Shown: positions 1 through 64,000 of the stretch, piece by piece
Layout of the letters: every line of letters begins with the position of its first letter
Position numbering within the stretch: the first letter of the stretch is position 1
NCBI RefSeq assembly: GCF_003315205.1
Contig: NZ_QNRR01000006.1
Span: 310,001 to 374,000, forward strand
Direction: 5' to 3'
DNA length: 64,000 bases
From: Roseimicrobium gellanilyticum
GTDB lineage: Bacteria > Verrucomicrobiota > Verrucomicrobiia > Verrucomicrobiales > Verrucomicrobiaceae
Made by a program: the position numbers and the translations under genes
Notes under the pieces: model-generated
The model's input: only the letters and a program-made list of their open reading frames with translations
What the model was told of the DNA's origin: nothing
Databases searched by the model: none

Positions 1-140
1 GCCTTTGGGGTCAGGCCCAGCGGCTTGAGCTGCGCCGCCAGCGCCTTGGCGGCGGGATAATTCTTGGCCTCAAGAAGCGTGGGCACACTCAATGCTGCGA
101 TGCAAATGGTGACTGAGGCTGCTCGACGGACGTAATTCAT
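1..140 (-). CDS. Partial secreted protein of unknown function (N-terminus only)
   Basis: An open frame runs from an ATG at 140 leftward off the window edge, giving 46 residues. It begins MNYVRRAASVTICIAALSV, a short basic N-terminus followed by a hydrophobic core, which reads as a Sec signal peptide. After it comes an Ala/Lys-rich stretch ending KPLGLTPK. The frame is divergent from clpX, so the 150-bp gap between them should hold both promoters. Too little is visible to name a family; the helical Ala/Leu pattern would suit a repeat-type periplasmic protein, but that is a guess. Confidence 0.6.
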   Translation of the reverse strand, partial: MNYVRRAASVTICIAALSVPTLLEAKNYPAAKALAAQLKPLGLTPK

Positions 141-292
141 GCGCGGTGGTGGGGCCCATTCTGCCTCCCTTCCTACGCGTTTTACCATCCATTTCATTCT
201 TCCCAGACCTCCTCCCTCGTTCTCCACAAAACGCTTGCGCCTGATACGCGCTCCATGCGACAGTTCCGCAACCCTCATCCCAGCCAGCAAGT

Positions 293-1573
293 ATGGCCCG
301 TGCCTCCAATCTCACCATCTGCTCCTTCTGCGGCAAAAGCCACGCGGAAGTAAAGAAGCTGATCGCCGGGCCCGGCGTGTACATCTGCGACAACTGCATC
401 GGCGTCTGCAAGTCGATCCTGGACAAGGAAGCCCAACAGGAGGTGGACACCCATCCGCCGCTGGTGGTGCCGCGTCCCTCGGACATCATGGCTGCGCTGG
501 ATCAGCATGTGATCGGCCAGGCCCACGCGAAGAAGGTGCTCAGCGTGGCGGTGCACAATCACTACAAGCGCATCCTCAGCACCCAGGCGGGTGCCGCCAG
601 TGCTGGCGCCAAGCCCGCCGCTGTGGCGGACTTCGAAGGCGTGGAAATTGAGAAGAGCAACGTGATGCTGGTGGGCCCCACCGGTTGCGGCAAGACCCTC
701 CTCGCGAAGACCCTTGCCCGAGTACTCAACGTGCCCTTCAGCATCGCGGACGCCACCACGCTGACCGAGGCCGGCTATGTGGGTGAAGACGTCGAGAACA
801 TCATCCTGCGCCTCCTTCAGGCTGCAGACTACGATGTGGCCCGCGCCGAGATCGGCATCATCTACGTGGACGAGATCGACAAGATCGGACGCAAGACGGA
901 AAACGTCAGCATCACCCGCGACGTGAGTGGTGAAGGCGTGCAGCAGGCGCTGCTCAAGATTCTGGAAGGCACCGTCTGCAACGTGCCCCCGCAAGGTGGC
1001 CGCAAGCATCCTCAACAGGAGTACATCCAGGTGAATACGGAGAACATCCTCTTCATCTGCGGTGGTGCCTTTGTCGGGCTGGAGCAGATCATGAAGCGCC
1101 GCCGCGGTGGCAAGGGTCTTGGCTTCAGCGCCGAGCTGCTCAACCGTGAAATGACGGAAGAAACACTCCGCAAGGACGTGGAACCCGAGGATCTGCTCGG
1201 CTTCGGCCTCATCCCCGAGTTCATCGGTCGTCTCCCCGTGGTCGTCGCCATGGAGCAGCTCACCGAGGACGAACTCGTGCGCGTGCTCACCGAGCCGAAG
1301 AACGCCCTCATCAAGCAGTATGCCAAGCTGCTGGGCATGGACGGCGTGGATCTCCAGGTGAACCGCGATGCACTCGGCGCCATGGCGCGTGAAGCGCTGA
1401 AGCGCGGAACAGGCGCCCGTGGTCTCCGCAGCATCCTCGAGCGCATCATGCTCGATGTGATGTATGACATCCCCAGCCGCCGCGACGTGCGCGCCGTGAC
1501 CATCACGGAAGCCGTGGTAAAGGGCGACCGCCCACCGCTGGTGAAGAAGAGCGCTGCAAAGAGTGCGGCATAA
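293..1573 (+). CDS. clpX: ATP-dependent Clp protease ATP-binding subunit ClpX
   Basis: ClpX is the AAA+ unfoldase that recognises tagged substrates and feeds them into ClpP. At 426 residues the protein has normal family length. The N-terminal C4 zinc finger is complete (Cys10, Cys13, Cys32, Cys35). Walker A is GPTGCGKT at 128-135 and Walker B has Asp193-Glu194 in [10 protein letters not shown]. The C-terminal GARGLRS sensor-2 region is present. The ClpP-docking loop reads GLGF where E. coli has IGF, a conservative change. The ATG at 293 gives the normal [14 protein letters not shown] start. No clpP lies in the window, so the peptidase is encoded elsewhere. A stem-loop follows the stop directly. 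Confidence 0.97.
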
Positions 1574-1574
1574 C

Positions 1575-1602
1575 GTAGAAGGCTTCTCCAGAAGCCTTTC
1601 AC
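1575..1602. terminator. Palindromic terminator behind clpX (copy 1 of a shared stem)
   Basis: The stop codon of clpX is followed at once by a perfect 9-bp stem, AAGGCTTCT (1579-1587) and AGAAGCCTT (1590-1598), separated by CC. The flanks GTAG and TCAC partly continue the pairing. The same core with a GG centre occurs at 1695-1728 and 24272-24299, each time behind a gene end. There is only a short T run after it, so termination strength is uncertain. Confidence 0.7.
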
Positions 1603-1633
1603 GAACACGCTGCCACGCGTTTTCGCGTGACCT

Positions 1634-1672
1634 CAAAAAAAGAGAGGGAACGCATCGTCCCCTCCCTCCGCG
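1634..1672 (-). terminator. Probable intrinsic terminator, minus strand
   Basis: Read on the minus strand, an imperfect GC-rich hairpin (GGGA...TCCC arms) is followed by a run of seven T residues, complementary to the A run near 1636. It lies about 70 bp downstream of the lactonase-like gene and would be a second stop for transcripts coming from it. Confidence 0.5.
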
Positions 1673-1694
1673 AATTGTAGTTCAATCTCTCCAC

Positions 1695-1728
1695 AAAATG
1701 GAAGGCTTCTGGAGAAGCCTTCCATTTT
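1695..1728. terminator. Long palindromic terminator, convergent position (copy 2)
   Basis: A perfect 16-bp stem (1695-1710 with 1713-1728) has a GG centre and A/T-rich ends: the left arm starts AAAATGG and the right arm ends CCATTTT. It lies between the convergent clpX and lactonase-like genes, and the A/T ends give a T tract in both directions, so it should work both ways. The central AGAAGGCTTCT-type core is shared with the elements at 1575 and 24272. Confidence 0.8.
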
Positions 1729-1734
1729 GAGATC

Positions 1735-2898
1735 TCACTTCTGCAGGAAGCGCACGCACACCGGGGCGCCCACATCGAAGGTCTGGCCGGTGGGCTTCAG
1801 CTTCCCGGTTTCCTGGTCGATGCTGAACACGGCGATGGTGCTCGAGTTCTGACCGGCGGTGATGAGCCACTTGCCCGTGGGGTCGATGCCGAAGTTGCGC
1901 GGGATGTTCACACCGGCAGGAGCATTCTCCACATAGGTGAGCTTGCCGGTCGCCGGATCCACTTTGAAGATGGCGATGGTGTCATGGCCGCGGTTGGACA
2001 CATAGACAAATTTTCCGCTGGGGTGCACCGCCGTCTCCGCCGTGGAGAACTTCGGATCCACCGCCACACCGGCAGGCAGCGTGGAAATCGTTTCCAGCGC
2101 GGTCAACGCGCCCTTGTCCGCGTCATAGCTGAAGGAGGTGACCGTGCAGGTCATCTCATTGCAGACATAGCCGTATTTCCCACTCGGGTGGAAGGCAAAG
2201 TGCCTCGGACCACCGGCCGGCGGCACTTCGGCGAAAGCAGGATCATTCGGCGTGAGCTTGCCTGCGGCCGCATCCAGCTTGTAGATGAAAACCTTGTCGC
2301 AGCCGAGGTCAGCCGCGAAGGCGAACTTGCCCGTTTTATCCACATTGATGCTGTGAGCATGAGGATCCTTCTGGCGCTTGGGATTCGCGTTGGAAGCGCC
2401 CGTGTGCTGGATGAACGAACCGTGTTCGCCAAGAGAACCATCCGCTTTCACTGGGTAGGACACCACACTGCCGCCGCCGTAGTTCGCGGCCATCACAGCC
2501 TTGCCGGAAGGGTCCACACTCACATGGCACGGGCCGCCGCCCACCGTGGGCTGCTGGTTGAGCTGGGTAAGTTTCCCCGTGGCTGCATCAATGGTGAAGG
2601 CGCTGATGGCTCCGCCAGAGGCGCCGGCAAGCTCGGATACGGAATACACAAATTTTTTATCCGGCGAGATGGCAAGGAAACTTGGGCTCTTCACTTCTGC
2701 CGCCAGTCCCAGGGGCTCCAGCTTGCCCGATTTTGAATCCAGGCCGAAGACATAGATACCCTTGCTCTCCACACGGGCATTCTTGTTGTTTGTGTAGGTG
2801 CCGACATACACGAACTGATCGCTCGCGGCCTGGACCAGAAGAGAAGAAGACGCCATCAGGCCCGCCGTGAGGATGCTGGAAAGGAATCGATGTTTCAT
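1735..2898 (-). CDS. Exported beta-propeller lactonase family protein (YbhE/6-phosphogluconolactonase-like)
   Basis: The 387-residue protein starts with a signal peptide (MKHRFLSSILTAG, then a hydrophobic core ending in VQAASD). The mature part shows the repeated blade motifs of the seven-bladed lactonase propeller: FVYVGTYTNN, FLAISPDKKFVYSVSE, CHVSVDPSGKAVMAANYGGG, DPHAHSINVD, RHFAFHPSGKYGYVCNE and FVYVSNRGHDTIA. Cytoplasmic relatives hydrolyse 6-phosphogluconolactone; an exported copy more likely acts on another sugar lactone or has no lactonase activity. The open frame extends further upstream, but only the ATG at 2898 puts the signal peptide at the N-terminus. It is divergent from the next gene. 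Confidence 0.85.
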   Translation of the reverse strand: MKHRFLSSILTAGLMASSSLLVQAASDQFVYVGTYTNNKNARVESKGIYVFGLDSKSGKLEPLGLAAEVKSPSFLAISPDKKFVYSVSELAGASGGAISAFTIDAATGKLTQLNQQPTVGGGPCHVSVDPSGKAVMAANYGGGSVVSYPVKADGSLGEHGSFIQHTGASNANPKRQKDPHAHSINVDKTGKFAFAADLGCDKVFIYKLDAAAGKLTPNDPAFAEVPPAGGPRHFAFHPSGKYGYVCNEMTCTVTSFSYDADKGALTALETISTLPAGVAVDPKFSTAETAVHPSGKFVYVSNRGHDTIAIFKVDPATGKLTYVENAPAGVNIPRNFGIDPTGKWLITAGQNSSTIAVFSIDQETGKLKPTGQTFDVGAPVCVRFLQK

Positions 2899-3044
2899 GA
2901 GGAAGAAGGGGAAAGGAACTTGCGCGCCGATTCTTTCGATTCTCCTCTGCGGTGGCAAGTCCGGGCAACCCCCAGCAAAACGTTTCTGCCGCACTTCCGA
3001 TTTTCGCGTTGACGCCCCAGTTTGTCCTTCCACCATGCTACTCC

Positions 3045-4646
3045 ATGCTGAAGAATTTGCTTAGCGTGGCGATGGTGGCCCTCGGTGTGGCCATGTTTGG
3101 AGCAGCCGCCCCTGCTCAGGACGCAATGAAATTCCAGGTGGAAGGAGCGAACCCTGGAGGCAAAGGCAGCTACAAGGGTGAGGTGGAACTGACCAAGCTG
3201 AGCTCCGCCACGGCTAAGGCGCGCTGGACCACGGGCGCCAACAAGGAAGTCACCGAAGGCATCGCCATCAAGACGGACAAGGCCATTGGCGCAGCCTACG
3301 GTGGTAAGGATCTCTACGCGCTGGCACTTTATAGCATCAAAGGAAACTCCATCGAGGCCGTCTGGACCACGGCGGCCGCTCCGAAGGAAAGCAGCACGTA
3401 CGCACTGAAGGGTTCCGATTTCCAGGGCGCGCTGAGCTTTGCCGATGGCACGCCGGGGACGGTCACCTTCACCGCGACCGGTGAGAATGTGTACAAGGTG
3501 GTGTGGCAGCTGACGAGCGGACGCTTCGAAGGCGTGGGTGTGCGGAAGGGTGATGTCCTGGCCGCGGCTAGCGGCGCGAAGGATGGCTCCTTCGGTGTCG
3601 CAGGCTATGTGCCCAAGGGGGACATCATTGATGGCAGCTGGGCGGTGAACGGCGCCACTGCCGCAGGTACGGAGGTCTGGAGCCTCCCCGGAGGATCCAC
3701 CGGTGCTTCCGCAGCACCCGTGGGAGACGGCACGAAAGTCACCTTCAGCGGGGACACCTACACCCTGAAGGACAAAAAGAGCGCGCCCGGCCAACCCACG
3801 GCGGAACTGCGCGAGTACCTGCGCGATGGTGAAACCTTCGAGGACTATCGCAAGATGGTCGGCCTGCGGACCCATGTGACCAAAGCGGATGCTGCCACCA
3901 TGGCGAAGGCTGTGCTGGCCCAGGTGCAGAAGGAACACCCCAACAGCTATGTGAAAGAGATCGTGATGCAGCCCGAGGCGGCCACCATCTTTTTCATCCT
4001 GGTGGTGGGCAATGACGCCGAGTTGAATCTCTGGCGTTATCAGAAGGCAGAGAACGGTCTTGCGAGCGCGCAATTCGTGCTGCGCAACAAGGCTCCCTAC
4101 GAAACGCAGAAGAAGTTCAAGGCGGAGCAGGACAAGAACTTCGACCAGTGGTTGGAGGAGATCTCCAGGCTGGGAGGCCAGGCCTACGACTTGGTGACGG
4201 CGAGCGCCGGCGCCACCGTGGCCGCGCCCACGGCTCCCGCTACGCCCGCGAAATCATCGTCCGAAGAGATTTCTCCCGAACTCGTAAAGGCCATCAAGGG
4301 GGACATGGACAAGTGCGGCAAGATCGCGATGGAGTTCATGGGCCATCTCAAGGGTGGAGCCACCGACAAGGCGGTGGCACTGATGAACGACAGCGCTTTT
4401 ACGGGGACTTCGCGTGATGCGTTTGCCGCCCAGCTTGCCAAGTCCAATGGTGTCTTCGGTGAGTTGAAGAGCTTCAAGCCGGACAAAAAGTCCACCACCT
4501 TCGAAATGAAAGACGGTCTGGTGAACTTCTACCTTCATGCGGACTCGGAGTACGCGAATGCCACGGTCCACGAAGTGCTGCGCTTCGTGAAGAACAAGGC
4601 GGGAGAGATCGAGTTCGTGGGATACAACCGCACCGCGAAGCAGTGA
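3045..4646 (+). CDS. Secreted protein of unknown function with a DUF4019-like C-terminus
   Basis: This 533-residue protein has a clear signal peptide (MLKNLLSVAMVALGVAMFGA, then APAQ). The first two thirds are rich in short beta-like repeats (residues roughly 25-230), with motifs such as YGGKDLYALALY repeated loosely. A middle part (roughly 250-370) contains a MVGLRTHVTKADAATMAKA segment. A Ala/Pro/Thr-rich linker near 400 precedes a final domain of about 100 residues (ELVKAIKGDMDKCGKIAMEF onward) that resembles NTF2-like DUF4019/DUF3887 modules; that match is by eye. The ATG at 3045 is chosen because upstream codons would bury the signal peptide. I do not recognise the whole protein. Confidence 0.75.
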   Translation: MLKNLLSVAMVALGVAMFGAAAPAQDAMKFQVEGANPGGKGSYKGEVELTKLSSATAKARWTTGANKEVTEGIAIKTDKAIGAAYGGKDLYALALYSIKGNSIEAVWTTAAAPKESSTYALKGSDFQGALSFADGTPGTVTFTATGENVYKVVWQLTSGRFEGVGVRKGDVLAAASGAKDGSFGVAGYVPKGDIIDGSWAVNGATAAGTEVWSLPGGSTGASAAPVGDGTKVTFSGDTYTLKDKKSAPGQPTAELREYLRDGETFEDYRKMVGLRTHVTKADAATMAKAVLAQVQKEHPNSYVKEIVMQPEAATIFFILVVGNDAELNLWRYQKAENGLASAQFVLRNKAPYETQKKFKAEQDKNFDQWLEEISRLGGQAYDLVTASAGATVAAPTAPATPAKSSSEEISPELVKAIKGDMDKCGKIAMEFMGHLKGGATDKAVALMNDSAFTGTSRDAFAAQLAKSNGVFGELKSFKPDKKSTTFEMKDGLVNFYLHADSEYANATVHEVLRFVKNKAGEIEFVGYNRTAKQ

Positions 4647-4689
4647 CCTTTCCTGTGAACATCCCACTTAGTGCGGGTGACTCAATCCC

Positions 4690-5163
4690 GTGATCCGGCA
4701 CTATTTCCACGCTTGCAAAACCTCAAGACAGGGTCTGGCGGGACTGCTGTTTGTCACTCCCATTGTGGCCATGGCCATCTACGGCTGGGCCATCTTTGAT
4801 CACCCTTTCGGGAAGGGGCTGTGTGCCTTGATTGGCGCGGGTGGCGTGGCCTCGCTGGCCGCGTACCTTTGGCACCTTTCCCACCCGAAGGTGGCGTTCA
4901 TCGAGATCAGCGAAACAGAGCTGGTCTGGAACGACATGCAGGGACTCGGCATGCGGAGGTGGGTATTCCCACTCGCCTCCATCACATCGGTTGTCGAGGG
5001 AGGGACCGAGGTCACGAGTGAGTATCTTGTCCTCAAATCGGGAATCAGGATGGAACTTCCATCCGCGCTGATCCCAGATCAGAAGGCATTTTTCCAAGCT
5101 CTGCAAACAGCGGCGCCGCACATCCACATCGAGATCGGGGACTGGCTGCCGACGCAAACATAA
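4690..5163 (+). CDS. Small membrane protein of unknown function
   Basis: A 157-residue protein starting at a GTG. Two hydrophobic segments lie at about 15-37 (GLLFVTPIVAMAIYGWAIF) and 44-66 (LCALIGAGGVASLAAYLWHL). The rest, from residue 70, is a small beta-rich domain with the pattern AFIEISETELVWNDMQG ... RRWVFPLASITSVVEG, like the PH-like domains of bacterial membrane proteins. It sits 43 bp after the previous gene and 66 bp before tgt, so it may be read with tgt. No function can be assigned. Confidence 0.6.
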   Translation: MIRHYFHACKTSRQGLAGLLFVTPIVAMAIYGWAIFDHPFGKGLCALIGAGGVASLAAYLWHLSHPKVAFIEISETELVWNDMQGLGMRRWVFPLASITSVVEGGTEVTSEYLVLKSGIRMELPSALIPDQKAFFQALQTAAPHIHIEIGDWLPTQT

Positions 5164-6713
<1,550 letters not shown>

Positions 6714-6783
6714 TCTCCTCCCCCGCGCGTTTGGTGCATCCGCACTTTGCCACCCCTACCCCTTTTCCCTCCTCACCGTTAGT

Positions 6784-9165
6784 ATGAAGTCCCTGCCACT
6801 GACCTTTTTCTGGGGCGCTGCCCTGATTTTTCTCCTGATGTTCTATATGGGCACCACGGAGCATCGGAAGAAAAAACTAGTCGGTACGATTCTCACAGTC
6901 GCGGTCAGCCTGTTCTGCATCTGGGCGGTCGACGGATGGAATGTTTTCACCAACAAGCCGCTCAATCTCAAGATGGGGATGGACCTCATTGGTGGCAGCG
7001 AATTCATCGTCCAGCTCAAACCCGGCTTGAACGAGAAGGGTGAAGAAAAACAGGTGAACCCCGACTCCGTGCAGCAGGCCATCGCCACGCTGCAAAAGCG
7101 TCTCGACCCGAACGGTTCGCTGGGCCTGACGATGACTCCCCAAGGGGACAAGCAGATCGTCATCCAGATGCCTGGGGTGGAGCCCTCTGAGATTGCCACC
7201 GTGCGTCAGCAAATCCAGCAGACGGCGCACCTTGAGTTCCGCCTCGTGCATCCTCAGAGTGAGCAGGTCCTCGCGACACACAAAGCACAGGGAGGCGGCA
7301 TCGAGCCTGGTTTTGTGGCCATGCCCTCGCGCGAGCGGAAGAACAAGCCGGATGCTCCGGAAGCTTATCTCGTGAAGAACCGCCCGGACATGGACGGCAC
7401 GCACGTGAACGAGGCCTGGGTTGCCTACCCGCCCACAGGGCTTGAAATTCTGATGAACTTCGACGGCCCCGGCTCGACGCTGTTCGGAGAACTCACCACG
7501 GCCAACGTGGGCCAGCGTTTCGCCATCATCGTGGACGGTGAAGTGCTTTCTGCCCCGGTCATCCAGACTGCCATCACGGGTGGTCACTGCGTCATCACCG
7601 GCGACTTTGAAGAGAAGGAAGCCCGCAACCTGGCCACCGCGCTGCAGAATCCGCTGAAGAACCCCATGGAGATTCTGGCAGACAACACGGTGTCCGCCCA
7701 GTTCGGTCAGGAAACCATCAAGCAGGCCATCTACACGGGTATTGCCGGTCTCATCATGACGGCCGCCTTCCTGCTCATCTACTACCGCACAGCGGGCCTC
7801 ATTGCCCTCGTGGGTCTGGTGGTGAACATGCTGATGGTCTTCGGAGCCATGTCCCTCTTCAACTTCACCATGACCATGCCCGGCATCGCCGGCATCGTGC
7901 TCACGGTCGGTATGGCGGTGGACGCGAACGTGCTCATCTACGAACGCTTGCGAGAGGAAATGAAGACGGGCAAGACCCTGGCAGCGGCGCTCGATGCCGC
8001 CTTCCACAAGGCCTTCTCCGCGATTTTCGACGCGAACTTCACGACGCTGATTTCCGCCGTCATTCTCTTCACCCTGGGAAGCGGCCTCATCAAGGGCTTC
8101 GCCATCACCCTCACGGTCGGTATCATCGGCACCCTGCTGGGCGGCCTGGTGGTAACCCGCGTGGTGTTCAACTGGTTCACGGATGCCGGCATCTTGAAGA
8201 AGATCACCGTCACCCAGATCATCCCGGAAGGTATCTTTGACATGCTGAGCAAGGCACGTCCGTTCATCATCGGCTCCTTCTCGCTGGCCGCCATTTCCGC
8301 TCTCGCCTTTGTCATCAAGGGTGAAGACGCCATCGGCATCGACTTCCGTGGCGGGGCCATCACCCGCTTCCAGGTCGCTCCCAATGCCGGCATCGACGCC
8401 CACACTGTGGAGAAGACCCTCCTGGATGCCAAGATCGACGGCACCTACGTTCAGCAAAACAGCACCGGTACCGGCCAGCAAATCAGTGTGCGTAGTGACA
8501 TGGATGACGGCCCGAAGGTGAAGGACCTGCTGGAACAAAAGTTTGCAGGCAAGCTTACGGGTGGCCAGAGCGACCGCGTGGGTGCCTCCATCGGCAAGGA
8601 CCTCGCCGTGAAGAGCATCATCGCCTTCGGCTGCGCGATGTTGGGTATCTTCCTGTACCTCGTGATCTTCTACGAGATGTCCTTCGCCATGGGAGCCATC
8701 ATCGCGCTTCTCCATGACTGCGTGATCACCATCGGCCTGGCAGTCCTTCTGGGGCAACAGCTCTCGGTGATTCACATCGGCGCGCTGCTCACGGTGGCAG
8801 GCTACTCCATCAACGACACCATCGTGGTGTTCGACCGTATCCGCGAAATCATCAAGGCGCGTACCGGTGACATTCGCGACATCATGAACGAGGCCATCTC
8901 CATGACCCTGAGCCGTACACTGCTCACCGGTGTGACAACCCTCGGCCCGATGGCGGCGCTCTACTTCTTTGGCGGCCAGGCCATGAAGGACCTCTCACTG
9001 CCGATCATCATCGGTGTGCTGGTGGGTACCTACTCCTCCATCTACATCGCCTCCCCGATCGTGCTCTGGTACGCGAAGAAGACCGGCACCAGCCTGCGTC
9101 GCCAGGTGCTGGACACGGAAGCCTCCCGCGAAGCGGCCAACAAGCCACCCGTCGTCGCGTCCTAA
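6784..9165 (+). CDS. secDF: Protein translocase SecDF (SecD-SecF fusion)
   Basis: SecDF uses the proton gradient to pull exported proteins out of the SecYEG channel. SecD and SecF are fused here in one 793-residue chain. The SecD half has two N-terminal hydrophobic segments, a large periplasmic P1 domain (roughly 70-310) and a six-helix block with GMAVDANVLIYERLREE. The SecF half starts near 500 (GEDAIGIDFRGGAITRF) and repeats the block, with GYSINDTIVVFDRIRE. The fused form is normal in many bacteria. It is third in the tgt-yajC-secDF operon, which ends at a strong hairpin. Confidence 0.95.
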   Translation: MKSLPLTFFWGAALIFLLMFYMGTTEHRKKKLVGTILTVAVSLFCIWAVDGWNVFTNKPLNLKMGMDLIGGSEFIVQLKPGLNEKGEEKQVNPDSVQQAIATLQKRLDPNGSLGLTMTPQGDKQIVIQMPGVEPSEIATVRQQIQQTAHLEFRLVHPQSEQVLATHKAQGGGIEPGFVAMPSRERKNKPDAPEAYLVKNRPDMDGTHVNEAWVAYPPTGLEILMNFDGPGSTLFGELTTANVGQRFAIIVDGEVLSAPVIQTAITGGHCVITGDFEEKEARNLATALQNPLKNPMEILADNTVSAQFGQETIKQAIYTGIAGLIMTAAFLLIYYRTAGLIALVGLVVNMLMVFGAMSLFNFTMTMPGIAGIVLTVGMAVDANVLIYERLREEMKTGKTLAAALDAAFHKAFSAIFDANFTTLISAVILFTLGSGLIKGFAITLTVGIIGTLLGGLVVTRVVFNWFTDAGILKKITVTQIIPEGIFDMLSKARPFIIGSFSLAAISALAFVIKGEDAIGIDFRGGAITRFQVAPNAGIDAHTVEKTLLDAKIDGTYVQQNSTGTGQQISVRSDMDDGPKVKDLLEQKFAGKLTGGQSDRVGASIGKDLAVKSIIAFGCAMLGIFLYLVIFYEMSFAMGAIIALLHDCVITIGLAVLLGQQLSVIHIGALLTVAGYSINDTIVVFDRIREIIKARTGDIRDIMNEAISMTLSRTLLTGVTTLGPMAALYFFGGQAMKDLSLPIIIGVLVGTYSSIYIASPIVLWYAKKTGTSLRRQVLDTEASREAANKPPVVAS

Positions 9166-9195
9166 GCTCCGCAGTCACCGTACTCGCAACCCTTT

Positions 9196-9231
9196 ATCGG
9201 CCATGCTCCCTGGTGGGCATGGCCGATTTTG
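9196..9231 (+). terminator. Rho-independent terminator of the tgt-yajC-secDF operon
   Basis: A perfect 11-bp stem, ATCGGCCATGC (9196-9206) and GCATGGCCGAT (9217-9227), has a 10-nt loop and is followed by TTTTGCTTTT. It lies 31 bp after the secDF stop. The apparent TTG start for the next frame at 9229 falls on this hairpin's tail, so that start is not used here. Confidence 0.9.
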
Positions 9232-9312
9232 CTTTTCCAGACCCCGAATAGAGATTCAGGCGTGACTTTGCTCGGGCGGACCGGTACCCTTTGGTTCTGG
9301 CGCAGTCAGTCC

Positions 9313-11442
9313 ATGACCACGGAACAGGTTGCAACCCCCCCATCTTCCGACACCTCGCATGCGCCTGACGCATACTCGGTGAAGGAGCGCGTGTCGATTG
9401 GCACCGCGGGGGTCGTGTATCGGGCGGTGCAACGAAGCTCCCATCGCGAGGTGCTCTTCAAGGTGCTGATGGAGCAGGCCTCCCATCCGCTGAACAGCGC
9501 ACAGGTTCTGGCCGTTGCTCCCGCCATCATGCGGCTCAGGCATCCTCGCATTGCCGAGTTGATGGATGCCTATGACGATCCTGAGGGCACCGTGCTGGTA
9601 TACCCGATGATGCCAGGCATGGCTGGGAGCGAGTTCCCCATCAAGGAACGGCTGCTCACACCGGCCGAGGCACGCCAAGTCGCCAAACAGCTCTGCGAAG
9701 CCCTGCTGGTGGGCGAGCGGGCAGCCTTCCCCCACGGCGACGTGAAGCCCAGCAACATCGTCATTGGCACCGACACGGACGGTCGTCTGTCCGTACAGCT
9801 GCAGGACTGGGGTCTTTCTTCATGCCGCACGCTACAGCCACCGGAGACCATGCAATTCATGGCGCCGGAGAGGCACCATGGTCACCCTACTTCCGTGCAG
9901 GGGGATCTGTTCTCGCTCGGAGCCTCGCTCTGGTTCCTCATCACCGGCCGCCTGCCGGTGGAATCGCACACGCGCGAGGAGCTGTTGGTGGAATGGGGCG
10001 CTTTTGACCCCAGTACGCTGGCAGGCTTGCAGCCGGAGGTGGACAAGCATTTCAGCCAATGGCTGGGTTGGCTGCTCCGCTGGCAGCCGCGTGATCGTCC
10101 ACCGACGATGACCAAGGCACTGGAAGTGCTGAATCAGGTGATTGCCTTTGTAGATGCCTCGGAAACGAAGGCGTCCTCTGGCAGTGGCTCATCAGCGGCG
10201 GCTCCTGCTCCGCCTGCTCCGACGTCGACATCGACAGCGAATCCAAATGCGCCCACGCTGCCTGCCAAGCCGATAGCAACCCGTCCTTCAGCAGCAAGGA
10301 CGGAGAAGCTCAGACAAACACCCGGAGACTCCGGCCCACCTTCAGCAGCTTCGCCATCCGCGCCAACTGCGCTTCTGACGAGACCGTCCGGGGCAGATTC
10401 AGTTTCCGCTCAAGAGCGTGGTTCCATGGCGAGCAAGCTGATGGCCGGAGTGCTGACCTGCTGTGTACTGGCCGCCGTAGGGGTGCTTTTCGTCTGGTGG
10501 GCAGAGGAGGAATGGGGACCTGACTGGCGCAAGGAAATGGTGGCATCTCTAAAGAGCCGGCTGCGCACCGCATCCCCCAAGGAATCCGACCTGGCAGCAG
10601 CGGCTGCACCTTCTGAAAGTGCCGATCAGGCGAACACGAAATCCTCCACCACTGCCACCAAATCGCCCTCCAAATCATCGGGTGCCGCAGTCGCGGTGAC
10701 AGCGAACGCATCAGCACAGAAGCCTCCGCCAAAATCGCTCTCCGCCAAGTCAGGCTCCAAACCGACCAAGCCCCAGACTCCGCCTCCAAACAACTCCAAG
10801 CTCATTTCCGCAGTGGAACCCTTCAACTACGCGGACGGCATGACTCTTGAAGGGGCGAATGGAGGCACGGGCTGGAAGACGCCGTGGAAAGCGAGCCAGG
10901 CCACCAAAGGCAAGTCGGCAGATGGAAAATATCAGGGTGTATTGCTCGCCTCGACACCAGATTCCTCCATCAGTCGCGAACTCGATCCCGGGGGCACCTT
11001 CCACAACAACAGCGTTGCCGTGTCACTCGACCTCTGGCACCCTGGTGCCGGAGCCTCACCCTTGGAATTTGACCTCCTCGGAACGGCAAACGCTCCCTCC
11101 GGCAGTGCCATCATCGTCACTCCCCATGAGAATCGATTGAAGATTTCCATCAAGGGCGAAACTGAGGAATTGCCGGCCAACGCAGGAGTACCGCTCAAGC
11201 TTGTCTTGAAATGGACCTTCACGAAGAAAGCGGACAGCACAGCTGATGTGGTGGTGGAGGTCTATGTGAATCCCAAGCAAGGCACCTCGGTCACAAATTC
11301 TCCCAAGACCAAAAAGAATCTGACAAGCTACAAGCTACCCACCACACTGACATTCACCGCAAAGACCACCGAGGCGGGTTCAGCACCAGTGGTCCTGCAA
11401 AAGATGAAGCTGGCCAGAACTGCCGCGGATGCCATCAAATAA
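9313..11442 (+). CDS. Receptor-like Ser/Thr protein kinase with extracytoplasmic lectin-like domain
   Basis: This 709-residue membrane protein has an N-terminal Hanks-type kinase domain (about 20-285). The Gly-loop is IGTAGVVY (30-33 G-T-A-G), Lys50 is the likely VAIK lysine, the catalytic loop is HGDVKPSN (His141, Asp143, Lys145, Asn148), the metal-binding motif is Asp165-Trp-Gly in place of DFG, and MAPER follows. A Pro/Ala/Ser/Thr-rich linker leads to one transmembrane helix near 377-398 (VLTCCVLAAVGVLFVWW). The outer part has a second low-complexity linker and, from about 497, the beta-sandwich motif FNYADGMTLEGANGGTGW common in verrucomicrobial surface proteins. The ATG at 9313 is preferred. 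The next gene starts 20 bp downstream. Confidence 0.85.
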   Translation: MTTEQVATPPSSDTSHAPDAYSVKERVSIGTAGVVYRAVQRSSHREVLFKVLMEQASHPLNSAQVLAVAPAIMRLRHPRIAELMDAYDDPEGTVLVYPMMPGMAGSEFPIKERLLTPAEARQVAKQLCEALLVGERAAFPHGDVKPSNIVIGTDTDGRLSVQLQDWGLSSCRTLQPPETMQFMAPERHHGHPTSVQGDLFSLGASLWFLITGRLPVESHTREELLVEWGAFDPSTLAGLQPEVDKHFSQWLGWLLRWQPRDRPPTMTKALEVLNQVIAFVDASETKASSGSGSSAAAPAPPAPTSTSTANPNAPTLPAKPIATRPSAARTEKLRQTPGDSGPPSAASPSAPTALLTRPSGADSVSAQERGSMASKLMAGVLTCCVLAAVGVLFVWWAEEEWGPDWRKEMVASLKSRLRTASPKESDLAAAAAPSESADQANTKSSTTATKSPSKSSGAAVAVTANASAQKPPPKSLSAKSGSKPTKPQTPPPNNSKLISAVEPFNYADGMTLEGANGGTGWKTPWKASQATKGKSADGKYQGVLLASTPDSSISRELDPGGTFHNNSVAVSLDLWHPGAGASPLEFDLLGTANAPSGSAIIVTPHENRLKISIKGETEELPANAGVPLKLVLKWTFTKKADSTADVVVEVYVNPKQGTSVTNSPKTKKNLTSYKLPTTLTFTAKTTEAGSAPVVLQKMKLARTAADAIK

Positions 11443-11461
11443 GCAGCAACATCCGCATCCG

Positions 11462-12277
11462 ATGCGCAGCTTGCTCCTGATACTGGCTGCCACTTTCATC
11501 GGTTGCGTTGCTTCGGCACAGAATGCCAGCCCTCCTCACCTCCCCTTCACCGAAGGTTTTGAAAACTCGAAGCTGCAGGAGCGCGGATGGTATGATCTCA
11601 GCAAGATCCAGCTCTCGTCGAGCCAGCCAAAGGCAGGAAGTGCCTGCATTGAATACGGTTGGCAGCAGGGCGGCACTGTGCCCTCCACCTCCGGAGGGAT
11701 GCGACGCCTGTTTGCGCCCTCGGACTCGGTGTATCTGAAAGTACACGTCCGGCTCTCCAAAGGCTGGGGCTGGACGGAGCGTGGCTATCACCCGCATCTC
11801 ATGCATTTCATGACCACGGAAAATCAAAAGTTCCACGGTCCGGCAGCCAGCCATCTCACCGTGTACATCGAACCGTGGAACGGCAAGCTGCGGCTCGCTG
11901 CGCAAGACATCCAGAACAAGGATGCACCTCACGGCCTTACCCAAGGGCCGCTGCGAGGTGGCTACAATGGAAGGATGTTCGACAGCGAAGAGGTGCTCTT
12001 CGAGGATGATCAATGGCACTGTGTGGAGGCGCTCTTCCAACTCAACTCGCTCGACATGAAAGCGGACAAGCCGAACGCGGACGGCATCGTGCGGGCCTGG
12101 TTCGACGGAAAGCTGGTGGTGGATCGGAATGATGTGATTCTGCGATCCACGGACTTCCCCAACATGAAGTTCAATCAGTATCTGCTCACTCCCTACTTCG
12201 GGCCCGGGCTGCTCCCTCATGCGCAGACGCTGTGGATTGATGATCTCACCGTGGGCACAGCGAGGCCCGAATCCTGA
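11462..12277 (+). CDS. Secreted concanavalin-A-like lectin/polysaccharide-lyase-type protein
   Basis: A 271-residue exported protein. The ATG at 11462 gives a signal peptide (MRSLLLILAATFIGCVASAQ); the Cys in FIGC could make it a lipoprotein, but Ala-Ser-Ala-Gln suggests ordinary cleavage. The mature part has the features of a jelly-roll fold: LPFTEGFENSKLQERGWYD, GSACIEYGW, VYLKVHVRLSKGWGW, DDQWHCVEALFQLN and VRAWFDGKLVVDRNDVILR. The layout recalls heparin-lyase-like or alginate-lyase-like families, but I cannot identify catalytic residues. It follows the receptor kinase by 20 bp and is probably co-transcribed, which links a surface sensor with a secreted glycan-binding protein. Confidence 0.7.
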   Translation: MRSLLLILAATFIGCVASAQNASPPHLPFTEGFENSKLQERGWYDLSKIQLSSSQPKAGSACIEYGWQQGGTVPSTSGGMRRLFAPSDSVYLKVHVRLSKGWGWTERGYHPHLMHFMTTENQKFHGPAASHLTVYIEPWNGKLRLAAQDIQNKDAPHGLTQGPLRGGYNGRMFDSEEVLFEDDQWHCVEALFQLNSLDMKADKPNADGIVRAWFDGKLVVDRNDVILRSTDFPNMKFNQYLLTPYFGPGLLPHAQTLWIDDLTVGTARPES

Positions 12278-12297
12278 TTGATCATTTCCCCTGCCTC

Positions 12298-12714
12298 ATG
12301 AGCACACAAGCTCCTCCACGCATCTTCAAGGGCGCCCACTGCACCTTCACTCTGCAGCGGCCCGCCACCGGAGTCGTACACGCCATCATTGAAGGTCATG
12401 ATGTTGGGGAATTCGGCGATGCGCCCTTTCGTGAACTGGACTCTGATGTCGAGCATGGAGCGCCCTTCGAAATTTTCATTGATGCCCGCGGCGTTCCTGC
12501 AGCATCGCTCGAAGTGAGCGCGGACTGGGCACGCTGGATGACGACTCATCGCGAACACATCCAGCGACTGAGCATTCTCTGTGGTTCACGGTTCGTCGAG
12601 TTGACCGCCAGCTTCGTGCAGAAGTTCACGCAATTCGGATCGCGTATGCGCATCTACACGGAAGCAGACGCCTTCGAGGAGGCGCTGCGTGTTGCAGTGG
12701 GCGATGATGAATAG
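12298..12714 (+). CDS. Small STAS-like protein of unknown function
   Basis: A 138-residue soluble protein without signal or membrane helix. The alternating strand-helix pattern (FTLQRPATGVVHAIIEGHD ... FEIFIDARGVPAAS ... LSILCGSRFVELTASFVQKF ... MRIYTEADAFEEAL) resembles STAS/SpoIIAA-like folds. It starts 20 bp after the preceding gene, on the same strand, so it may close a three-gene unit with the receptor kinase. STAS-like proteins often act in phosphorylation-linked switching, so a link to the kinase is possible but is inference. Confidence 0.6.
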   Translation: MSTQAPPRIFKGAHCTFTLQRPATGVVHAIIEGHDVGEFGDAPFRELDSDVEHGAPFEIFIDARGVPAASLEVSADWARWMTTHREHIQRLSILCGSRFVELTASFVQKFTQFGSRMRIYTEADAFEEALRVAVGDDE

Positions 12715-12739
12715 TCAGCTGTAAGGCCCGTGTCCTTCC

Positions 12740-13681
12740 TCAGGAAAAGAACACCTTCTCCGCCGTCTTGCGCAGCATCCATGCCTTGTCCTCTGCCGTG
12801 AGGAAGTCGAGGCGTTCACGGATAAGTGCGATGGAATCCTTGTACGTGTGGCCATCTTCCACCTGGAAGGGACAGTCGCTGGCCCACATGAGGCGTGAAG
12901 CTCCGTAAGTATCGCGCAGGCGGCGCACCATGGCACCGAGGTCGGTGTACGGCGCTTTCTTCACTCCCAGAGCATAGAACGCGGAGGTCTTCACGAAGGT
13001 GTGCTCCGATTCCGCAAGACGGCAGAGGCTATCGAGATCTTTCTGGTCCACCGCGCCCTTCATGCCGATGCGTGCGAAGTGATCAATCACCACGCGTGTC
13101 TTCGGAAATTGCGCACACATCTTCTGCACTGCGGGCAGCGCATCTGGGTTGGCCAGCAAGCACATGGAAAGCCCGGCATCGGCGGCGTGGGACCACATCG
13201 CCTTCATCCCGGCGGAGCTCTGCCAGGCTTCCGCCTTCTCCTTGTCCGTGTAGATGCGGAAACCTCGCACACCCTGCTTTGCCAGTTGCTTCATGGTATC
13301 CACCACATCGGGCTCGGACTCATCTACGATGGCGACGCCGCCGAATACGCCGGGATGCTGTTTCATCGCATCGAGCATGTAGGAGTTGTCGAATTGGTAG
13401 AAGCTCATCTGGATGAGCACGATGCGACTCACGCCGCTCGGCTTGGTGTGAGCAAAGAGTTCCTCGGGAGTGAAGCTCGAGGGAGCCATGCCTTTCTTGG
13501 TCGCGCCCTCGCCCAACGGATAACGCTCCGTATCCGGTGTCCACACGTGCACGTGCGCATCAATGCAGTTCTTGGAAACATCCTCGTCTGCAGCAGGCAG
13601 AAGTGCAGGTGTAACAAGAGCCGCAAGCGCGGTGGAACGCAGGAACGAACGGCGGGAGGTGGGGGCGGGCGAGATGCTCAT
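12740..13681 (-). CDS. Tat-exported amidohydrolase family 2 protein
   Basis: A 313-residue metal-dependent hydrolase of the amidohydrolase-2 family (relatives include fuconolactonase and 2-pyrone-4,6-dicarboxylate hydrolase). A twin-arginine signal lies at the start (Arg10-Arg11 in SRRSFLRSTALAAL), so it should be exported folded. The metal-binding motif DAHVHVW is at 41-47, VVIDHFARIG and MWASDCPFQ provide the later His and Asp. The ATG at 13681 is chosen because it places the Tat motif at the N-terminus; the open frame runs further upstream. It is the last gene of the MFS, M20, amidohydrolase operon. Confidence 0.85.
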   Translation of the reverse strand: MSISPAPTSRRSFLRSTALAALVTPALLPAADEDVSKNCIDAHVHVWTPDTERYPLGEGATKKGMAPSSFTPEELFAHTKPSGVSRIVLIQMSFYQFDNSYMLDAMKQHPGVFGGVAIVDESEPDVVDTMKQLAKQGVRGFRIYTDKEKAEAWQSSAGMKAMWSHAADAGLSMCLLANPDALPAVQKMCAQFPKTRVVIDHFARIGMKGAVDQKDLDSLCRLAESEHTFVKTSAFYALGVKKAPYTDLGAMVRRLRDTYGASRLMWASDCPFQVEDGHTYKDSIALIRERLDFLTAEDKAWMLRKTAEKVFFS

Positions 13682-13724
13682 GATGATGGTAGATGAGGCG
13701 ACAACTGCAATGATGATGGATGAA

Positions 13725-14870
13725 TCATTCGAAGCGAAGAATGAAATTCCGGTAGAACTCAAAAGCCTGCTGCACCTGATCGAGCTCCACATATTCCACC
13801 GCCGCGTGCGCACGATCGATGCTGCCGGGACCGAAGACGAGACTCGGAATGCCCTGCCGTGAAAGCTTGCTGGCATCGCATCCGAAGGGCACGCCGCAGA
13901 GTTCCCCATTGAGGCCCATATCGCGCAGGACGGCGCTGGCGCACTGCGCGGCGGCGGATTCCGCCGGTGTCTCCAGGGCTTCATCCGTGAGCAGCGGTGG
14001 CTCTTCGATGCTGGCTTCCATGGTAGGATGCTCCGTCTTCAATTGATCCAGTATCCCCTGGTAGTGCGCCAGCACGTCGCCCGTGCGCTCTCCCGGAAGC
14101 AGCCGCCGATCGATCTCGATGGCACACGCGTCGGGCACAAAATTGATCTGCACTCCCCCATGGATGACGCCCACGTTGCACGTCGCCGGCCCCAACAATG
14201 GGTGTGGGTTGGCAGCCAATCGAAGATGGTCCTGCTCCAGCGCGAGGACGATGCGCGCCATGTGGTTGATGGCATTCACACCAAGATGCGGTTTCGAGCT
14301 GTGTGCGGACTTGCCACGAACCAAAATACGAAATCTCAACACGCCCTTGGTAGCAATCACAGCACGCAATCCGGTGGGCTCTGCCACCAGGGCTGCATGA
14401 CCCGCGAGCCCTTCGCAGAGCTTCACCACACCACGATACGAGAATTCTTCATCCACTGCTGCAGCCAGCCAGACCTCGCATGGTGGCTGGATGCCTTCTT
14501 CGTGAAGCGTCGCCAGCGCATGCATCATGCCCGCAAGCCCGGCCTTCGTATCACACGAGCCACGGCCATACATTTTCCCATCTTCGATGCGAGGCTCGAA
14601 GGGTGGGATGGTCATGCCCTTCACGGAGACGGTGTCCGTATGCGCTTCCAGAATGATGCGTCGATGGGGATTCTTGCCCGGCAGTCGTGCGATGACATTT
14701 GGTCGATTTGGGAACACCTCCTGTTCCCACACTTCGATGCCGCGCTGCTCGAAGTAGGTTCTCACCCATGTGGCGATTTCGCGCTCTCCCGGTCCGTCGT
14801 CATAGGACGAGTTCACGCTGTTGATGCGCACCAGAGAGGCGAGGGTATCGACAAGAGAAAGGGATGCCAT
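13725..14870 (-). CDS. M20 family metallopeptidase/deacylase (ArgE/DapE/ACY1-like)
   Basis: A 381-residue di-zinc hydrolase that removes acyl or aminoacyl groups from amino acids or peptides. Metal and catalytic residues are visible: His77 and Asp79 in EAHTDTV, Asp107 in GRGSCDTKAG, Glu141-Glu142 in VDEEFSYRG, and His in the C-terminal FGPGSIDRAHAAVEYV. The dimerisation domain occupies roughly 175-290 (GKSAHSSKPHLGVNAI). Substrate cannot be read from the sequence. Six bases separate it from the upstream MFS gene, and 43 bases lie before the amidohydrolase, so the three form an uptake-and-hydrolysis operon. Confidence 0.88.
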   Translation of the reverse strand: MASLSLVDTLASLVRINSVNSSYDDGPGEREIATWVRTYFEQRGIEVWEQEVFPNRPNVIARLPGKNPHRRIILEAHTDTVSVKGMTIPPFEPRIEDGKMYGRGSCDTKAGLAGMMHALATLHEEGIQPPCEVWLAAAVDEEFSYRGVVKLCEGLAGHAALVAEPTGLRAVIATKGVLRFRILVRGKSAHSSKPHLGVNAINHMARIVLALEQDHLRLAANPHPLLGPATCNVGVIHGGVQINFVPDACAIEIDRRLLPGERTGDVLAHYQGILDQLKTEHPTMEASIEEPPLLTDEALETPAESAAAQCASAVLRDMGLNGELCGVPFGCDASKLSRQGIPSLVFGPGSIDRAHAAVEYVELDQVQQAFEFYRNFILRFE

Positions 14871-14876
14871 GAGAGA

Positions 14877-16100
14877 TCAGGATTTGCTCCACTGGATGGG
14901 CTGCACGCGGGGCACAAGAGTGAGATAAGCACCCACGCCTGCGAGCAGCACGATCGAGGAAATGATGAATGCATTCGTGTAGGAACCGGTGGACTTGACG
15001 ATCCATCCAGTCACCAGCGGCGAAACCACACCTCCAAGGTTCCCCACAAAGTTCTGCACGCCCGTCCACTGGCCGGATGCGGTGGGCCCGGCGAGCGTCT
15101 GGGTGACGGCCCAAACATTGGAAGTGTACAGGCCCAGTGAGGCACACGCAGCAATCAGGAGTACAATGCACATCACCGACCCCGCTGCCAGGGTGATGGA
15201 CCACATGAACAGCGCGCAGAGCAGCAGGCCGCCAAAAAGAAATGTCCGGCGTACCTTTGTGGGCGTGGCACCCGCCGAGATCCAGCGATCCGACATCCAC
15301 CCACCTGTCAGCGAAGTTGCCGCCATCGCCCAGAAAGGAAGCGAGCCATACACGGCCATTTCTTCCGTGGTAAAGCCACGCCCCTCACGCAGGTAGGAGG
15401 GAAGCCAGTACACCACGAAGTACCACGCATAGCCCAAGCAGAAAAATCCGAGGGAAGTACCCCACAGTTCCGGACGCTTGAGAATGTCCTTCATGGGTGT
15501 GGCATCCGCACGTTTTGCGTTTGCCTGATGCGAAGCATGCTTCTCTGAAGGTACCGCGAGAAGCCACGGAACCAGCCACACCAAGCTGCCGACACCGACA
15601 ACGATGAACAAGGCGCGCCACCCGTAATGGGCCAGGACGAGCCCTCCCACCAAGGTGCTGAGGGCCGGGCCTATCTTCGTGCCTGCGTCAATCAGCGCAT
15701 TAGCCAGGCCGCGTTGCTGCTCGTTGAAGTTGTCCACAATGACTCGTGATGTCGCCGGGAAGGCCACGCTCTCCCCTGCCCCCAGCAGCACCCGCAGGAT
15801 GAGGAGGGAGACGAGGCCATTGGCCAGGCCCATACCCACGGTCGCCAGGGACCAGATGAGAAACCCGAATGCGTAGACCCATTTCACGCTGTACCGATCC
15901 ACCAGCCATCCGGCAGCGAGATGGCAGATGGCATAGCTGGCGGAAAACGCCGAGAAGAGCCAGCCCATCTTCACATCGTCCAGCTTGAATTCCTCCCCCA
16001 CATTCGTCTTTGCCACGGAGAGGCTGCCCCGGTCGATGTAGTTGATTGTCACCGCGAAAACGAGCAGCACAAGGATCACGGCGGGCTTGGAGGAGCGCAT
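14877..16100 (-). CDS. MFS transporter, ACS-like (organic anion/sugar acid) family
   Basis: A 407-residue, roughly 12-helix permease. The first helix carries the family-typical NYIDRGSLSVA motif, helix 2 is followed by WLVDRYSVKWV, and GAGESVAFPATSRVIVDNF and PFWAMAATSLTGGWMSDRW are typical of the anion:cation symporter branch (hexuronate, tartrate, glucarate and related anions). The ATG at 16100 gives the normal short N-terminus (MRSSKPAVILVLL); the frame extends upstream without support. First gene of the minus-strand operon and divergent from the ECF sigma gene, with 160 bp between start codons. Confidence 0.85.
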   Translation of the reverse strand: MRSSKPAVILVLLVFAVTINYIDRGSLSVAKTNVGEEFKLDDVKMGWLFSAFSASYAICHLAAGWLVDRYSVKWVYAFGFLIWSLATVGMGLANGLVSLLILRVLLGAGESVAFPATSRVIVDNFNEQQRGLANALIDAGTKIGPALSTLVGGLVLAHYGWRALFIVVGVGSLVWLVPWLLAVPSEKHASHQANAKRADATPMKDILKRPELWGTSLGFFCLGYAWYFVVYWLPSYLREGRGFTTEEMAVYGSLPFWAMAATSLTGGWMSDRWISAGATPTKVRRTFLFGGLLLCALFMWSITLAAGSVMCIVLLIAACASLGLYTSNVWAVTQTLAGPTASGQWTGVQNFVGNLGGVVSPLVTGWIVKSTGSYTNAFIISSIVLLAGVGAYLTLVPRVQPIQWSKS

Positions 16101-16259
16101 GCAGCAGCGGTGGTGTAGAGACGCGGGAGTGGATGGGACAATCCAGTCAGAAAGGCCTGTCTGCCCGGCGGCGATTATTGCTGGAGCGCCGCCCGCCACC
16201 AGTTTTTAAAGTGCAAATAAGATCGGTAAACTCGCGGAGTACCGGACAATACCCGGCAG

Positions 16260-16802
16260 ATGCCAGACGACACTCCAGCCCCGGACCGGTCCGAGCTCAG
16301 CGAGCAGTTCATCCTGCGGCTCAATGCCGTGCATGGACGCCTGCTGGGCTTTCTGCGCGTCATGCTGGGGAATGGCACGGATGCAGAGGACGTGCTGCAA
16401 CGCGCCAGCATCACCATGTGGCGGAAGTTCAGCGAGTTTGACCAAACGCAGGACTTCTTCTCCTGGGCGAGCAGTTTCGCGTTCTACGAGGCGAAGAACT
16501 TCCAACGCACCGCCGCCCGGTCCAAGCTGCACTTTGATGATGCCCTGATGAACCGGCTCGCGGAGGAACGCGTTGCGGATCTGGAACATCGCGAAGCCCG
16601 GCTGGCCGCCATGGATCGCTGCATCGAGGAGCTCGACTCCCCCTCGCGCGACCTCGTGCGTGATTTTTACATGAACAACGCGGACATCGCCACGCTGGCA
16701 CAGCAGCAGGGCCGCGCTCCCCAAACCGTCTACAACAAGCTCAACGCCCTGCGCCGGCTGTTGGGCGATTGCATGAAGCGCCGTCTGGCGCAGGAGGCCT
16801 GA
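16260..16802 (+). CDS. ECF-type RNA polymerase sigma factor (Rhodopirellula/Verrucomicrobium type)
   Basis: The 180-residue protein has the two-domain ECF layout. Region 2 lies at about 15-85 (LRLNAVHGRLLGFLRVMLGN, then DAEDVLQRASITMWRKF and FFSWASSFAFYEAKNF). Region 4 lies at about 115-175 (LDSPSRDLVRDFYMNNADIA, LAQQQGRAPQTVYNKLNALR). This arrangement matches the sigma family that is expanded in Planctomycetes and Verrucomicrobia. The next gene, a FecR-type protein, starts two bases after the stop, so they form a sigma/anti-sigma-like pair that probably controls its own operon. Confidence 0.9.
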   Translation: MPDDTPAPDRSELSEQFILRLNAVHGRLLGFLRVMLGNGTDAEDVLQRASITMWRKFSEFDQTQDFFSWASSFAFYEAKNFQRTAARSKLHFDDALMNRLAEERVADLEHREARLAAMDRCIEELDSPSRDLVRDFYMNNADIATLAQQQGRAPQTVYNKLNALRRLLGDCMKRRLAQEA

Positions 16803-16804
16803 CC

Positions 16805-18445
16805 ATGAACCCCTCCCCCACTGACCACGAACTCCTGCGGCTCTTCGCCATGAAGGCGGATGGCACCATCTCGCCGGGAGACCACGAAAGACTCTGCCTG
16901 CTCCTCACCGAGTCTCCTGACACCCGCCGTGAATGGTTTGCATTTCAAGATGCGGAAGATGCGCTGCAAGCCTGGTCACAACGCGCGAGCGTGATCCAGA
17001 GCAGTGCGCCTGCATCTGCCGCGGCACCAGCGACTCCGGCAAATGCGCAAAAGTCGCGAGCTCCACGCGGTGTCACCTGGCGCGTCATCGCCTCCATGGC
17101 TGCTGGCATTGTCATTGGTGCCGTCACATGGACTCTGTGGCCACAACCCAGCGCCATCACACCTTCCGTTTCCCCCAGCGGATCGAATGTCGTCATCAAA
17201 GACGAAGCCACCACTTCCGCCGTGGCCGTGCTCACCCGCGGCGTGGACCTCGTGTGGGAAGGCAATGGGGCAACCCCTTCGCTCCATGAACCTCTGTCTC
17301 CCGGTGAACTGAAGCTGCGCAGTGGTGTGGCGGAGATTGAGTTCTTCCAGGGAGCCCGCCTGTGCATCGAGGGGCCTGCGGAGCTCAAGCTCATCTCTGC
17401 CGGTGAAGCCTATTGTAAGAGCGGCCGCTTCAGTGCGGATGTGCCTTTCCATGCACGAGGCTTCCGCATCGGCACCCCCAAGGGAGACCTGGTCGACCTC
17501 GGCACCGAGTTCGGCTTGGATCTGACGAGCGACACACCTGCGCTGCATGTCTTCAAGGGCGAGGTGGAACTGCATCGCCCCAAAACAGCCATGCAACTCC
17601 TCACCACAGGACAAGCCGCACGCATGGAAGGCTCCGACACCATGAACGCCGATGACACCGGCTTCGCGTTCAGCAGGGACCTGGACTCGCGTGTGCAGGC
17701 TTCGCAACGCCAGTCCTTCGATGCATGGCAGCAGACCTCAGCGCAGCAACTGCGTGACCCTGCGCTGCTTCTGCGTCTGGATTTCCAGGATGGAGCTGGC
17801 GCCCGTTCCTTGAAGAACGCCGCACCGAACGGTCCCGACATCGCTGCCGGCACGATCGTGGGTTGCACCTGGACCCAAGGACGCTGGCCGGGCACAGGCA
17901 AGCAGGCCCTGCAATTCCGCAGCCTGAGTGATCGCGTGCGGTTGAATATCCCCGGGCAGTACCGCCAGCTCACCGCCATCACGAGTGTGCAACTGAACGG
18001 CCTGAATATCCGCCAGAGCTCCATCTGCATGACCCAGGGCCTCGGCGCTGGCTACATGCACTGGCAGGTGCTGCACGATGGCTCGCTCTGCCTCGGTGTG
18101 GGTGAAGGCCCCGGGCGGCCCGGCCATGGAGTACCGGTGCGCTGGCAGGACTACATCAGCCCCGTGCTCTTCACTCCCGAGCGCTTCGGCCAGTGGGTGC
18201 ATCTGGCGATGGCATATGACCTCGAGGCGCGTGAAGTCCGCTTCTATGTGAATGGCGCACGCTTCTCCACGCATCCCATCAAGGAACCGGTGCAACTTTC
18301 TCCGGGTCTCGTCGAGCTCGGCAACTGGACTCCCACGCCGGATAAGCGCCAGCAGCCCGTGCGCAACTTCAACGGATGCATGGATGAGTTCAGCCTGATT
18401 TCACGTGCCCTGAGCGATGCCGAGATTCGCCAACTCGCTCGCTGA
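16805..18445 (+). CDS. FecR-domain membrane protein with C-terminal LamG domain
   Basis: A 546-residue single-pass membrane protein. Residues 1-85 form a small helical cytoplasmic domain (TDHELLRLFAMKADGTISPGD...), one helix spans about 90-112 (WRVIASMAAGIVIGAVTW), and a FecR domain occupies about 135-275 (AVLTRGVDLVWEG ... RIGTPKGDLVDLGTEFGLDL ... LHVFKGEVELH). From about 325 a LamG/concanavalin-like domain follows (LRLDFQDGAGARS ... ALQFRSLSDRVRLN ... HLAMAYDLEAREVRFYVNGA ... MDEFSLISRALSDAEI). FecR proteins pass extracytoplasmic signals to ECF sigmas; the LamG part suggests a glycan or protein ligand. Start 16805 is 2 bp after the sigma stop. Confidence 0.85.
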   Translation: MNPSPTDHELLRLFAMKADGTISPGDHERLCLLLTESPDTRREWFAFQDAEDALQAWSQRASVIQSSAPASAAAPATPANAQKSRAPRGVTWRVIASMAAGIVIGAVTWTLWPQPSAITPSVSPSGSNVVIKDEATTSAVAVLTRGVDLVWEGNGATPSLHEPLSPGELKLRSGVAEIEFFQGARLCIEGPAELKLISAGEAYCKSGRFSADVPFHARGFRIGTPKGDLVDLGTEFGLDLTSDTPALHVFKGEVELHRPKTAMQLLTTGQAARMEGSDTMNADDTGFAFSRDLDSRVQASQRQSFDAWQQTSAQQLRDPALLLRLDFQDGAGARSLKNAAPNGPDIAAGTIVGCTWTQGRWPGTGKQALQFRSLSDRVRLNIPGQYRQLTAITSVQLNGLNIRQSSICMTQGLGAGYMHWQVLHDGSLCLGVGEGPGRPGHGVPVRWQDYISPVLFTPERFGQWVHLAMAYDLEAREVRFYVNGARFSTHPIKEPVQLSPGLVELGNWTPTPDKRQQPVRNFNGCMDEFSLISRALSDAEIRQLAR

Positions 18446-18488
18446 GATTTCCTCACCTCAACCTCCACCACTGCCTGCCTTGCCCGTC

Positions 18489-21254
18489 ATGTTGATCCGT
18501 CTGACAGCGCTTGCCTGTGTCATTCCCGCCTGCGGCATGCTTGCCGCGCCCTCCGCGGAGGAGGTGGATTTCTTTGAGAAACGCATCCGCCCCGTGCTCG
18601 TGGAGCAATGCTACGAATGCCACAGCGCAGGGAAGAAGGTGAAGGGCGGCCTCATCATGGACTCGCTGGAGGCCATGCTCATTGGCGGTGATTCGGGCCC
18701 CTCCCTCGTGCCTGGCGATCCGGACAAGAGCAAGATCATCGAGGCCATCCGGTACAAGAATCGCGACCTGCAGATGCCGCCGAAGAATCAGCTCACCGCC
18801 GAGCAGATTCGTGATTTGGAGAAATGGGTGTCCATGGGTGCACCGGATCCGCGTGGAGCCAAAAGCGCTGCAGCCCCGGCGAAGCAGGGCATCAACTTTG
18901 ATGAAGGTCGCAAATTCTGGTCCTTCGCTCCAGTAAGCAATCCTGCACTTCCCACCGTGAAGAACACCGCGTGGGTGCAGACCCCGGTGGATGCGTTCAT
19001 CCTGGATTCACTGGAAAAGTCAGGTCTGAGCCCTGCGCCTCCCGCGGACAAGCGCACCTTGATCCGCCGCGCCACGTTTGATCTCACCGGTCTACCGCCC
19101 ACACCGAAGGAGGTCACAGACTTCCTCGCGGACAACTCACCCGAAGCCTTCAACCGCGTCATCGACCGCCTTCTTGCTTCACCGCAGTATGGCGAACGCT
19201 GGGGCCGCCATTGGTTGGACGTTGCGCGCTATGCCGACTCCAATGGTCTCGACGAGAACGTGACTCTGGGCCATGCGTGGCGGTATCGCGACTACGTGGT
19301 GCGCGCCTTCAACGAAGACAAGCCATACGATCAGTTCCTCATCGAGCAGCTCGCCGGCGACCTTCTTCCCACACAAGATACCACCGCACGGCTGGATGCA
19401 CTCACGGCCACCGCGTTCCTTTCCCTCGGAGCCAAGGTATTGGCGGAACCCGATGTGCGGAAGCTGGAGATGGACATCATCGACGACCAGCTCGACACGC
19501 TGGGCAAGGCCTTCATGGGCATGACCATCGGCTGCGCGCGGTGCCACGACCACAAGTTCGACCCCTTCTCGCAGGAAGACTACTATGCGATGGCCGCCAT
19601 CTTCCGCAGCACGAAGAGCCTGGCGGACGAACGCACCGGCGCGATCAAGTACTGGTACGAACACAACCTCGCCACACCGGCCGACTTCGAAGCCAAGAAG
19701 AAGTACGAGGCGGATGTCAAAGCTCAGCGTGCAAAGATCACCAAGTACAACACCGACACTCGCGCTTCATTGAAGGCGGATCTGCAACGCAACGCTGCCA
19801 ACTACCTCGCAGCCTCGGTGGAATTGCCCGATGACCCTGACTTCAAAGAAGTGGAAGCCATCGCTGCCAAGCATGGCTTGCGCGCGCGCTATCTCCTTAC
19901 CTGCCGCCAGTTCCTCGCCCGCGCGACCGAGAAGGAATTCTTCGACAAGTGGCATACGCTTGCGAAGTCGGGTGATGTCGCGGGAGTGAGAAACCACTAC
20001 GCCAGGCTTTTCGGTGATGCCGCAGAAGGTCTCGTAGCCGCCAAGAAAAAGGACCCGAAAGCCACCAGGCCCGTCGAACCAGAACTCGCTACCGCGCATG
20101 ATGCGCTCAATGACGCCGGTGGATTCCTCGTGATGCCCGACAAGGACGCGGATGCCTTCGACCAGACCATGCTGGCCGAAGTCGAGCAGATGCAGGCTGC
20201 GCTCATGGAAATGGAGGACAAGACACCGGATCCGCCCGCACTCATGGGCGTGGCGGACGGCACCATCAGCCGCACCCTACCCGTGCATATTCGCGGCAGC
20301 TACCTCACCCTCGGCAAGGAAATCGAGCGCGGGTTTCCCACCGTGATGCGCGTCTCCTTCACCAAGCCGGTGTTTCCCGTGAAACAGAGCGGCCGCCTGG
20401 AACTGGCCCGGTGGATGGCGAGCACGGAGCATCCCCTCACTGCACGCGTGATGGCGAACCGCATCTGGCGCTGGCACTTCGGACGCGGCATCGTGGGCAC
20501 CACGGACAACTTTGGGATCCTGGGAGACAAACCCTCCCACCCTGCGCTGCTCGACTGGCTCGCGCGCAACTTCATGGAGAACGGCTGGAGTGTGAAGGAC
20601 ATGCACCGCCTGCTGATGAAGTCGAGTGTGTACCAGATGGCCTCACTGCATCCTTCCGCGGGACAGCCTTCCTCATCACCAGATCCCGCGCTGGCGGATC
20701 CCGAGAACAAACTCCTGTGGCGTGCGAATCTTCAGCGCCTCGAAGCGGAGGAAATCCGTGATGCCCTGCTGGCTGCAAGCGGTTCACTCGAACTGAAAGT
20801 CGGAGGCAAGACGGTACCCCTGCGCAATCGCGAGTTTGTTTTCAACCACACCTCCAAGGACGCGACCACGTACGAGTCGCCGCGACGAGCGCTCTATCTG
20901 CCCATCATCCGGAACAACCTTTATGATTTGCTGGAGCAGTTCGACTTCCCGGATCCCACCATGCCCACCGGCAGCCGTAACTCCACCGTGGTCGCGCCTC
21001 AGGCGCTCATCATGTTGAATTCGCCACTAGCCACCACCTCCGCTGAGAAGCTGGCGGCCAAGTTGCTGGGCCAGGAATCGGCAGACCCTGCACGCGTGCA
21101 GCGCGCTTATGAGATCCTGTACGCACGCGCAGCCACACCACCTGAAGAACAACGCGCGCTCGCCTTCGTGAAGAGCAAGTCTGGAGAACGCGACGCCTGG
21201 ACGCTGCTCTGCCACACGCTGATGGCCGCGAATGAATTCATGTACCTGCGATAA
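18489..21254 (+). CDS. Planctomycete-type cytochrome c protein with DUF1549 and DUF1553
   Basis: A 921-residue exported protein. A signal peptide (1-20) is followed by a PSCyt1 cytochrome c domain with Cys41-xx-Cys44-His45 and a probable Met ligand in [13 protein letters not shown]1549 follows (about 160-370; [37 protein letters not shown]), with a second CxxCH at Cys349-Cys352-His353. DUF1553 forms the C-terminal third ([34 protein letters not shown]). The biochemical role is not established; PVC genomes pair these proteins with DUF1501 partners, as here, and haem-linked oxidation of a glycan has been proposed. The DUF1501 gene begins 2 bp after its stop. Confidence 0.93.
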
Positions 21255-21256
21255 CG

Positions 21257-22681
21257 ATGACGACGAACACCACACCCCAGATGTTTTCCCGTCGTGCCAT
21301 GCTGCAGCGCAGCGCGGCAGGCTTCGGCCACCTCGCGCTCGCAGGCATGCTGGCACAGCAGGCCAATGCTGCGCCTTCAGCAACAAGTGCGCTCGCCGCC
21401 AAGGATCCTCACTTCACGCCGCGCGCACGCCGCGTGATCTTCCTGTTCATGAAGGGTGGACCTTCGCATGTGGACACCTTCGATCCCAAGCCACTACTGC
21501 AGCGCGATGACGGGCTGAAGTACCCCTATGAGGAGCCACGCATCAAATTCGCCGAGACCGGCAAACTGCTGAAGTCACCGTGGAAGTTCAAGCAGTATGG
21601 CCAGAGTGGCCTGCCTGTCAGCGAGCTCTTCCCCAACGTCGCACAATGTGTGGATGAATTGTGCATCATCCGCTCCATGCATGGCACCAATCCCGCGCAT
21701 GGCGGCGCCTTGCTGAAGCTGCACACGGGCAGCGATGTGCAGGTGCGTCCCAGCATGGGTTCCTGGGTCATCTATGGACTGGGCACGGAGAATCAGAATC
21801 TACCGGGCTTCATCACCATCTGCCCCACACTTGCCCATGGTGGCGTGAACAACTGGGGTGCTGCGTTTCTTCCCGCGTACTGTCAGGGCACTCCGATTGG
21901 CAATGCCGCCGTGCCTTCCAGCCAGGCAATGGTGAAGCACATTCGCAACACGCACCTCACCACCGCCGTGCAACGCGAGCAGCTTGATCTGCTGGCGCAG
22001 ATGAATCGCGAGCACTTGCAGATGTCCGGGCCTGATCTCGCGCTGGAGGGCCGCATCAATTCCTTCGAGCTTGCCTTCCGCATGCAGATGGCCATGCCCG
22101 AGGCGCAGGATGTTTCCAGCGAGAGCGAAGCGACGAAGAAGCTCTATGGCATGGACAATCCGGTAACGGCGAACTTCGGCCGTCAGTGTCTCATGGCGCG
22201 GCGATTCGCGGAACGTGGAGTGCGCTTCATCCAGGTGACACACAGTGACAGCGAGGTGCAGTGGGACCAACACGGCAGCCTCTACAAGGGCCATACCAAA
22301 AATGCGGCCGAGGTGGACAAGCCCATCGCTGGCCTGCTCAAGGATCTGAAGTCACGCGGCCTGCTGGAGGACACGCTCGTCTTGTGGGGCGGTGAATTCG
22401 GGCGCACTCCGACCGCGCAGGGAAAAGACGGACGCGATCACAATCCCCACGGCTTCACCATGTGGATGGCCGGTGGCGGCGTGAAGCGCGGCCTGGCCTA
22501 CGGCAGCACCGACGACTACGGCTACTACGCCCAGGAGAACAAGGTGCACATCCACGATCTGCACGCCACGATTCTCGCGCTGCTCGGCATGAATCACGAG
22601 AAGCTCACGCATCGCTACGCCGGCCGCGACTTCCGCCTCACGGATGTCCACGGCCACGTGGTGAAGGAGATCTTCGCCTAG
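21257..22681 (+). CDS. DUF1501 protein, Tat-exported (sulfatase-like fold)
   Basis: A 474-residue partner of the DUF1549/1553 protein. The N-terminus has a twin-arginine signal (Arg12-Arg13 in [10 protein letters not shown]) with a hydrophobic stretch ending at QQANA. DUF1501 motifs are clear: [54 protein letters not shown] and [16 protein letters not shown]. The family has an alkaline-phosphatase/sulfatase-like fold but its reaction is unknown. Export through Tat suggests it folds, perhaps with a metal, before leaving the cytoplasm. It ends the ECF-FecR-cytochrome-DUF1501 unit, and its stop overlaps the convergent phosphatase stop. Confidence 0.92.
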
Positions 22682-23199
22682 CGCGGACCAAACAAGCGTG
22701 TCGCCACCGCCGCCTGCTCGGGCGTTTCGGGTCCACTGCCAGCCGCACGCACTACGCGGGTGGCATCCTTGATGGGCACACCCATGGCGGCCAGCACGCA
22801 GACCGCTGCCATGCCGGTTCGTCCAATGCCCGCGCCGCAGTGAATCACCACGTTGGCGCCACTGCCCAGTGCCGTGGCCACATCGACGATGAGCTCACGA
22901 AATGCCTTTTCATTCTCCGGTGTGCCAAAGTCCGGAATGGGGCAGGAGATACGCTCCCCCTCCCAGAGGCCGGCATGAATGGATTTGGCGTACTCCGGGG
23001 ACTTGTGACGGATTTCGGCTTCATCCACGAGGCTCAACAAGAGCATGCGTTCCTTGCCCACTTCCGCCTTCAGTTCGTTCCAGGCTTCCAGAGCCTCCTG
23101 GATGTCATGGTACCTCCCGGGCATGCCAGTCAGAAACAGGCGACCCTTGCAGGTCGGCGGAAGCTGTACCTGACGGAAGATGGCGTTGTAGGGATCCAT
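22678..23199 (-). CDS. Cys-based dual-specificity/tyrosine-type phosphatase
   Basis: A 173-residue cytosolic phosphatase. The P-loop is [11 protein letters not shown], with His120, nucleophile Cys121 and Arg127, fitting HCxxGxxRT exactly. The likely general acid is Asp90 in [11 protein letters not shown]. Length suits a minimal dual-specificity or PTP-like enzyme; phosphoprotein, phosphoinositide or nucleotide-type substrates are all possible. The ATG at 23199 ([13 protein letters not shown]) is chosen because the upstream extension is Cys/Arg-rich and does not look like the fold. Its last codon overlaps the stop of the convergent DUF1501 gene by 3-4 bp. Confidence 0.85.
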
Positions 23200-23372
23200 G
23201 GGAAGAATTGCGGGCTCACTGGGATACGGCTGCCCGTTCCCCGCACCTCGACGATCCCGCAGCCTCACGCAAGCCATGATGCATTTGCACCGTGAGCAAA
23301 ATATCACTTCCGGCACCTTTCCGTAGATGCTGCCCGCTTGCAGAAAAGGGCGCATTCCTTTTTGCTCAATGC

Positions 23373-24275
23373 ATGTTCGATCTTCAGGTCAATGGCTACG
23401 CTGGCACGGACTTCAACCGCGAGGGACTCACCGCGGAATCCCTCCACCATGCCTGTGTGTGTTTGAAAGAGGACGGTGTGCAGGCCATCCTCGCCACGTT
23501 CATCACCGATGATCTGGACAAGATGTCCCGTCGCATGCGGACGCTTGCCGAATTGAGGGAGAAGGATCCTCTCGCCCAGGAAATGATCGCCGGCATCCAT
23601 ATCGAGGGACCGTTCATCAACAGCGAGAAAGGTTATGTGGGCGCGCACCCCCCTCACGCCGTGAAGCCCGGAACCGTGGAGCATGCGAAGCAACTCGTGG
23701 ATGCAGCAGGTGGTCTGGCGAAGCTGGTCACGCTTGCGCCTGAATGTGATGCCGGATACGCCACCACGAAATGGTTGAGTGAACAAGGCATCTGCGTCTC
23801 CGCTGGACACTGCAATCCGTCCCGCGACGTCCTTGCGGCCGCCTGCGATCATGGCCTGCGCATGTTCACCCATGTGGGCAATGGCTGCCCCATGCTCATG
23901 CATCGCCATGACAACATCGTCCAGCGAGCCCTCTCGCTGAAGGATCGCCTCTGGCTCTGTTTTATTCCCGATGGAGTGCACATCGAATTCTTCGCGCTGC
24001 AGAACTACCTGCGCAGTGCGGGGGTGGAGCACAGCATTTTCGTGACGGATGCCATCAGCGCCTCGCGCCTGGGGCCGGGCAAGTTCAGTCTCGCGGGATG
24101 GGACATCGTGATTGGTGAAGACCTGGTCGCGCGCTCACCGGATGGCTCACACTTCGTGGGCTCCACCGTCACGTGGCCGCGCATTCAGGAGAACAACGAG
24201 AAGCACATCGGGCTCACGCAGGAAGAATTGAACAAGGTCTCGATTTCAAACCCCCGGAAGGCTCTGGGAATGTAG
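23373..24275 (+). CDS. nagA: N-acetylglucosamine-6-phosphate deacetylase-like amidohydrolase, short form
   Basis: NagA removes the acetyl group from GlcNAc-6-phosphate. This copy has 300 residues, against about 380 in E. coli, because it begins straight at FDLQVNGYAG and lacks the N-terminal part of the small beta-sandwich domain. Metal and substrate residues are present: GIHIEGPFIN (Glu), KGYVGAHPP, VSAGHCNPS (His), THVGNGCPMLMHR (His and Arg) and VTDAISAS (catalytic Asp). A GTG at 23292 would add 27 residues that do not resemble the family, so the ATG at 23373 is used. Its stop codon lies inside the palindrome at 24272-24299. Confidence 0.82.
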   Translation: MFDLQVNGYAGTDFNREGLTAESLHHACVCLKEDGVQAILATFITDDLDKMSRRMRTLAELREKDPLAQEMIAGIHIEGPFINSEKGYVGAHPPHAVKPGTVEHAKQLVDAAGGLAKLVTLAPECDAGYATTKWLSEQGICVSAGHCNPSRDVLAAACDHGLRMFTHVGNGCPMLMHRHDNIVQRALSLKDRLWLCFIPDGVHIEFFALQNYLRSAGVEHSIFVTDAISASRLGPGKFSLAGWDIVIGEDLVARSPDGSHFVGSTVTWPRIQENNEKHIGLTQEELNKVSISNPRKALGM

Positions 24276-24299
24276 AAGGCTTCTGGAGAAGCCTTCTAC
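24272..24299. terminator. Symmetrical bidirectional terminator containing both stop codons (copy 3)
   Basis: A perfect 13-bp stem (24272-24284 with 24287-24299) has a GG centre. The plus-strand nagA stop TAG is at 24273-24275 in the left arm, and the stop TAG of the convergent lipoprotein gene lies at 24298-24296 in the right arm. Its core AGAAGGCTTCT is the same as in the elements at 1575 and 1695. Confidence 0.8.
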
Positions 24300-25624
24300 C
24301 TTGAAGCAGCAACCTCCTTCTCGCACTCCTCCATCCATGGCCGGATCTTTTCTGCCAATCTCGCGGTGCCTTTGCGGTTGAGGTGATCCACATCGTAGAA
24401 CTCATCCGGTGGGAAGTCATGCACCCCATCCTTGTGGAAATCCTGGAACCACAGCCCGGGTGTCTCCGCATCGAGCTTCTGCATGTGCTGCACCACTTCA
24501 CGAAAGCCCTCGTGCGTGGTGCCATCCGGATCGCTGGCTGCCGCGTCCTTGGTGTAGGGATGCAGAGGCGTGGTGAAGAGCAGCACCTTCACCCCCTTCT
24601 TGGCGAGCTGTTGCGCGGTTGCCTTGAACTCGGCAAAGATATCCTCGCTCCATGCAAAACGTTCACTGTCGCAAAGCTGCAGGATCTGCTTGCGCTGCTC
24701 TTCCAGACTCTTGGGGAGGTTGGTCTGCTTGCGCCCCTCCCAGCCCCACTCGTCACAACCCGTGATGTTCAGTGCTTCCAGTTCGGTGGCCGACACGACT
24801 TTGTCCGACGCAGGCACCGGCCAGAGGGTCGCCTTGTGCTTTTGATCATACTGCCATCCAGGACTCGCAGTGAATTCCTCGTACTTGCGCTCATCCGTGC
24901 GTTCCTTGTTGAAGGTGCGCGCGCTCACCACCCACATGACCCACTTCAGTTTCGGCAGTGGCTCCACGTATTCGCGAATCATCAGGCACTGCAGCTTGTT
25001 GTTCCCACCGGCGGGCGCCAGGTTCAGCATCACGGGTGTGCTCCAGTTCTCCTGGCCGAAGAATTCGCGGGGACACACGCCTTTGGTGGCATGGGAGTTG
25101 CCCATCACCACCGCCTGGAGTTGCCCCCGCACTTTCCAGTAGATCTGCATCTGGTCAGAGACATTCCCCCGGTAGTCCAGACGCACCACACTGGGCGTGC
25201 TTTGCTGGGCGAGAGATTGGGAGAGGTCGAGAAACCGCGGCGGTTCCTCCGCAGTGATTTCCAGATCATCACTGGCGGCAATGTCTTTGATGTCCTCCAC
25301 GGAGTCGAAAGGCACCACCTGGAGCGTGACCTCTTCCCCTTGCTTGTCACTCACTGGCACAGACTTGGCGGCGATCACACTCCAGTGCGCCACACGGATG
25401 ACGGGGGCCTCCAGCTTACCGGAGAGCACTCGCTTCACCTTGTACTCATGCCAGGTCAGTGCCTCGTCGTAGGGTCTGACATCTTCGGGAGTCTTCGCCT
25501 TGGAAGCAGCCACACGCTCCACCTCCACCCGAATCTCGGGCTTTTGCGCCTGCTGCCGCTCATTGCAGGAGGGGATCAGCAGAAGGACAAGGGAGCAGAA
25601 AAGCAGTGATGCAGAAAGACGCAT
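24296..25624 (-). CDS. SGNH/AlgX-like hydrolase lipoprotein
   Basis: A 442-residue exported protein. The N-terminus MRLSASLLFCSLVLLLIPSC has a lipobox (IPSC), so it should be a lipoprotein. In the middle, VVMGNSHATKG resembles the GDSH block of AlgX/AlgJ-type SGNH acetyltransferases, and near the C-terminus FYDVDHLNRKGTARLAEKI supplies the DxxH motif. YVEPLPKLKWVMWVVSART and VKVLLFTTPLHPYTKDA fit the same fold. It may add or remove acetyl groups on an envelope glycan. A long upstream extension of the frame overlaps folA on the other strand and is not used. Confidence 0.75.
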   Translation of the reverse strand: MRLSASLLFCSLVLLLIPSCNERQQAQKPEIRVEVERVAASKAKTPEDVRPYDEALTWHEYKVKRVLSGKLEAPVIRVAHWSVIAAKSVPVSDKQGEEVTLQVVPFDSVEDIKDIAASDDLEITAEEPPRFLDLSQSLAQQSTPSVVRLDYRGNVSDQMQIYWKVRGQLQAVVMGNSHATKGVCPREFFGQENWSTPVMLNLAPAGGNNKLQCLMIREYVEPLPKLKWVMWVVSARTFNKERTDERKYEEFTASPGWQYDQKHKATLWPVPASDKVVSATELEALNITGCDEWGWEGRKQTNLPKSLEEQRKQILQLCDSERFAWSEDIFAEFKATAQQLAKKGVKVLLFTTPLHPYTKDAAASDPDGTTHEGFREVVQHMQKLDAETPGLWFQDFHKDGVHDFPPDEFYDVDHLNRKGTARLAEKIRPWMEECEKEVAASR

Positions 25625-25777
25625 TCGGTGAGGTGAGGGTGCCGGAGCAGGCGCGGCCATGGAACCATGGTTGGCCCGGTTCGCCACAAAAACCGTACGG
25701 CTCTGGGGTACGTCCGGATTTTTCAGACATATCGGCTTTCTCATTTCCGTCCCGCCCATCCCGCCTAACGTGCATGG

Positions 25778-26278
25778 ATGCCTCCCTCCCCCCCGCTGCC
25801 CGAACTCATCGCCGTCGTGGCCATGGCCTCCAACCGGGTCATCGGCAGGGATGGGAAGCTGCCCTGGCACCTGCCGGAGGATCTGAAGTTCTTCAAACGC
25901 ACCACCTTGGGCCACCCCGTGCTGATGGGGCGCAGGACTTTCGAATCCATCCTGACGGCTCTGGGAAAGCCCCTGCCAGGCCGGCTGAATCTGGTGCTCA
26001 GCCATACCATGGAGCCGCGTGAAGATGTTACCGTCATTCGTGATGTGGCGGACATTGCCAGCATGCCGGGGGTGAAATCACCCGTTTACCTCATCGGTGG
26101 GGCGCAGCTCTACGGCTCCCTTCTCCCGCAGTGCAGCGAGCTCATTCTCACCTACATCGAGCAGCCCTACGAAGGCGATGCCTACTTCCCCGACTTCGAG
26201 CACCTGTTCAAGCTGAAGGAAGTGCTGGGCCAGGGCGAGGGATTTGAATTTCGACGATACGTGAGGAAGGCGGGATAG
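25778..26278 (+). CDS. folA: Dihydrofolate reductase
   Basis: Reduces dihydrofolate to tetrahydrofolate with NADPH. The 166 residues contain the standard motifs: ELIAVVAMASNRVIGRDGKL, PWHLPEDLKFFKRTTLG with the active-site acid in PED, VLMGRRTFESI, and VYLIGGAQLYGSLLP. The ATG at 25778 is used; another ATG lies 4 bp upstream out of frame. No thymidylate synthase is adjacent, so it stands alone between the SGNH lipoprotein (divergent) and a DUF1080 gene. Confidence 0.95.
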   Translation: MPPSPPLPELIAVVAMASNRVIGRDGKLPWHLPEDLKFFKRTTLGHPVLMGRRTFESILTALGKPLPGRLNLVLSHTMEPREDVTVIRDVADIASMPGVKSPVYLIGGAQLYGSLLPQCSELILTYIEQPYEGDAYFPDFEHLFKLKEVLGQGEGFEFRRYVRKAG

Positions 26279-26330
26279 GTCGCGGGGGCTGGATGCGTTG
26301 CTATCGGCTCACACGCCACCCACCTCATCC

Positions 26331-27062
26331 ATGAAGCTCGTCGTCCTGCTATGTACCGCCCTGTTCATCACCTCAGTCTCCGCCGCTGAACCGGGAGATG
26401 GATTTGTTTCGCTCTTCAATGGAAAAGATCTCACCGGCTGGGTAGCTCCTGAGGGGGACAATGGTCACTGGAAGGCACTCGATGGCGTGCTGGACTATGA
26501 CGCCCTGAGTGAGGCGGCTGGCAAGGACAAGAACCTCTGGACTGCGAAGGAATACAAGGACTTCACCCTCCGCCTCGACTGGCGGCTGAAGCAGACCACC
26601 GGCCTGTATCCCATGCCCGTGGTACTGCCGGATGGCACTCACAAGCTGGATGCGAATGGCAAGGAGATCCTCAATCCCACGCCCAATGCAGATTCCGGCA
26701 TCTACCTTCGCGGTGTGGGCAAGGCCCAGGTGAATATCTGGTGCTGGCCCATCGGCTCCGGGGAGGTCTATGGCTATCGCATGGACAAGTCGATGCCATC
26801 GGAAGTGCGGGCGGGCGTCACTCCAAAAATGAATGCCGACAAGCCTGTAGGCGAATGGAACACCTTTGAAATCACCATGAAGGGCGATCGCCTGACGGTG
26901 GTGCTCAATGGCAAGAAGGTCATCGACAATGCCCAGCTCCCCGGTATTCCCGCCTCAGGGAAGATTGCCCTCCAGCATCATGGCGGCCGTGGCAAGGATG
27001 GCCAGATGAGCGCGGCATCCAGCCTCATTCAGTTCCGCAACATCTCAATCAAGGAGCTCTAA
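26331..27062 (+). CDS. Secreted DUF1080 (3-keto-disaccharide hydrolase-type) protein
   Basis: A 243-residue exported protein with signal peptide MKLVVLLCTALFITSVSAAE. The DUF1080 signature is clear: FVSLFNGKDLTGWVAPEGD, WTAKEYKDFTLRLDWRLK, DSGIYLRGVGKAQVNIWCWP, GEWNTFEITMKGDRLTVVLN and GKIALQHHGG. Relatives act on 3-keto-glycosides, and DUF1080 is greatly expanded in Verrucomicrobia and Planctomycetes. The ATG at 26331 places the signal peptide first. It is followed after 4 bp by the first TPR gene, so the DUF1080 and TPR genes may be co-transcribed. Confidence 0.9.
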   Translation: MKLVVLLCTALFITSVSAAEPGDGFVSLFNGKDLTGWVAPEGDNGHWKALDGVLDYDALSEAAGKDKNLWTAKEYKDFTLRLDWRLKQTTGLYPMPVVLPDGTHKLDANGKEILNPTPNADSGIYLRGVGKAQVNIWCWPIGSGEVYGYRMDKSMPSEVRAGVTPKMNADKPVGEWNTFEITMKGDRLTVVLNGKKVIDNAQLPGIPASGKIALQHHGGRGKDGQMSAASSLIQFRNISIKEL

Positions 27063-27066
27063 TCCC

Positions 27067-27699
27067 ATGACTCATCTCTCCCGTCTGCACCGCGTGCTCA
27101 TGATTGCCCTGCTCAGTGCCGGGCATGCCGCCATGATGCCGGCCCAGGATGTCAAGGCAGCGCTGACGGCCCAAACTGCCGAGGCCGACACGCTGCTGCA
27201 GCAAAGGAAGTTTGCCGAGGCGGAGAAAGCCTACCGCGTCCTGCTGCCACAGGCGCAGAAGGATCTGCCTCCCGAGAGTCCGCTCAACATGCGCATCCGC
27301 AACAACCTGGCTGTGGCTCTCTCATCTCAGGGAAAGATCTCAGAGGCAGAGGCCGCTCATCGCGCAACCTTGGTCCTGCTGGAGAAGGCGGCAAAGCCGG
27401 ACAAGACCGCGATCCAGGTTTGCAAAAACAACCTGGGTGAGTGCCTCTTTGCCCAGCGCAAATATGCGGAGGCGGAGAAGGTGCATCGCGAGGTCTACGT
27501 GGATCGGCAGACCACCCTCGGAAAGGAGAATCGCGAGACGCTGGTGTCTGGATACAACCTGGCCAACTGCCTGTATCAACTGCGCCGCCGGGATGATGCC
27601 CGCGCGATTACCCGGGTCATCACGCCCATCGCAAAGCGAACCTTGGGACCGACGCACAACTACACTGTCCTCTTTGAGAAACTCGACGCCAAGCTCTAG
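27067..27699 (+). CDS. Secreted TPR protein, tandem copy 1
   Basis: A 210-residue protein with a signal peptide (MTHLSRLHRVLMIALLSAGH, cleavage near MPAQD). About four tetratricopeptide units follow: LLQQRKFAEAEKAYRVLLPQ, MRIRNNLAVALSSQGKISEA, CKNNLGECLFAQRKYAEAEK and GYNLANCLYQLRRRDDARA. They resemble the kinesin-light-chain-like TPR_12 type, a protein-protein scaffold. It has the same layout as the next two genes but is the shortest. Confidence 0.8.
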   Translation: MTHLSRLHRVLMIALLSAGHAAMMPAQDVKAALTAQTAEADTLLQQRKFAEAEKAYRVLLPQAQKDLPPESPLNMRIRNNLAVALSSQGKISEAEAAHRATLVLLEKAAKPDKTAIQVCKNNLGECLFAQRKYAEAEKVHREVYVDRQTTLGKENRETLVSGYNLANCLYQLRRRDDARAITRVITPIAKRTLGPTHNYTVLFEKLDAKL

Positions 27700-27781
27700 C
27701 TTTAGCCCCAGCTTCAGTCGTTCAGGCCATGCGCAACAGGACTGGCGCGGGCGACGTCACGTGCTACAGAATGGGCTCCCC

Positions 27782-28576
27782 ATGGCCCGGCGTACGCATC
27801 CGCACTTGAACCTGCTCAGCAGCATCCTGCTGCTGCTGTCCATGGTGGGTCCGCTTTCCGCACAGCAAGCCAAACCAGGGGCTGAAAAGAAACCGGATGA
27901 GGCTCTGCTTCAGCGTCGCGAGCAGGCGGTGGCTCTGGCACAGTCGGGCAAGCTGAAAGAAGCCGAGCAGGAGTTCTGCGCTATCATTCTCGACTCGGAG
28001 AAGACCTTGGGTGCGGAGCACAGCTTCACACTGAGGAATTGGACCGGCGTGGCCAATGTGCTGAGCATGACCGGCCGGCCCAAGGAAGCAGAAGAGGTGC
28101 TGCGCACCGTGCTGAAGGTGCAGACCAAGAACCTCCCCGCGGAGCACGAGGACATCCTCCGCACACGCCACAACATTGCCAACACGCTGATGGCCCTCGG
28201 TCGCACGACGGAGGCTGAACAGGAACTGCGTCTGGTGTTGCGCATTCGCGAGAAAAATCTGGGTGCGGCCAATCCAGACACCCTGGGCACCCGCAGCAAC
28301 CTCGCCACTTGTCTCTTCCGCCAAGAGCGTTTCGAAGACGCCGAGAAAGAACTGCGCGCCGCCCTCGCCGAGTCCGATCGCTCTCTCGGCAGCGATCATC
28401 CCCAGACCCTGGATATCTGCTACAACCTCGCCCTCTGCCTGCAGAGCAGCAAAAAATACTCTGACGCCCGGATCTATGCCCGACGTGCGGCAGAATCCGC
28501 AGAAGCCGGACTCGGACCACAGCACCCACTCACCCAGCGGTACAACTCCCTGTGGAAGGAGCTGCAGGGTATCTAG
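27782..28576 (+). CDS. Secreted TPR protein, tandem copy 2
   Basis: A 264-residue exported protein (signal MARRTHPHLNLLSSILLLLS, mature end near SAQQ). TPR units recur every 42 residues, for example QAVALAQSGKLKEAEQEF, AEEVLRTVLKVQTKNLPAEH, NTLMALGRTTEAEQELRLVL and NLATCLFRQERFEDAEKEL, each with a conserved LG.EHP.TL.-type linker (LGAANPDTLGTRS, LGSDHPQTLDICY). The frame is open far upstream, but that part overlaps the previous gene out of frame. ATG 27782 is chosen; an in-frame GTG 21 bp upstream is possible. Confidence 0.8.
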   Translation: MARRTHPHLNLLSSILLLLSMVGPLSAQQAKPGAEKKPDEALLQRREQAVALAQSGKLKEAEQEFCAIILDSEKTLGAEHSFTLRNWTGVANVLSMTGRPKEAEEVLRTVLKVQTKNLPAEHEDILRTRHNIANTLMALGRTTEAEQELRLVLRIREKNLGAANPDTLGTRSNLATCLFRQERFEDAEKELRAALAESDRSLGSDHPQTLDICYNLALCLQSSKKYSDARIYARRAAESAEAGLGPQHPLTQRYNSLWKELQGI

Positions 28577-28638
28577 CACTCTATACCGTCACGAATTGGC
28601 TTGCCGGAGGGACGCGTGTCACCTGATGATGGCTCGTC

Positions 28639-29838
28639 ATGGCTTGGAACAAATCCCTTTCCATTCTTGTGCTGTTAGGTGTCCTGTCGATGGGACATTT
28701 TCATCTCTTCGCCCAGGGAAACGCACCCAAACCCACAGATGCTGAGATTGAGGCCCGGGTGAAGGCCATCACGCAGTCCCTGGTAGATCGACGTGCCCGT
28801 GCTGAGCAACTGATGAACGAGGGCAAGGCCGAAGAGGCGGAGACAGAATTGAAGCGTCTCGTCACGGAGAGCACGCGCCACTTGGGCATCGAGCACCAGT
28901 ACACCCTGCAGGCGCAGCGGGAACTCGGATACTTGCTGAATGCCACCGGTCGCCACTCCCAGGCGCGCGCGCTCCTGGTCACGGTGCTGGAGGCGCAGAA
29001 GCGCACCCTGCCCGCAGGCAGCCTGGATCCCCTGGCAACACGCGGCACCTTGGTGCTGGTGATGATTGCCGAAGGAAGATTTGCTGATGCAGAACAGGCC
29101 TTGCGGACTCTGGTGCCTGCTTGGGAAAAGACCGCCGGCCCGGAGCATGCAGACACCCTGAACAGCCGCAACAACCTCGCAGGAGTCCTCCTCTTTCTGA
29201 AAAGACCTGCGGAAGCGGAGGTGGAATTCAAAGCCATCCTGAAGGTGCAGGAAAAACAACTGGGGGCCGAGCATCCAGACACCCTCTCCACACGAGCGAA
29301 CCTCCTGTCCGCCGTCTTCCAGGCAAAGCGCTATGAGGAAGCGGAGAAGGAGGCCCGAGTCCTGCTGGCCCTTTCCACCAAGGTGAAGGGCGAATCCGAC
29401 TCAGACACCCTTCAAATACGGTCCCTGCTCGCGAAGTCGCTGATGCAGCTCAAGCGTTATCCGGAGGCCGAGACAGAGGCTCGCGCCACCTTCCAGATGC
29501 AGTCGCGCAATCGCAGCAGTGCTGCTCCTGATGCCCGCGAAACCCGCCACCTCCTCGCAGGCATCCTCCAAGAGGAGGCAAAATATCCCGAGGCGGAGAC
29601 CGAGATGCGCGCGCTGCTGAGGGATGCAACATCCGTGCTGAAGCCGGATGATACCGATTTCCTGATCTACCGTTACCAGCTCGTCATCAGCCTCCGCGAA
29701 CAGGGGAAGAAGGAGGAAGCCTCGAAACTGGCGCGTAATGTGGTGGTGGATGCCCGTCGGATCCTCGGGCCCAAGCACCAACAAACCACCCTCTACGAAA
29801 AGCTGCTGAAGGACGTGTTGGACACGGCGGCCCCGTGA
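28639..29838 (+). CDS. Secreted TPR protein, tandem copy 3
   Basis: A 399-residue exported protein (signal MAWNKSLSILVLLGVLSMGH, cleavage near LFAQG). It has about seven TPR units of 42 residues, including LMNEGKAEEAETELKRLV, LGYLLNATGRHSQARALL, NLAGVLLFLKRPAEAEVEF and LLSAVFQAKRYEEAEKEA, with LGAEHPDTLSTR linkers. It is the longest of the three neighbours, which suggests growth by duplication both of genes and of repeat units. Function probably lies in scaffolding a periplasmic or surface assembly; partner unknown. Confidence 0.8.
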   Translation: MAWNKSLSILVLLGVLSMGHFHLFAQGNAPKPTDAEIEARVKAITQSLVDRRARAEQLMNEGKAEEAETELKRLVTESTRHLGIEHQYTLQAQRELGYLLNATGRHSQARALLVTVLEAQKRTLPAGSLDPLATRGTLVLVMIAEGRFADAEQALRTLVPAWEKTAGPEHADTLNSRNNLAGVLLFLKRPAEAEVEFKAILKVQEKQLGAEHPDTLSTRANLLSAVFQAKRYEEAEKEARVLLALSTKVKGESDSDTLQIRSLLAKSLMQLKRYPEAETEARATFQMQSRNRSSAAPDARETRHLLAGILQEEAKYPEAETEMRALLRDATSVLKPDDTDFLIYRYQLVISLREQGKKEEASKLARNVVVDARRILGPKHQQTTLYEKLLKDVLDTAAP

Positions 29839-29920
29839 GCGCAAAGATGCGTCCCCGTACTCCTGTGCCCGGCAGGTTCGGGCAAGAGTGGATGCTTTCC
29901 GGGCGTTCCACGTTGCTCTC

Positions 29921-31969
29921 ATGATCAAATTCAAGTCCGCCTCCCTGCTCCCGGCTGCGGCCGCGCTGCTGGCACCCTTTGCCATTGCGCTCGCCGACGG
30001 CCCCAAAGACAACCTCCCGCAAAACGTCCGCCCCATTCCGCCGCCCGGCGCGGAGATCCCCGCCACGGACCGCGATGCCCTCACGAAGGGTGCGGCAGAG
30101 CTGAAGCAACTCATCGAGGAGGCAAAGAAGGCCCAGGCGAAGAATCCCCGCCTCGCGGATCTGCTTCCTGACGTGGAGATCTTCCACAAGTCCGTGGACT
30201 GGGCACTGCGCTACAATTACTTCAACAAGCCCGCCGACAAAAAGCCTGTCGATACGAAAGCCGCCTACGAACAGATCGCGGAGGGCAAGAAGCGCGCTGA
30301 AGCGCTCAAGAAAGGCGAGACACCCTGGCTCACGCAGAAGGGACTCGTGGTGCGCGCCTATCGCTCCAAGATCGACGGCTCCGTACAGCCCTATGGCATG
30401 GTGATTCCGGAGAGTTACAGCGGTGCACCGTCACGCCTGGACTTCTGGTGCCATGGACGCGGCGAGACGCTGAGCGAAATGTCCTTCCTGGATCAGCGCA
30501 TGCATCAGACCGGCCAGATCAATCCGCCCAACACGCTCGTGCTGCATCTCTACGGCCGCTACTGCTGCGCGAACAAGCTCGCCGGCGAAGTGGATCTCTT
30601 CGAAGCGCTGGCTCATGCAAAGAAATTCTACTCCATCGATGACGATCGTCTCGTGGTGCGCGGCTTCAGCATGGGTGGCGCCGCTGTGTGGCAGTTCGCC
30701 ACGCACTATGCAGGCCTCTTCTGTGCCGCCTCACCGGGCGCAGGTTTCGCCGAGACGCCTGAGTTCCTCGGCTCCTTCCAGAACGAAGACGTGCGCAATG
30801 CCCCGGAGTGGCAGAAGACACTGTGGCACATGTACAACGCGACGGACTTCGCCCTGAATCTGGCCAACCTGCCGACCATTGCGTACAGCGGTGAAATCGA
30901 CAAACAAAAGCAGGCTGCCGACGTGATGGATCGCGAGCTGAAGAAGGAAGGCCTGGAGCTGGAGCACATCATCGGGCCGCAGACCGCACACAAGCTGCAT
31001 CCGGACAGCCTTGTTGAAATCGAGAAACGTCTCGCCGCCATCACTGCCAGGGGCCGCGACCGTGCTCCGCGTGAGGTGCATTTCACCACGTGGACCCTCG
31101 CGTACAATGAACTGAAGTGGGTCACCATCGACGGCATGGGAGAACACTGGAAGCGTGCACGCGTGGATGCCTCCGTGAATGGCCCGTCCTCGCTTGAAGT
31201 GAAGACTCAAAATGTGACCGCTCTCTCGCTGAACTTCGATGCAGGTCATGCACCGCTGAATCTCTTCCAGCCAGTCTCCGTCACCATCGATGGCGCCAAG
31301 ATCACCGCAGGCAAACCCAAGACGGATCTCTCCTGGTCTTCCAGCTTCGCCAAGCGCGATGGCCAGTGGACACTCGTGGATGACAAGGCTCCTGCCGCTG
31401 CAGGACTCGTCAAGCGTCACGGCCTGCAAGGGCCCATCGACGATGCCTTCCTGGATGCGTTTGTGTTTGTCACCCCTACCGGTGCCCCCCTGAACGAAGC
31501 CACTGGCAAGTGGGTGACCAGCGAACTGGAACACGCCACGCGTGAATGGCAGAAGCAGTTCCGAGGCGACGCTCCTCAGAAAAAGGACACAGAGATCAAG
31601 GACGAGGACATCGCGAACAAGAATCTCGCTCTCTGGGGTGACCCGAGCAGCAATGCCATCCTCAAGAAGATCGCAGACAAGCTGCCGGTGAAGTGGACCG
31701 CGGAGGGCATCGAAGTCGGCGGCAAGAAATTCGCCTCCGGCGAGCATGTGCCCATCCTCATCTACCCCAATCCTCTCAATCCGAAACGCTACGTGGTGAT
31801 CAACAGCAGCTTCACCTACCGCGAGTACGACTACCTCAACAACGCCCGTCAGGTACCCAAGCTCCCCGACTGGGCCATCGTGGATCTGCGCACGCCCCCT
31901 GACGCCATGAACCCTGGCAACGTGGTGGCCGCGGACTTCTTCGACGAGCAGTGGCAGGTGAAGAAGTAG
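29921..31969 (+). CDS. Secreted alpha/beta-hydrolase (esterase/peptidase-like)
   Basis: A 682-residue exported hydrolase with a signal peptide (MIKFKSASLLPAAAALLAPF, end near ALADG). After a helical region of about 120 residues comes the hydrolase core: GMVIPESYSGAPSRLDFWCH, the nucleophile elbow RGFSMGGAA with Ser250, Asp327 in YSGEIDKQKQA, and His357 in TAHKLHP, a plausible catalytic triad. A beta-rich C-terminal part follows (about 380-680), ending in YVVINSSFTYREYDYLNNA, which is found in PVC prolyl-oligopeptidase-like proteins. The substrate may be an ester or peptide. Start at 29921 rather than the earlier in-frame codon because of the signal peptide. Confidence 0.78.
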   Translation: MIKFKSASLLPAAAALLAPFAIALADGPKDNLPQNVRPIPPPGAEIPATDRDALTKGAAELKQLIEEAKKAQAKNPRLADLLPDVEIFHKSVDWALRYNYFNKPADKKPVDTKAAYEQIAEGKKRAEALKKGETPWLTQKGLVVRAYRSKIDGSVQPYGMVIPESYSGAPSRLDFWCHGRGETLSEMSFLDQRMHQTGQINPPNTLVLHLYGRYCCANKLAGEVDLFEALAHAKKFYSIDDDRLVVRGFSMGGAAVWQFATHYAGLFCAASPGAGFAETPEFLGSFQNEDVRNAPEWQKTLWHMYNATDFALNLANLPTIAYSGEIDKQKQAADVMDRELKKEGLELEHIIGPQTAHKLHPDSLVEIEKRLAAITARGRDRAPREVHFTTWTLAYNELKWVTIDGMGEHWKRARVDASVNGPSSLEVKTQNVTALSLNFDAGHAPLNLFQPVSVTIDGAKITAGKPKTDLSWSSSFAKRDGQWTLVDDKAPAAAGLVKRHGLQGPIDDAFLDAFVFVTPTGAPLNEATGKWVTSELEHATREWQKQFRGDAPQKKDTEIKDEDIANKNLALWGDPSSNAILKKIADKLPVKWTAEGIEVGGKKFASGEHVPILIYPNPLNPKRYVVINSSFTYREYDYLNNARQVPKLPDWAIVDLRTPPDAMNPGNVVAADFFDEQWQVKK

Positions 31970-31998
31970 CTCGACGGATCGCTACACGATTGCAGCCC

Positions 31999-32068
31999 TG
32001 GGAGCGCTGGCCTCTGGCCGGCTGCTGCGTTGTGGATGAAATACGCCGGCCAGAGGCCAGCGCTCCCA
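31999..32068. repeat. Perfect 24-bp inverted repeat between convergent genes
   Basis: The arms at 31999-32022 and 32045-32068 are exact reverse complements of 24 bp (left arm begins TGGGAGCGCTGG and ends CTGGCCGGC), with a 22-bp loop. The arms carry no T tract. The repeat lies 29 bp after the esterase stop and 48 bp before the end of the convergent dehydrogenase gene. GC-rich arms of this length look like a dispersed intergenic palindrome, not a simple terminator. Confidence 0.85.
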
Positions 32069-32069
32069 A

Positions 32070-32101
32070 GGCTCACGTGTGATTGAATGCACACGTGAGC
32101 C
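32070..32101. terminator. Hairpin terminator between convergent genes
   Basis: A perfect 11-bp stem, GGCTCACGTGT (32070-32080) and ACACGTGAGCC (32091-32101), with a 10-nt loop, follows the 24-bp inverted repeat directly. It is 15 bp past the end of the minus-strand dehydrogenase gene. No strong T tract on either side, so it may act with the neighbouring repeat. Confidence 0.55.
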
Positions 32102-32116
32102 GGATGGCCGGAACAA

Positions 32117-34729
32117 CTACTTCTTTTTCGTATCCGGCTTCTTGTTCATCTCCGCCGCCGTCCAAGCCTTGGTGCGGCCGGGATACTGCTGGCGGATCTT
32201 GGCCACATCATTCGGTGAGACAGGTCCAGCGGTATGCTCCCACTCACGGCGGATGTAGGTGAGCACACTGGCGATGTCTTCGTCCGTGAACTGTGGCAGA
32301 GGCGGCATCTCGAGGGTCCACGTGCGACCACTCACCTGGATGGGACCGCTCATGCCGTGAAGGATGATGCGGATGGGACGATCCGAAGGACCTGTGACCC
32401 ACTCTGAATCCACGAGCGGTGGAGCCAGACCTTCCAGCCCAAGGCCGGTCGGTTGATGGCACGCAGCGCAGAGCCCGGCGTAGATCATCTTTCCCTTCTC
32501 ATAGCGTGCTTGCTGTTCCGCATTCAGCGGCGTGACGACAGGCGGTGGCGGCACGCCGGGTTTGCCGGGCCACGCGAGCGAAGTATCCACTGTGGTGAGC
32601 AGCTTCTTCACAGAGCCCAGCTTCGCCTTGTCCTTCAAGCTCGTGAGCGCGGCGGGCTGCGCATCGAGGTAGAGAAGCTTCCGCGGCACAGGCTTGGCCT
32701 TCTTGTCCAGCGGGATGGCGGCCATCCCGCTGAGCATGGCCACCTGACGGGGACCATCCGCCTTCTGCGCGCCAGTGACTTCGAGAAGCTTCGTCACACG
32801 GGCATCGCGACGCTCGCTCATGACGCAGGCGGAAAGCATCTGCAGCAGGCCACTGGTGACCAGCTTGTCCTCTCCTTCACCCACCGGTTCGGCGAGCAGG
32901 GCTTCCAGATACTCCAGTTCACGGCCACGTACACCACTGGCAATGGCATCCACCAGCAGTGGACTTCCGCCCGCTTTCAGCAGACCCAGCACCGCCTTTT
33001 GGGCATCTGGCCCCGGCAGCGCGCTGAGCTGGATGGCGAGTTGCACCCGCACTTCCGCGCTGGCGTCGCCAGTCATCTTCAGCAGTTCCCCCATGACTGC
33101 TAGATTGGACATGCTCACCGCTGTAGCACGCACCTTCGGATGCGCATCCTTGAGCATGGTGGTGAGGAACTCCGGCGTGAGGGCCTTGAGACCTTCCAAC
33201 GTCCACAGCGCCTGCACACGTACCTGTGGCGTGGGACCGGTGCTGGCAATCTTCTCCACGTCACGCGCCACGGCGGCATCACCGCGCTCCACGAGCACAC
33301 GCTGCGCGGTATCACGCACATGACCATTGGGGTGGGCCAGCAGCGCCACAATGCCAGCAGTGTCATCCGGAATCAGCGTCCGCTTCGTCTCCGCCTTCTC
33401 CGGAACGATTCGCCAGATGCGCCCCATGTTCACTGGCTGCTCCAGGTTCCGTGCCTTGATATTCGCAATCAGGTAGTGCGTGAGGAAGTACTTGTGCTGC
33501 ACAATCCCGCGATACATGTCGACCACATACAGCGCGCCGTCAGGGCCATTGTAGGCATTCACAGGACGGAAGCGCTCATCCGTGGAGGTGAGAAACTCCA
33601 CACCTGTGTACGCGTTCTTTGCACTGACGATGCCTTCTTTGTCGGCGAGCACGAGACGCTTCACCAGATTGCCGCAAGGCTCTGGAATGAACGCATTGCC
33701 GTCGTAGGCTTTGCCAAACAAGTCACCGCGATAGATGCACGGTCCGCAGGTGCCGGTGACCGTGGCGAGCTTTCCATCCGGAGTAAGTTGACCTGTATTG
33801 TATCCACGATTCACACCGGGCGTGGGAACACTGGGCCAGCACTTCTGATCCGTCATCACCCGGAAGTTCAGCGCCGTGCGATCCGCGAGATTCGGATTGC
33901 GCGCGTACACGGCAGGCGGCAGCAAATCGGTGCGCAGCAGGTCGCTGTTGTAGTTGAAGTAGCGCCGACCCCAATCGTCCTGGGTCAGACCCCACTGACC
34001 GCCACTGCGGGTCGGCTCCGAGATGAACTGACCCTTCGAGTATTTGTAGCGTGTGCCGTAACCTGCGCTCCAGATCCAGTTGTCCACACACCAGGTGGGC
34101 GAGTTCGCCATGTGCTCGGGCTGTCCTCCCGCGCTGCCATAGGCGCCACCGATTTCCTCATTCTTGTCCGCCACACCGTCATCATTGGTATCGTGGTACC
34201 ACTTGAGTGTGGGAGGCTCCGCCACAATGGCGCCATCACCTAGCGCCATCACGCCACGCGGCATGAGAAGGTTGTCCACGAAGATCGTGGCGCGGTCCAT
34301 CACGCCGTCACCATCCACGTCTTCCAGACGCTTGATGCGGCCAATCTTCTGATCCTCGCCCTTGCCGTCCACATCATTCATGTAGCCACGCATCTCCACC
34401 ACATAGAGGCGGCCCTTGTGATCCCAGCTCATCGCTACCGGCGTCTCGATCATTGGCTCGGAGGCCACAAGCTGGATCTTGAATCCCTTCTCCACCTTGA
34501 AAGTCTTGAGCGCCTCCTCAGGCGTGCGCACCGGCGGCGGGGGCAGCTTGAACTTCAGTTCCACCTGCTCAGGACCGCGGTTCTTCGTGCGGTCGGACTT
34601 CTTCGCCGGCGCGGGGGCCGGGGCAGGAGCCGGTGTTTGTGAGAACAGGGAAGACTGCGTCGTGAGGCAAAGCGTGGTGGCAATGGCAGCGGCAGCGACG
34701 CGCGTGAATCGAACGGACTGATTTGGCAT
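32117..34729 (-). CDS. PVC-type membrane-bound dehydrogenase with HEAT repeats and C-terminal cytochrome c
   Basis: An 870-residue exported protein. The N-terminus has a signal peptide and a Pro/Ala-rich run. Next is a beta-propeller of the PQQ/sorbosone-dehydrogenase type (KGFKIQLVASEPMIETPVAM, DHKGRLYVVEMRGYMNDVDG, RVMTDQKCWPSVPTPGVNRG, PDGALYVVDMYRGIVQHKYF). HEAT-like repeats occupy about 480-640 (ALWTLEGLKALTPEFLTTML). The C-terminal cytochrome c domain has Cys754-xx-Cys757-His758 in CAACHQPTGLG. Such proteins are typical of Pirellula and Verrucomicrobium; the natural substrate is unknown. ATG 34729 (MPNQSVRFTRVAAAA) is the likely start. Confidence 0.9.
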   Translation of the reverse strand: MPNQSVRFTRVAAAAIATTLCLTTQSSLFSQTPAPAPAPAPAKKSDRTKNRGPEQVELKFKLPPPPVRTPEEALKTFKVEKGFKIQLVASEPMIETPVAMSWDHKGRLYVVEMRGYMNDVDGKGEDQKIGRIKRLEDVDGDGVMDRATIFVDNLLMPRGVMALGDGAIVAEPPTLKWYHDTNDDGVADKNEEIGGAYGSAGGQPEHMANSPTWCVDNWIWSAGYGTRYKYSKGQFISEPTRSGGQWGLTQDDWGRRYFNYNSDLLRTDLLPPAVYARNPNLADRTALNFRVMTDQKCWPSVPTPGVNRGYNTGQLTPDGKLATVTGTCGPCIYRGDLFGKAYDGNAFIPEPCGNLVKRLVLADKEGIVSAKNAYTGVEFLTSTDERFRPVNAYNGPDGALYVVDMYRGIVQHKYFLTHYLIANIKARNLEQPVNMGRIWRIVPEKAETKRTLIPDDTAGIVALLAHPNGHVRDTAQRVLVERGDAAVARDVEKIASTGPTPQVRVQALWTLEGLKALTPEFLTTMLKDAHPKVRATAVSMSNLAVMGELLKMTGDASAEVRVQLAIQLSALPGPDAQKAVLGLLKAGGSPLLVDAIASGVRGRELEYLEALLAEPVGEGEDKLVTSGLLQMLSACVMSERRDARVTKLLEVTGAQKADGPRQVAMLSGMAAIPLDKKAKPVPRKLLYLDAQPAALTSLKDKAKLGSVKKLLTTVDTSLAWPGKPGVPPPPVVTPLNAEQQARYEKGKMIYAGLCAACHQPTGLGLEGLAPPLVDSEWVTGPSDRPIRIILHGMSGPIQVSGRTWTLEMPPLPQFTDEDIASVLTYIRREWEHTAGPVSPNDVAKIRQQYPGRTKAWTAAEMNKKPDTKKK

Positions 34730-34844
34730 GGATGGAGCAGGGCGGCCTGTGGGGTGAGCGACCGAAGGCGACGGCCCAAGCGCCAACGGCTTCATTCAAA
34801 CGCGGAGGAAACCGCCGCCTTGCCAGAACCCCTGCTCTTTCGCT

Positions 34845-35609
34845 TTACTTTCTTCCGCGAAAAACCGTTTCCACTACGTTGCGAATGTACTGTTCGTCGC
34901 TCAGGCCGAAGACCACATCGTCCGGAAACTTCACCTTTTCCCGGAAATGCGTCGCGAGCTCTTCGTAGAGCTTGTGCCGGGCGGCCTCATCCAGATCGTC
35001 GCGCCGCACCAGGGCATTGAGGGCGAGTTGGGCCTCTTCCGGGGTCACCTTCTGCCTCAATCTGGCCTCAATGTGGGGGCACTCACGGAAGGAATTGAAC
35101 TTCCCCGCCAGCACCGCCGCCACGTCGGGGGGCTGGGTTTTCACCGTGCGCACCACCACCGTGCCGGCGGCCAGATCTCCCAGACGCTGGGCTCGGGCAT
35201 TGAAAAGGGAAACCAAACCGCCAAGTGCATAAAAGAGTGGTAGCATGTCCACAAAGCGCAGCAGATTGCGGATCACCACCTGCGAGGCGCGAAGTTTCAA
35301 CCCCTGCTCATCCACGACGCGCAGGCCCATCAGTTTCTTCCCGACGGTCTGCCCGCGCCAAAGAAGCTCCATCATCATGCGCATGCCTTCCACGAAGGCG
35401 AACTGCATCAACACAGCGACGCCCAGGGCCAGATCCTGCATCAAGAAAAAGAGCGGCTTGATGAGGATGGCCACCAGGTTCCAGGCAGCCGACATCACCG
35501 CAAAATCGATGAAAAATGCGAGGCTGCGGGTGATCGGCCCCGCCAGGGGGAGAGAGAAGGTCACCCCCTCCGGTGTGGAGATGTTCAAGGTGGCAGAACG
35601 CGAAGACAT
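34845..35609 (-). CDS. RDD-family membrane protein (end of MoxR locus)
   Basis: A 254-residue protein with three or four transmembrane helices in the first two thirds. The RDD signature is visible as RSLAFFIDFAVMSAAWNLVA, GQTVGKKLMGLRVVDEQGLK and ARAQRLGDLAAGTVVVRTVK. The last 80 residues are soluble and helical (TPEEAQLALNALVRRDDLDEAARHKL, in pieces). ATG 35609 gives the natural start. It is the last gene of the ten-gene minus-strand locus, 22 bp after the SpoIIM-like gene. RDD proteins are thought to be transport- or channel-related, but few are characterised. Confidence 0.85.
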   Translation of the reverse strand: MSSRSATLNISTPEGVTFSLPLAGPITRSLAFFIDFAVMSAAWNLVAILIKPLFFLMQDLALGVAVLMQFAFVEGMRMMMELLWRGQTVGKKLMGLRVVDEQGLKLRASQVVIRNLLRFVDMLPLFYALGGLVSLFNARAQRLGDLAAGTVVVRTVKTQPPDVAAVLAGKFNSFRECPHIEARLRQKVTPEEAQLALNALVRRDDLDEAARHKLYEELATHFREKVKFPDDVVFGLSDEQYIRNVVETVFRGRK

Positions 35610-35631
35610 GTCGTTGAGAGGAGAGAGTGGC

Positions 35632-36669
35632 TCAGCGCTGCAATTCATCCGCGCCCGCCTTGGGCTTCCCGCAGAAGAACAGGAACCATGCAAGGGCCAC
35701 GAGTTGCACTGCGCCAAAGAGAATCTTTACCCAGTAAGGCAGCACGGGCTCATGATATTGGGAAAAGAAGGCCTCGATAATCCCGGCCCACACCAGGAGC
35801 AACGCAGCCCCACCTGCGATGGTAGCGAGATCGGGTGTGATCTTTCGGAAGCGGGTCCGCAGACTGTCAGGTGTCCCCCACCCGATGAGCGCACGTCCCA
35901 AGATGAGGCCTGCCTGCCCCCCCAACAGAATCGCCGGGATCTCCACGGAGCCGTGCGGCAGCAGCCAGCCTAGCATGAAGACCGTCTGCCCATCACTCAC
36001 ATAATCGAACACCACCGCCCCCAGTACCACCCCATTGTAGAAGAGAATGAGCAAGGTACCGATGCCCCACGTCATGCCGAAGGCCATGGCGCGGAACGTG
36101 ACACTGATATTGTTCCGCATGAGCTCGGCAGAAAAGGTCGCCTTCCTTCCCTCAAGATCATCCCGGCCCTTGGAAACGGCTTCCGTGCCACGCTGTTCTT
36201 CACGCGCCACGCGCTCACTCGGCGTTTGATGAACCAGATGCGGGAAGGGATAGATGGCTTCCCGCCCCTCCACACCTTTGCTGATGAGGAATGCCCCCAG
36301 CAGGGCGCCGACCAGCGTGAGTGCCACAGACATCCAGAAACCCCAGATCTGACGGCGAAATGCCTGGGGGAAAGTCTGCACCAGCCATTGCCACGGGCGA
36401 AAGTGCCTGCGATCCCGTGTGGCACTGTGAATCTCCGCATAGCCAGAGCCCACGAGATTCTCCAGATACGCTCTCAACTCGGGCTCCGATGAGCTGCCTT
36501 GCAAACGCGCGAGATCCGAGGACGTGCGCTGGTAGAGCCCCAGCACATGGCGTGCGTACTTGAGGTCGGAGAGGTCCGCGAGATGCTCGCGAATCTTTTC
36601 CAGCTCACGCTCCAGTTCCTTCCAGTGAGGGCGTTCGCGTTCGATGAAAGTCTTGAGATCGGCAATCAT
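35632..36669 (-). CDS. Stage II sporulation protein M-like membrane protein
   Basis: A 345-residue protein of the SpoIIM family. A soluble helical N-terminus (about 1-100, FIERERPHWKELERELEKI) precedes several transmembrane helices: QIWGFWMSVALTLVGALLGA, FGMTWGIGTLLILFYNGVVL, GWLLPHGSVEIPAILLGGQA and a C-terminal pair. The LLPHGSVEIPAI motif is diagnostic. In sporulators SpoIIM works in a peptidoglycan hydrolase complex, but non-sporulators carry it next to MoxR/DUF58/RDD genes as here. It lies 19 bp after DUF58 in the same orientation. Confidence 0.88.
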   Translation of the reverse strand: MIADLKTFIERERPHWKELERELEKIREHLADLSDLKYARHVLGLYQRTSSDLARLQGSSSEPELRAYLENLVGSGYAEIHSATRDRRHFRPWQWLVQTFPQAFRRQIWGFWMSVALTLVGALLGAFLISKGVEGREAIYPFPHLVHQTPSERVAREEQRGTEAVSKGRDDLEGRKATFSAELMRNNISVTFRAMAFGMTWGIGTLLILFYNGVVLGAVVFDYVSDGQTVFMLGWLLPHGSVEIPAILLGGQAGLILGRALIGWGTPDSLRTRFRKITPDLATIAGGAALLLVWAGIIEAFFSQYHEPVLPYWVKILFGAVQLVALAWFLFFCGKPKAGADELQR

Positions 36670-36688
36670 GGTGGTGGTGCTGGGGTCA

Positions 36689-38047
36689 TCAGAGCAACTG
36701 CCGCTTCTTCACTTTCAGATACTCGCTCACCACATCGGCCACCAGGTTCTCCTGAAGTGATGAAGTGAGATGCACACCCCGCTGCTTCAGCACGCGCGTG
36801 GTATCCTGCAGGTCGTTCCAGAGCATCTGCCCCGCGAGCTTTCCATAGAGCGCATCATCATCCTTCACATCATCACCCCGCTGGAACATGGGCTGAATCT
36901 CACGCTGCCCCAGCATGTGCGTGAGCACGACGTGCTTCCGGGCGATGAATTCCACGCCGTCCACAAACTGCTCCGCCAGCCAGGGTTCTCCAAGGTCGGT
37001 GAGGAAGAGAAGCAGCGAACGATGGCGCAGACGGTTGCCAATGTGGATGAAGGCGTCCTCGTAGTCCGGGCTCACCACACGTGGCTCCAGTGTGTAGAGC
37101 ACATCCCGGATCACATCATAGTGCCCGCGGCCACCACCGGCTGGAATGATGCGGTGCACCGTATCGGAGAAGATGATGAGGCCAAACTTGTCCGTCTGCT
37201 GCTCGGCCGCGAGAGCCAGCACCAGCGCCGCCTGGATGAAGCGCTCCAGTTGCGTCTTTGCCACGATGCCGGCCTCCGCATCCTGCCCCGGTACATCCAG
37301 CGCACGGGCGCTGCGCCGCGAAGCATCGATGGCCACATAGAGCTGCTGGGTACGCTCAAGTTGGAACATCTTCGTGATGGGTGAGCGATGCTTCGCCGTG
37401 CCACGCCAGAAGATGTCATCATAACTGTCACCCGGCACATAGCTGCGCAGCTGCTCGAACTCGCGTCCCTTTCCGATCTGCCGGACGTTGTGCACCCCGA
37501 TGGCGCCTTTGCGGAAGAACAGCGGAGCCAGCACGTTGCGCTCGCGGCTCAGATCCGGATACACGCGGATCTCCGCGTTCACCTTCACCGTACGCCGCCC
37601 ATGCCAGAAGCCGAATCGTGAAGTGCCTTCCAGATAGCACTGGGAGATGATCAGCCTCCCCCGCTCAATGGCGCGCACCTTCCACTTGGCGAGATTACGC
37701 TCTGTGTTCGATTTCAACGTGAACTCCAGGATCGGCTTCTCGCAATCCAGCTCCCTCGGGAAAGGAAGGCCGATGCGCAGGAGCTTGCAGCGCAGCCCAG
37801 GATTCTCGACCACCGCCTCAATCTCCAGTTCACGCCCCTTCGACGTGCGGGTCATGTCCGGCAATGTCACCCGGAGCGCACGGATGGACTCCAGAGCGCT
37901 GGGTGCATCCAGTGCCAGCGTGAGCAGCACCAACACCGCCGCAATCGCAATGGCCGCACCTGGAATGTCCTGCATGCCCAGCAGCGTGAAGAGCGGAATG
38001 CCCAGCAGCGCGATGAATAGCAGGAGACGATTGGAAGGGAGGATCAA
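36689..38047 (-). CDS. DUF58 protein with von Willebrand-like domain
   Basis: A 452-residue membrane-anchored protein with two N-terminal helices (LLLFIALLGIPLFTLLG and GAAIAIAAVLVLLTLALDAP). The diagnostic DUF58 block is at about 195-225 (GKGREFEQLRSYVPGDSYDD, then IFWRGTAK). The following vWA-like domain has LYVAIDASRRSAR, where the third MIDAS position of DxSxS appears as Arg, so metal binding may be altered. DUF58 proteins pair with MoxR ATPases. The start is a TTG at 38047; no ATG precedes it in frame. It follows MoxR with a 132-bp gap that holds a repeat element. Confidence 0.88.
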   Translation of the reverse strand: MILPSNRLLLFIALLGIPLFTLLGMQDIPGAAIAIAAVLVLLTLALDAPSALESIRALRVTLPDMTRTSKGRELEIEAVVENPGLRCKLLRIGLPFPRELDCEKPILEFTLKSNTERNLAKWKVRAIERGRLIISQCYLEGTSRFGFWHGRRTVKVNAEIRVYPDLSRERNVLAPLFFRKGAIGVHNVRQIGKGREFEQLRSYVPGDSYDDIFWRGTAKHRSPITKMFQLERTQQLYVAIDASRRSARALDVPGQDAEAGIVAKTQLERFIQAALVLALAAEQQTDKFGLIIFSDTVHRIIPAGGGRGHYDVIRDVLYTLEPRVVSPDYEDAFIHIGNRLRHRSLLLFLTDLGEPWLAEQFVDGVEFIARKHVVLTHMLGQREIQPMFQRGDDVKDDDALYGKLAGQMLWNDLQDTTRVLKQRGVHLTSSLQENLVADVVSEYLKVKKRQLL

Positions 38048-38075
38048 GGTGGTGAATCCTGTGAGGTGGAATGAA

Positions 38076-38177
38076 AAGTAATCAGTGAGTCAGTGTTCAG
38101 TAATCAGATTTCAACCATCCAGCTTCATTCCGCATTCCGTACTCACTGTTCACTGACCTACTGAATACTGTTTACTG
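38076..38177. repeat. CAGTATTCAGTA-type intergenic repeat, copy 1
   Basis: Between moxR-like and DUF58 genes lies a pair of imperfect inverted arms: left (38076-38106) with CAGTGTTCAGTAATCAG, right (38141-38177) with CTGACCTACTGAATACTG. The same words recur at 51910-52016. The unit interrupts an otherwise tightly packed operon. Confidence 0.7.
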
Positions 38178-38179
38178 GA

Positions 38180-39145
38180 TCACCTCGGAACAGGCACCGC
38201 CTCCAGCACGCGGTGGATGAGTTCCGTCACGGTGAGACCTTCGATTTCGAACTCGGGGCGCAACAGGAGGCGATGTCCCAGCACCGGCTCCGCGAGGGCG
38301 CGTACGTCGTCAGGCGTGATGAAGTCGCGCATGTCGAGAGCCGCGCGGGCACGGCTGGCAAGGATGAGAGCCTGCGTCGCACGTGGCCCGGCACCGACCA
38401 GCATGGCCTCGTGCTCACGCGTGGCGCGCACGAGATCCACGATGTATGCCACCAGTTCCTCACGTACCGTCACGAGTTGCAGGGCAGCACGAAGCTGAAT
38501 CACACGATCCGCGGTGAGCACCTGACGCACAGCGCCACTCTCCAGCACCGATTCGGGGGACTCCTGTCCCAGCATGCGTCCTGCCAGATTGAGTTCCTCA
38601 TCACGATTGGGGTAACCCACGTTCACCTTGAACATGAAGCGGTCCTTCTGCGCCTCGGGCAGCGGATAGGTGCCTTCGTACTCCACCGGGTTCTGTGTGG
38701 CGAAGACCGTGAAACTCGGCGGCAGTGCGTACGTCTCGTTGTCGATGGTCACCAGGCGTTCCTGCATGGCTTGCAAGAGTGCGGACTGCGTCTTCGCCGG
38801 CGCACGGTTGATTTCATCTGCGAGCAGGAAACTCGTAAATACCGGTCCCTTCACCAGCACGAAGTTGCTCTCCTTGAGGTTGAAGACGCTGGTGCCAGTG
38901 ATGTCCGCCGGCATCAGGTCCGGCGTGAATTGAATGCGAGCGAAGTCACCTCCCAATACCTTCGCCAGTGTGCGGACCAGGAGCGTCTTGCCCACCCCCG
39001 GCACACCTTCAATGAGCACATGCTGTCCCGTGAAGATGGCGATGAGCGCGTGCTCAATCACGTTCTGCTGGCCGATGATGACCTTGGCGATTTCCGCCCG
39101 GGCTTCCGCGAGCGCGATTTTCAGTTGTTCCAGGGATTCAGTCAT
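38180..39145 (-). CDS. MoxR-family AAA+ ATPase
   Basis: A 321-residue AAA+ ATPase. Walker A is GVPGVGKT (47-54), Walker B has Asp110-Glu111 in LLADEINRAPAKTQSALLQA, followed by FTVFATQNPVEYEGTYPLPE with the sensor-1 Asn and QKDRFMFKV with the arginine finger region. The C-terminal lid (ALILASRARAALDMRDFITP) is typical. MoxR ATPases act as chaperones that load cofactors or remodel partner complexes containing vWA proteins such as DUF58. It overlaps the DUF4350 gene by 4 bp (ATGA), so the two are coupled. Confidence 0.93.
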   Translation of the reverse strand: MTESLEQLKIALAEARAEIAKVIIGQQNVIEHALIAIFTGQHVLIEGVPGVGKTLLVRTLAKVLGGDFARIQFTPDLMPADITGTSVFNLKESNFVLVKGPVFTSFLLADEINRAPAKTQSALLQAMQERLVTIDNETYALPPSFTVFATQNPVEYEGTYPLPEAQKDRFMFKVNVGYPNRDEELNLAGRMLGQESPESVLESGAVRQVLTADRVIQLRAALQLVTVREELVAYIVDLVRATREHEAMLVGAGPRATQALILASRARAALDMRDFITPDDVRALAEPVLGHRLLLRPEFEIEGLTVTELIHRVLEAVPVPR

Positions 39146-40557
39146 GAGTTGGAGCGGGAGCTGTTGTCAGATTTGGAAAGGGACGACGGCAGCGAAGGAG
39201 CTGCTGAAGAGGTGGTCGCTCGAGGATTCAGCATGTCACACATCAGCCGGTAGATGGAGCGCAAGGCCCCACCAGGCACACGCGTGGCTTCCGTCGATGG
39301 CAAATGCTGGCGCGCCTGATCAATGCGAGCCTGCATGGCGGGAGAGCGCTGACGCGAGCCGTGCTCCCACACCTCCAATCCCCGGCGCAAGACCTGGGCA
39401 GACGGAATGCCACGCCGCAGCAGGCTCACCAGGCCAGCCGTGGCGCCACGTCCAGCCACGGTGCGGCTGGGCGCATCATCATCTCTCGTGGGCACGAGAC
39501 TCATGCTGCTCCTCCACACAAAGAGTGCAAACAACAGCATGCCCCCGAAGAACAACCCGTGCAGCCGGTGACGCCGCGCCAGGGTCATGACGCCCGGCTT
39601 CTCCAGAGTGCCCAGGTGAGTCTCCTCAAAGATCACCGTTTGCGCGGGTCCCAGCAACCATGACAGAAACCTCGTCGAAGGTTCACGGTACAGCGCTTCG
39701 TTTGTGAGGAAGTAGGAGTCCGTTGCCAGAATGATGCTGCCACCTGCCTCCGTCGCGCGCGAAGCCAGCACCACATCCTGCCCCAGGAGTCCAAGCGCCT
39801 TCCATTTCTCGCGGGCTACATCGTCAATCTTGATGGAAGTCCGGGTGTGCCACTCAGGCAGGGTATCCTGCTCCACTCCCACGCCCATCGGAGTCTTCAG
39901 TTCCAGCGCTCCACCCGGGGTCATAACGAAGTTTTCCTGCTCCACAGCCACACCAAGCATCGTCCTCAAAGATTTCCGAGGGCGGATGTAGTCATCCTTG
40001 TCCTCAGAATCCTTGTCTGTGGCGGGGGACTCCTCCTTCTCTTTTGGGCTCTCTTTCTTTTCCTTTTCGTCCTGCTTCTTTTGTTCGGAGGCTGGCTTCT
40101 TTTTTGACCTCTTCTTTCTCTCCTCGCGCCGGCGCTCGGCATTCTCTTCCCGTCGCTCCTCCGCGGAGTCCATCACCGTGTCCCAATCCGACTTCTGCCC
40201 CTGCATGGCGATCACCACACGTCCGCCTTCGTTGGCAAATCGCAGGATGGCTTCGCCATCCACATCTTCTCCATCCGCAAACGCGTCCGGAGTCACCATC
40301 AGGCAGAGAAGGGTCTTGTCATGCGCACCCTTGAGTTTGTCGAGGTCCCGGAAGTTCCGCTCAGCGCGTACGCCGGACACACGGTTCAGCGAGTCATGCA
40401 GGGCTTTGGCACCGAGGGGATCGGCACGCAGGGACGAGCCCGGCGCGTAAATGTCTCCACCGGCAAAGCGTTTGCCCAACAGCATGTTGAAGGCCCAGGC
40501 TGCGAGCAGCACCAGACCAATCAGAATCGCAAGTGAAGCTGCCGGACTACGTCGCAT
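39142..40557 (-). CDS. DUF4350-type membrane-anchored protein
   Basis: A 471-residue protein with an N-terminal helix (AILIGLVLLAAWAFNMLLG), a DUF4350 domain beginning SSLRADPLGAKALHDSLNRV, and a second helix near 335-355 (GLFFGGMLLFALFVWRSS). Between about 130 and 200 is a strongly charged Lys/Glu/Arg/Asp-rich insertion (for example EERREENAERRREERKKRSK). DUF4350 has a glutamine-amidotransferase-like fold and usually sits between MoxR and DUF4129 genes, as here. It overlaps the DUF4129 gene by 11 bp and MoxR by 4 bp. No enzymatic residue is evident. Confidence 0.82.
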   Translation of the reverse strand: MRRSPAASLAILIGLVLLAAWAFNMLLGKRFAGGDIYAPGSSLRADPLGAKALHDSLNRVSGVRAERNFRDLDKLKGAHDKTLLCLMVTPDAFADGEDVDGEAILRFANEGGRVVIAMQGQKSDWDTVMDSAEERREENAERRREERKKRSKKKPASEQKKQDEKEKKESPKEKEESPATDKDSEDKDDYIRPRKSLRTMLGVAVEQENFVMTPGGALELKTPMGVGVEQDTLPEWHTRTSIKIDDVAREKWKALGLLGQDVVLASRATEAGGSIILATDSYFLTNEALYREPSTRFLSWLLGPAQTVIFEETHLGTLEKPGVMTLARRHRLHGLFFGGMLLFALFVWRSSMSLVPTRDDDAPSRTVAGRGATAGLVSLLRRGIPSAQVLRRGLEVWEHGSRQRSPAMQARIDQARQHLPSTEATRVPGGALRSIYRLMCDMLNPRATTSSAAPSLPSSLSKSDNSSRSNS

Positions 40558-42220
40558 GGGTGGTGATGCGTTCGTGTTGCTCCTGGAAGCGCGTCATCAG
40601 ATCCGGTGACACCTCGTGCCAGCCATACCACACCCGGTCAAAGGTGCGCACCTGCTGGTGAAAGCTCTCATTGAGATCGGAACGCCCCTTGGCCCGCCAG
40701 CCAAGCTCCTGCACATAGTCCCCGTTCGACTTGGTGCGGGAGATGTGCAGCAGCCTCTTATCCCCCAGATGCGCCAAGGTGGCGAGGAAGAGCGCGCGCA
40801 GGGCCAGGCGATAGTCCCCAGCTTCGATCTTCTCCCGGGCCAGACGCAGCCATTCATTCTCGGGAAGCTGTGTGGCCACAATGTTCTCGTTCTCAAGGTT
40901 GATCTCCGGCACGGCAATGCTGTCCACCACCTCCGTTTTGCGGGTCTGCCGCCAGTGGCGGAACAGCATCCAGCCCAGTGCCAGGAGAAGCACCACACCC
41001 AGCGCGAGCAGCAGGTAGGGCATGAATCCCACCCACATGCCGCCAGCGGCACTGGCTGCATCTCCACCACTGCCGATGCCATCATCCTGCTCCTTGCCAC
41101 CGAAGAGCCAGTCCATGAAATCTCCCAGGGCCTTGCCGATGTCCTCCAGTGAGGCATTCAGCCAGTCGGTGAAACCGCGCATGATGTTTCCGAGGAAGGA
41201 ATCTTCCCGGTCACCTTTCATGTTCTCGCGTGGCATGCGCCATTCAAACTCACTCTGCTGCAGGGTATCCTGGATAGAGCGGTCCAATCGCTCGCTGGAC
41301 ACCGTGGGCGCCCGCTCGGGGAGCGTCGGTTTGTGTTCTGCACCCGCTCCATGAAGCGTGCCGCTGCCCATCAACAACACCAGGGCGGCCAGCGCGCCAC
41401 CGGCCGTGCGGACGGAGCGCAGCCGCACATCCAGATCCGCCCCCGAGCGCCGGGCCGCACCGTAGAAACAGCGCAGCACATAGATGGACTTGATCACCGG
41501 GTTCATGACCAGATAGGCCAGGCTGATGATGAGAGCCTGCACCGGCGTGCTCATGATGAGACCCCCCTGGGTAAGGCTGATGAGGTTGTCCGTACCTGAG
41601 AGAGACTTGGCAAGGACCATGACCATGACAATGCCGATCACGATGTTGAGATACACCAGCAAGGCAGACACCTGCAGCAGCGCGAGCAGCGAGATCTGCT
41701 GCATGAACTGCCACTGGGTCTGGCTCATGGCCTGTGCCAGCAGCGCCCTGTGCCGACCGCCACGGCGGAAATGGTCCACGGCCAGCACGGTGACATTGTG
41801 GTAGAACGCATAGGTCCACGGCAGCGGCAGCATGGAGAGCAGGGATGCCACCAGCACCCACGGAGCCGTGGCATGCACCCACATCTGCGAGGCGATCAAT
41901 CGAAGCCACCCGCGCAACGGCATGCGGTCCCGTTGCTCGCGCCCCTGCACCATGCCCATCAGGCCATCGCAGAACCACGCCTGCATGATCTTCATGAAGG
42001 CGTACAGGAGCGCGAGGAGCAGGGAGGACTCCAGCAGCCGCCCTTCTGCAAATCCGGAGCGCGACATGTCACTCCAGAAATAGAAAAGGTAGATCACGAA
42101 GGGGATGCTCCCCAGGTAATAAACCAGCCACAGGGACGCAGGCGCGCGGCGCAGCAGATGGGTCCCCTCCTCCACGAGTGTGAAGAGGTCCCGGTGATCG
42201 CGCGTGCTGGCCTTGGGCAT
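40547..42220 (-). CDS. Multi-span membrane protein with C-terminal DUF4129
   Basis: A 557-residue protein. The first 280 residues have about six transmembrane helices (LWLVYYLGSIPFVIYLFYFW, PWVLVASLLSMLPLPWTYAF, LNIVIGIVMVMVLAKSL and others). A periplasmic-type loop (roughly 290-390) contains FEWRMPRENMKGD, then one more helix (FMPYLLLALGVVLLLALGWM). The C-terminal DUF4129 domain (about 455-540) reads ENEWLRLAREKIEAGDYRLA and LRALFLATLAHLGDKRLLHI. DUF4129 is a common partner of MoxR/DUF58 systems. The gene lies 43 bp after the small zinc-finger gene. Confidence 0.85.
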   Translation of the reverse strand: MPKASTRDHRDLFTLVEEGTHLLRRAPASLWLVYYLGSIPFVIYLFYFWSDMSRSGFAEGRLLESSLLLALLYAFMKIMQAWFCDGLMGMVQGREQRDRMPLRGWLRLIASQMWVHATAPWVLVASLLSMLPLPWTYAFYHNVTVLAVDHFRRGGRHRALLAQAMSQTQWQFMQQISLLALLQVSALLVYLNIVIGIVMVMVLAKSLSGTDNLISLTQGGLIMSTPVQALIISLAYLVMNPVIKSIYVLRCFYGAARRSGADLDVRLRSVRTAGGALAALVLLMGSGTLHGAGAEHKPTLPERAPTVSSERLDRSIQDTLQQSEFEWRMPRENMKGDREDSFLGNIMRGFTDWLNASLEDIGKALGDFMDWLFGGKEQDDGIGSGGDAASAAGGMWVGFMPYLLLALGVVLLLALGWMLFRHWRQTRKTEVVDSIAVPEINLENENIVATQLPENEWLRLAREKIEAGDYRLALRALFLATLAHLGDKRLLHISRTKSNGDYVQELGWRAKGRSDLNESFHQQVRTFDRVWYGWHEVSPDLMTRFQEQHERITTHAT

Positions 42221-42263
42221 GCTGGTGGGATAGTGTTACAAAAGATTCAGGCGGCTGTCGCTT

Positions 42264-42593
42264 CTAGAATCCGAATCGCTGCCACATCGCACCTTCGTGA
42301 AACTCGGAAGGCGTGCTCAGCAACACCTTGCCCAGAAACCAGGATGTGACCCACAGCAGCGCCACTCCCAGCAGAAGCTGCAACGGTACACTGACGAGAA
42401 ACCAGTCACGTTTGGGCTTCTCCTTCACCAGAAGTTTGGCGCGATGGCAGGAGCCGCACACCATGCGTCCATCAAACTCCGTGACGCACTCACGACAGAA
42501 TGGCTGGCCGCAGGAGGTGCAGCGCGCCGCAGCCTCACGTCGTGGATGATTGAGGCAATGCGCTTGCTGGAAAGTGGGGGCGGCGGCGGACAT
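42264..42593 (-). CDS. Small B-box-like zinc-finger membrane protein
   Basis: A 109-residue protein. Residues 12-50 hold a treble set of zinc ligands: HCLNHPRREAAARCTSCGQP, then FCRECV and MVCGSCH, which fits a B-box zinc finger. A single transmembrane helix follows at about 68-90 (LVSVPLQLLLGVALLWVTSW). Bacterial B-box proteins of this size are known, often next to membrane or secretion genes, but have no assigned function. Part of the MoxR locus; likely docks another cytoplasmic protein to the membrane. Confidence 0.8.
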   Translation of the reverse strand: MSAAAPTFQQAHCLNHPRREAAARCTSCGQPFCRECVTEFDGRMVCGSCHRAKLLVKEKPKRDWFLVSVPLQLLLGVALLWVTSWFLGKVLLSTPSEFHEGAMWQRFGF

Positions 42594-42631
42594 CTCGGTG
42601 GGTTCCGGTCTGCGTTACGATTACGATTTGC

Positions 42632-43714
42632 TCAAACCATCGGTGGAGGTGTGGCAGGGGGCACGGCTGCTCCCGTGGCACCGGCGGCACCCTTCCTCCT
42701 CGGCGAGTAGACGAGCTGCACAATGCCGCAGCATGCAAGCACCATGGCAATCCCCAGCAACGCCCAGCCCAGCGCGCCGGCTTCACCAAAGCTGCACGCA
42801 GCGAGATTGTTGAAAAGATCCTCACTCGCGCGCTGATTCCGTTCCAGGATCTCCAGCGGTGTGGCCTGCTTGTTCAACTTTGCCGTGCTCATCACGCCAA
42901 CGACCGCCAGCAACACCCCCGTGCCGAAGTGCGTCACCAGTCCTCCCAGAAGTGCCCCCGACAGACCGACGGGAACCTTCTGCAAATGGGCTCTGACCAG
43001 GGCGACGATCGCCATGATGAAGGAAGCCCCACCCACGAGCATGTTCAAGACGGTGAACAGGAGGTTGCTGACGAACAATTCTCCAGCGAGAACCATCGCC
43101 CATCCCACGGACAGGAGCCCCGCTGCGAGCACCCAGCCGCTGCCACTCCACGGCGGCTTCATCCCAGCCGCTGATGCGTACCCCATGGGCGTCGGCATGG
43201 AACTCGGAGCAGGAGCAGCCGCCAGACTTTCCGGCGTCATCACGGGCATGCCCTGTTGATGCTGCTGGCAGAGGGTCTCCAGCCTCTGGATGACCGGGAG
43301 GGCTGTTTGCAAACGATTGAGCGGCTTGAGACGCAGTACCTGCACGGCGGTCTGCAGTGTGCATGAGCATGTGCGGCCACGAGCAAGGTGCACCGCAAGC
43401 AGGATGGCGAGCAGCCCTGCTGGCAGCGCCAGGCTGATGGGGATGAAGGGCTCCTGGTTCCAGGTGGCCCAAGTGAGCAACGCAAACAGCAGCGCTCCGA
43501 TACCAAGCAGGAAGCTCATCCACACATAGCGCCGCGTTTCCGTGAGGGTGAGCGCCTGGACATTTTTGTAGTCCAGACGCCGGTAGACTTCTGACAACGC
43601 CAGGAGGAATCCCTTGCCCTCAATCACCAGAAGATGATCCGGCCCCTGCCACAGGGAGCCTTTGCTCCCGTGGTTCCCCGCAAGCCAGGTGTAGTCGGCG
43701 AATTGCTTCTTCAT
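42632..43714 (-). CDS. Membrane protein of unknown function in the MoxR locus
   Basis: A 360-residue protein. The first 60 residues are a small beta domain (WQGPDHLLVIEGKGFLLALS, then YRRLDYKNVQALTLTETRR), similar to PH-like membrane modules. Two helices follow (LLGIGALLFALLTWATW and LALPAGLLAILLAVHLAR), then a Ala/Pro/Met-rich linker and a four-helix block from about 205 (VLAAGLLSVGWAMVLAGEL, GGASFIMAIVALVRAH, GLVTHFGTGVLLAVVGVM, LGWALLGIAMVLACCGIVQL). I do not recognise a family. It lies between two zinc-finger genes in the same direction. Confidence 0.75.
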   Translation of the reverse strand: MKKQFADYTWLAGNHGSKGSLWQGPDHLLVIEGKGFLLALSEVYRRLDYKNVQALTLTETRRYVWMSFLLGIGALLFALLTWATWNQEPFIPISLALPAGLLAILLAVHLARGRTCSCTLQTAVQVLRLKPLNRLQTALPVIQRLETLCQQHQQGMPVMTPESLAAAPAPSSMPTPMGYASAAGMKPPWSGSGWVLAAGLLSVGWAMVLAGELFVSNLLFTVLNMLVGGASFIMAIVALVRAHLQKVPVGLSGALLGGLVTHFGTGVLLAVVGVMSTAKLNKQATPLEILERNQRASEDLFNNLAACSFGEAGALGWALLGIAMVLACCGIVQLVYSPRRKGAAGATGAAVPPATPPPMV

Positions 43715-43732
43715 GAGGTCGGTCTCACTGGA

Positions 43733-44389
43733 CTAGCGCAAAAAGGTCTGGGACAAGGCTGCAAAAATAAAAGCACCCCAGGCGCCACACTGGAGCAGGC
43801 TGAGCACCAGAGCCCACACCGTGCGCGCGGCGCCGCGGGGCACCATGCTACGGGGTTTTTTCCACGCATAGATGGAGAATGCCAGTGCCAGCGGGGCGGT
43901 GATGACGCTTGCCATGACAGGGAAGGCGATGAAAATCACCGCGGCAGGACCAAGCAAGAGAAGCGGGACGCAAATCAAAAACGGCAGCAGCGCCGTGCCG
44001 AGCGCGATGTTGTCCCACAGCACCCGGCGCACTTCGAAGCGGGCATCCTTCCGGTGCCCTCGCAGGTCGTCCAGACACTTCAGGCACACATAGTCAGTCC
44101 CCCATTGGGCGGACCACGCATCGGAAACATAGACTCCGCAGTGGGAACAGGTGTGGGTGGCGCGACGGTTCGGACTGTAGAAGCAGGTCGCCTCTCCCGG
44201 CGCCGGCGGCTCCTCCGGCAGCATCGGCGGACTGGCCGCCTTCGGTGCCTGGCTCATTGCCGGCAGCAGCACGGCCTGTACCGGCCTGCGACAGAGCGGG
44301 CATGCACCCTCACGAGACGACGCAAAGACCGCCGCGGGAATCTGGTAACCGCAAGCCGTGCACCGGATCATGTTCGTCATCACATTCAT
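43733..44389 (-). CDS. Double zinc-finger membrane protein in the MoxR locus
   Basis: A 218-residue protein. The N-terminal zinc ribbon uses CTACGYQ and CPLCRRP, a second B-box-like cluster uses ATCFYSPNRRATHTCSHCG and YVCLKCL. Three or four transmembrane helices fill the second half (LLPFLICVPLLLLGPAAVIF, ITAPLALAFSIYAW, ALVLSLLQCGAWGAFIFAAL). A TTG at 44410 could extend the frame, but the ATG at 44389 has an AGAGGG ribosome site at the right distance and the extra residues look unrelated. It starts 11 bp after the GYF/RDD gene. Confidence 0.78.
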   Translation of the reverse strand: MNVMTNMIRCTACGYQIPAAVFASSREGACPLCRRPVQAVLLPAMSQAPKAASPPMLPEEPPAPGEATCFYSPNRRATHTCSHCGVYVSDAWSAQWGTDYVCLKCLDDLRGHRKDARFEVRRVLWDNIALGTALLPFLICVPLLLLGPAAVIFIAFPVMASVITAPLALAFSIYAWKKPRSMVPRGAARTVWALVLSLLQCGAWGAFIFAALSQTFLR

Positions 44390-44400
44390 GCGTCCCTCTT

Positions 44401-45267
44401 CTATTTCCAAACCACCCGGGTGGCACAGATGCGGTCATGCAAGGCACGCTTTTCTTTGTCCAGGCCAGCCATCCACCATGGGAAACCGCCGCCGATGAGC
44501 CCGACAAAAAACGCCACCACCATGCCAATCACCCAGAACACAAAGGCAGGGCTCTGTTCCATATTATTCAGCCCCTGGAAACCACCTAGGCCTATAAACA
44601 GAATGAGCAGCATGGGCACTACCATGATGATCAGCCAGATGATGTGATTCAACACACCGCTGACTGCCCAGCGGGCCAGCGAACGGGGCCAGGAAAGGGA
44701 ACGCCCGTCCATGGTCACCACCTTGAAGCCAAGCGCCATTTTCCCCAGTGTGCCGCCAAAGCGGCTCACCATCCAGGTGTGGTACCAGGCATTCAACGCC
44801 AGGGCGAAGGCCATCACCCCCAGCATGGCCACGGCGGTGAAAATCTCACTGCCATTCCCCCCACCCATGGCCGCTCCCATCGCGGCTATCAACACGAACG
44901 CCACCATCTGAATCACCTGCTGGGCCACGAGCATGATGATGTAGTCGATAATCCACGACAGCAGACGCCACCAGAAACCTACATAGCGGAGGGAACCGGG
45001 AGCGGTGAGTTCACCGATCACCCCCTCACGCATCTGCTGCACGAGCAGGTCCTTGTTTTGCTCCGGCACGGCCACCCCACCGAGGAGCGGTGTGCCTGCG
45101 GCGGCAATAAGATCGGGACGCACACGGTTCACGGGCTGCCAGTCCGGCAGGCCCTCCCGCCAAAGCAGGGTGTCCCCCTTCAGGGAACCGTTTTCAGCCA
45201 GCGCTGCCAAGTCTGAGTCCGATACGGGACCCCTTTGCTGACCGTTCTCCGCGTAAAACCAGTTCAT
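44401..45267 (-). CDS. GYF_2-RDD membrane protein (start of MoxR locus)
   Basis: A 288-residue protein. Residues 1-50 form a GYF_2 domain (MNWFYAENGQQRGPVSDSDL, then WREGLPDWQPVN), a module thought to bind proline-rich peptides. From about 98 comes an RDD domain with several helices (YVGFWWRLLSWIIDYIIML, MLGVMAFALALNAWYHTWMV, GGTLGKMALGFKVVTMDGRS, and the end RALHDRICATRVV). It is the first gene of the minus-strand locus that runs to 34845, so the locus begins and ends with RDD proteins. Confidence 0.88.
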   Translation of the reverse strand: MNWFYAENGQQRGPVSDSDLAALAENGSLKGDTLLWREGLPDWQPVNRVRPDLIAAAGTPLLGGVAVPEQNKDLLVQQMREGVIGELTAPGSLRYVGFWWRLLSWIIDYIIMLVAQQVIQMVAFVLIAAMGAAMGGGNGSEIFTAVAMLGVMAFALALNAWYHTWMVSRFGGTLGKMALGFKVVTMDGRSLSWPRSLARWAVSGVLNHIIWLIIMVVPMLLILFIGLGGFQGLNNMEQSPAFVFWVIGMVVAFFVGLIGGGFPWWMAGLDKEKRALHDRICATRVVWK

Positions 45268-45377
45268 GATCGTCGCAATTCCCTATTCCAGAGCGCCGCA
45301 TGGTTGCGGAGAGTCGCGCCGAGGTCAATCACCAACCGCTTCTTCCCAATAGCTCCGCCTTCACGGAGCACCATTTT

Positions 45378-46052
45378 TCACTTCCCGAGGCGCTCCACCA
45401 CACAATTGCGGATTCTCCCCTCCGTACCGTAGGTGGCGAATCCAAAAGGCACACAGCGGTCGATCTCCCCCGAGCGCAGGCTGAGCTGCGCGCGGGAAAT
45501 ATCCGCCTTCGCCAGGGAGCGGTCATCCAGCCAGACGGAGAGCGTCTCCGGAGTCACCTCGATACGAATGCGGTACCATTTGCCATCCTCAAACCGTTGC
45601 ACACTGCCGGTGGCATTCATGGTCGCGTCCATGCCATCAATGGAAGAGATGCCCACCTGCGAGCCACCCCACCCTCCCAGCACGAAGGTCACACAATTCT
45701 CCACAGCTCCGACAGGAAAGGTCACGCTGCCGAAGAAATCCTTCCCGGAGACGCGCATGGCTTCATAAGTGAGGCGGTAACTCGTGAGCGGCAGCCCATC
45801 CTTCTCCCAGGTGGGAAAGACGATACCGGTCATTGGTGAGCCGGCTTTCAGCGTGTGACCGTCCGTTTCCTGCTGCACTCCACCGGAATGAAGCATCTCC
45901 GCTTCTTTCCAATGTCCGCCCAGCTCCTTGCCAAAAAGCTCCCACTGCAGGGGCGCCTCAGGGGTGGTACCAGGTTCCTTGGGACCGCACGAAGACAGGC
46001 CCGCCAGCAAAAGCACCGCACAGGTGAAAGCCCGGACGATGCGTCTTTTCAT
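45378..46052 (-). CDS. DUF1080-like lipoprotein
   Basis: A 224-residue exported protein. The N-terminus MKRRIVRAFTCAVLLLAGLS is followed by SCGPKEP, a lipobox (LSSC). The rest is a jelly-roll: WELFGKELGGHWKEAEMLHS, YRLTYEAMRVSGKDFFGSVT, VLGGWGGSQVGISSIDGMDA and WYRIRIEVTPETLSVWLDDR. This is a divergent relative of DUF1080 or LamG-type proteins; catalytic residues are not visible. It is 22 bp after the EVE gene on the same strand. Confidence 0.72.
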   Translation of the reverse strand: MKRRIVRAFTCAVLLLAGLSSCGPKEPGTTPEAPLQWELFGKELGGHWKEAEMLHSGGVQQETDGHTLKAGSPMTGIVFPTWEKDGLPLTSYRLTYEAMRVSGKDFFGSVTFPVGAVENCVTFVLGGWGGSQVGISSIDGMDATMNATGSVQRFEDGKWYRIRIEVTPETLSVWLDDRSLAKADISRAQLSLRSGEIDRCVPFGFATYGTEGRIRNCVVERLGK

Positions 46053-46074
46053 GGCAGGATGCGATGGGACAAGG

Positions 46075-46548
46075 TTACTTCAGCTTGGCGCCGCCCATCT
46101 TGCAGATGATGTCGAAGTGTTTCTTCTCGACGGGCGTGACGGAAAGCCGGTTGCCACGACGCAGGGTGATGAGGTCTGCGAGCCGGGGCTCATCGCGCAG
46201 GGCGGTAAGCGTTACGAAATCCTTGAAGTCAGCCTCCCAAGTCACGTCGATGAGCAGCCAGCGCGGGTCTTCCTTCTTGCTGCCCTTGTCATAGTACTCG
46301 CTCTCGGGATCGAACTGGGTCGGGTCGGGGCGCGCCTCGCTGGAGATACGCACCACACCGGCGACGCCCGGCACTTCACAACTGGAATGATAGATGAACC
46401 CCAAGTCGCCCACCTTCATGTCATCCCGCATCATGTTGCGCACCTGATAGTTCCGCACCCCATTCCAAGGCTCAGTTTTTTTGGCGCGCTTCTTCAAATC
46501 GTCAAAAGAGAAAACGTCCGGTTCGGTTTTGAGTAGCCAGTAGCGCAT
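46075..46548 (-). CDS. EVE domain protein
   Basis: A 157-residue protein that is essentially one EVE domain, a PUA-like fold that binds modified bases in RNA or DNA. Conserved blocks are MRYWLLKTEPDVFSFDDL, WNGVRNYQVRNMMRDDMKVG, GFIYHSSCEVPGVAGVV, RWLLIDVTWEADFKDFVTL, and RGNRLSVTPVEKKHFDIICK. The length equals that of the bacterial family. It starts only 20 bp from the divergent SGNH hydrolase, so promoters must overlap the coding starts. Confidence 0.92.
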   Translation of the reverse strand: MRYWLLKTEPDVFSFDDLKKRAKKTEPWNGVRNYQVRNMMRDDMKVGDLGFIYHSSCEVPGVAGVVRISSEARPDPTQFDPESEYYDKGSKKEDPRWLLIDVTWEADFKDFVTLTALRDEPRLADLITLRRGNRLSVTPVEKKHFDIICKMGGAKLK

Positions 46549-46568
46549 GGTGTGGTCATCATCGCGGG

Positions 46569-47336
46569 ATGCTGTGGATGCGCCAAGCGAATTTCACGAT
46601 CTTGCTTCTCGCGTGTCTGGTGGCGTCTCACGCTCACAGTCAGGCACCCACAGCGCTGCCCAACCGCGCCGCGGATCGTCCACAAGCCATCCTGGAACCT
46701 GGCTGGCTGCGCCGCGTCGGCACGCAACAAGGCACCCTGACCAACCAGCCCTGCCGGGTCTGTTTCATTGGCGATTCCCTGACGGAACTCTGGGAGCACA
46801 CGGGAAAGGCCGACTGGGATCTGCATTTCGCTCCACTCAAGGCTGCCAACCTCGGTCTCACCGCTGACCGCACGGAACACATCCTGGAGCGCATCCGCCG
46901 TCTCGAGTTCCGCCGGGCGAAGCCGGACCTGGTGGTGCTGATGATGGGCACGAACAACCTGGGCATGGACCCTCCGGACAAACCCGAGGAGGTGTTCCGT
47001 GGCATCCAGAAAGGGGTGGCAATGATTCAAACCAAGATGCCGCAGGCGAAGACCCTGCTCCTCACGATCCCTCCCAGCGGGACGGAACCCAAGAGCGCTC
47101 TGCGCCAGCGCATCCAGGAAACAAACAAGCTCCTGACCGGGGCCAATTGGCCCGATGATGTGCGGGTACTCCCTGTGTATGAGGCGATGGTGGATGAAGC
47201 AGACCGCTGGCGGGCAGATTGCACGCTGGATGGCACCCACTTCAGCGCGAGTGGCTATGCCCGGCTGGCCGCCCTGCTTTCACCAGCGGTGAATGAAATG
47301 CTGGGAGCGACGGCTGCCGCGGCACCTGCACGATAG
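46569..47336 (+). CDS. Secreted SGNH (GDSL) hydrolase, PAF-acetylhydrolase-like
   Basis: A 255-residue exported esterase. The N-terminal hydrophobic segment (FTILLLACLVASHAHSQA) is a signal peptide. Block I is CFIGDSLTE with nucleophile Ser70, block II is the Gly in NLGLTADRTEH, block III is MGTNNLG, and block V is LDGTHFSASGY with Asp and His. Verrucomicrobial relatives are annotated as acetylhydrolases or acyl-esterases on glycans. An in-frame ATG 9 bp further is an alternative start. The next gene begins after 43 bp on the same strand. Confidence 0.85.
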   Translation: MLWMRQANFTILLLACLVASHAHSQAPTALPNRAADRPQAILEPGWLRRVGTQQGTLTNQPCRVCFIGDSLTELWEHTGKADWDLHFAPLKAANLGLTADRTEHILERIRRLEFRRAKPDLVVLMMGTNNLGMDPPDKPEEVFRGIQKGVAMIQTKMPQAKTLLLTIPPSGTEPKSALRQRIQETNKLLTGANWPDDVRVLPVYEAMVDEADRWRADCTLDGTHFSASGYARLAALLSPAVNEMLGATAAAAPAR

Positions 47337-47379
47337 GATTGCGTTCGTCCGGCATTTGAGGTTCCGTATACGCCCGACG

Positions 47380-49830
47380 ATGCTCCGCGCCCTCTGCCTC
47401 ACCACCCTGAGCCTTCCCTGCCTGCTCCATGCCGCCCCGCCCAAACCGGCGGTGGATGCCTTCTTTGGCCAGAACTGCACGGAATGTCATGACGCCGATG
47501 TGAAGAAAGGTGGGCTCGATCTCACCGCGATTTCCTGGAATCCCGAAGCGCGGGAGAACTTCGACCTGTGGGTGAAGATTTTCGACAAGGTGCGCAAAGA
47601 TGAAATGCCTCCGAAGAAGAGCGAGCGCCCTGAGGCGAAGGCGCTGACCGAGTTTCTCGCTTCCGTATCAAAGCCTCTGCGTGACCTGAGCGCTCAACAA
47701 CAGACCACGAACGGCCGCACGGTGCTGCGCCGCCTCAATCGCAACGAGTACGAGCGCACGGTACAGGACTTGCTGGGCATCGACATTCCGCTGGCAAACC
47801 TGTTGCCGGAAGACACGCCTGCCCATGGCTTCGACACGGTGGCAGAAGGCCTGCGCATTTCGCAACTCCAACTGGAGAAGTACCTCGAAGCTGCCGATGA
47901 AGCCCTGGAAGCGGCAATGTCACCCAAGGAGCGTCCCGAGCTCATCAAAGGACACTACAGCTACAAGGACGAGGGCAGCATCAAGAAGAACCTGGAACTG
48001 CCGGACGAACCGCCCACGGATCCGAAGAAGAAGTACAGCCGCTCGCGCCAGGTGTTCCGTCTGCTGCCAGATGGCGTGGCCATGTTCACGGATGCGGACT
48101 ACATGCTGGGTCTGGGGCAGTTCCGCGTGCGCCGTGGCGGCACGTTCCGCATCAAGGTTTCCGCCCAAGCTTACCAGAGCGCGGGCAAGGACATCAACCT
48201 TCGCCTTTACGCAAACAACTTCCGCACGAAGCGGCTGGTGGCGCAGTTTGACTTCCCTGAGGACAAGCCCCGTATCGCGGAATTCACCGCGCGCATCGAC
48301 AACGGTGAGCACCTGCTCTTCACGCCTTCCAAAGTCGGCTACGATGAAGACGGCAAGCGCCTGAACGACTACGACACCACGAAGGATTTCAAGGGGCGCG
48401 GACTCAATGTGCAGTGGGTGGAAGTGGAAGGCCCACTGGAATCCCAAGTGTGGCCACCTGCCTCGGTGGTGAAGCTTTTCGGTGCGGAGAACGTGAAGAC
48501 GGTCGACAACTCGAAGCAGAAGAAGCCGGAGACCTATGAGGTGAAGCCGGCGGACCCGCAGGCCGAGGTGAAGAAGGTCATCGAGTCCTTCGCCGCGCGT
48601 GCCTATCGCCGCCCGCTGGAAGCAGGCGAGGTGGATGACTTCGTGAAGATGGCCCAGGAGTCCCTCACCAAGGGTGAAAGCTTCTCCTACGCCGCCCAGC
48701 TTGGGATTCGTGGGGTGCTGACCTCCACACCGTTCATCCTTTTCAGCGAAGCGCCTGGCAAACTGGACGACTACGCACTGGCTGCGCGGCTCTCCTACTT
48801 CCTGTGGAGCACGATGCCCGATGACGAGCTGCTCAAGCTCGCCGCCGCAAAGCAACTCTCCCAGCCTGCCACCCTGCGCGCCCAGGTGGAGCGCATGCTG
48901 AAAGACAAACGTTCCAATGACTTCGTGACGAACTTCACCGGCCAATGGCTCGATCTGCGCAGCATCGACGCCACTTCGCCAGACGCGAATCTGTATCCCG
49001 AGTTCGACGAAATGCTGAAGCGCGCCATGGTCACCGAGACGGAGTCCTTCTTCCGCGAAGTGCTGGTCAAAAACCTCCCAGTGACGAGTTTCATCCAGTC
49101 GGACTTCGCCATGCTGAACTCGCGCATCGCCGAGCACTATGGCATCGATGGCGTGCGTGGTGAGCAATTCCAGCGCGTGAGCCTTCCCGCGGACAGCGTT
49201 CGCGGCGGGGTGCTCACCCAGGCAAGCATCCTGAAAATCACCGCGAACGGCACCGTGACCTCCCCCGTGCTACGCGGCGCATGGGTCATGAAGCGTCTCC
49301 TCGGCGATCCTCCCGCACCACCTCCGCCCGGCGTAGGCAGCGTGGAACCGGACACGCGTGGCGCGACCACCATCCGTGAGCTGCTGGACAAACACCGCCA
49401 CGCGGAGTCCTGCATGGGGTGCCACAACAAGATCGACCCGGCGGGCTTTGCCCTGGAGTCCTTTGATGTCATCGGCGGCGTGCGTGATCGCTACCGCAGC
49501 AAGGACAAAGGCGAGCGTCCCGCCACGAAGATCGAGAACCGCGGCGTGTGGCAGTACAAGCTGGCCCTCCCTGTGGACACCACCGGGCAACTTCCCGACG
49601 GACGCGCCTTTACCGGCATCCGCGACTTCAAGAAACTCATCCTGGACAAGCCAGCAGACCTCCAACGCTGCATTGCCGAGAAACTCCTCACCTACGCCAC
49701 CGGTGCGGGCATCACCTTCGCGGATCGATCTGCCGTTGCAGACATCGTGCAGAAAACGAATCAACAGGGCGGCGGTCTGCGCACCCTCGTGACAGAAGTG
49801 GTGCTGAGTAGCACGTTTCAGAACAAGTAG
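47380..49830 (+). CDS. Planctomycete-type cytochrome c protein with DUF1587/1592/1588/1585
   Basis: An 816-residue exported protein. Signal peptide 1-18, then a PSCyt-type haem motif Cys33-xx-Cys36-His37 (NCTECHDADVKKGG) with MPPKKSE as Met region. DUF1587 follows (VLRRLNRNEYERTVQDLLGI), then a beta-rich insert (about 240-370), DUF1592 (SFAARAYRRPLEAGEVDDFV, ARLSYFLWSTMPDDELLKLA), DUF1588 with a second motif Cys678-xx-Cys681-His682 (SCMGCHNKIDPAGFALESFD), and DUF1585 at the end. The protein is the usual partner of DUF1552, which follows 39 bp downstream. Function unestablished; presumed periplasmic redox protein. Confidence 0.93.
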   Translation: MLRALCLTTLSLPCLLHAAPPKPAVDAFFGQNCTECHDADVKKGGLDLTAISWNPEARENFDLWVKIFDKVRKDEMPPKKSERPEAKALTEFLASVSKPLRDLSAQQQTTNGRTVLRRLNRNEYERTVQDLLGIDIPLANLLPEDTPAHGFDTVAEGLRISQLQLEKYLEAADEALEAAMSPKERPELIKGHYSYKDEGSIKKNLELPDEPPTDPKKKYSRSRQVFRLLPDGVAMFTDADYMLGLGQFRVRRGGTFRIKVSAQAYQSAGKDINLRLYANNFRTKRLVAQFDFPEDKPRIAEFTARIDNGEHLLFTPSKVGYDEDGKRLNDYDTTKDFKGRGLNVQWVEVEGPLESQVWPPASVVKLFGAENVKTVDNSKQKKPETYEVKPADPQAEVKKVIESFAARAYRRPLEAGEVDDFVKMAQESLTKGESFSYAAQLGIRGVLTSTPFILFSEAPGKLDDYALAARLSYFLWSTMPDDELLKLAAAKQLSQPATLRAQVERMLKDKRSNDFVTNFTGQWLDLRSIDATSPDANLYPEFDEMLKRAMVTETESFFREVLVKNLPVTSFIQSDFAMLNSRIAEHYGIDGVRGEQFQRVSLPADSVRGGVLTQASILKITANGTVTSPVLRGAWVMKRLLGDPPAPPPPGVGSVEPDTRGATTIRELLDKHRHAESCMGCHNKIDPAGFALESFDVIGGVRDRYRSKDKGERPATKIENRGVWQYKLALPVDTTGQLPDGRAFTGIRDFKKLILDKPADLQRCIAEKLLTYATGAGITFADRSAVADIVQKTNQQGGGLRTLVTEVVLSSTFQNK

Positions 49831-49869
49831 TCTCTAGAGAATCTCTTTTCCGTTCCTCTGACCTGCCTC

Positions 49870-51147
49870 ATGACCGCGCCTACCCAGCTCTCCCGCCGCG
49901 CTTTCCTTCGCGGTTCCGGCATCTCGCTCGCGTTGCCTTTTCTGGATGCCATGTGGTCGCGGTCCATGCTCGCTGCGGACGCGCCTCCGCCGAAGCGCCT
50001 GGTCACGGTGTGTTCCGCATTGGGTGTCTACGGTCCGGATTTCTTCCCCACGGCTGCTGGTCGCGACTATGCGCTGACCCCGTATCTCGACATCCTGAAG
50101 GAGCACCGGGATGACTTCACGGTCTTCTCCGGTCTCTCCCACCCGGAGCAGAGCGGACGCGACGGTCACGCCTCCGAGATGACCTGGCTCACGAGCGCGC
50201 GCCACCCCGGCCTCGGTGGCTTCCGCAACACCATCTCCATCGACCAGTACGTCGCGGAGAAGATTGGCTTCGAGACGCGCTTCCCCTCGCTCGTGCTGAA
50301 CACGGGCGGCAACAACAGCCAGAGCTACACCCGCAGCGGCGTGATGATTCCAGCGGAAGCACGCCCTTCCAAAGTCTTTGCCTCCCTCTTCCTCGATGGC
50401 TCACCCAATGAGGTGCACAACCAGATGCGCAAGCTCAAGGAAGGCCGTAGCATCATGGACGCCGTGCGTGAGCAGGCGAAGCGCTTCGAAAAACGCGTGG
50501 GCAACGCCGATCGTGAGAAGCTGGACGAGTACTACACCTCCGTGCGCGAGATGGAGCAGCGCCTTGTGAAAGCGGGCGACTGGGTGCACAAGCCCAAACC
50601 CAAGGTGGACGTGCAGCCCCTGAAAGACATCGAGAACGAGAAGGATCTCATTGGCCGCATCAACCTGATGTTCCAACTCGTTCCTCTGGCGCTGCAGACG
50701 GACAGCACCCGCCTCATCACGATCCTGATTCAAGGCCGCGGTGATGTGCCGGAGATTCCCGGAGTGAGCATGGACCACCATAACCTCTCCCACCACGGTC
50801 AGGACCCGCAGAAGATCGAGCAGCTCCGCCTCGTGGAGCGTGCGGAAATGGGCGCGCTCAATGGCCTCTTCACTGCGCTCAAGGCAAAGAAGGAAGGCTC
50901 GTCCTCACTGATGGACAACACCATGGTCCTCTTCGGAAGCAACCTGGGCAACGCCAACTCCCACGACTGGCACAACCTGCCCACCCTGCTCGCCGGCGGC
51001 GGATTCAAGCATGGCCAGCACATCGCCATGGACACGAAGAACAACACCCCGCTGTGCAACCTCTTCGTCCCGATGCTGCAAAAGCTGGGCATGGAGACCG
51101 ACACCTTCGGCACCAGCAGTGCCTCCAGCCTGGCTGGTTTTGCCTGA
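49870..51147 (+). CDS. DUF1552 protein, Tat-exported
   Basis: A 425-residue partner of the preceding cytochrome protein. Twin-arginine signal at Arg9-Arg10 (LSRRAFLRGSGISLALPFLD). DUF1552 motifs include FTVFSGLSHPEQSGRDGHAS, TISIDQYVAEKIGFETRFPS, LDEYYTSVREMEQRL and LVLFG-like MVLFGSNLGNANSHDWHNLP. The family is distantly similar to DUF1501. Both cytochrome clusters in the window therefore have the same plan: haem protein by Sec plus a Tat partner. Confidence 0.92.
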   Translation: MTAPTQLSRRAFLRGSGISLALPFLDAMWSRSMLAADAPPPKRLVTVCSALGVYGPDFFPTAAGRDYALTPYLDILKEHRDDFTVFSGLSHPEQSGRDGHASEMTWLTSARHPGLGGFRNTISIDQYVAEKIGFETRFPSLVLNTGGNNSQSYTRSGVMIPAEARPSKVFASLFLDGSPNEVHNQMRKLKEGRSIMDAVREQAKRFEKRVGNADREKLDEYYTSVREMEQRLVKAGDWVHKPKPKVDVQPLKDIENEKDLIGRINLMFQLVPLALQTDSTRLITILIQGRGDVPEIPGVSMDHHNLSHHGQDPQKIEQLRLVERAEMGALNGLFTALKAKKEGSSSLMDNTMVLFGSNLGNANSHDWHNLPTLLAGGGFKHGQHIAMDTKNNTPLCNLFVPMLQKLGMETDTFGTSSASSLAGFA

Positions 51148-51262
51148 TAAAACTTGCTGGCAAAGCAGGATCAAATCTGAGCACAGCGGCCGTCAATCCC
51201 GGGCGTTTCCGCCATCGCGTTGCCCGACGTAGGGGCAACCGCGATTTGACTTCCCTCGTATC

Positions 51263-51280
51263 CTTGTGAAAAATCACAAG
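51263..51280. promoter_or_regulatory. Palindromic Rex-type operator ending on the rex start codon
   Basis: CTTGTGAAAAATCACAAG is a perfect palindrome of 7-bp arms around AAAA. TTGTGA/TCACAA are the half-sites of the Rex operator, but the spacer is 4 bp where the common Rex box has 6. Its last G is the first base of the GTG start of rex, so a bound protein would cover the place of the ribosome site. Autoregulation is the simplest reading. Confidence 0.65.
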
Positions 51281-51900
51281 TGCCCAAGCCCGAAATCCCT
51301 CGCAAAACCGTCTACCGATTTTCCATCTATCAGCGCTGCCTTAACCGCTTGAAGGACAATCACATCGAGACCGTCTCCTCTGAGGCGCTGGCGAAGGCTG
51401 CCGGTGTGAAATCCACCCAGCTCCGCAAGGATCTCACGCATTTGGGACAATTCGGCACCCGCGGCTTGGGGTACAATGTGGGCGGTTTGAGCGCAGCCAT
51501 CGGCGAAGTTCTGGGCCGCTCCCGACTGCAGCCGGTCATCCTCGTGGGGGTGGGAAACCTTGGCGCCGCTCTCTTGCGCTACGGCGGCTTCCAAAAGGAG
51601 GGCTTCGAAATCGTGGCCGCCTTCGATTCCAAACCGGATCCCCGTCGTGTGAAAGGGCTCAAAACCCAGCTTCTCGACGCCTCCGGCCTGACGAGTTTCA
51701 TCCGCGAGCATCAAATCAAGATGGCCATCCTCACCGTGCCCGGCACACACGCGCAGGAAGTCGTCAACGCCATGGTCGAAGCCGGCATCCAAGCCGTGCT
51801 GAACTTCTCCCCCGTGGTGCTCGAAGTGCCGCGGAACGTGGTGGTGAACAATGTGGACCTCGCGGTGGAGCTGGAGAACCTTAGTTATTTCATCCGGTGA
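51280..51900 (+). CDS. rex: Redox-sensing transcriptional repressor Rex
   Basis: Rex senses the NADH/NAD ratio and represses fermentation and respiration genes when NADH is low. Length (206) is normal. The winged helix occupies about 6-80 (IPRKTVYRFSIYQRCLNRLK, TQLRKDLTHLGQFGTRGLGY), then the Rossmann domain has VILVGVGNLG with Gly90-x-Gly92-xx-Gly95 and AAFDSKP for NADH. The C-terminal swapped helix is NNVDLAVELENLSYFI. The start is a GTG at 51280, right at the IPRKT block where the family begins. No Shine-Dalgarno is visible because a palindrome fills that space. Confidence 0.95.
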   Translation: MPKPEIPRKTVYRFSIYQRCLNRLKDNHIETVSSEALAKAAGVKSTQLRKDLTHLGQFGTRGLGYNVGGLSAAIGEVLGRSRLQPVILVGVGNLGAALLRYGGFQKEGFEIVAAFDSKPDPRRVKGLKTQLLDASGLTSFIREHQIKMAILTVPGTHAQEVVNAMVEAGIQAVLNFSPVVLEVPRNVVVNNVDLAVELENLSYFIR

Positions 51901-51909
51901 GCGGCCTGA

Positions 51910-52016
51910 AAGTAAGCAGTGTTCAGTAAACAGTAATCAGTAGTTCCCGGTTCCCAAATTGAGTGGCGTTGTCAGTTTCTGATTACTGAATACTGACCTA
52001 CTGAATACTCTGTTAC
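51910..52016. repeat. CAGTATTCAGTA-type intergenic repeat, copy 2
   Basis: Left arm 51910-51943 (AGTAAGCAGTGTTCAGTAAA, then CAGTAATCAGTAG) and right arm 51971-52016 (CTGATTACTGAATACTGACC, then TACTGAATACTCTG) are imperfect inverted repeats. The same words occur at 38076-38177. This fills the gap between rex and the 70-residue protein gene. Confidence 0.72.
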
Positions 52017-52047
52017 CATTCACGCCCGACTGATTCCCCACCTTTCC

Positions 52048-52260
52048 ATGGACCGCCCCGCCGCCATTGCCCAGATCCGCGAAGCCGCCAAGAACATCGC
52101 GCTCCAGTTCATGAAGATCCATCCCGCCCTCCCCGGCCTGAATGACGCGGAAACCATGGGTGACTGCATCAAGGCCCTGCACGAGATGACCGTACAGATC
52201 GAGATCATCAAAAAGAAGGTCGGCAAGCTGGAGCGTCAGGACGACAGCACCATCCTCTAG
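52048..52260 (+). CDS. Small helical protein of unknown function
   Basis: A 70-residue protein beginning MDRPAAIAQIREAAKNIALQ and ending IKKKVGKLERQDDSTIL. It is soluble and all-helical, with a basic coiled-coil-like C-terminal half. Codon use is like its neighbours and the frame stands alone with no competing frame on the opposite strand of better quality. It lies after the repeat downstream of rex and is followed at once by a double hairpin that may terminate it. No family recognised. Confidence 0.6.
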   Translation: MDRPAAIAQIREAAKNIALQFMKIHPALPGLNDAETMGDCIKALHEMTVQIEIIKKKVGKLERQDDSTIL

Positions 52261-52261
52261 G

Positions 52262-52311
52262 AGGTTAGGCGTCCCGCCTGACAGTGGACGTTAGGCCTCC
52301 GGCCTGACGGC
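52262..52311 (+). repeat. Two-hairpin intergenic element, copy A
   Basis: Starting two bases after the stop of the 70-residue protein, two hairpins follow: GTTAGGCG-TCC-CGCCTGAC (52264-52282) and CGTTAGGCC-TCC-GGCCTGACG (52289-52309), each with a T-G pair in the stem. A second copy in the opposite orientation lies at 59901-59949. In hairpin 1 the loop-closing pair G-C becomes T-A in copy B, while one other pair is lost. Confidence 0.8.
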
Positions 52312-52626
52312 ACCCGCAGCAGAAGCAGCGCCCTGGCACACACTCCACCGAAGACGTTCCGCACCGACCCAAGGACCGGGAACGCCTCGTTCCCGCACGA
52401 CTGGGGTGACCTTCATAAGCGCATGTGGCATGTAACGCCACAGTGCTCCATGTAACTCGCTACGCCACACCCGGCATATCAAATGGCGTCGCATGCATCG
52501 AGCGGAGTGTTTGAAACGTCTGGGGTTCGGGAACGAGGCGTTCCCGCTCCTTGCCCCATGCCTCTTCACCACGAGTTCGGCAAAGTCGTCGATGACTTAT
52601 GAGATCCGTTCTAAGGGAGCTTCTCC
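52312..52626. other. Non-coding spacer with a pair of mirrored hairpins
   Basis: No convincing gene. Two 19-bp self-complementary segments, CGGGAACGCCTCGTTCCCG (52377-52395) and its exact reverse complement (52528-52546), lie 132 bp apart. Each can fold into an 8-bp hairpin with a CCT or AGG loop. Near the end AGGGAG-CTT-CTCCCT (52614-52628) makes a small hairpin that runs into the stop of the cyclase-like gene. A 93-codon minus-strand frame here is rejected. Confidence 0.65.
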
Positions 52627-54669
52627 CTAGACCCTCGACAAAACCTCACGCGCTGCCCTGAGCGCTCCCAGTGACCACACCACAGGGTATATCATCTCAT
52701 GATACCAAAGCCGGGCGAAGTACAACCCGATCGGTGCTGAAGGAAACTCCGCGCCGTTGCGTGTCTTCTTCAGCAGCCACGTCACGCCGCGCTCAACTGC
52801 ACCCAGCGCGTTTGCCCTTACTTCATGTTCCCACGTGGCTCCCATGCGTTGCAGAGTCAGGCTCAGCACGTGCACGACCACTGATGTCTCCTCCACGCTG
52901 GGCACCACACCTTTGTCTCCACCCCATCCACCGTCATCGCCCTGCTGTTCCACCAGCCAGCGCAGATGCATCTGCAATGAAATCGATGGCACCCCCCACA
53001 CACTCCCACCCTCAAGCGTGAGATCCGCATGCAGCAGCCCCATCAGCACCAAAGCGGTGCCAAAGACGGGATTATTCTCCACAGGCGTGTGCTCATTGCC
53101 GAACCACAGCGGCTGCCACCAGTGTAGCGACCCCAGTCGGAGCCGCTGCTTGGTTTTGAGCATGACTTGATCACCATAGGGTGAGACATATCCCGTGCCG
53201 CTTTTCCAGACACGCCACCGCATCTTGGACAGATAGGCCAGCGCGCGCGTCTTCGCCCCCCGCATCCTCTCCCGCAGCGCTTCATTCACATACGGCTCCC
53301 AGGCCGCCCAGCCACGCAGCGCATGCGCCATGATTTCCGGTGTGCTGCGATCAAACGGCAGCGTGCCCCAGCCACGGCAGAAGGTGGGCATGCCTCCATC
53401 ACGATTCTGTAGATCCAGCAACCACGTGATACCGGCTTCCGCAGCGGGCAATGCTTCACGCCGTTCCTCGTCCGTCTCGCACAGATACGCCAGCGCCACG
53501 ACCGCGCCGCTGGTGTCATCCGCATCCGGCACACCTCCGGGCAGGTCCGTCCAAGCCCAACCGCCAGGGGCAGCATTTGTAAACGGATGCACCTCGCGAT
53601 ACTGCTGCTTCAGCAGCCACTCCCGCACCGGCCGCAGCTCCTTCCTCAGCGTAGCTCGTTCCGTTTCTTGTTCAGCTTCACCCTCCGAATCTCCACCCAG
53701 CAACGCCTTCGTCGCCAGCGTCGTGCCCCAAGTGGCGAGATTCGTATCAATCGGCCAGCTCCCATCCTCGCGCTCCGACTTCAAAAGAAACTCCACCGCC
53801 GCAGGCACACAGGGATGATCCTTGTCCCCCGAACTCGCAAGGGCCATCGTCACGAAGCTCGTGAGCGGCGTCGCTTCCAAATACCCACCCGAACTCGGCT
53901 GAAGCGTCTTCAGCATCGGGTAGATGCGCCCCCACAACGCGCCGCGGATGAGCCGCAACGGATTCCACTTCCCCGGCGGCGCATGCACAAAGCGCGCATG
54001 CCCAATCGCAATCAGTGCCGGTAGCGCATAACTCACCACCGGCAGGCCCACCGCGCCAAACCACGAACGAGGCAAGGCTGCCAGCTCAAACGGCAATGGC
54101 AGCACCTTGCTCCATGCCTCATGATCTTCGCCCAGCGTCCCGCAAATCGCGCATAGCATCAGGATGGGCACCGAGAAGGTCTTATCCTTCCCATACCTCG
54201 CCACCACCGCCTCTGTGATGTCCTCCGGATCCAGTGAACCCACTTGCGAGGCGATCCAGTGGTTCGCGCGATCGATGGCCACGCCCTCGTTCGCAATATC
54301 GCTCTGACCATCGAACATCCTCAGCGCGCTCCAGCACAGCAGCGTGGTGGAGAGATTGCTCTTGCTGAGGGTCGTGTCTCCCCAGCCGCCGTCTTCATTC
54401 TGGTTCTTCACCAGCCAGGCCGCGCCACGTGCGATGACTAACTCGTGCTTGGCAGCATCCACCTGACGAAGCGCCACAATCGCCGTGGCCGTGGAAAGCG
54501 CACTGCTGGAGAGATACCCCTCCCAATGTCCCTGCGCATTGCGCAACGAGAGCAAATACGAGCGGGTGCTGGCGATGGCAGCATCCAATTCAAATAGGGA
54601 AACCTTCGATGACGATGTGGGGGCAGCAGACAACGCGGAAGTAGTAGGGAAGAAACAGCCCCGCGCCAC
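52627..54669 (-). CDS. Squalene-hopene-cyclase-like terpene cyclase
   Basis: A 680-residue triterpene-cyclase-type protein. The catalytic DxDDT motif is Asp382-Ala-Asp384-Asp385-Thr386 (GVPDADDTSGAVV). QW-type repeats are present: AQGHWEGYL, QNEDGGWGDTTL, QNRDGGMPTFCRGWG and QGDDGGWGGDKG. The N-terminal block reads LSSSALSTATAIVAL where bacterial squalene-hopene cyclases have NVTMEAEY, so the Glu that aligns with E45 of the Alicyclobacillus enzyme seems to be Thr. The substrate may be squalene or a different polyprene. It starts at a GTG directly after an in-frame stop. No other hopanoid gene is nearby. Confidence 0.8.
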   Translation of the reverse strand: MARGCFFPTTSALSAAPTSSSKVSLFELDAAIASTRSYLLSLRNAQGHWEGYLSSSALSTATAIVALRQVDAAKHELVIARGAAWLVKNQNEDGGWGDTTLSKSNLSTTLLCWSALRMFDGQSDIANEGVAIDRANHWIASQVGSLDPEDITEAVVARYGKDKTFSVPILMLCAICGTLGEDHEAWSKVLPLPFELAALPRSWFGAVGLPVVSYALPALIAIGHARFVHAPPGKWNPLRLIRGALWGRIYPMLKTLQPSSGGYLEATPLTSFVTMALASSGDKDHPCVPAAVEFLLKSEREDGSWPIDTNLATWGTTLATKALLGGDSEGEAEQETERATLRKELRPVREWLLKQQYREVHPFTNAAPGGWAWTDLPGGVPDADDTSGAVVALAYLCETDEERREALPAAEAGITWLLDLQNRDGGMPTFCRGWGTLPFDRSTPEIMAHALRGWAAWEPYVNEALRERMRGAKTRALAYLSKMRWRVWKSGTGYVSPYGDQVMLKTKQRLRLGSLHWWQPLWFGNEHTPVENNPVFGTALVLMGLLHADLTLEGGSVWGVPSISLQMHLRWLVEQQGDDGGWGGDKGVVPSVEETSVVVHVLSLTLQRMGATWEHEVRANALGAVERGVTWLLKKTRNGAEFPSAPIGLYFARLWYHEMIYPVVWSLGALRAAREVLSRV

Positions 54670-55111
54670 TCAGAAATCACCCAGCATTCGAAGCTGTGAT
54701 GCGAAGAGTGAATCGTGTTTGACGGACGCGCTCATCCACCAGGCAGGGAAGCGCTTCCGTGTCATCGCACTTCGCAGCATCGTATTCCAATGACATCACC
54801 ACGCCGTCCATAGGGAAACTTGTGTGGCGAAGCCACCTTGGACTGCGCGCAGCCTGCTGCCGCTTTCCAGAGTCCACAGCCTGCTGTGGCGATGGTGACA
54901 CTCGCTCCTGGAGTCATGTGTCCTAAGAAACTTGGCGACTTCGTCGCGGTGGGGTGTGCAGCAGGGCTGCACTTCAGGAAAGCGGCAGCAGGCTGCGCGC
55001 AATCCAAGGTGCTTCGCACACAAGTGACCTCAGTCGCGGAGGACGAGTCGTAGCTCACGCTCTCTCAAGCGTGACGCTGCGCTCGACTTCCATGAATGCC
55101 ACCTCCATAGC
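54670..55111. other. Intergenic region with a palindromic element
   Basis: No gene that I can support. The first 150 bp hold a 44-codon minus-strand frame (54677-54811) that ends next to the cyclase start; its reality is doubtful. The rest is the inverted-repeat element at 54827-55017 and a 90-bp tail before the valS end. Confidence 0.5.
54827..55017. repeat. Inverted-repeat element with 42/41-bp arms
   Basis: The arms 54827-54868 and 54977-55017 are reverse complements with one single-base gap and one mismatch (left arm begins GCGAAGCCACCTTGGACTGC). The 108-bp centre contains the hairpin GTGCAGC-AGG-GCTGCAC (54956-54972). There is no transposase. The size and shape suggest a miniature inverted-repeat element or a large intergenic palindrome. 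Confidence 0.8.
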
Positions 55112-57865
55112 TCACCCCAGTGCCTCCAGCATCCCCTTCAGCTTCTCCAACTGCGCCGCCCAATCCGCTTCGCGTTGCTTGTGCTCGTCCAGCACCTTGG
55201 CAGGCACCTTCTTGGCGAAGTTTTCATCCGCGAGCTTGGCGCGCACCTTCTCCAGTTCGGCCTGGGCCTTGGTGAGCTCCTTGGTCACGCGCTGGCGCTC
55301 GGCATCCACATCGATGAGGCCTTCCAGCGGCAGGAAGAGTTCACCCAGTGGCGTGAGCGCGGTGGGTGTGCCTTTCGGTGCCGTGTAGTTGGACTCCGCG
55401 TGGAGCGGCTCCGCATTCAAGAGGATGCGCAGGACTTCGATGTCCGCCTCAGTAAGCGTGGTGTTCGGCTTGAGCACAAAGCGCACGCGCTTGTTACTCG
55501 CGATGTTGTAGGTGCTGCGCAGGTTGCGACCGAGGTTCACGGTCTCGTACTTGTTCGCGGCGGCCTGCTCGTCCTCCGGCAGGATGCCGAAGTGCGCGAG
55601 CTCATCCTCATCCAGCGGCTTCGGCCAGGGGGCGAACATGATGCTCTTGCCGCCCTGGTTCTCCGGCATGTCTTCGTTGAAGCCCATGCCGTGCCACAGC
55701 TCCTCCGTGATGAAGGGCAGGAAGGGATGGAACAGACGCAGCGTGTTGCCGAGCACGAAGTCGATCACCGCAAGCGTGTTCGCCTTGCGCAGCGCATCTT
55801 CGCCCTGCAGGATCGCCTTGCTAGCCTCCACATACCAGTCGCAATACTCGCTCCAGAAGAAGCGGTACAGCGCAGCGGTGGCATCGCTGAAACGATACTC
55901 CTCCAGCGCAGCGCTCACTTCACGGATGGCCGCATTGAGACGCAGTAGGATCCACTTGTCATCATTGCTGAGGTACTCGGGATTGATCTCCTGCTCCGTG
56001 GCGGAAGCCCCATCCTGCGGCTGCTGCATCTGGCGGAAGCGCACGGCGTTCCACAGCTTCGTGCAGAAGTTGCGGCCCAGTTCCACGTTCTTCTCGTCAT
56101 AGACAATGTCAGCACCGAGCGGCGCGCTCTTCATGGTGCCAAAGCGCAAGGCGTCCGCGCCATAGCTGGCGATGAGGTCGAGCGGATCCGGCGAGTTGCC
56201 CAGCGACTTCGAGAGCTTGCGGCCCTGCTTGTCACGGATGATGCCGGTGAAGTACACGTTCTTGAACGGCAGCTCACCCATCCACTCAAAGCCGGCCATA
56301 ATCATGCGGGCCACCCAGAAGAAGATGATGTCCGGTCCCGTCACCAAGTCGGTGGTGGGATAGAATGCTTTCAACGTGGCATTCTTGTCATCCTGCTCAC
56401 CATCCATGTTCCACCCCATGGTGGCAAAGGGCCACAGCCATGAGCTGAACCACGTATCGAACACATCATTATCCTGCACCCAATTTTCCGGATCGGCAGG
56501 CGGCTCCACGCCCACGTGGATCTTGTCACCATAGGAAGCCCACTCAGAAGTCGGCTTGCTGAGGATCTCGGGATGGATGCTCTTGTGGTACCACACGGGC
56601 ACCTGATGTCCCCACCACACCTGGCGCGAAATGCACCAGTCCTGGAGGTTGCCCATCCAGTGGTCGTACACCTTCGCCCAGCGATCGGGGAAGAACTTCA
56701 TCTCGCCACTGGCCACCACGTCGCGTGATTCCTTCTGACTCGGATACTTGAGGAACCACTGCTCGCTCAGGCGGGGCTCGATGGGCACGCCACCGCGCTC
56801 AGAGTAGCCCACGTTGTTCGTGTGCGGCTCCTCCTTCACCATGGCGGCGATTTCGGTCAGAATGGCCACAGCCTTCTTGCGCGCTTCGAATCGCTCCACG
56901 CCGGCCAGGTCCTTGCCCGCGAGTTCATTCATCACGCCATTGGGCTGCATGATGTCGATGATCGGCAGCTTGTGGCGCAGGCCGATTTCATAGTCCGCCT
57001 TGTCATGCGCGGGCGTCACCTTCAGCACGCCGGTACCGAATTCGAAGTCCACGTGCTCATCTCCCACGATGGGAAGCGGGGCCTGATTCTCCACAGGCAG
57101 CGGGCGGCGGATGTGTTTGCCGATGAGATGGGCATAGCGCTCATCCTTCGGGTTCACGGCCACAGCGGTATCGCCGGGAATGGTCTCTGGGCGCGTCGTG
57201 GCGATGGTCAGCCACGTGCCGGGTTCTTCCACCACCTCCACCTTGAAGTAGTACAGGAAGCCCTTCTGCTCCTTCATCTCCACCTCTTCATCGCTCAGCG
57301 CGGTGAGGGCAGCAGGGCACCAGTTCACCATGCGCTTGCCGCGGTAGATGAATCCCTTCTTGTAGAGATCCACGAACACCTTGGAGATGCACTTCGAGTA
57401 GTGCTCATCCATGGTGAAGCGCGTGCGCGACCAGTCGCAGGAGGCACCCAGCGCACGGAGCTGCTGCAGGATGATGCCGCCGTACTTGTCCTTCCATTCC
57501 CAGATCTTGTTCACCAGCGCCTCGCGACCGAGGTCATCGCGATGCTTCATGGCGCCAGCCTTGCGCAGCTCGCGCTCCACCACGTTCTGCGTGGCGATGC
57601 CGGCATGGTCAGTGCCGGGCAGCCAGAGCACTTCCTTGCCCAGCATGCGGGCGCGGCGTGCCAAGATGTCCTGGATGGTGTTGTTCAGCACGTGACCCAG
57701 CGTCAGGATGCCCGTCACGTTCGGCGGGGGGATGACGATGGAGTACGCCGGGCGCTTGTCGCTGACCCGCGCCGGGTCCGCTTCAAAACACTTGTCATCG
57801 AGCCAGCGCTGGTACCAACGCTGTTCCACTTCGCTCGGCGTATACGTCTTGCTGATTTCTGCCAT
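55112..57865 (-). CDS. valS: Valyl-tRNA synthetase
   Basis: Charges tRNA-Val. The 917-residue length is normal. The class I signature HIGH is Thr55-Leu-Gly-His58 in PPPNVTGILTLGHVLN, KMSKS appears as GRKLSKSLGNS near 560. The editing domain (about 190-340) has WLTIATTRPETIPGDTAVAV. The anticodon-binding domain begins near 640, and the C-terminal coiled-coil arm is complete (RVTKELTKAQAELEKVRAKL). ATG 57865 (MAEISKTYTP) is the family-like start; an in-frame ATG 15 bp upstream is possible. Confidence 0.97.
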   Translation of the reverse strand: MAEISKTYTPSEVEQRWYQRWLDDKCFEADPARVSDKRPAYSIVIPPPNVTGILTLGHVLNNTIQDILARRARMLGKEVLWLPGTDHAGIATQNVVERELRKAGAMKHRDDLGREALVNKIWEWKDKYGGIILQQLRALGASCDWSRTRFTMDEHYSKCISKVFVDLYKKGFIYRGKRMVNWCPAALTALSDEEVEMKEQKGFLYYFKVEVVEEPGTWLTIATTRPETIPGDTAVAVNPKDERYAHLIGKHIRRPLPVENQAPLPIVGDEHVDFEFGTGVLKVTPAHDKADYEIGLRHKLPIIDIMQPNGVMNELAGKDLAGVERFEARKKAVAILTEIAAMVKEEPHTNNVGYSERGGVPIEPRLSEQWFLKYPSQKESRDVVASGEMKFFPDRWAKVYDHWMGNLQDWCISRQVWWGHQVPVWYHKSIHPEILSKPTSEWASYGDKIHVGVEPPADPENWVQDNDVFDTWFSSWLWPFATMGWNMDGEQDDKNATLKAFYPTTDLVTGPDIIFFWVARMIMAGFEWMGELPFKNVYFTGIIRDKQGRKLSKSLGNSPDPLDLIASYGADALRFGTMKSAPLGADIVYDEKNVELGRNFCTKLWNAVRFRQMQQPQDGASATEQEINPEYLSNDDKWILLRLNAAIREVSAALEEYRFSDATAALYRFFWSEYCDWYVEASKAILQGEDALRKANTLAVIDFVLGNTLRLFHPFLPFITEELWHGMGFNEDMPENQGGKSIMFAPWPKPLDEDELAHFGILPEDEQAAANKYETVNLGRNLRSTYNIASNKRVRFVLKPNTTLTEADIEVLRILLNAEPLHAESNYTAPKGTPTALTPLGELFLPLEGLIDVDAERQRVTKELTKAQAELEKVRAKLADENFAKKVPAKVLDEHKQREADWAAQLEKLKGMLEALG

Positions 57866-57948
57866 AGGGGCGCACAGCATGCATCGTGTGGCCCTGTTTG
57901 CAAATGGCGGAAGGTCCTCCGTGCGTTGGGCAGCCTGCTCTTAGGTGC

Positions 57949-58665
57949 TTACTCTGGGCGTCCCGGAGGGCCGGACGGCCGCTTCTTTCCCTCGGGCTTC
58001 CGGGCGGCGATCGGCGTGAGCGGCGAGTCATCACTCGGAGGTGGCTGGGCACCATTCTGGTCGTAGATCAGCCCCTTGTCGCGGTCCAGAGCAATGAAGG
58101 GCGAGCAAAGGAACGCCTCCTCGAGGGAGAAATTGGGCACCCGGAAGGTCTTGCCCGCGAAAGGGCCCACGGCAGGCGTCATGCCCGCCAGCACTTCTTC
58201 CACCAGCCTGTCCCGGGACTTGCCCCGCCAGTCCACTCCGGCGGAGGCGGCGGAGTTGAACACGGAAACGATGGATTGCGCATTCCACTGCTTGTACCGG
58301 CGTTCATCGTTGAGTTGCTGTGCCAGCTCTTCGGCATTTTCCCGGGACTCATGCAAGTTCGCAAAGGCCTCCCGCATCTCCTCCATCCAGCGCACCTGCG
58401 CGCGGCAGTTTTGTTCAATGAGGCGTCTCTCCTCATGGCGCTGATTCTGAATCGACTGGATGACTGTGGCCTGCTTTTCCAACGCCGTCGCATGGGCAAC
58501 CGAGTTGGCCTCGAGTTGCTTGCGCAGCTGATGGTTTTCCCACCACTGGGAACCAATCGCGGTGAGCGCAATCAGGCAGGCTATCGAAGGCCAGACGAAC
58601 GCCGTCCCCGACTCGTCACGCCGTGACCAGGGGGTTCGTTCGTTGCCTCGTGCAAAGGGGGTCAT
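57949..58665 (-). CDS. Membrane-anchored coiled-coil protein of unknown function
   Basis: A 238-residue protein with one N-terminal transmembrane helix at about 24-42 (FVWPSIACLIALTAIGSQWW) and a coiled coil at about 45-125 (LRKQLEANSVAHATALEKQA, RHEERRLIEQNCRAQVRWME). The C-terminal part has DWRGKSRDRLVEEVLAGMTP and a Pro/Lys-rich tail. I do not recognise a family. It is 83 bp upstream of valS in the same direction and divergent from the DUF2167 gene. Confidence 0.68.
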   Translation of the reverse strand: MTPFARGNERTPWSRRDESGTAFVWPSIACLIALTAIGSQWWENHQLRKQLEANSVAHATALEKQATVIQSIQNQRHEERRLIEQNCRAQVRWMEEMREAFANLHESRENAEELAQQLNDERRYKQWNAQSIVSVFNSAASAGVDWRGKSRDRLVEEVLAGMTPAVGPFAGKTFRVPNFSLEEAFLCSPFIALDRDKGLIYDQNGAQPPPSDDSPLTPIAARKPEGKKRPSGPPGRPE

Positions 58666-58899
58666 GAAAAAGCAGTATAAAAATTTCTGCCCTCACGAAG
58701 GGGGCCTCAATTGAAAGTATCTTCAAACACAGGACAGGCAGCAGCGAGCCGGGCCCGCAATTCCGAGGTCGCCAGGCACTCTGCAACACCGGGCGTGGCC
58801 CTTGGCAAAGCTTCCCATTTCTTCATTCGCCAAACACAAATTCCGGATCATGATGTGCGCCCGACCCTGTCCGCTCCGTTTTTCCTTATTCGATTTGTT

Positions 58900-59826
58900 A
58901 TGAAAACGTATCTTCACGCGACCTTTCTGGCGCTGGGCCTTGCTGCAGCGGTTCCTTTTGTCCAGGCGCAGACGCCATCTCCCTCCGATGACAGCGTCAA
59001 AGTCGAGACTGGGGCATCTGAAGTAAACGATGACTTCAAGAAGTTAGGCGCGCAGACTGAAGGAACCGGAAAAATCGGCCACCATGCTGAGATCGAAATT
59101 CCGGAAGGTTACGTGTTTTTCCCCTCAAAAGGTGCCCAAGAGCTCATGAAGCGCTCTGGAAACCTCGTGAATGGCACTGAAGATGGCCTAATCATAAGTG
59201 ATGGGAAAGGCTGGTCGGTACTCTTCGAGTTCAAGAATGACGGCTACGTGAAGGATGATGACAAAGACGAACTCAATGCAGACAAGATGCTCAAAGCGAT
59301 TCATGAGAATGAACCTGCGATGAACGAGAGGCTCAAAGAGGCAGGACTGCCTGCCCAGCATACTGTCGGGTTTGCGGTGCCTCCCAAGTACAATGAGAAG
59401 ACCAACAACCTGGAATGGGCCACTCGATTTACCACGGAAGGCTCCCCGGGTGAATATGTGAACTACAATACACGTTTGCTGGGCCGAAAAGGTGTCATGG
59501 AGGCGACCCTCATGGTGGACCCGGACAAGCTTGAAGCGTCCCTACCTGATTATCAGAAACTGCTCACGGGATATCGCTTTGTGCAAGGCGAGACCTACGC
59601 AGAATACAGACAAGGTGACAAACTCGCCTCTTACACCATTGGCGGGTTGGTAGTAGGTGGCGGGGCCTTTGCTGCTGCGAAGATGGGCCTCTTTGCCAAG
59701 TTCTTTGCGGTTCTCGCGAAGGGCGGCAAGGCTGTCTTCGCCGGTATTGCGGTGGTGGTGGCTGTCATTGGGAAATTCGTTGGCAAGCTCTTTGGCCGTC
59801 GTGACCAATCTCAGTTCAATCAGTAG
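58900..59826 (+). CDS. DUF2167 membrane-anchored protein
   Basis: A 308-residue exported protein. Signal peptide MKTYLHATFLALGLAAAVPF, cleavage near VQAQ. DUF2167 follows: IEIPEGYVFFPSKGAQELMK, GWSVLFEFKNDGYVKDDDKD, MLKAIHENEPAMNERLKEAG, LEWATRFTTEGSPGEYVNYN and a C-terminal helix region (YTIGGLVVGGGAFAAAKMGL, AVFAGIAVVVAVIGKFVGKL). Function of the family is unknown; it is found in many proteobacteria and Verrucomicrobia. The ATG at 58900 is chosen over a TTG 189 bp upstream because of the signal peptide. Confidence 0.88.
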   Translation: MKTYLHATFLALGLAAAVPFVQAQTPSPSDDSVKVETGASEVNDDFKKLGAQTEGTGKIGHHAEIEIPEGYVFFPSKGAQELMKRSGNLVNGTEDGLIISDGKGWSVLFEFKNDGYVKDDDKDELNADKMLKAIHENEPAMNERLKEAGLPAQHTVGFAVPPKYNEKTNNLEWATRFTTEGSPGEYVNYNTRLLGRKGVMEATLMVDPDKLEASLPDYQKLLTGYRFVQGETYAEYRQGDKLASYTIGGLVVGGGAFAAAKMGLFAKFFAVLAKGGKAVFAGIAVVVAVIGKFVGKLFGRRDQSQFNQ

Positions 59827-59900
59827 GCGCAGACGGGAGTTGATAGCCTGACGCGGGTCTGGTTTATCTTTGGCGTTTAACTGCGTAAGGACTTCACTGC

Positions 59901-59949
59901 CGTCAGGCCGGAGGCCTAACGCCCACTGTCGGGCTAAAAGCCTAACCTC
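59901..59949 (-). repeat. Two-hairpin intergenic element, copy B (inverted)
   Basis: Reverse-oriented copy of the element at 52262-52311. Hairpins: CGTCAGGCC-GGA-GGCCTAACG (59901-59921) and GTCGGGCT-AAA-AGCCTAAC (59928-59946). It lies 74 bp downstream of the DUF2167 stop and 57 bp before the next gene. Confidence 0.8.
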
Positions 59950-60006
59950 TTGAGCATCTTTGTGCGCTGGCATGAACCACCCCAAACCTGAAGGCGAATC
60001 ACGAAA

Positions 60007-61104
60007 ATGACGGACGGGCAACTCGTCATCGTCCTCCTGCTCGCCTTCCTGGTCTATGAAAGCCTGTGGTGGCTGCCGTCGCGTGGCTGGCTGTTCCAAC
60101 GGGGATTCACGGGAACGTGGAGTCCTCGCCGGCCGTGGTCCCTCTTTGGGAGAAAGGGTGGTGGCATTGCCGAAGTTCGTGGGATGGGCACCCATGTGGT
60201 GGCCGCGGGCTGGCCGTGCGTCCCCCATGAGCATGGGCTCTGCTACTGGGAAGATGAAGGCGGTTCCGGGGTGCACATTCCCTGGGAACAGGTGAAGGTG
60301 GGTGCGGAGGGTGCCGTGCTGCGGCTCGCGCCTGGGCATCGGGTACGCTGCATCCATGCCACCAGTGCCATGGCCTGGGCCAAGCTGGTGCATGCCTGGA
60401 CGAGCCAGACTCAATCAGAAAGAGAGGCGTCCTTTCTGGAGCGGGCTGGTGCGTTGTTGGACAGTGCTGCGCTGACGGAAGCGGCAGCCGCGAATCACAA
60501 ACTCACCAAGCACCTGAGCATCCAGGGCGGCACCATCCTCATGTGGACCTTCCTCGTGGTGCCACTCACGTACTGGCGCTATGGCGACCACATCATCACG
60601 CTGATTGTGGTGGGGTTGTTGTTCCTGCACATGTTCATCCAAGCGTTTCTCCTGTTTCGCATGGTGCGCCGGAATCAGGCCCTGAGAAAGGATGCCTTCG
60701 TCCATGTGATGGGCACAATGATGCTGCCAGGTGTCTCTATCCGCGCGAACTCCTGGGCGTGTGCGCAGCTTTCACCGGAAGCGCATCCGCTGGCGGCTCT
60801 TTTGGAGTGGGAGGGCAAGTCAAGCGCGGAACTTTTGCAGCACGCCAAGCGCTGCTGGCGTGAGGCACGGTGGCCGATTGGGAACTTCTCCACGCGCCCG
60901 TGGAATGGACCCGAGGTGGAGGCGTTGCGTGCGTTCCTCTCTGCGCATGAGGAAATCACGCCTGCGGTTTTGGAGTCACCTCCGGCGGCACAGGAAGGTT
61001 GTACCCAGTGGTGCCCGCGTTGCCTCACACAGTACCATGAAGCTTCCAAGGAATGCAGTGACTGCGCTGGTGTGACGCTGCTGCCGCTGCGGCGGGAGGA
61101 GTAG
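60007..61104 (+). CDS. Membrane protein with C-terminal zinc ribbon
   Basis: A 365-residue protein. One helix near the N-terminus (LVIVLLLAFLVYESLWWLP), a PH-like or beta domain (about 35-140), and two helices at about 178-225 (ILMWTFLVVPLTYWRYG, ITLIVVGLLFLHMFIQAFLL). At the end CTQWCPRCLTQYHEASKECS, then DC, forms a zinc ribbon with two CxxC pairs (CPRC and CSDC). No family recognised. It stands alone after the repeat element. Confidence 0.7.
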   Translation: MTDGQLVIVLLLAFLVYESLWWLPSRGWLFQRGFTGTWSPRRPWSLFGRKGGGIAEVRGMGTHVVAAGWPCVPHEHGLCYWEDEGGSGVHIPWEQVKVGAEGAVLRLAPGHRVRCIHATSAMAWAKLVHAWTSQTQSEREASFLERAGALLDSAALTEAAAANHKLTKHLSIQGGTILMWTFLVVPLTYWRYGDHIITLIVVGLLFLHMFIQAFLLFRMVRRNQALRKDAFVHVMGTMMLPGVSIRANSWACAQLSPEAHPLAALLEWEGKSSAELLQHAKRCWREARWPIGNFSTRPWNGPEVEALRAFLSAHEEITPAVLESPPAAQEGCTQWCPRCLTQYHEASKECSDCAGVTLLPLRREE

Positions 61105-61512
61105 CGCGGGGTCGACTTTCTGCGTGAGCATGCGAAAATGGGGCAAGCTCGATGGAGGTCCCATCACCACGGTGCCCCTTTCCGGCGTGCCCTCCGGGAC
61201 GCCATGATTTTCTTGTGGGTGATCCGGTGGTTGCGGTCGCTGAGGCTCCCTTCACCGACCGGCTACCGTTCCGCGCTCCCTCCGGGAGCAAATTTCGAGG
61301 CGCGGAAGGGTTCAGCGTGGAGATGTGTTTTGTTTGGAAGCTCTAGTCAGCTCCTATGGAACAAGTGCCCCGATCCTTGGTGAAGGCTACGTGGCGGAGA
61401 TTCGTATCGCCTTGTCTCCACTCGAAGCGGTATGCTTCTGGATGGAACATCATGCAACCACAACCTCTGGATGCGGTTTCATGAAGTGATAGAACCCACC
61501 CGCCCCAGGCTC
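61105..61512. other. Non-coding spacer with two small hairpins
   Basis: No supportable gene in 408 bp. Two hairpins share the core CCCTCCGGG: GGCGT(G)CCC-TCC-GGGACGCC at 61184-61203 and GCTCCC-TCC-GGGAGC at 61275-61289. Short open frames in this stretch have no family features. The sequence reads like degenerate intergenic repeat material. Confidence 0.5.
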
Positions 61513-62187
61513 ATGAAACTCTCCTCCCTGTACGCCTCTTCTGCCTCGCGCCGCCACTTTTTGCGCGCGCTGTCCCTCAGTGCCGCAGGGCTTTGGACGC
61601 CGGGTGTATTTGCCGAAGCGCTGACACTGACACCTCGGGCCACCGAGGGGCCCTTCTACCCGGACAAGCTGCCCCTGGATCAGGACAATGATCTCATCAT
61701 CCTGAAGGACAGCACCACTCCCGCCGTGGGTGAGATCACCTATCTCAGCGGTCGCGTGCTGGATCCAAAGGGTAACCCGCTAAAGAACGCCGTGGTGGAA
61801 ATCTGGCAATGCGATGCGAGCGGCGTGTATCTGCACAGTCGCAGTGGAGGCAATGTGGAAAAACGAGATCGGAATTTCCAGGGCTTTGGCAGGTTTGAGA
61901 CGGACAGCAAAGGCGGCTATCTCTTCCGCACCATCAAGCCCGTGCCCTATCCCGGTCGCACGCCACACATCCACATGAAGGTGAAACTGCGCGACAAGGA
62001 ACTGCTCACCACTCAGATATACGTCAAAGGCTATGCGCAGAACGAACGAGACGGCATCTGGAAGAGACTTCCAGAAGGCGCCGTGCGTGATTCGGTGACC
62101 GTACCCTTCACATCCAAGTCCGGCGGCAAGGCCGGTGAGCTGGAAGCCAAGTGCGATATCGTGGTAGGACTGACGCCGGCGGAGTAG
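61513..62187 (+). CDS. Exported intradiol ring-cleavage dioxygenase-like protein
   Basis: A 224-residue protein of the catechol/protocatechuate intradiol dioxygenase fold, which cleaves a diol ring between its hydroxyls using Fe(III). Iron ligands fit: Tyr in ASGVYLHS, Tyr in VPYPGRTPHIHMKV, and the two His of HIH. Other landmarks are RATEGPFYPDKL and LSGRVLDPKGNPLKNAVVEI. The N-terminus has a Tat-like signal (SRRHFLRALSLSAAGLW), so it acts outside the cytoplasm. ATG 61513 is used because upstream codons would bury that signal. Isolated, with no aromatic-degradation neighbours. Confidence 0.85.
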   Translation: MKLSSLYASSASRRHFLRALSLSAAGLWTPGVFAEALTLTPRATEGPFYPDKLPLDQDNDLIILKDSTTPAVGEITYLSGRVLDPKGNPLKNAVVEIWQCDASGVYLHSRSGGNVEKRDRNFQGFGRFETDSKGGYLFRTIKPVPYPGRTPHIHMKVKLRDKELLTTQIYVKGYAQNERDGIWKRLPEGAVRDSVTVPFTSKSGGKAGELEAKCDIVVGLTPAE

Positions 62188-62282
62188 AGGTCTCGCGTTC
62201 TCTGGACCGAAGGGTCATTCGGCGCGGAAGTAGTGAAAGCATTTTTGCGTGACGCCACGAGCGTTGGTCGGTAGCGTCGCGC

Positions 62283-63800
62283 ATGAAATGGCGAAGAAAG
62301 CTCCTGCTGGCGATCGCATTGCTGTTCGCGAGCCTTGGCATGCTGATGCTGCTCGTGCATGTGCGAGGCCTGCGCATGTGGGAAGATTACTGCGCCCAAG
62401 TCAGGGCTGCTGGCGACCCCGTTAGGCTGGAAGATGTCATCCCCGCTTCGGTGCCGGACGCTGAAAATGTAGCCATGGCGGAGATTTTCCGGGAGCTTTT
62501 CCAGGACGAATCATCCGCGCGTCTGGCAAAGAATTCTCTGGCCTCCGTCTATCGCCGGTCCTCTGACGATGAGCTGATAAGCACACCTACAGGGTGGTTA
62601 GTACGCGGAGAAGACAGATATGTCCGTGAGTGGCTGGAATTTTTGAAGGGACTCGAAAAGGAATCTTCCAGGTCGAAGCCCACTACATTGGAACCTCCAT
62701 TGTCTCTCAGTCCAAACAAGGAACTCCAACTAAGGCTCAGGCAATATGATTCTTTGTGGGATGAGCTCAGCGTAGCAGTGCGGCGTCCGTATTGCAGGTG
62801 GCCATTGGAATATCAAGAGGGAGCCCGAATGAAGAGCCCCCACAACAGCAGCGTCATCAAACTCGCCCCCCTGCTGAAGGCGCGACTTACTGCCCACGCG
62901 GCATGCGACGACACATCCCAGTATGTCCGGGATCTGACCACGGCATTCTCATTGTCCCGACACCTCTCGAATACTCAGATGTCCATGTTGTCGACTCTGG
63001 TGGCCAATACTTTTTGGAACACTACTCTGAATACCATGCAACGCACGGCTGGCGCGGTGACCCTGAGCGATGCTGAACTCGCGATGATTCAAGAGCATGC
63101 ATCGGTGCAAGCACTCCAAGGACTATTGCAGGCACTCAAGAAAGATCAGGTCCTCTCCACCGACACGCTTCTCAACATCAACGTCAATGAACTGGCGTCC
63201 CTTCTCGATGGCGACTTCGGCAGCATGCTGTCTGGTCAATCCGAACGACTGCAGAAATTGCAGGCAACGCTGATCCTGAGCCGCCCTTCGGGGTGGAGGT
63301 TGGGAGAGTTGGCAGCCCGCCACCGGGAATCGCGAACATTGTGGAAACAATCGGTTTCGCATGATTTCCAGTATATCCAAACCGGAAGCCTTGAAGCCAT
63401 TCGCAATCGCAGCCTACAGTTGGAAGAGAATTCCCGGTGGCTTTCCTATGATAGCATGTTTGCCCTGGCGGAGATCGTTACGCCAAGAATGTTTGAACGA
63501 GCCGCACAGGTACAAGCCAGTTCAAATGCTGCGGTGCTTTGGTGTGCTGTGGAGCGATATCGGCTAAGGTATGAGCGCCTGCCAGATTCGCTGGAAACAC
63601 TGGCACCTGAATTTGTGAAAAAAGTCCCAGTGGACCCCATGCACGGAGGACCCATGCGGTATCTGAAGACGAAAAGCGGAGGCTATCTCATCTATTCCAT
63701 AGGTCCTAACGGAATCGATGATGGAGGGCAAGGTTCTGGCAGCACTCGTGACCTTGACTGGGTGTGGGCATCAGGCCCGGGACTGGCGCAAAATGATTGA
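62283..63800 (+). CDS. Single-span membrane protein of unknown function, pseudopilin-like C-terminus
   Basis: A 505-residue protein anchored by an N-terminal helix (LLLAIALLFASLGMLMLLVH). Most of it is helical (for example NVAMAEIFRELFQDESSARL, DLTTAFSLSRHLSNTQMSML). The C-terminal 70 residues resemble the tail of type II secretion pseudopilins: RLRYERLPDSLETLAPEFVK, then VPVDPMHGGPMRYLKTKSGG, YLIYSIGPNGIDDGGQGSGS. Such proteins are common in Verrucomicrobia but uncharacterised. It starts 95 bp after the dioxygenase. Confidence 0.75.
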   Translation: MKWRRKLLLAIALLFASLGMLMLLVHVRGLRMWEDYCAQVRAAGDPVRLEDVIPASVPDAENVAMAEIFRELFQDESSARLAKNSLASVYRRSSDDELISTPTGWLVRGEDRYVREWLEFLKGLEKESSRSKPTTLEPPLSLSPNKELQLRLRQYDSLWDELSVAVRRPYCRWPLEYQEGARMKSPHNSSVIKLAPLLKARLTAHAACDDTSQYVRDLTTAFSLSRHLSNTQMSMLSTLVANTFWNTTLNTMQRTAGAVTLSDAELAMIQEHASVQALQGLLQALKKDQVLSTDTLLNINVNELASLLDGDFGSMLSGQSERLQKLQATLILSRPSGWRLGELAARHRESRTLWKQSVSHDFQYIQTGSLEAIRNRSLQLEENSRWLSYDSMFALAEIVTPRMFERAAQVQASSNAAVLWCAVERYRLRYERLPDSLETLAPEFVKKVPVDPMHGGPMRYLKTKSGGYLIYSIGPNGIDDGGQGSGSTRDLDWVWASGPGLAQND

Positions 63801-63843
63801 GCCGAACTTCTCAATCACGAAGTCAGACCCAAGAAAACAGAAA

Positions 63844-63867
63844 ATGGCGGGTTGGAAAACCCGCCAT
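63844..63867. terminator. Bidirectional hairpin terminator
   Basis: A perfect 10-bp stem, ATGGCGGGTT (63844-63853) and AACCCGCCAT (63858-63867), with loop GGAA. On the minus strand it is followed by a T-rich stretch, so it suits the gene ending at 63901; it also lies 44 bp after the plus-strand stop. Confidence 0.8.
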
Positions 63868-63900
63868 ACGCTGTCCGGTCGGGCGACCCGACTTCCTCAA

Positions 63901-64000
63901 TCAGTCGTCGAAGCGGATCACGCGATCACCCACGACCGGCATCACCGGTGCAGGAACAGAAGGTGCGGCTGCAGGAGCACTGGGTGCTGATGGCGCGGGA
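63901..64000 (-). CDS. Partial gene: Pro/Ala-rich C-terminus
   Basis: The minus strand is open from the window edge to a TGA at 63903-63901. The translated tail is Pro/Ala/Ser-rich (PAPSAPSAPAAAPSVPAPVM) and ends PVVGDRVIRFDD. Proline-rich linkers of this type end many verrucomicrobial envelope proteins. The convergent terminator just behind the stop supports a real gene end. Nothing can be said of its function. Confidence 0.55.
   Translation of the reverse strand, partial: PAPSAPSAPAAAPSVPAPVMPVVGDRVIRFDD

Follow-up and report, generated by a model that had tools for sequence, protein, structure and literature searches.

Why should the gene of a redox repressor begin on the last base of a palindrome that carries the half-sites of that same repressor, at a spacing 2 bp shorter than the usual box? 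To our knowledge, the spacer length of Rex operators is considered fixed. The palindrome in question lies in a 64,000-nucleotide stretch of DNA (the window, contig positions 310001-374000) from a genome of 7.93 Mb, where the following features surround it:

51246..51251, + strand: -35 hexamer TTGACT of the predicted rex promoter (promoter scan; conserved position)
51263..51280, no strand: 18-bp perfect inverted repeat CTTGTGA-AAAA-TCACAAG, putative Rex operator with a 4-bp spacer (pattern search of window and genome, conservation)
51266..51277, no strand: conserved core of the putative operator, GTGA-N4-TCAC (same-family rex loci)
51269..51274, + strand: predicted -10 hexamer AAAAAT, within the operator (promoter scan; AAWTTT at this place in most relatives)
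51280..51282, + strand: rex GTG start codon and predicted transcription start (6 nt past the -10; relatives' starts)
51280..51900, + strand: rex, redox-sensing transcriptional repressor, 206 aa (NCBIfam, Pfam and PDB Rex matches)

A short-spaced palindrome at the rex start codon

The palindrome is made of a left arm, CTTGTGA (51263-51269), a spacer, AAAA (51270-51273), and a right arm, TCACAAG (51274-51280), whose final base is also the first base of the rex GTG codon (51280-51282). The original prediction was exact on this point, as it was in recognizing Rex half-sites, since TTGTGA and its inverted copy are perfect in the window. With up to two mismatches allowed, TTGTGA-N4-TCACAA occurs once in the window, and that occurrence is perfect (shuffled sequences give about two matches at up to two mismatches); it is also the sole perfect site of this form in the whole genome.

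The identity of the downstream gene is firm. Its product scores above the curated cutoffs of NF003995 (233 bits against a cutoff of 126), NF003992 and others, and combines the winged-helix N-terminal domain and the NAD(H)-binding domain of a Rex protein (Pfam PF06971 and PF02629). The gene is present as a single copy in the genome, and the closest named relatives by Rex are Verrucomicrobium sp. BvORR034 and BvORR106, at 87% identity.

Conservation of the site at rex

Regions upstream of rex were compared at 62 same-family loci and at another 52 distinct loci, most of them from the same order, with family and order placed by kinship codes. Loci within a genus are not independent, and for this reason we report, beside the counts, the contrast with flanking columns and the distribution of the site on a Rex tree.

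GTGA-N4-TCAC stands directly before rex in 57 of the 62 same-family loci, and none of the 62 shows N5, N6 or N7 spacing at the rex site. Within the family, all eight half-site positions carry 2.0 bits of information, against about 0-0.5 bit in the flanks outside the promoter elements; apart from operator and promoter elements, the upstream DNA of these loci has drifted. On the Rex tree, the label for the N4 site changes only 7 times, compared with 33 changes expected when the labels are shuffled.

Because the pattern used for collection fixed part of the left half, the count was repeated with the right half alone as the anchor. Among the 58 family loci with TCAC, the left half is GTGA in 57; at the further loci, the corresponding positions are G (23/28), G (22/28) and A (22/28), and any of C, T, A and G may stand at the middle base. 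A relaxed pattern, G.GA-N4-TC.C, is found at 57/62 family loci and 18/52 further rex loci, against 0/62 and 1/52 in a control stretch further upstream. Conservation at the same-family loci and absence from their control stretch rule out a chance origin of the palindrome, and the conservation on which the original prediction had staked itself is thus clearly borne out. The alternative register, in which the same right half pairs at N6 spacing with CCTTGT, is not conserved.

Outside the family, the base between the two G's of the rex site varies: it is replaced by C or A (giving TTGCGA or TTGAGA), while the G, G and A around it are mostly kept; within the family, there is no conservation of the left half's outer TT. 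The site is not shared by phylum-level rex genes (32-41% Rex identity), and about 60 nt ahead of a distant rex of the same phylum lies an ordinary N6 box, TTGTGAAATGATTCACAA. Within the family, five members that form one clade have lost the palindrome and kept both TTGACA and the N6 boxes of the genome. The Rex of this clade sits on a long branch (0.42), which suggests that Rex changed when autoregulation was lost.

Two classes of site in the same genomes

Elsewhere in the genome, nine perfect TTGTGA-N6-TCACAA boxes are found (control, 0), which agrees with the claim that the spacer at rex is 2 bp below the usual. These boxes adjoin genes for NuoB, NuoD, NuoF, NuoG, NuoH, ATP synthase a (atpB), an H+-pyrophosphatase (H+-PPase), a polyprenyl synthase and a c7-type cytochrome. 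Each of the 67 family genomes searched contains 4-12 N6 boxes, and the boxes fetched from four relatives lie mostly at the same genes. Judged by position and conservation, the N6 boxes are a typical, conserved respiratory Rex regulon, and since its half-sites are the same, a Rex of this specificity is presumably at work. The literature searched, which did not cover the main comparative study (Ravcheev et al. 2012), yielded no account of a verrucomicrobial Rex regulon, so this respiratory regulon may be new as well.

The N4 core, by contrast, is nearly confined to rex: of the 30 exact GTGAAWTTTCACANG sites in the 67 genomes, 26 belong to rex, and the remaining 4 have neither promoter nor Rex-target context. 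In more distant families, the rex site is often TTGCGA-N4-TCACAA, whereas the N6 boxes elsewhere in those genomes are mostly TTGTGA, and this divergence of the left half suggests that the two classes evolve separately.

The N6 boxes have promoter geometries of their own. At nuoD, nuoF, nuoG and nuoH, here and in relatives, a constant 7 bp separates the box from a weak -35 downstream of it (TTGCCG or TTGCCC in most cases), and GATAAT or GATAGT follows 16-17 bp further on in most relatives; at nuoB and the H+-PPase gene, the distance from box to -35 is 5-6 bp. The nuo box is centred at about -51, ahead of the core promoter and unlike the site at rex; from there, Rex might act by repression or by activation. 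At the polyprenyl synthase gene in three genera, TTGACT precedes the first base of the N6 box by exactly 26 bp, another fixed operator-promoter geometry. The nuo genes with Rex boxes lie on separate contigs or far apart, each with its own box, and do not form one nuo operon.

Promoter geometry and the start of the mRNA

The promoter scan gives TTGACT-17-AAAAAT (51246-51274) as the sole match in the region, with 0.1 expected, and AAAAAT is a weak match to a -10 hexamer. In 49 of the 57 family loci that bear the N4 site, TTGAC is found exactly 20 bp upstream of GTGA. The start codon has an identical position in 40 of the 57 (35 GTG, 5 ATG); because so many relatives share it, five of them with ATG, the comparison supports GTG 51280 as the true start of rex. 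Upstream of this codon, no in-frame ATG, GTG or TTG occurs before the stop at 51247. Among the rest of the 57, one start lies 1 nt beyond this position and 16 lie 12-14 nt past the operator core.

Transcription would begin 6-8 nt past the -10, which falls on 51280-51282, so a leaderless rex mRNA is expected, and we hold this to be quite probable. The -10 lies about 6-7 nt before the start codon without a Shine-Dalgarno sequence, as befits a leaderless gene, and Shine-Dalgarno-like motifs occur in only 2 of the 57 N4-bearing family loci. Known leaderless genes likewise have a -10 about 6 nt before the start and no Shine-Dalgarno sequence (PMC3160421; PMC12340547); unlike theirs, the -10 of rex sits inside a repressor palindrome. 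In Akkermansia, which belongs to the same phylum, leaderless starts make up 10% of mapped TSSs (PMC4782308).

The original prediction held that the operator fills the expected position of the ribosome site, which is supported, and that the mRNA may be leaderless, which the scarcity of Shine-Dalgarno-like motifs and the placement of the -10 now make probable. Its proposal that repression and translation start share one site stands only in part: the overlap is usual (40/57), but the 16 later starts indicate that it is not essential. From these alignments, the operator is fixed relative to the promoter, where it covers the -10 and lies 17 bp past the -35, and not relative to the start codon. Its likely action is therefore to block the promoter, and the overlap with the start codon is likely a by-product of leaderlessness.

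One could argue that only the leaderless core promoter is conserved and that the palindrome is incidental. In Chthoniobacter relatives, the right half and the -10 (TTTTCACAA beside ATG) persist without the left half, and the five family members that lack the palindrome keep TTGACA, both of which fit this account. However, GTGA on the left is no promoter element, and 57 loci keep it without variation at precisely 4 bp from TCAC, so that we consider an incidental palindrome very improbable.

As RNA, the window sequence can also fold at the start codon into a hairpin with a stem of 7 bp and a loop of 4 nt (-8.4 kcal/mol, z -1.96), which might control translation. The relatives give no covariation in its favour: the outer pairs are barely more complementary than shuffled letters (0.28 vs 0.19 and 0.21 vs 0.23), and where the left half is TTGCGA, its C disrupts a pair with no compensating change. 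Furthermore, if the mRNA starts at GTG, the left arm would be untranscribed. We reject the hairpin, whose likelihood we put at very low.

Is the short-spaced site read by Rex?

The ROP of S. aureus, S. agalactiae and T. maritima, TTGTGAAN4TTCACAA, corresponds to TTGTGA-N6-TCACAA and has the same half-sites as the palindrome at rex. The two are also alike in the contacted G, G and A, which nearly all palindrome-bearing relatives keep, in an AT-rich centre and in location at a rex promoter. They differ in the spacer, which is 4 bp and not 6 bp in the window and in every palindrome-bearing relative and places the rex site outside the strict ROP definition; in the left outer TT, which is often lost; and in the overlap of the rex site with the -10 and start codon of a predicted leaderless gene. 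The N4 site is best taken as an ROP variant that most likely functions as a Rex operator.

Structural work on T. maritima Rex argues for this assignment. In that protein, the DNA-contact residues are Arg48, Lys49, Arg60 and Gly61; Arg48 reads G5 and Lys49 reads G7/A8, and the base between is without reported contact (PMC8836258). The window Rex matches all four with Arg49, Lys50, Arg61 and Gly62, in a gap-free part of the alignment. By this comparison, the half-site letters fixed at rex are those that Rex contacts, and the variable letter is the base without reported contact. Rex sites at the gene's own promoter have precedents: S. agalactiae Rex bound its own promoter in EMSA (PMC8376106), and C. 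thermocellum has a Rex_2471 site at its own gene (PMC8457756). In this respect they resemble the present locus; the N4 form, unlike here, is not reported in the parts of those two papers that were consulted. Taken together, we think there is a good chance that Rex binds the N4 form at rex.

The spacer invites a different view, in which a different regulator controls rex through this palindrome, and the likeness to a Rex box comes only from TTGTGA-like half-sites used by both. CRP/FNR sites have the established spacing TGTGA-N6-TCACA, which the geometry at rex does not match, and a CRP/FNR site is rejected for this reason. The spacer is, to be sure, unlike that of confirmed Rex boxes in the literature read, and the left half at rex is TTGCGA in other families where the N6 boxes keep TTGTGA. 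Moreover, changes of spacer length strongly impaired complex formation by S. aureus Rex (PMC2883068), so the canonical Rex geometry may not fit N4. Against another regulator stand the invariant letters, which are the Rex-contacted bases, and the near confinement of the site to rex, as further targets would be expected of a separate factor. On balance, such a regulator seems unlikely.

A last reading keeps Rex and reverses its sign, with NAD+-Rex on the 18-bp N6 boxes and closed, NADH-bound Rex on the 16-bp N4 operator, so that rex would be regulated with a redox sign opposite to nuo. By standard B-DNA values, a 2-bp deletion would move the half-sites about 6.7 Å closer and also rotate them by about 68° about the DNA axis, the first of which suits this reading and the second of which does not. 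In T. maritima Rex, NADH draws the recognition helices about 6 Å closer together, from 35.7 to 29.5 Å apart (PMC6125430), or from 36.3 to 30.8 Å in a second report (PMC8836258), with a tilt of about 30° per domain (PMC8836258; PMC6125430), and the N4 spacing is strictly kept at rex only. Nevertheless, the NADH form is described as too close for DNA binding (PMC8836258), and NADH releases Rex in the cases read (PMC8836258; PMC8376106), which leaves redox inversion highly doubtful.

A probable compact autoregulatory operator

The explanation that best joins these observations is that the palindrome is a compact, autoregulatory Rex operator over the -10 of a leaderless promoter, to which, from comparative sequence evidence, we assign a probability of roughly 0.6. 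It would work as follows:

(i) The N4 palindrome would cover the -10 of a sigma-70-type promoter, TTGACT-17-AAAAAT, with transcription starting at or within 1-2 nt of the GTG codon, so that operator, -10 and start codon would be packed into about 20 bp.

(ii) Rex in its DNA-binding state (NAD+ or apo) would occupy the site, cover the -10 and the start point, and block RNA polymerase at its own gene. When NADH rises, Rex would leave the N4 site.

(iii) With half-sites 2 bp nearer to each other and the outer TT gone from many relatives, the N4 site is probably weaker than its 18-bp counterparts at genes such as nuo and atpB. If it is weaker, negative autoregulation would set in only at high Rex levels, when the protein is plentiful.

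Selection maintains the N4 form at a single gene, across dozens of genomes with normal boxes as well, and this is a genuine puzzle given the impairment of S. aureus Rex by spacer changes. Genomes with both N4 and N6 sites offer a natural system for studying how one dimeric redox repressor copes with two operator geometries, and whether Rex adjusts its own supply through a site that is weak or inverted in redox sign. Should the NADH-bound form prove to be the reader of N4, spacer length would encode which redox state of one repressor reads a site.

Genes around rex

On the - strand at 52627-54669, a gene encodes a squalene/hopene-cyclase-like protein that scores under the curated cutoffs of the cyclase families. 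Upstream of rex lie two large neighbouring genes, at 49870-51147 and 47293-49830; the product of 425 aa has no NCBIfam match. We take the two to resemble the DUF1552 and DUF1592 genes that are common in Verrucomicrobia and Planctomycetes.
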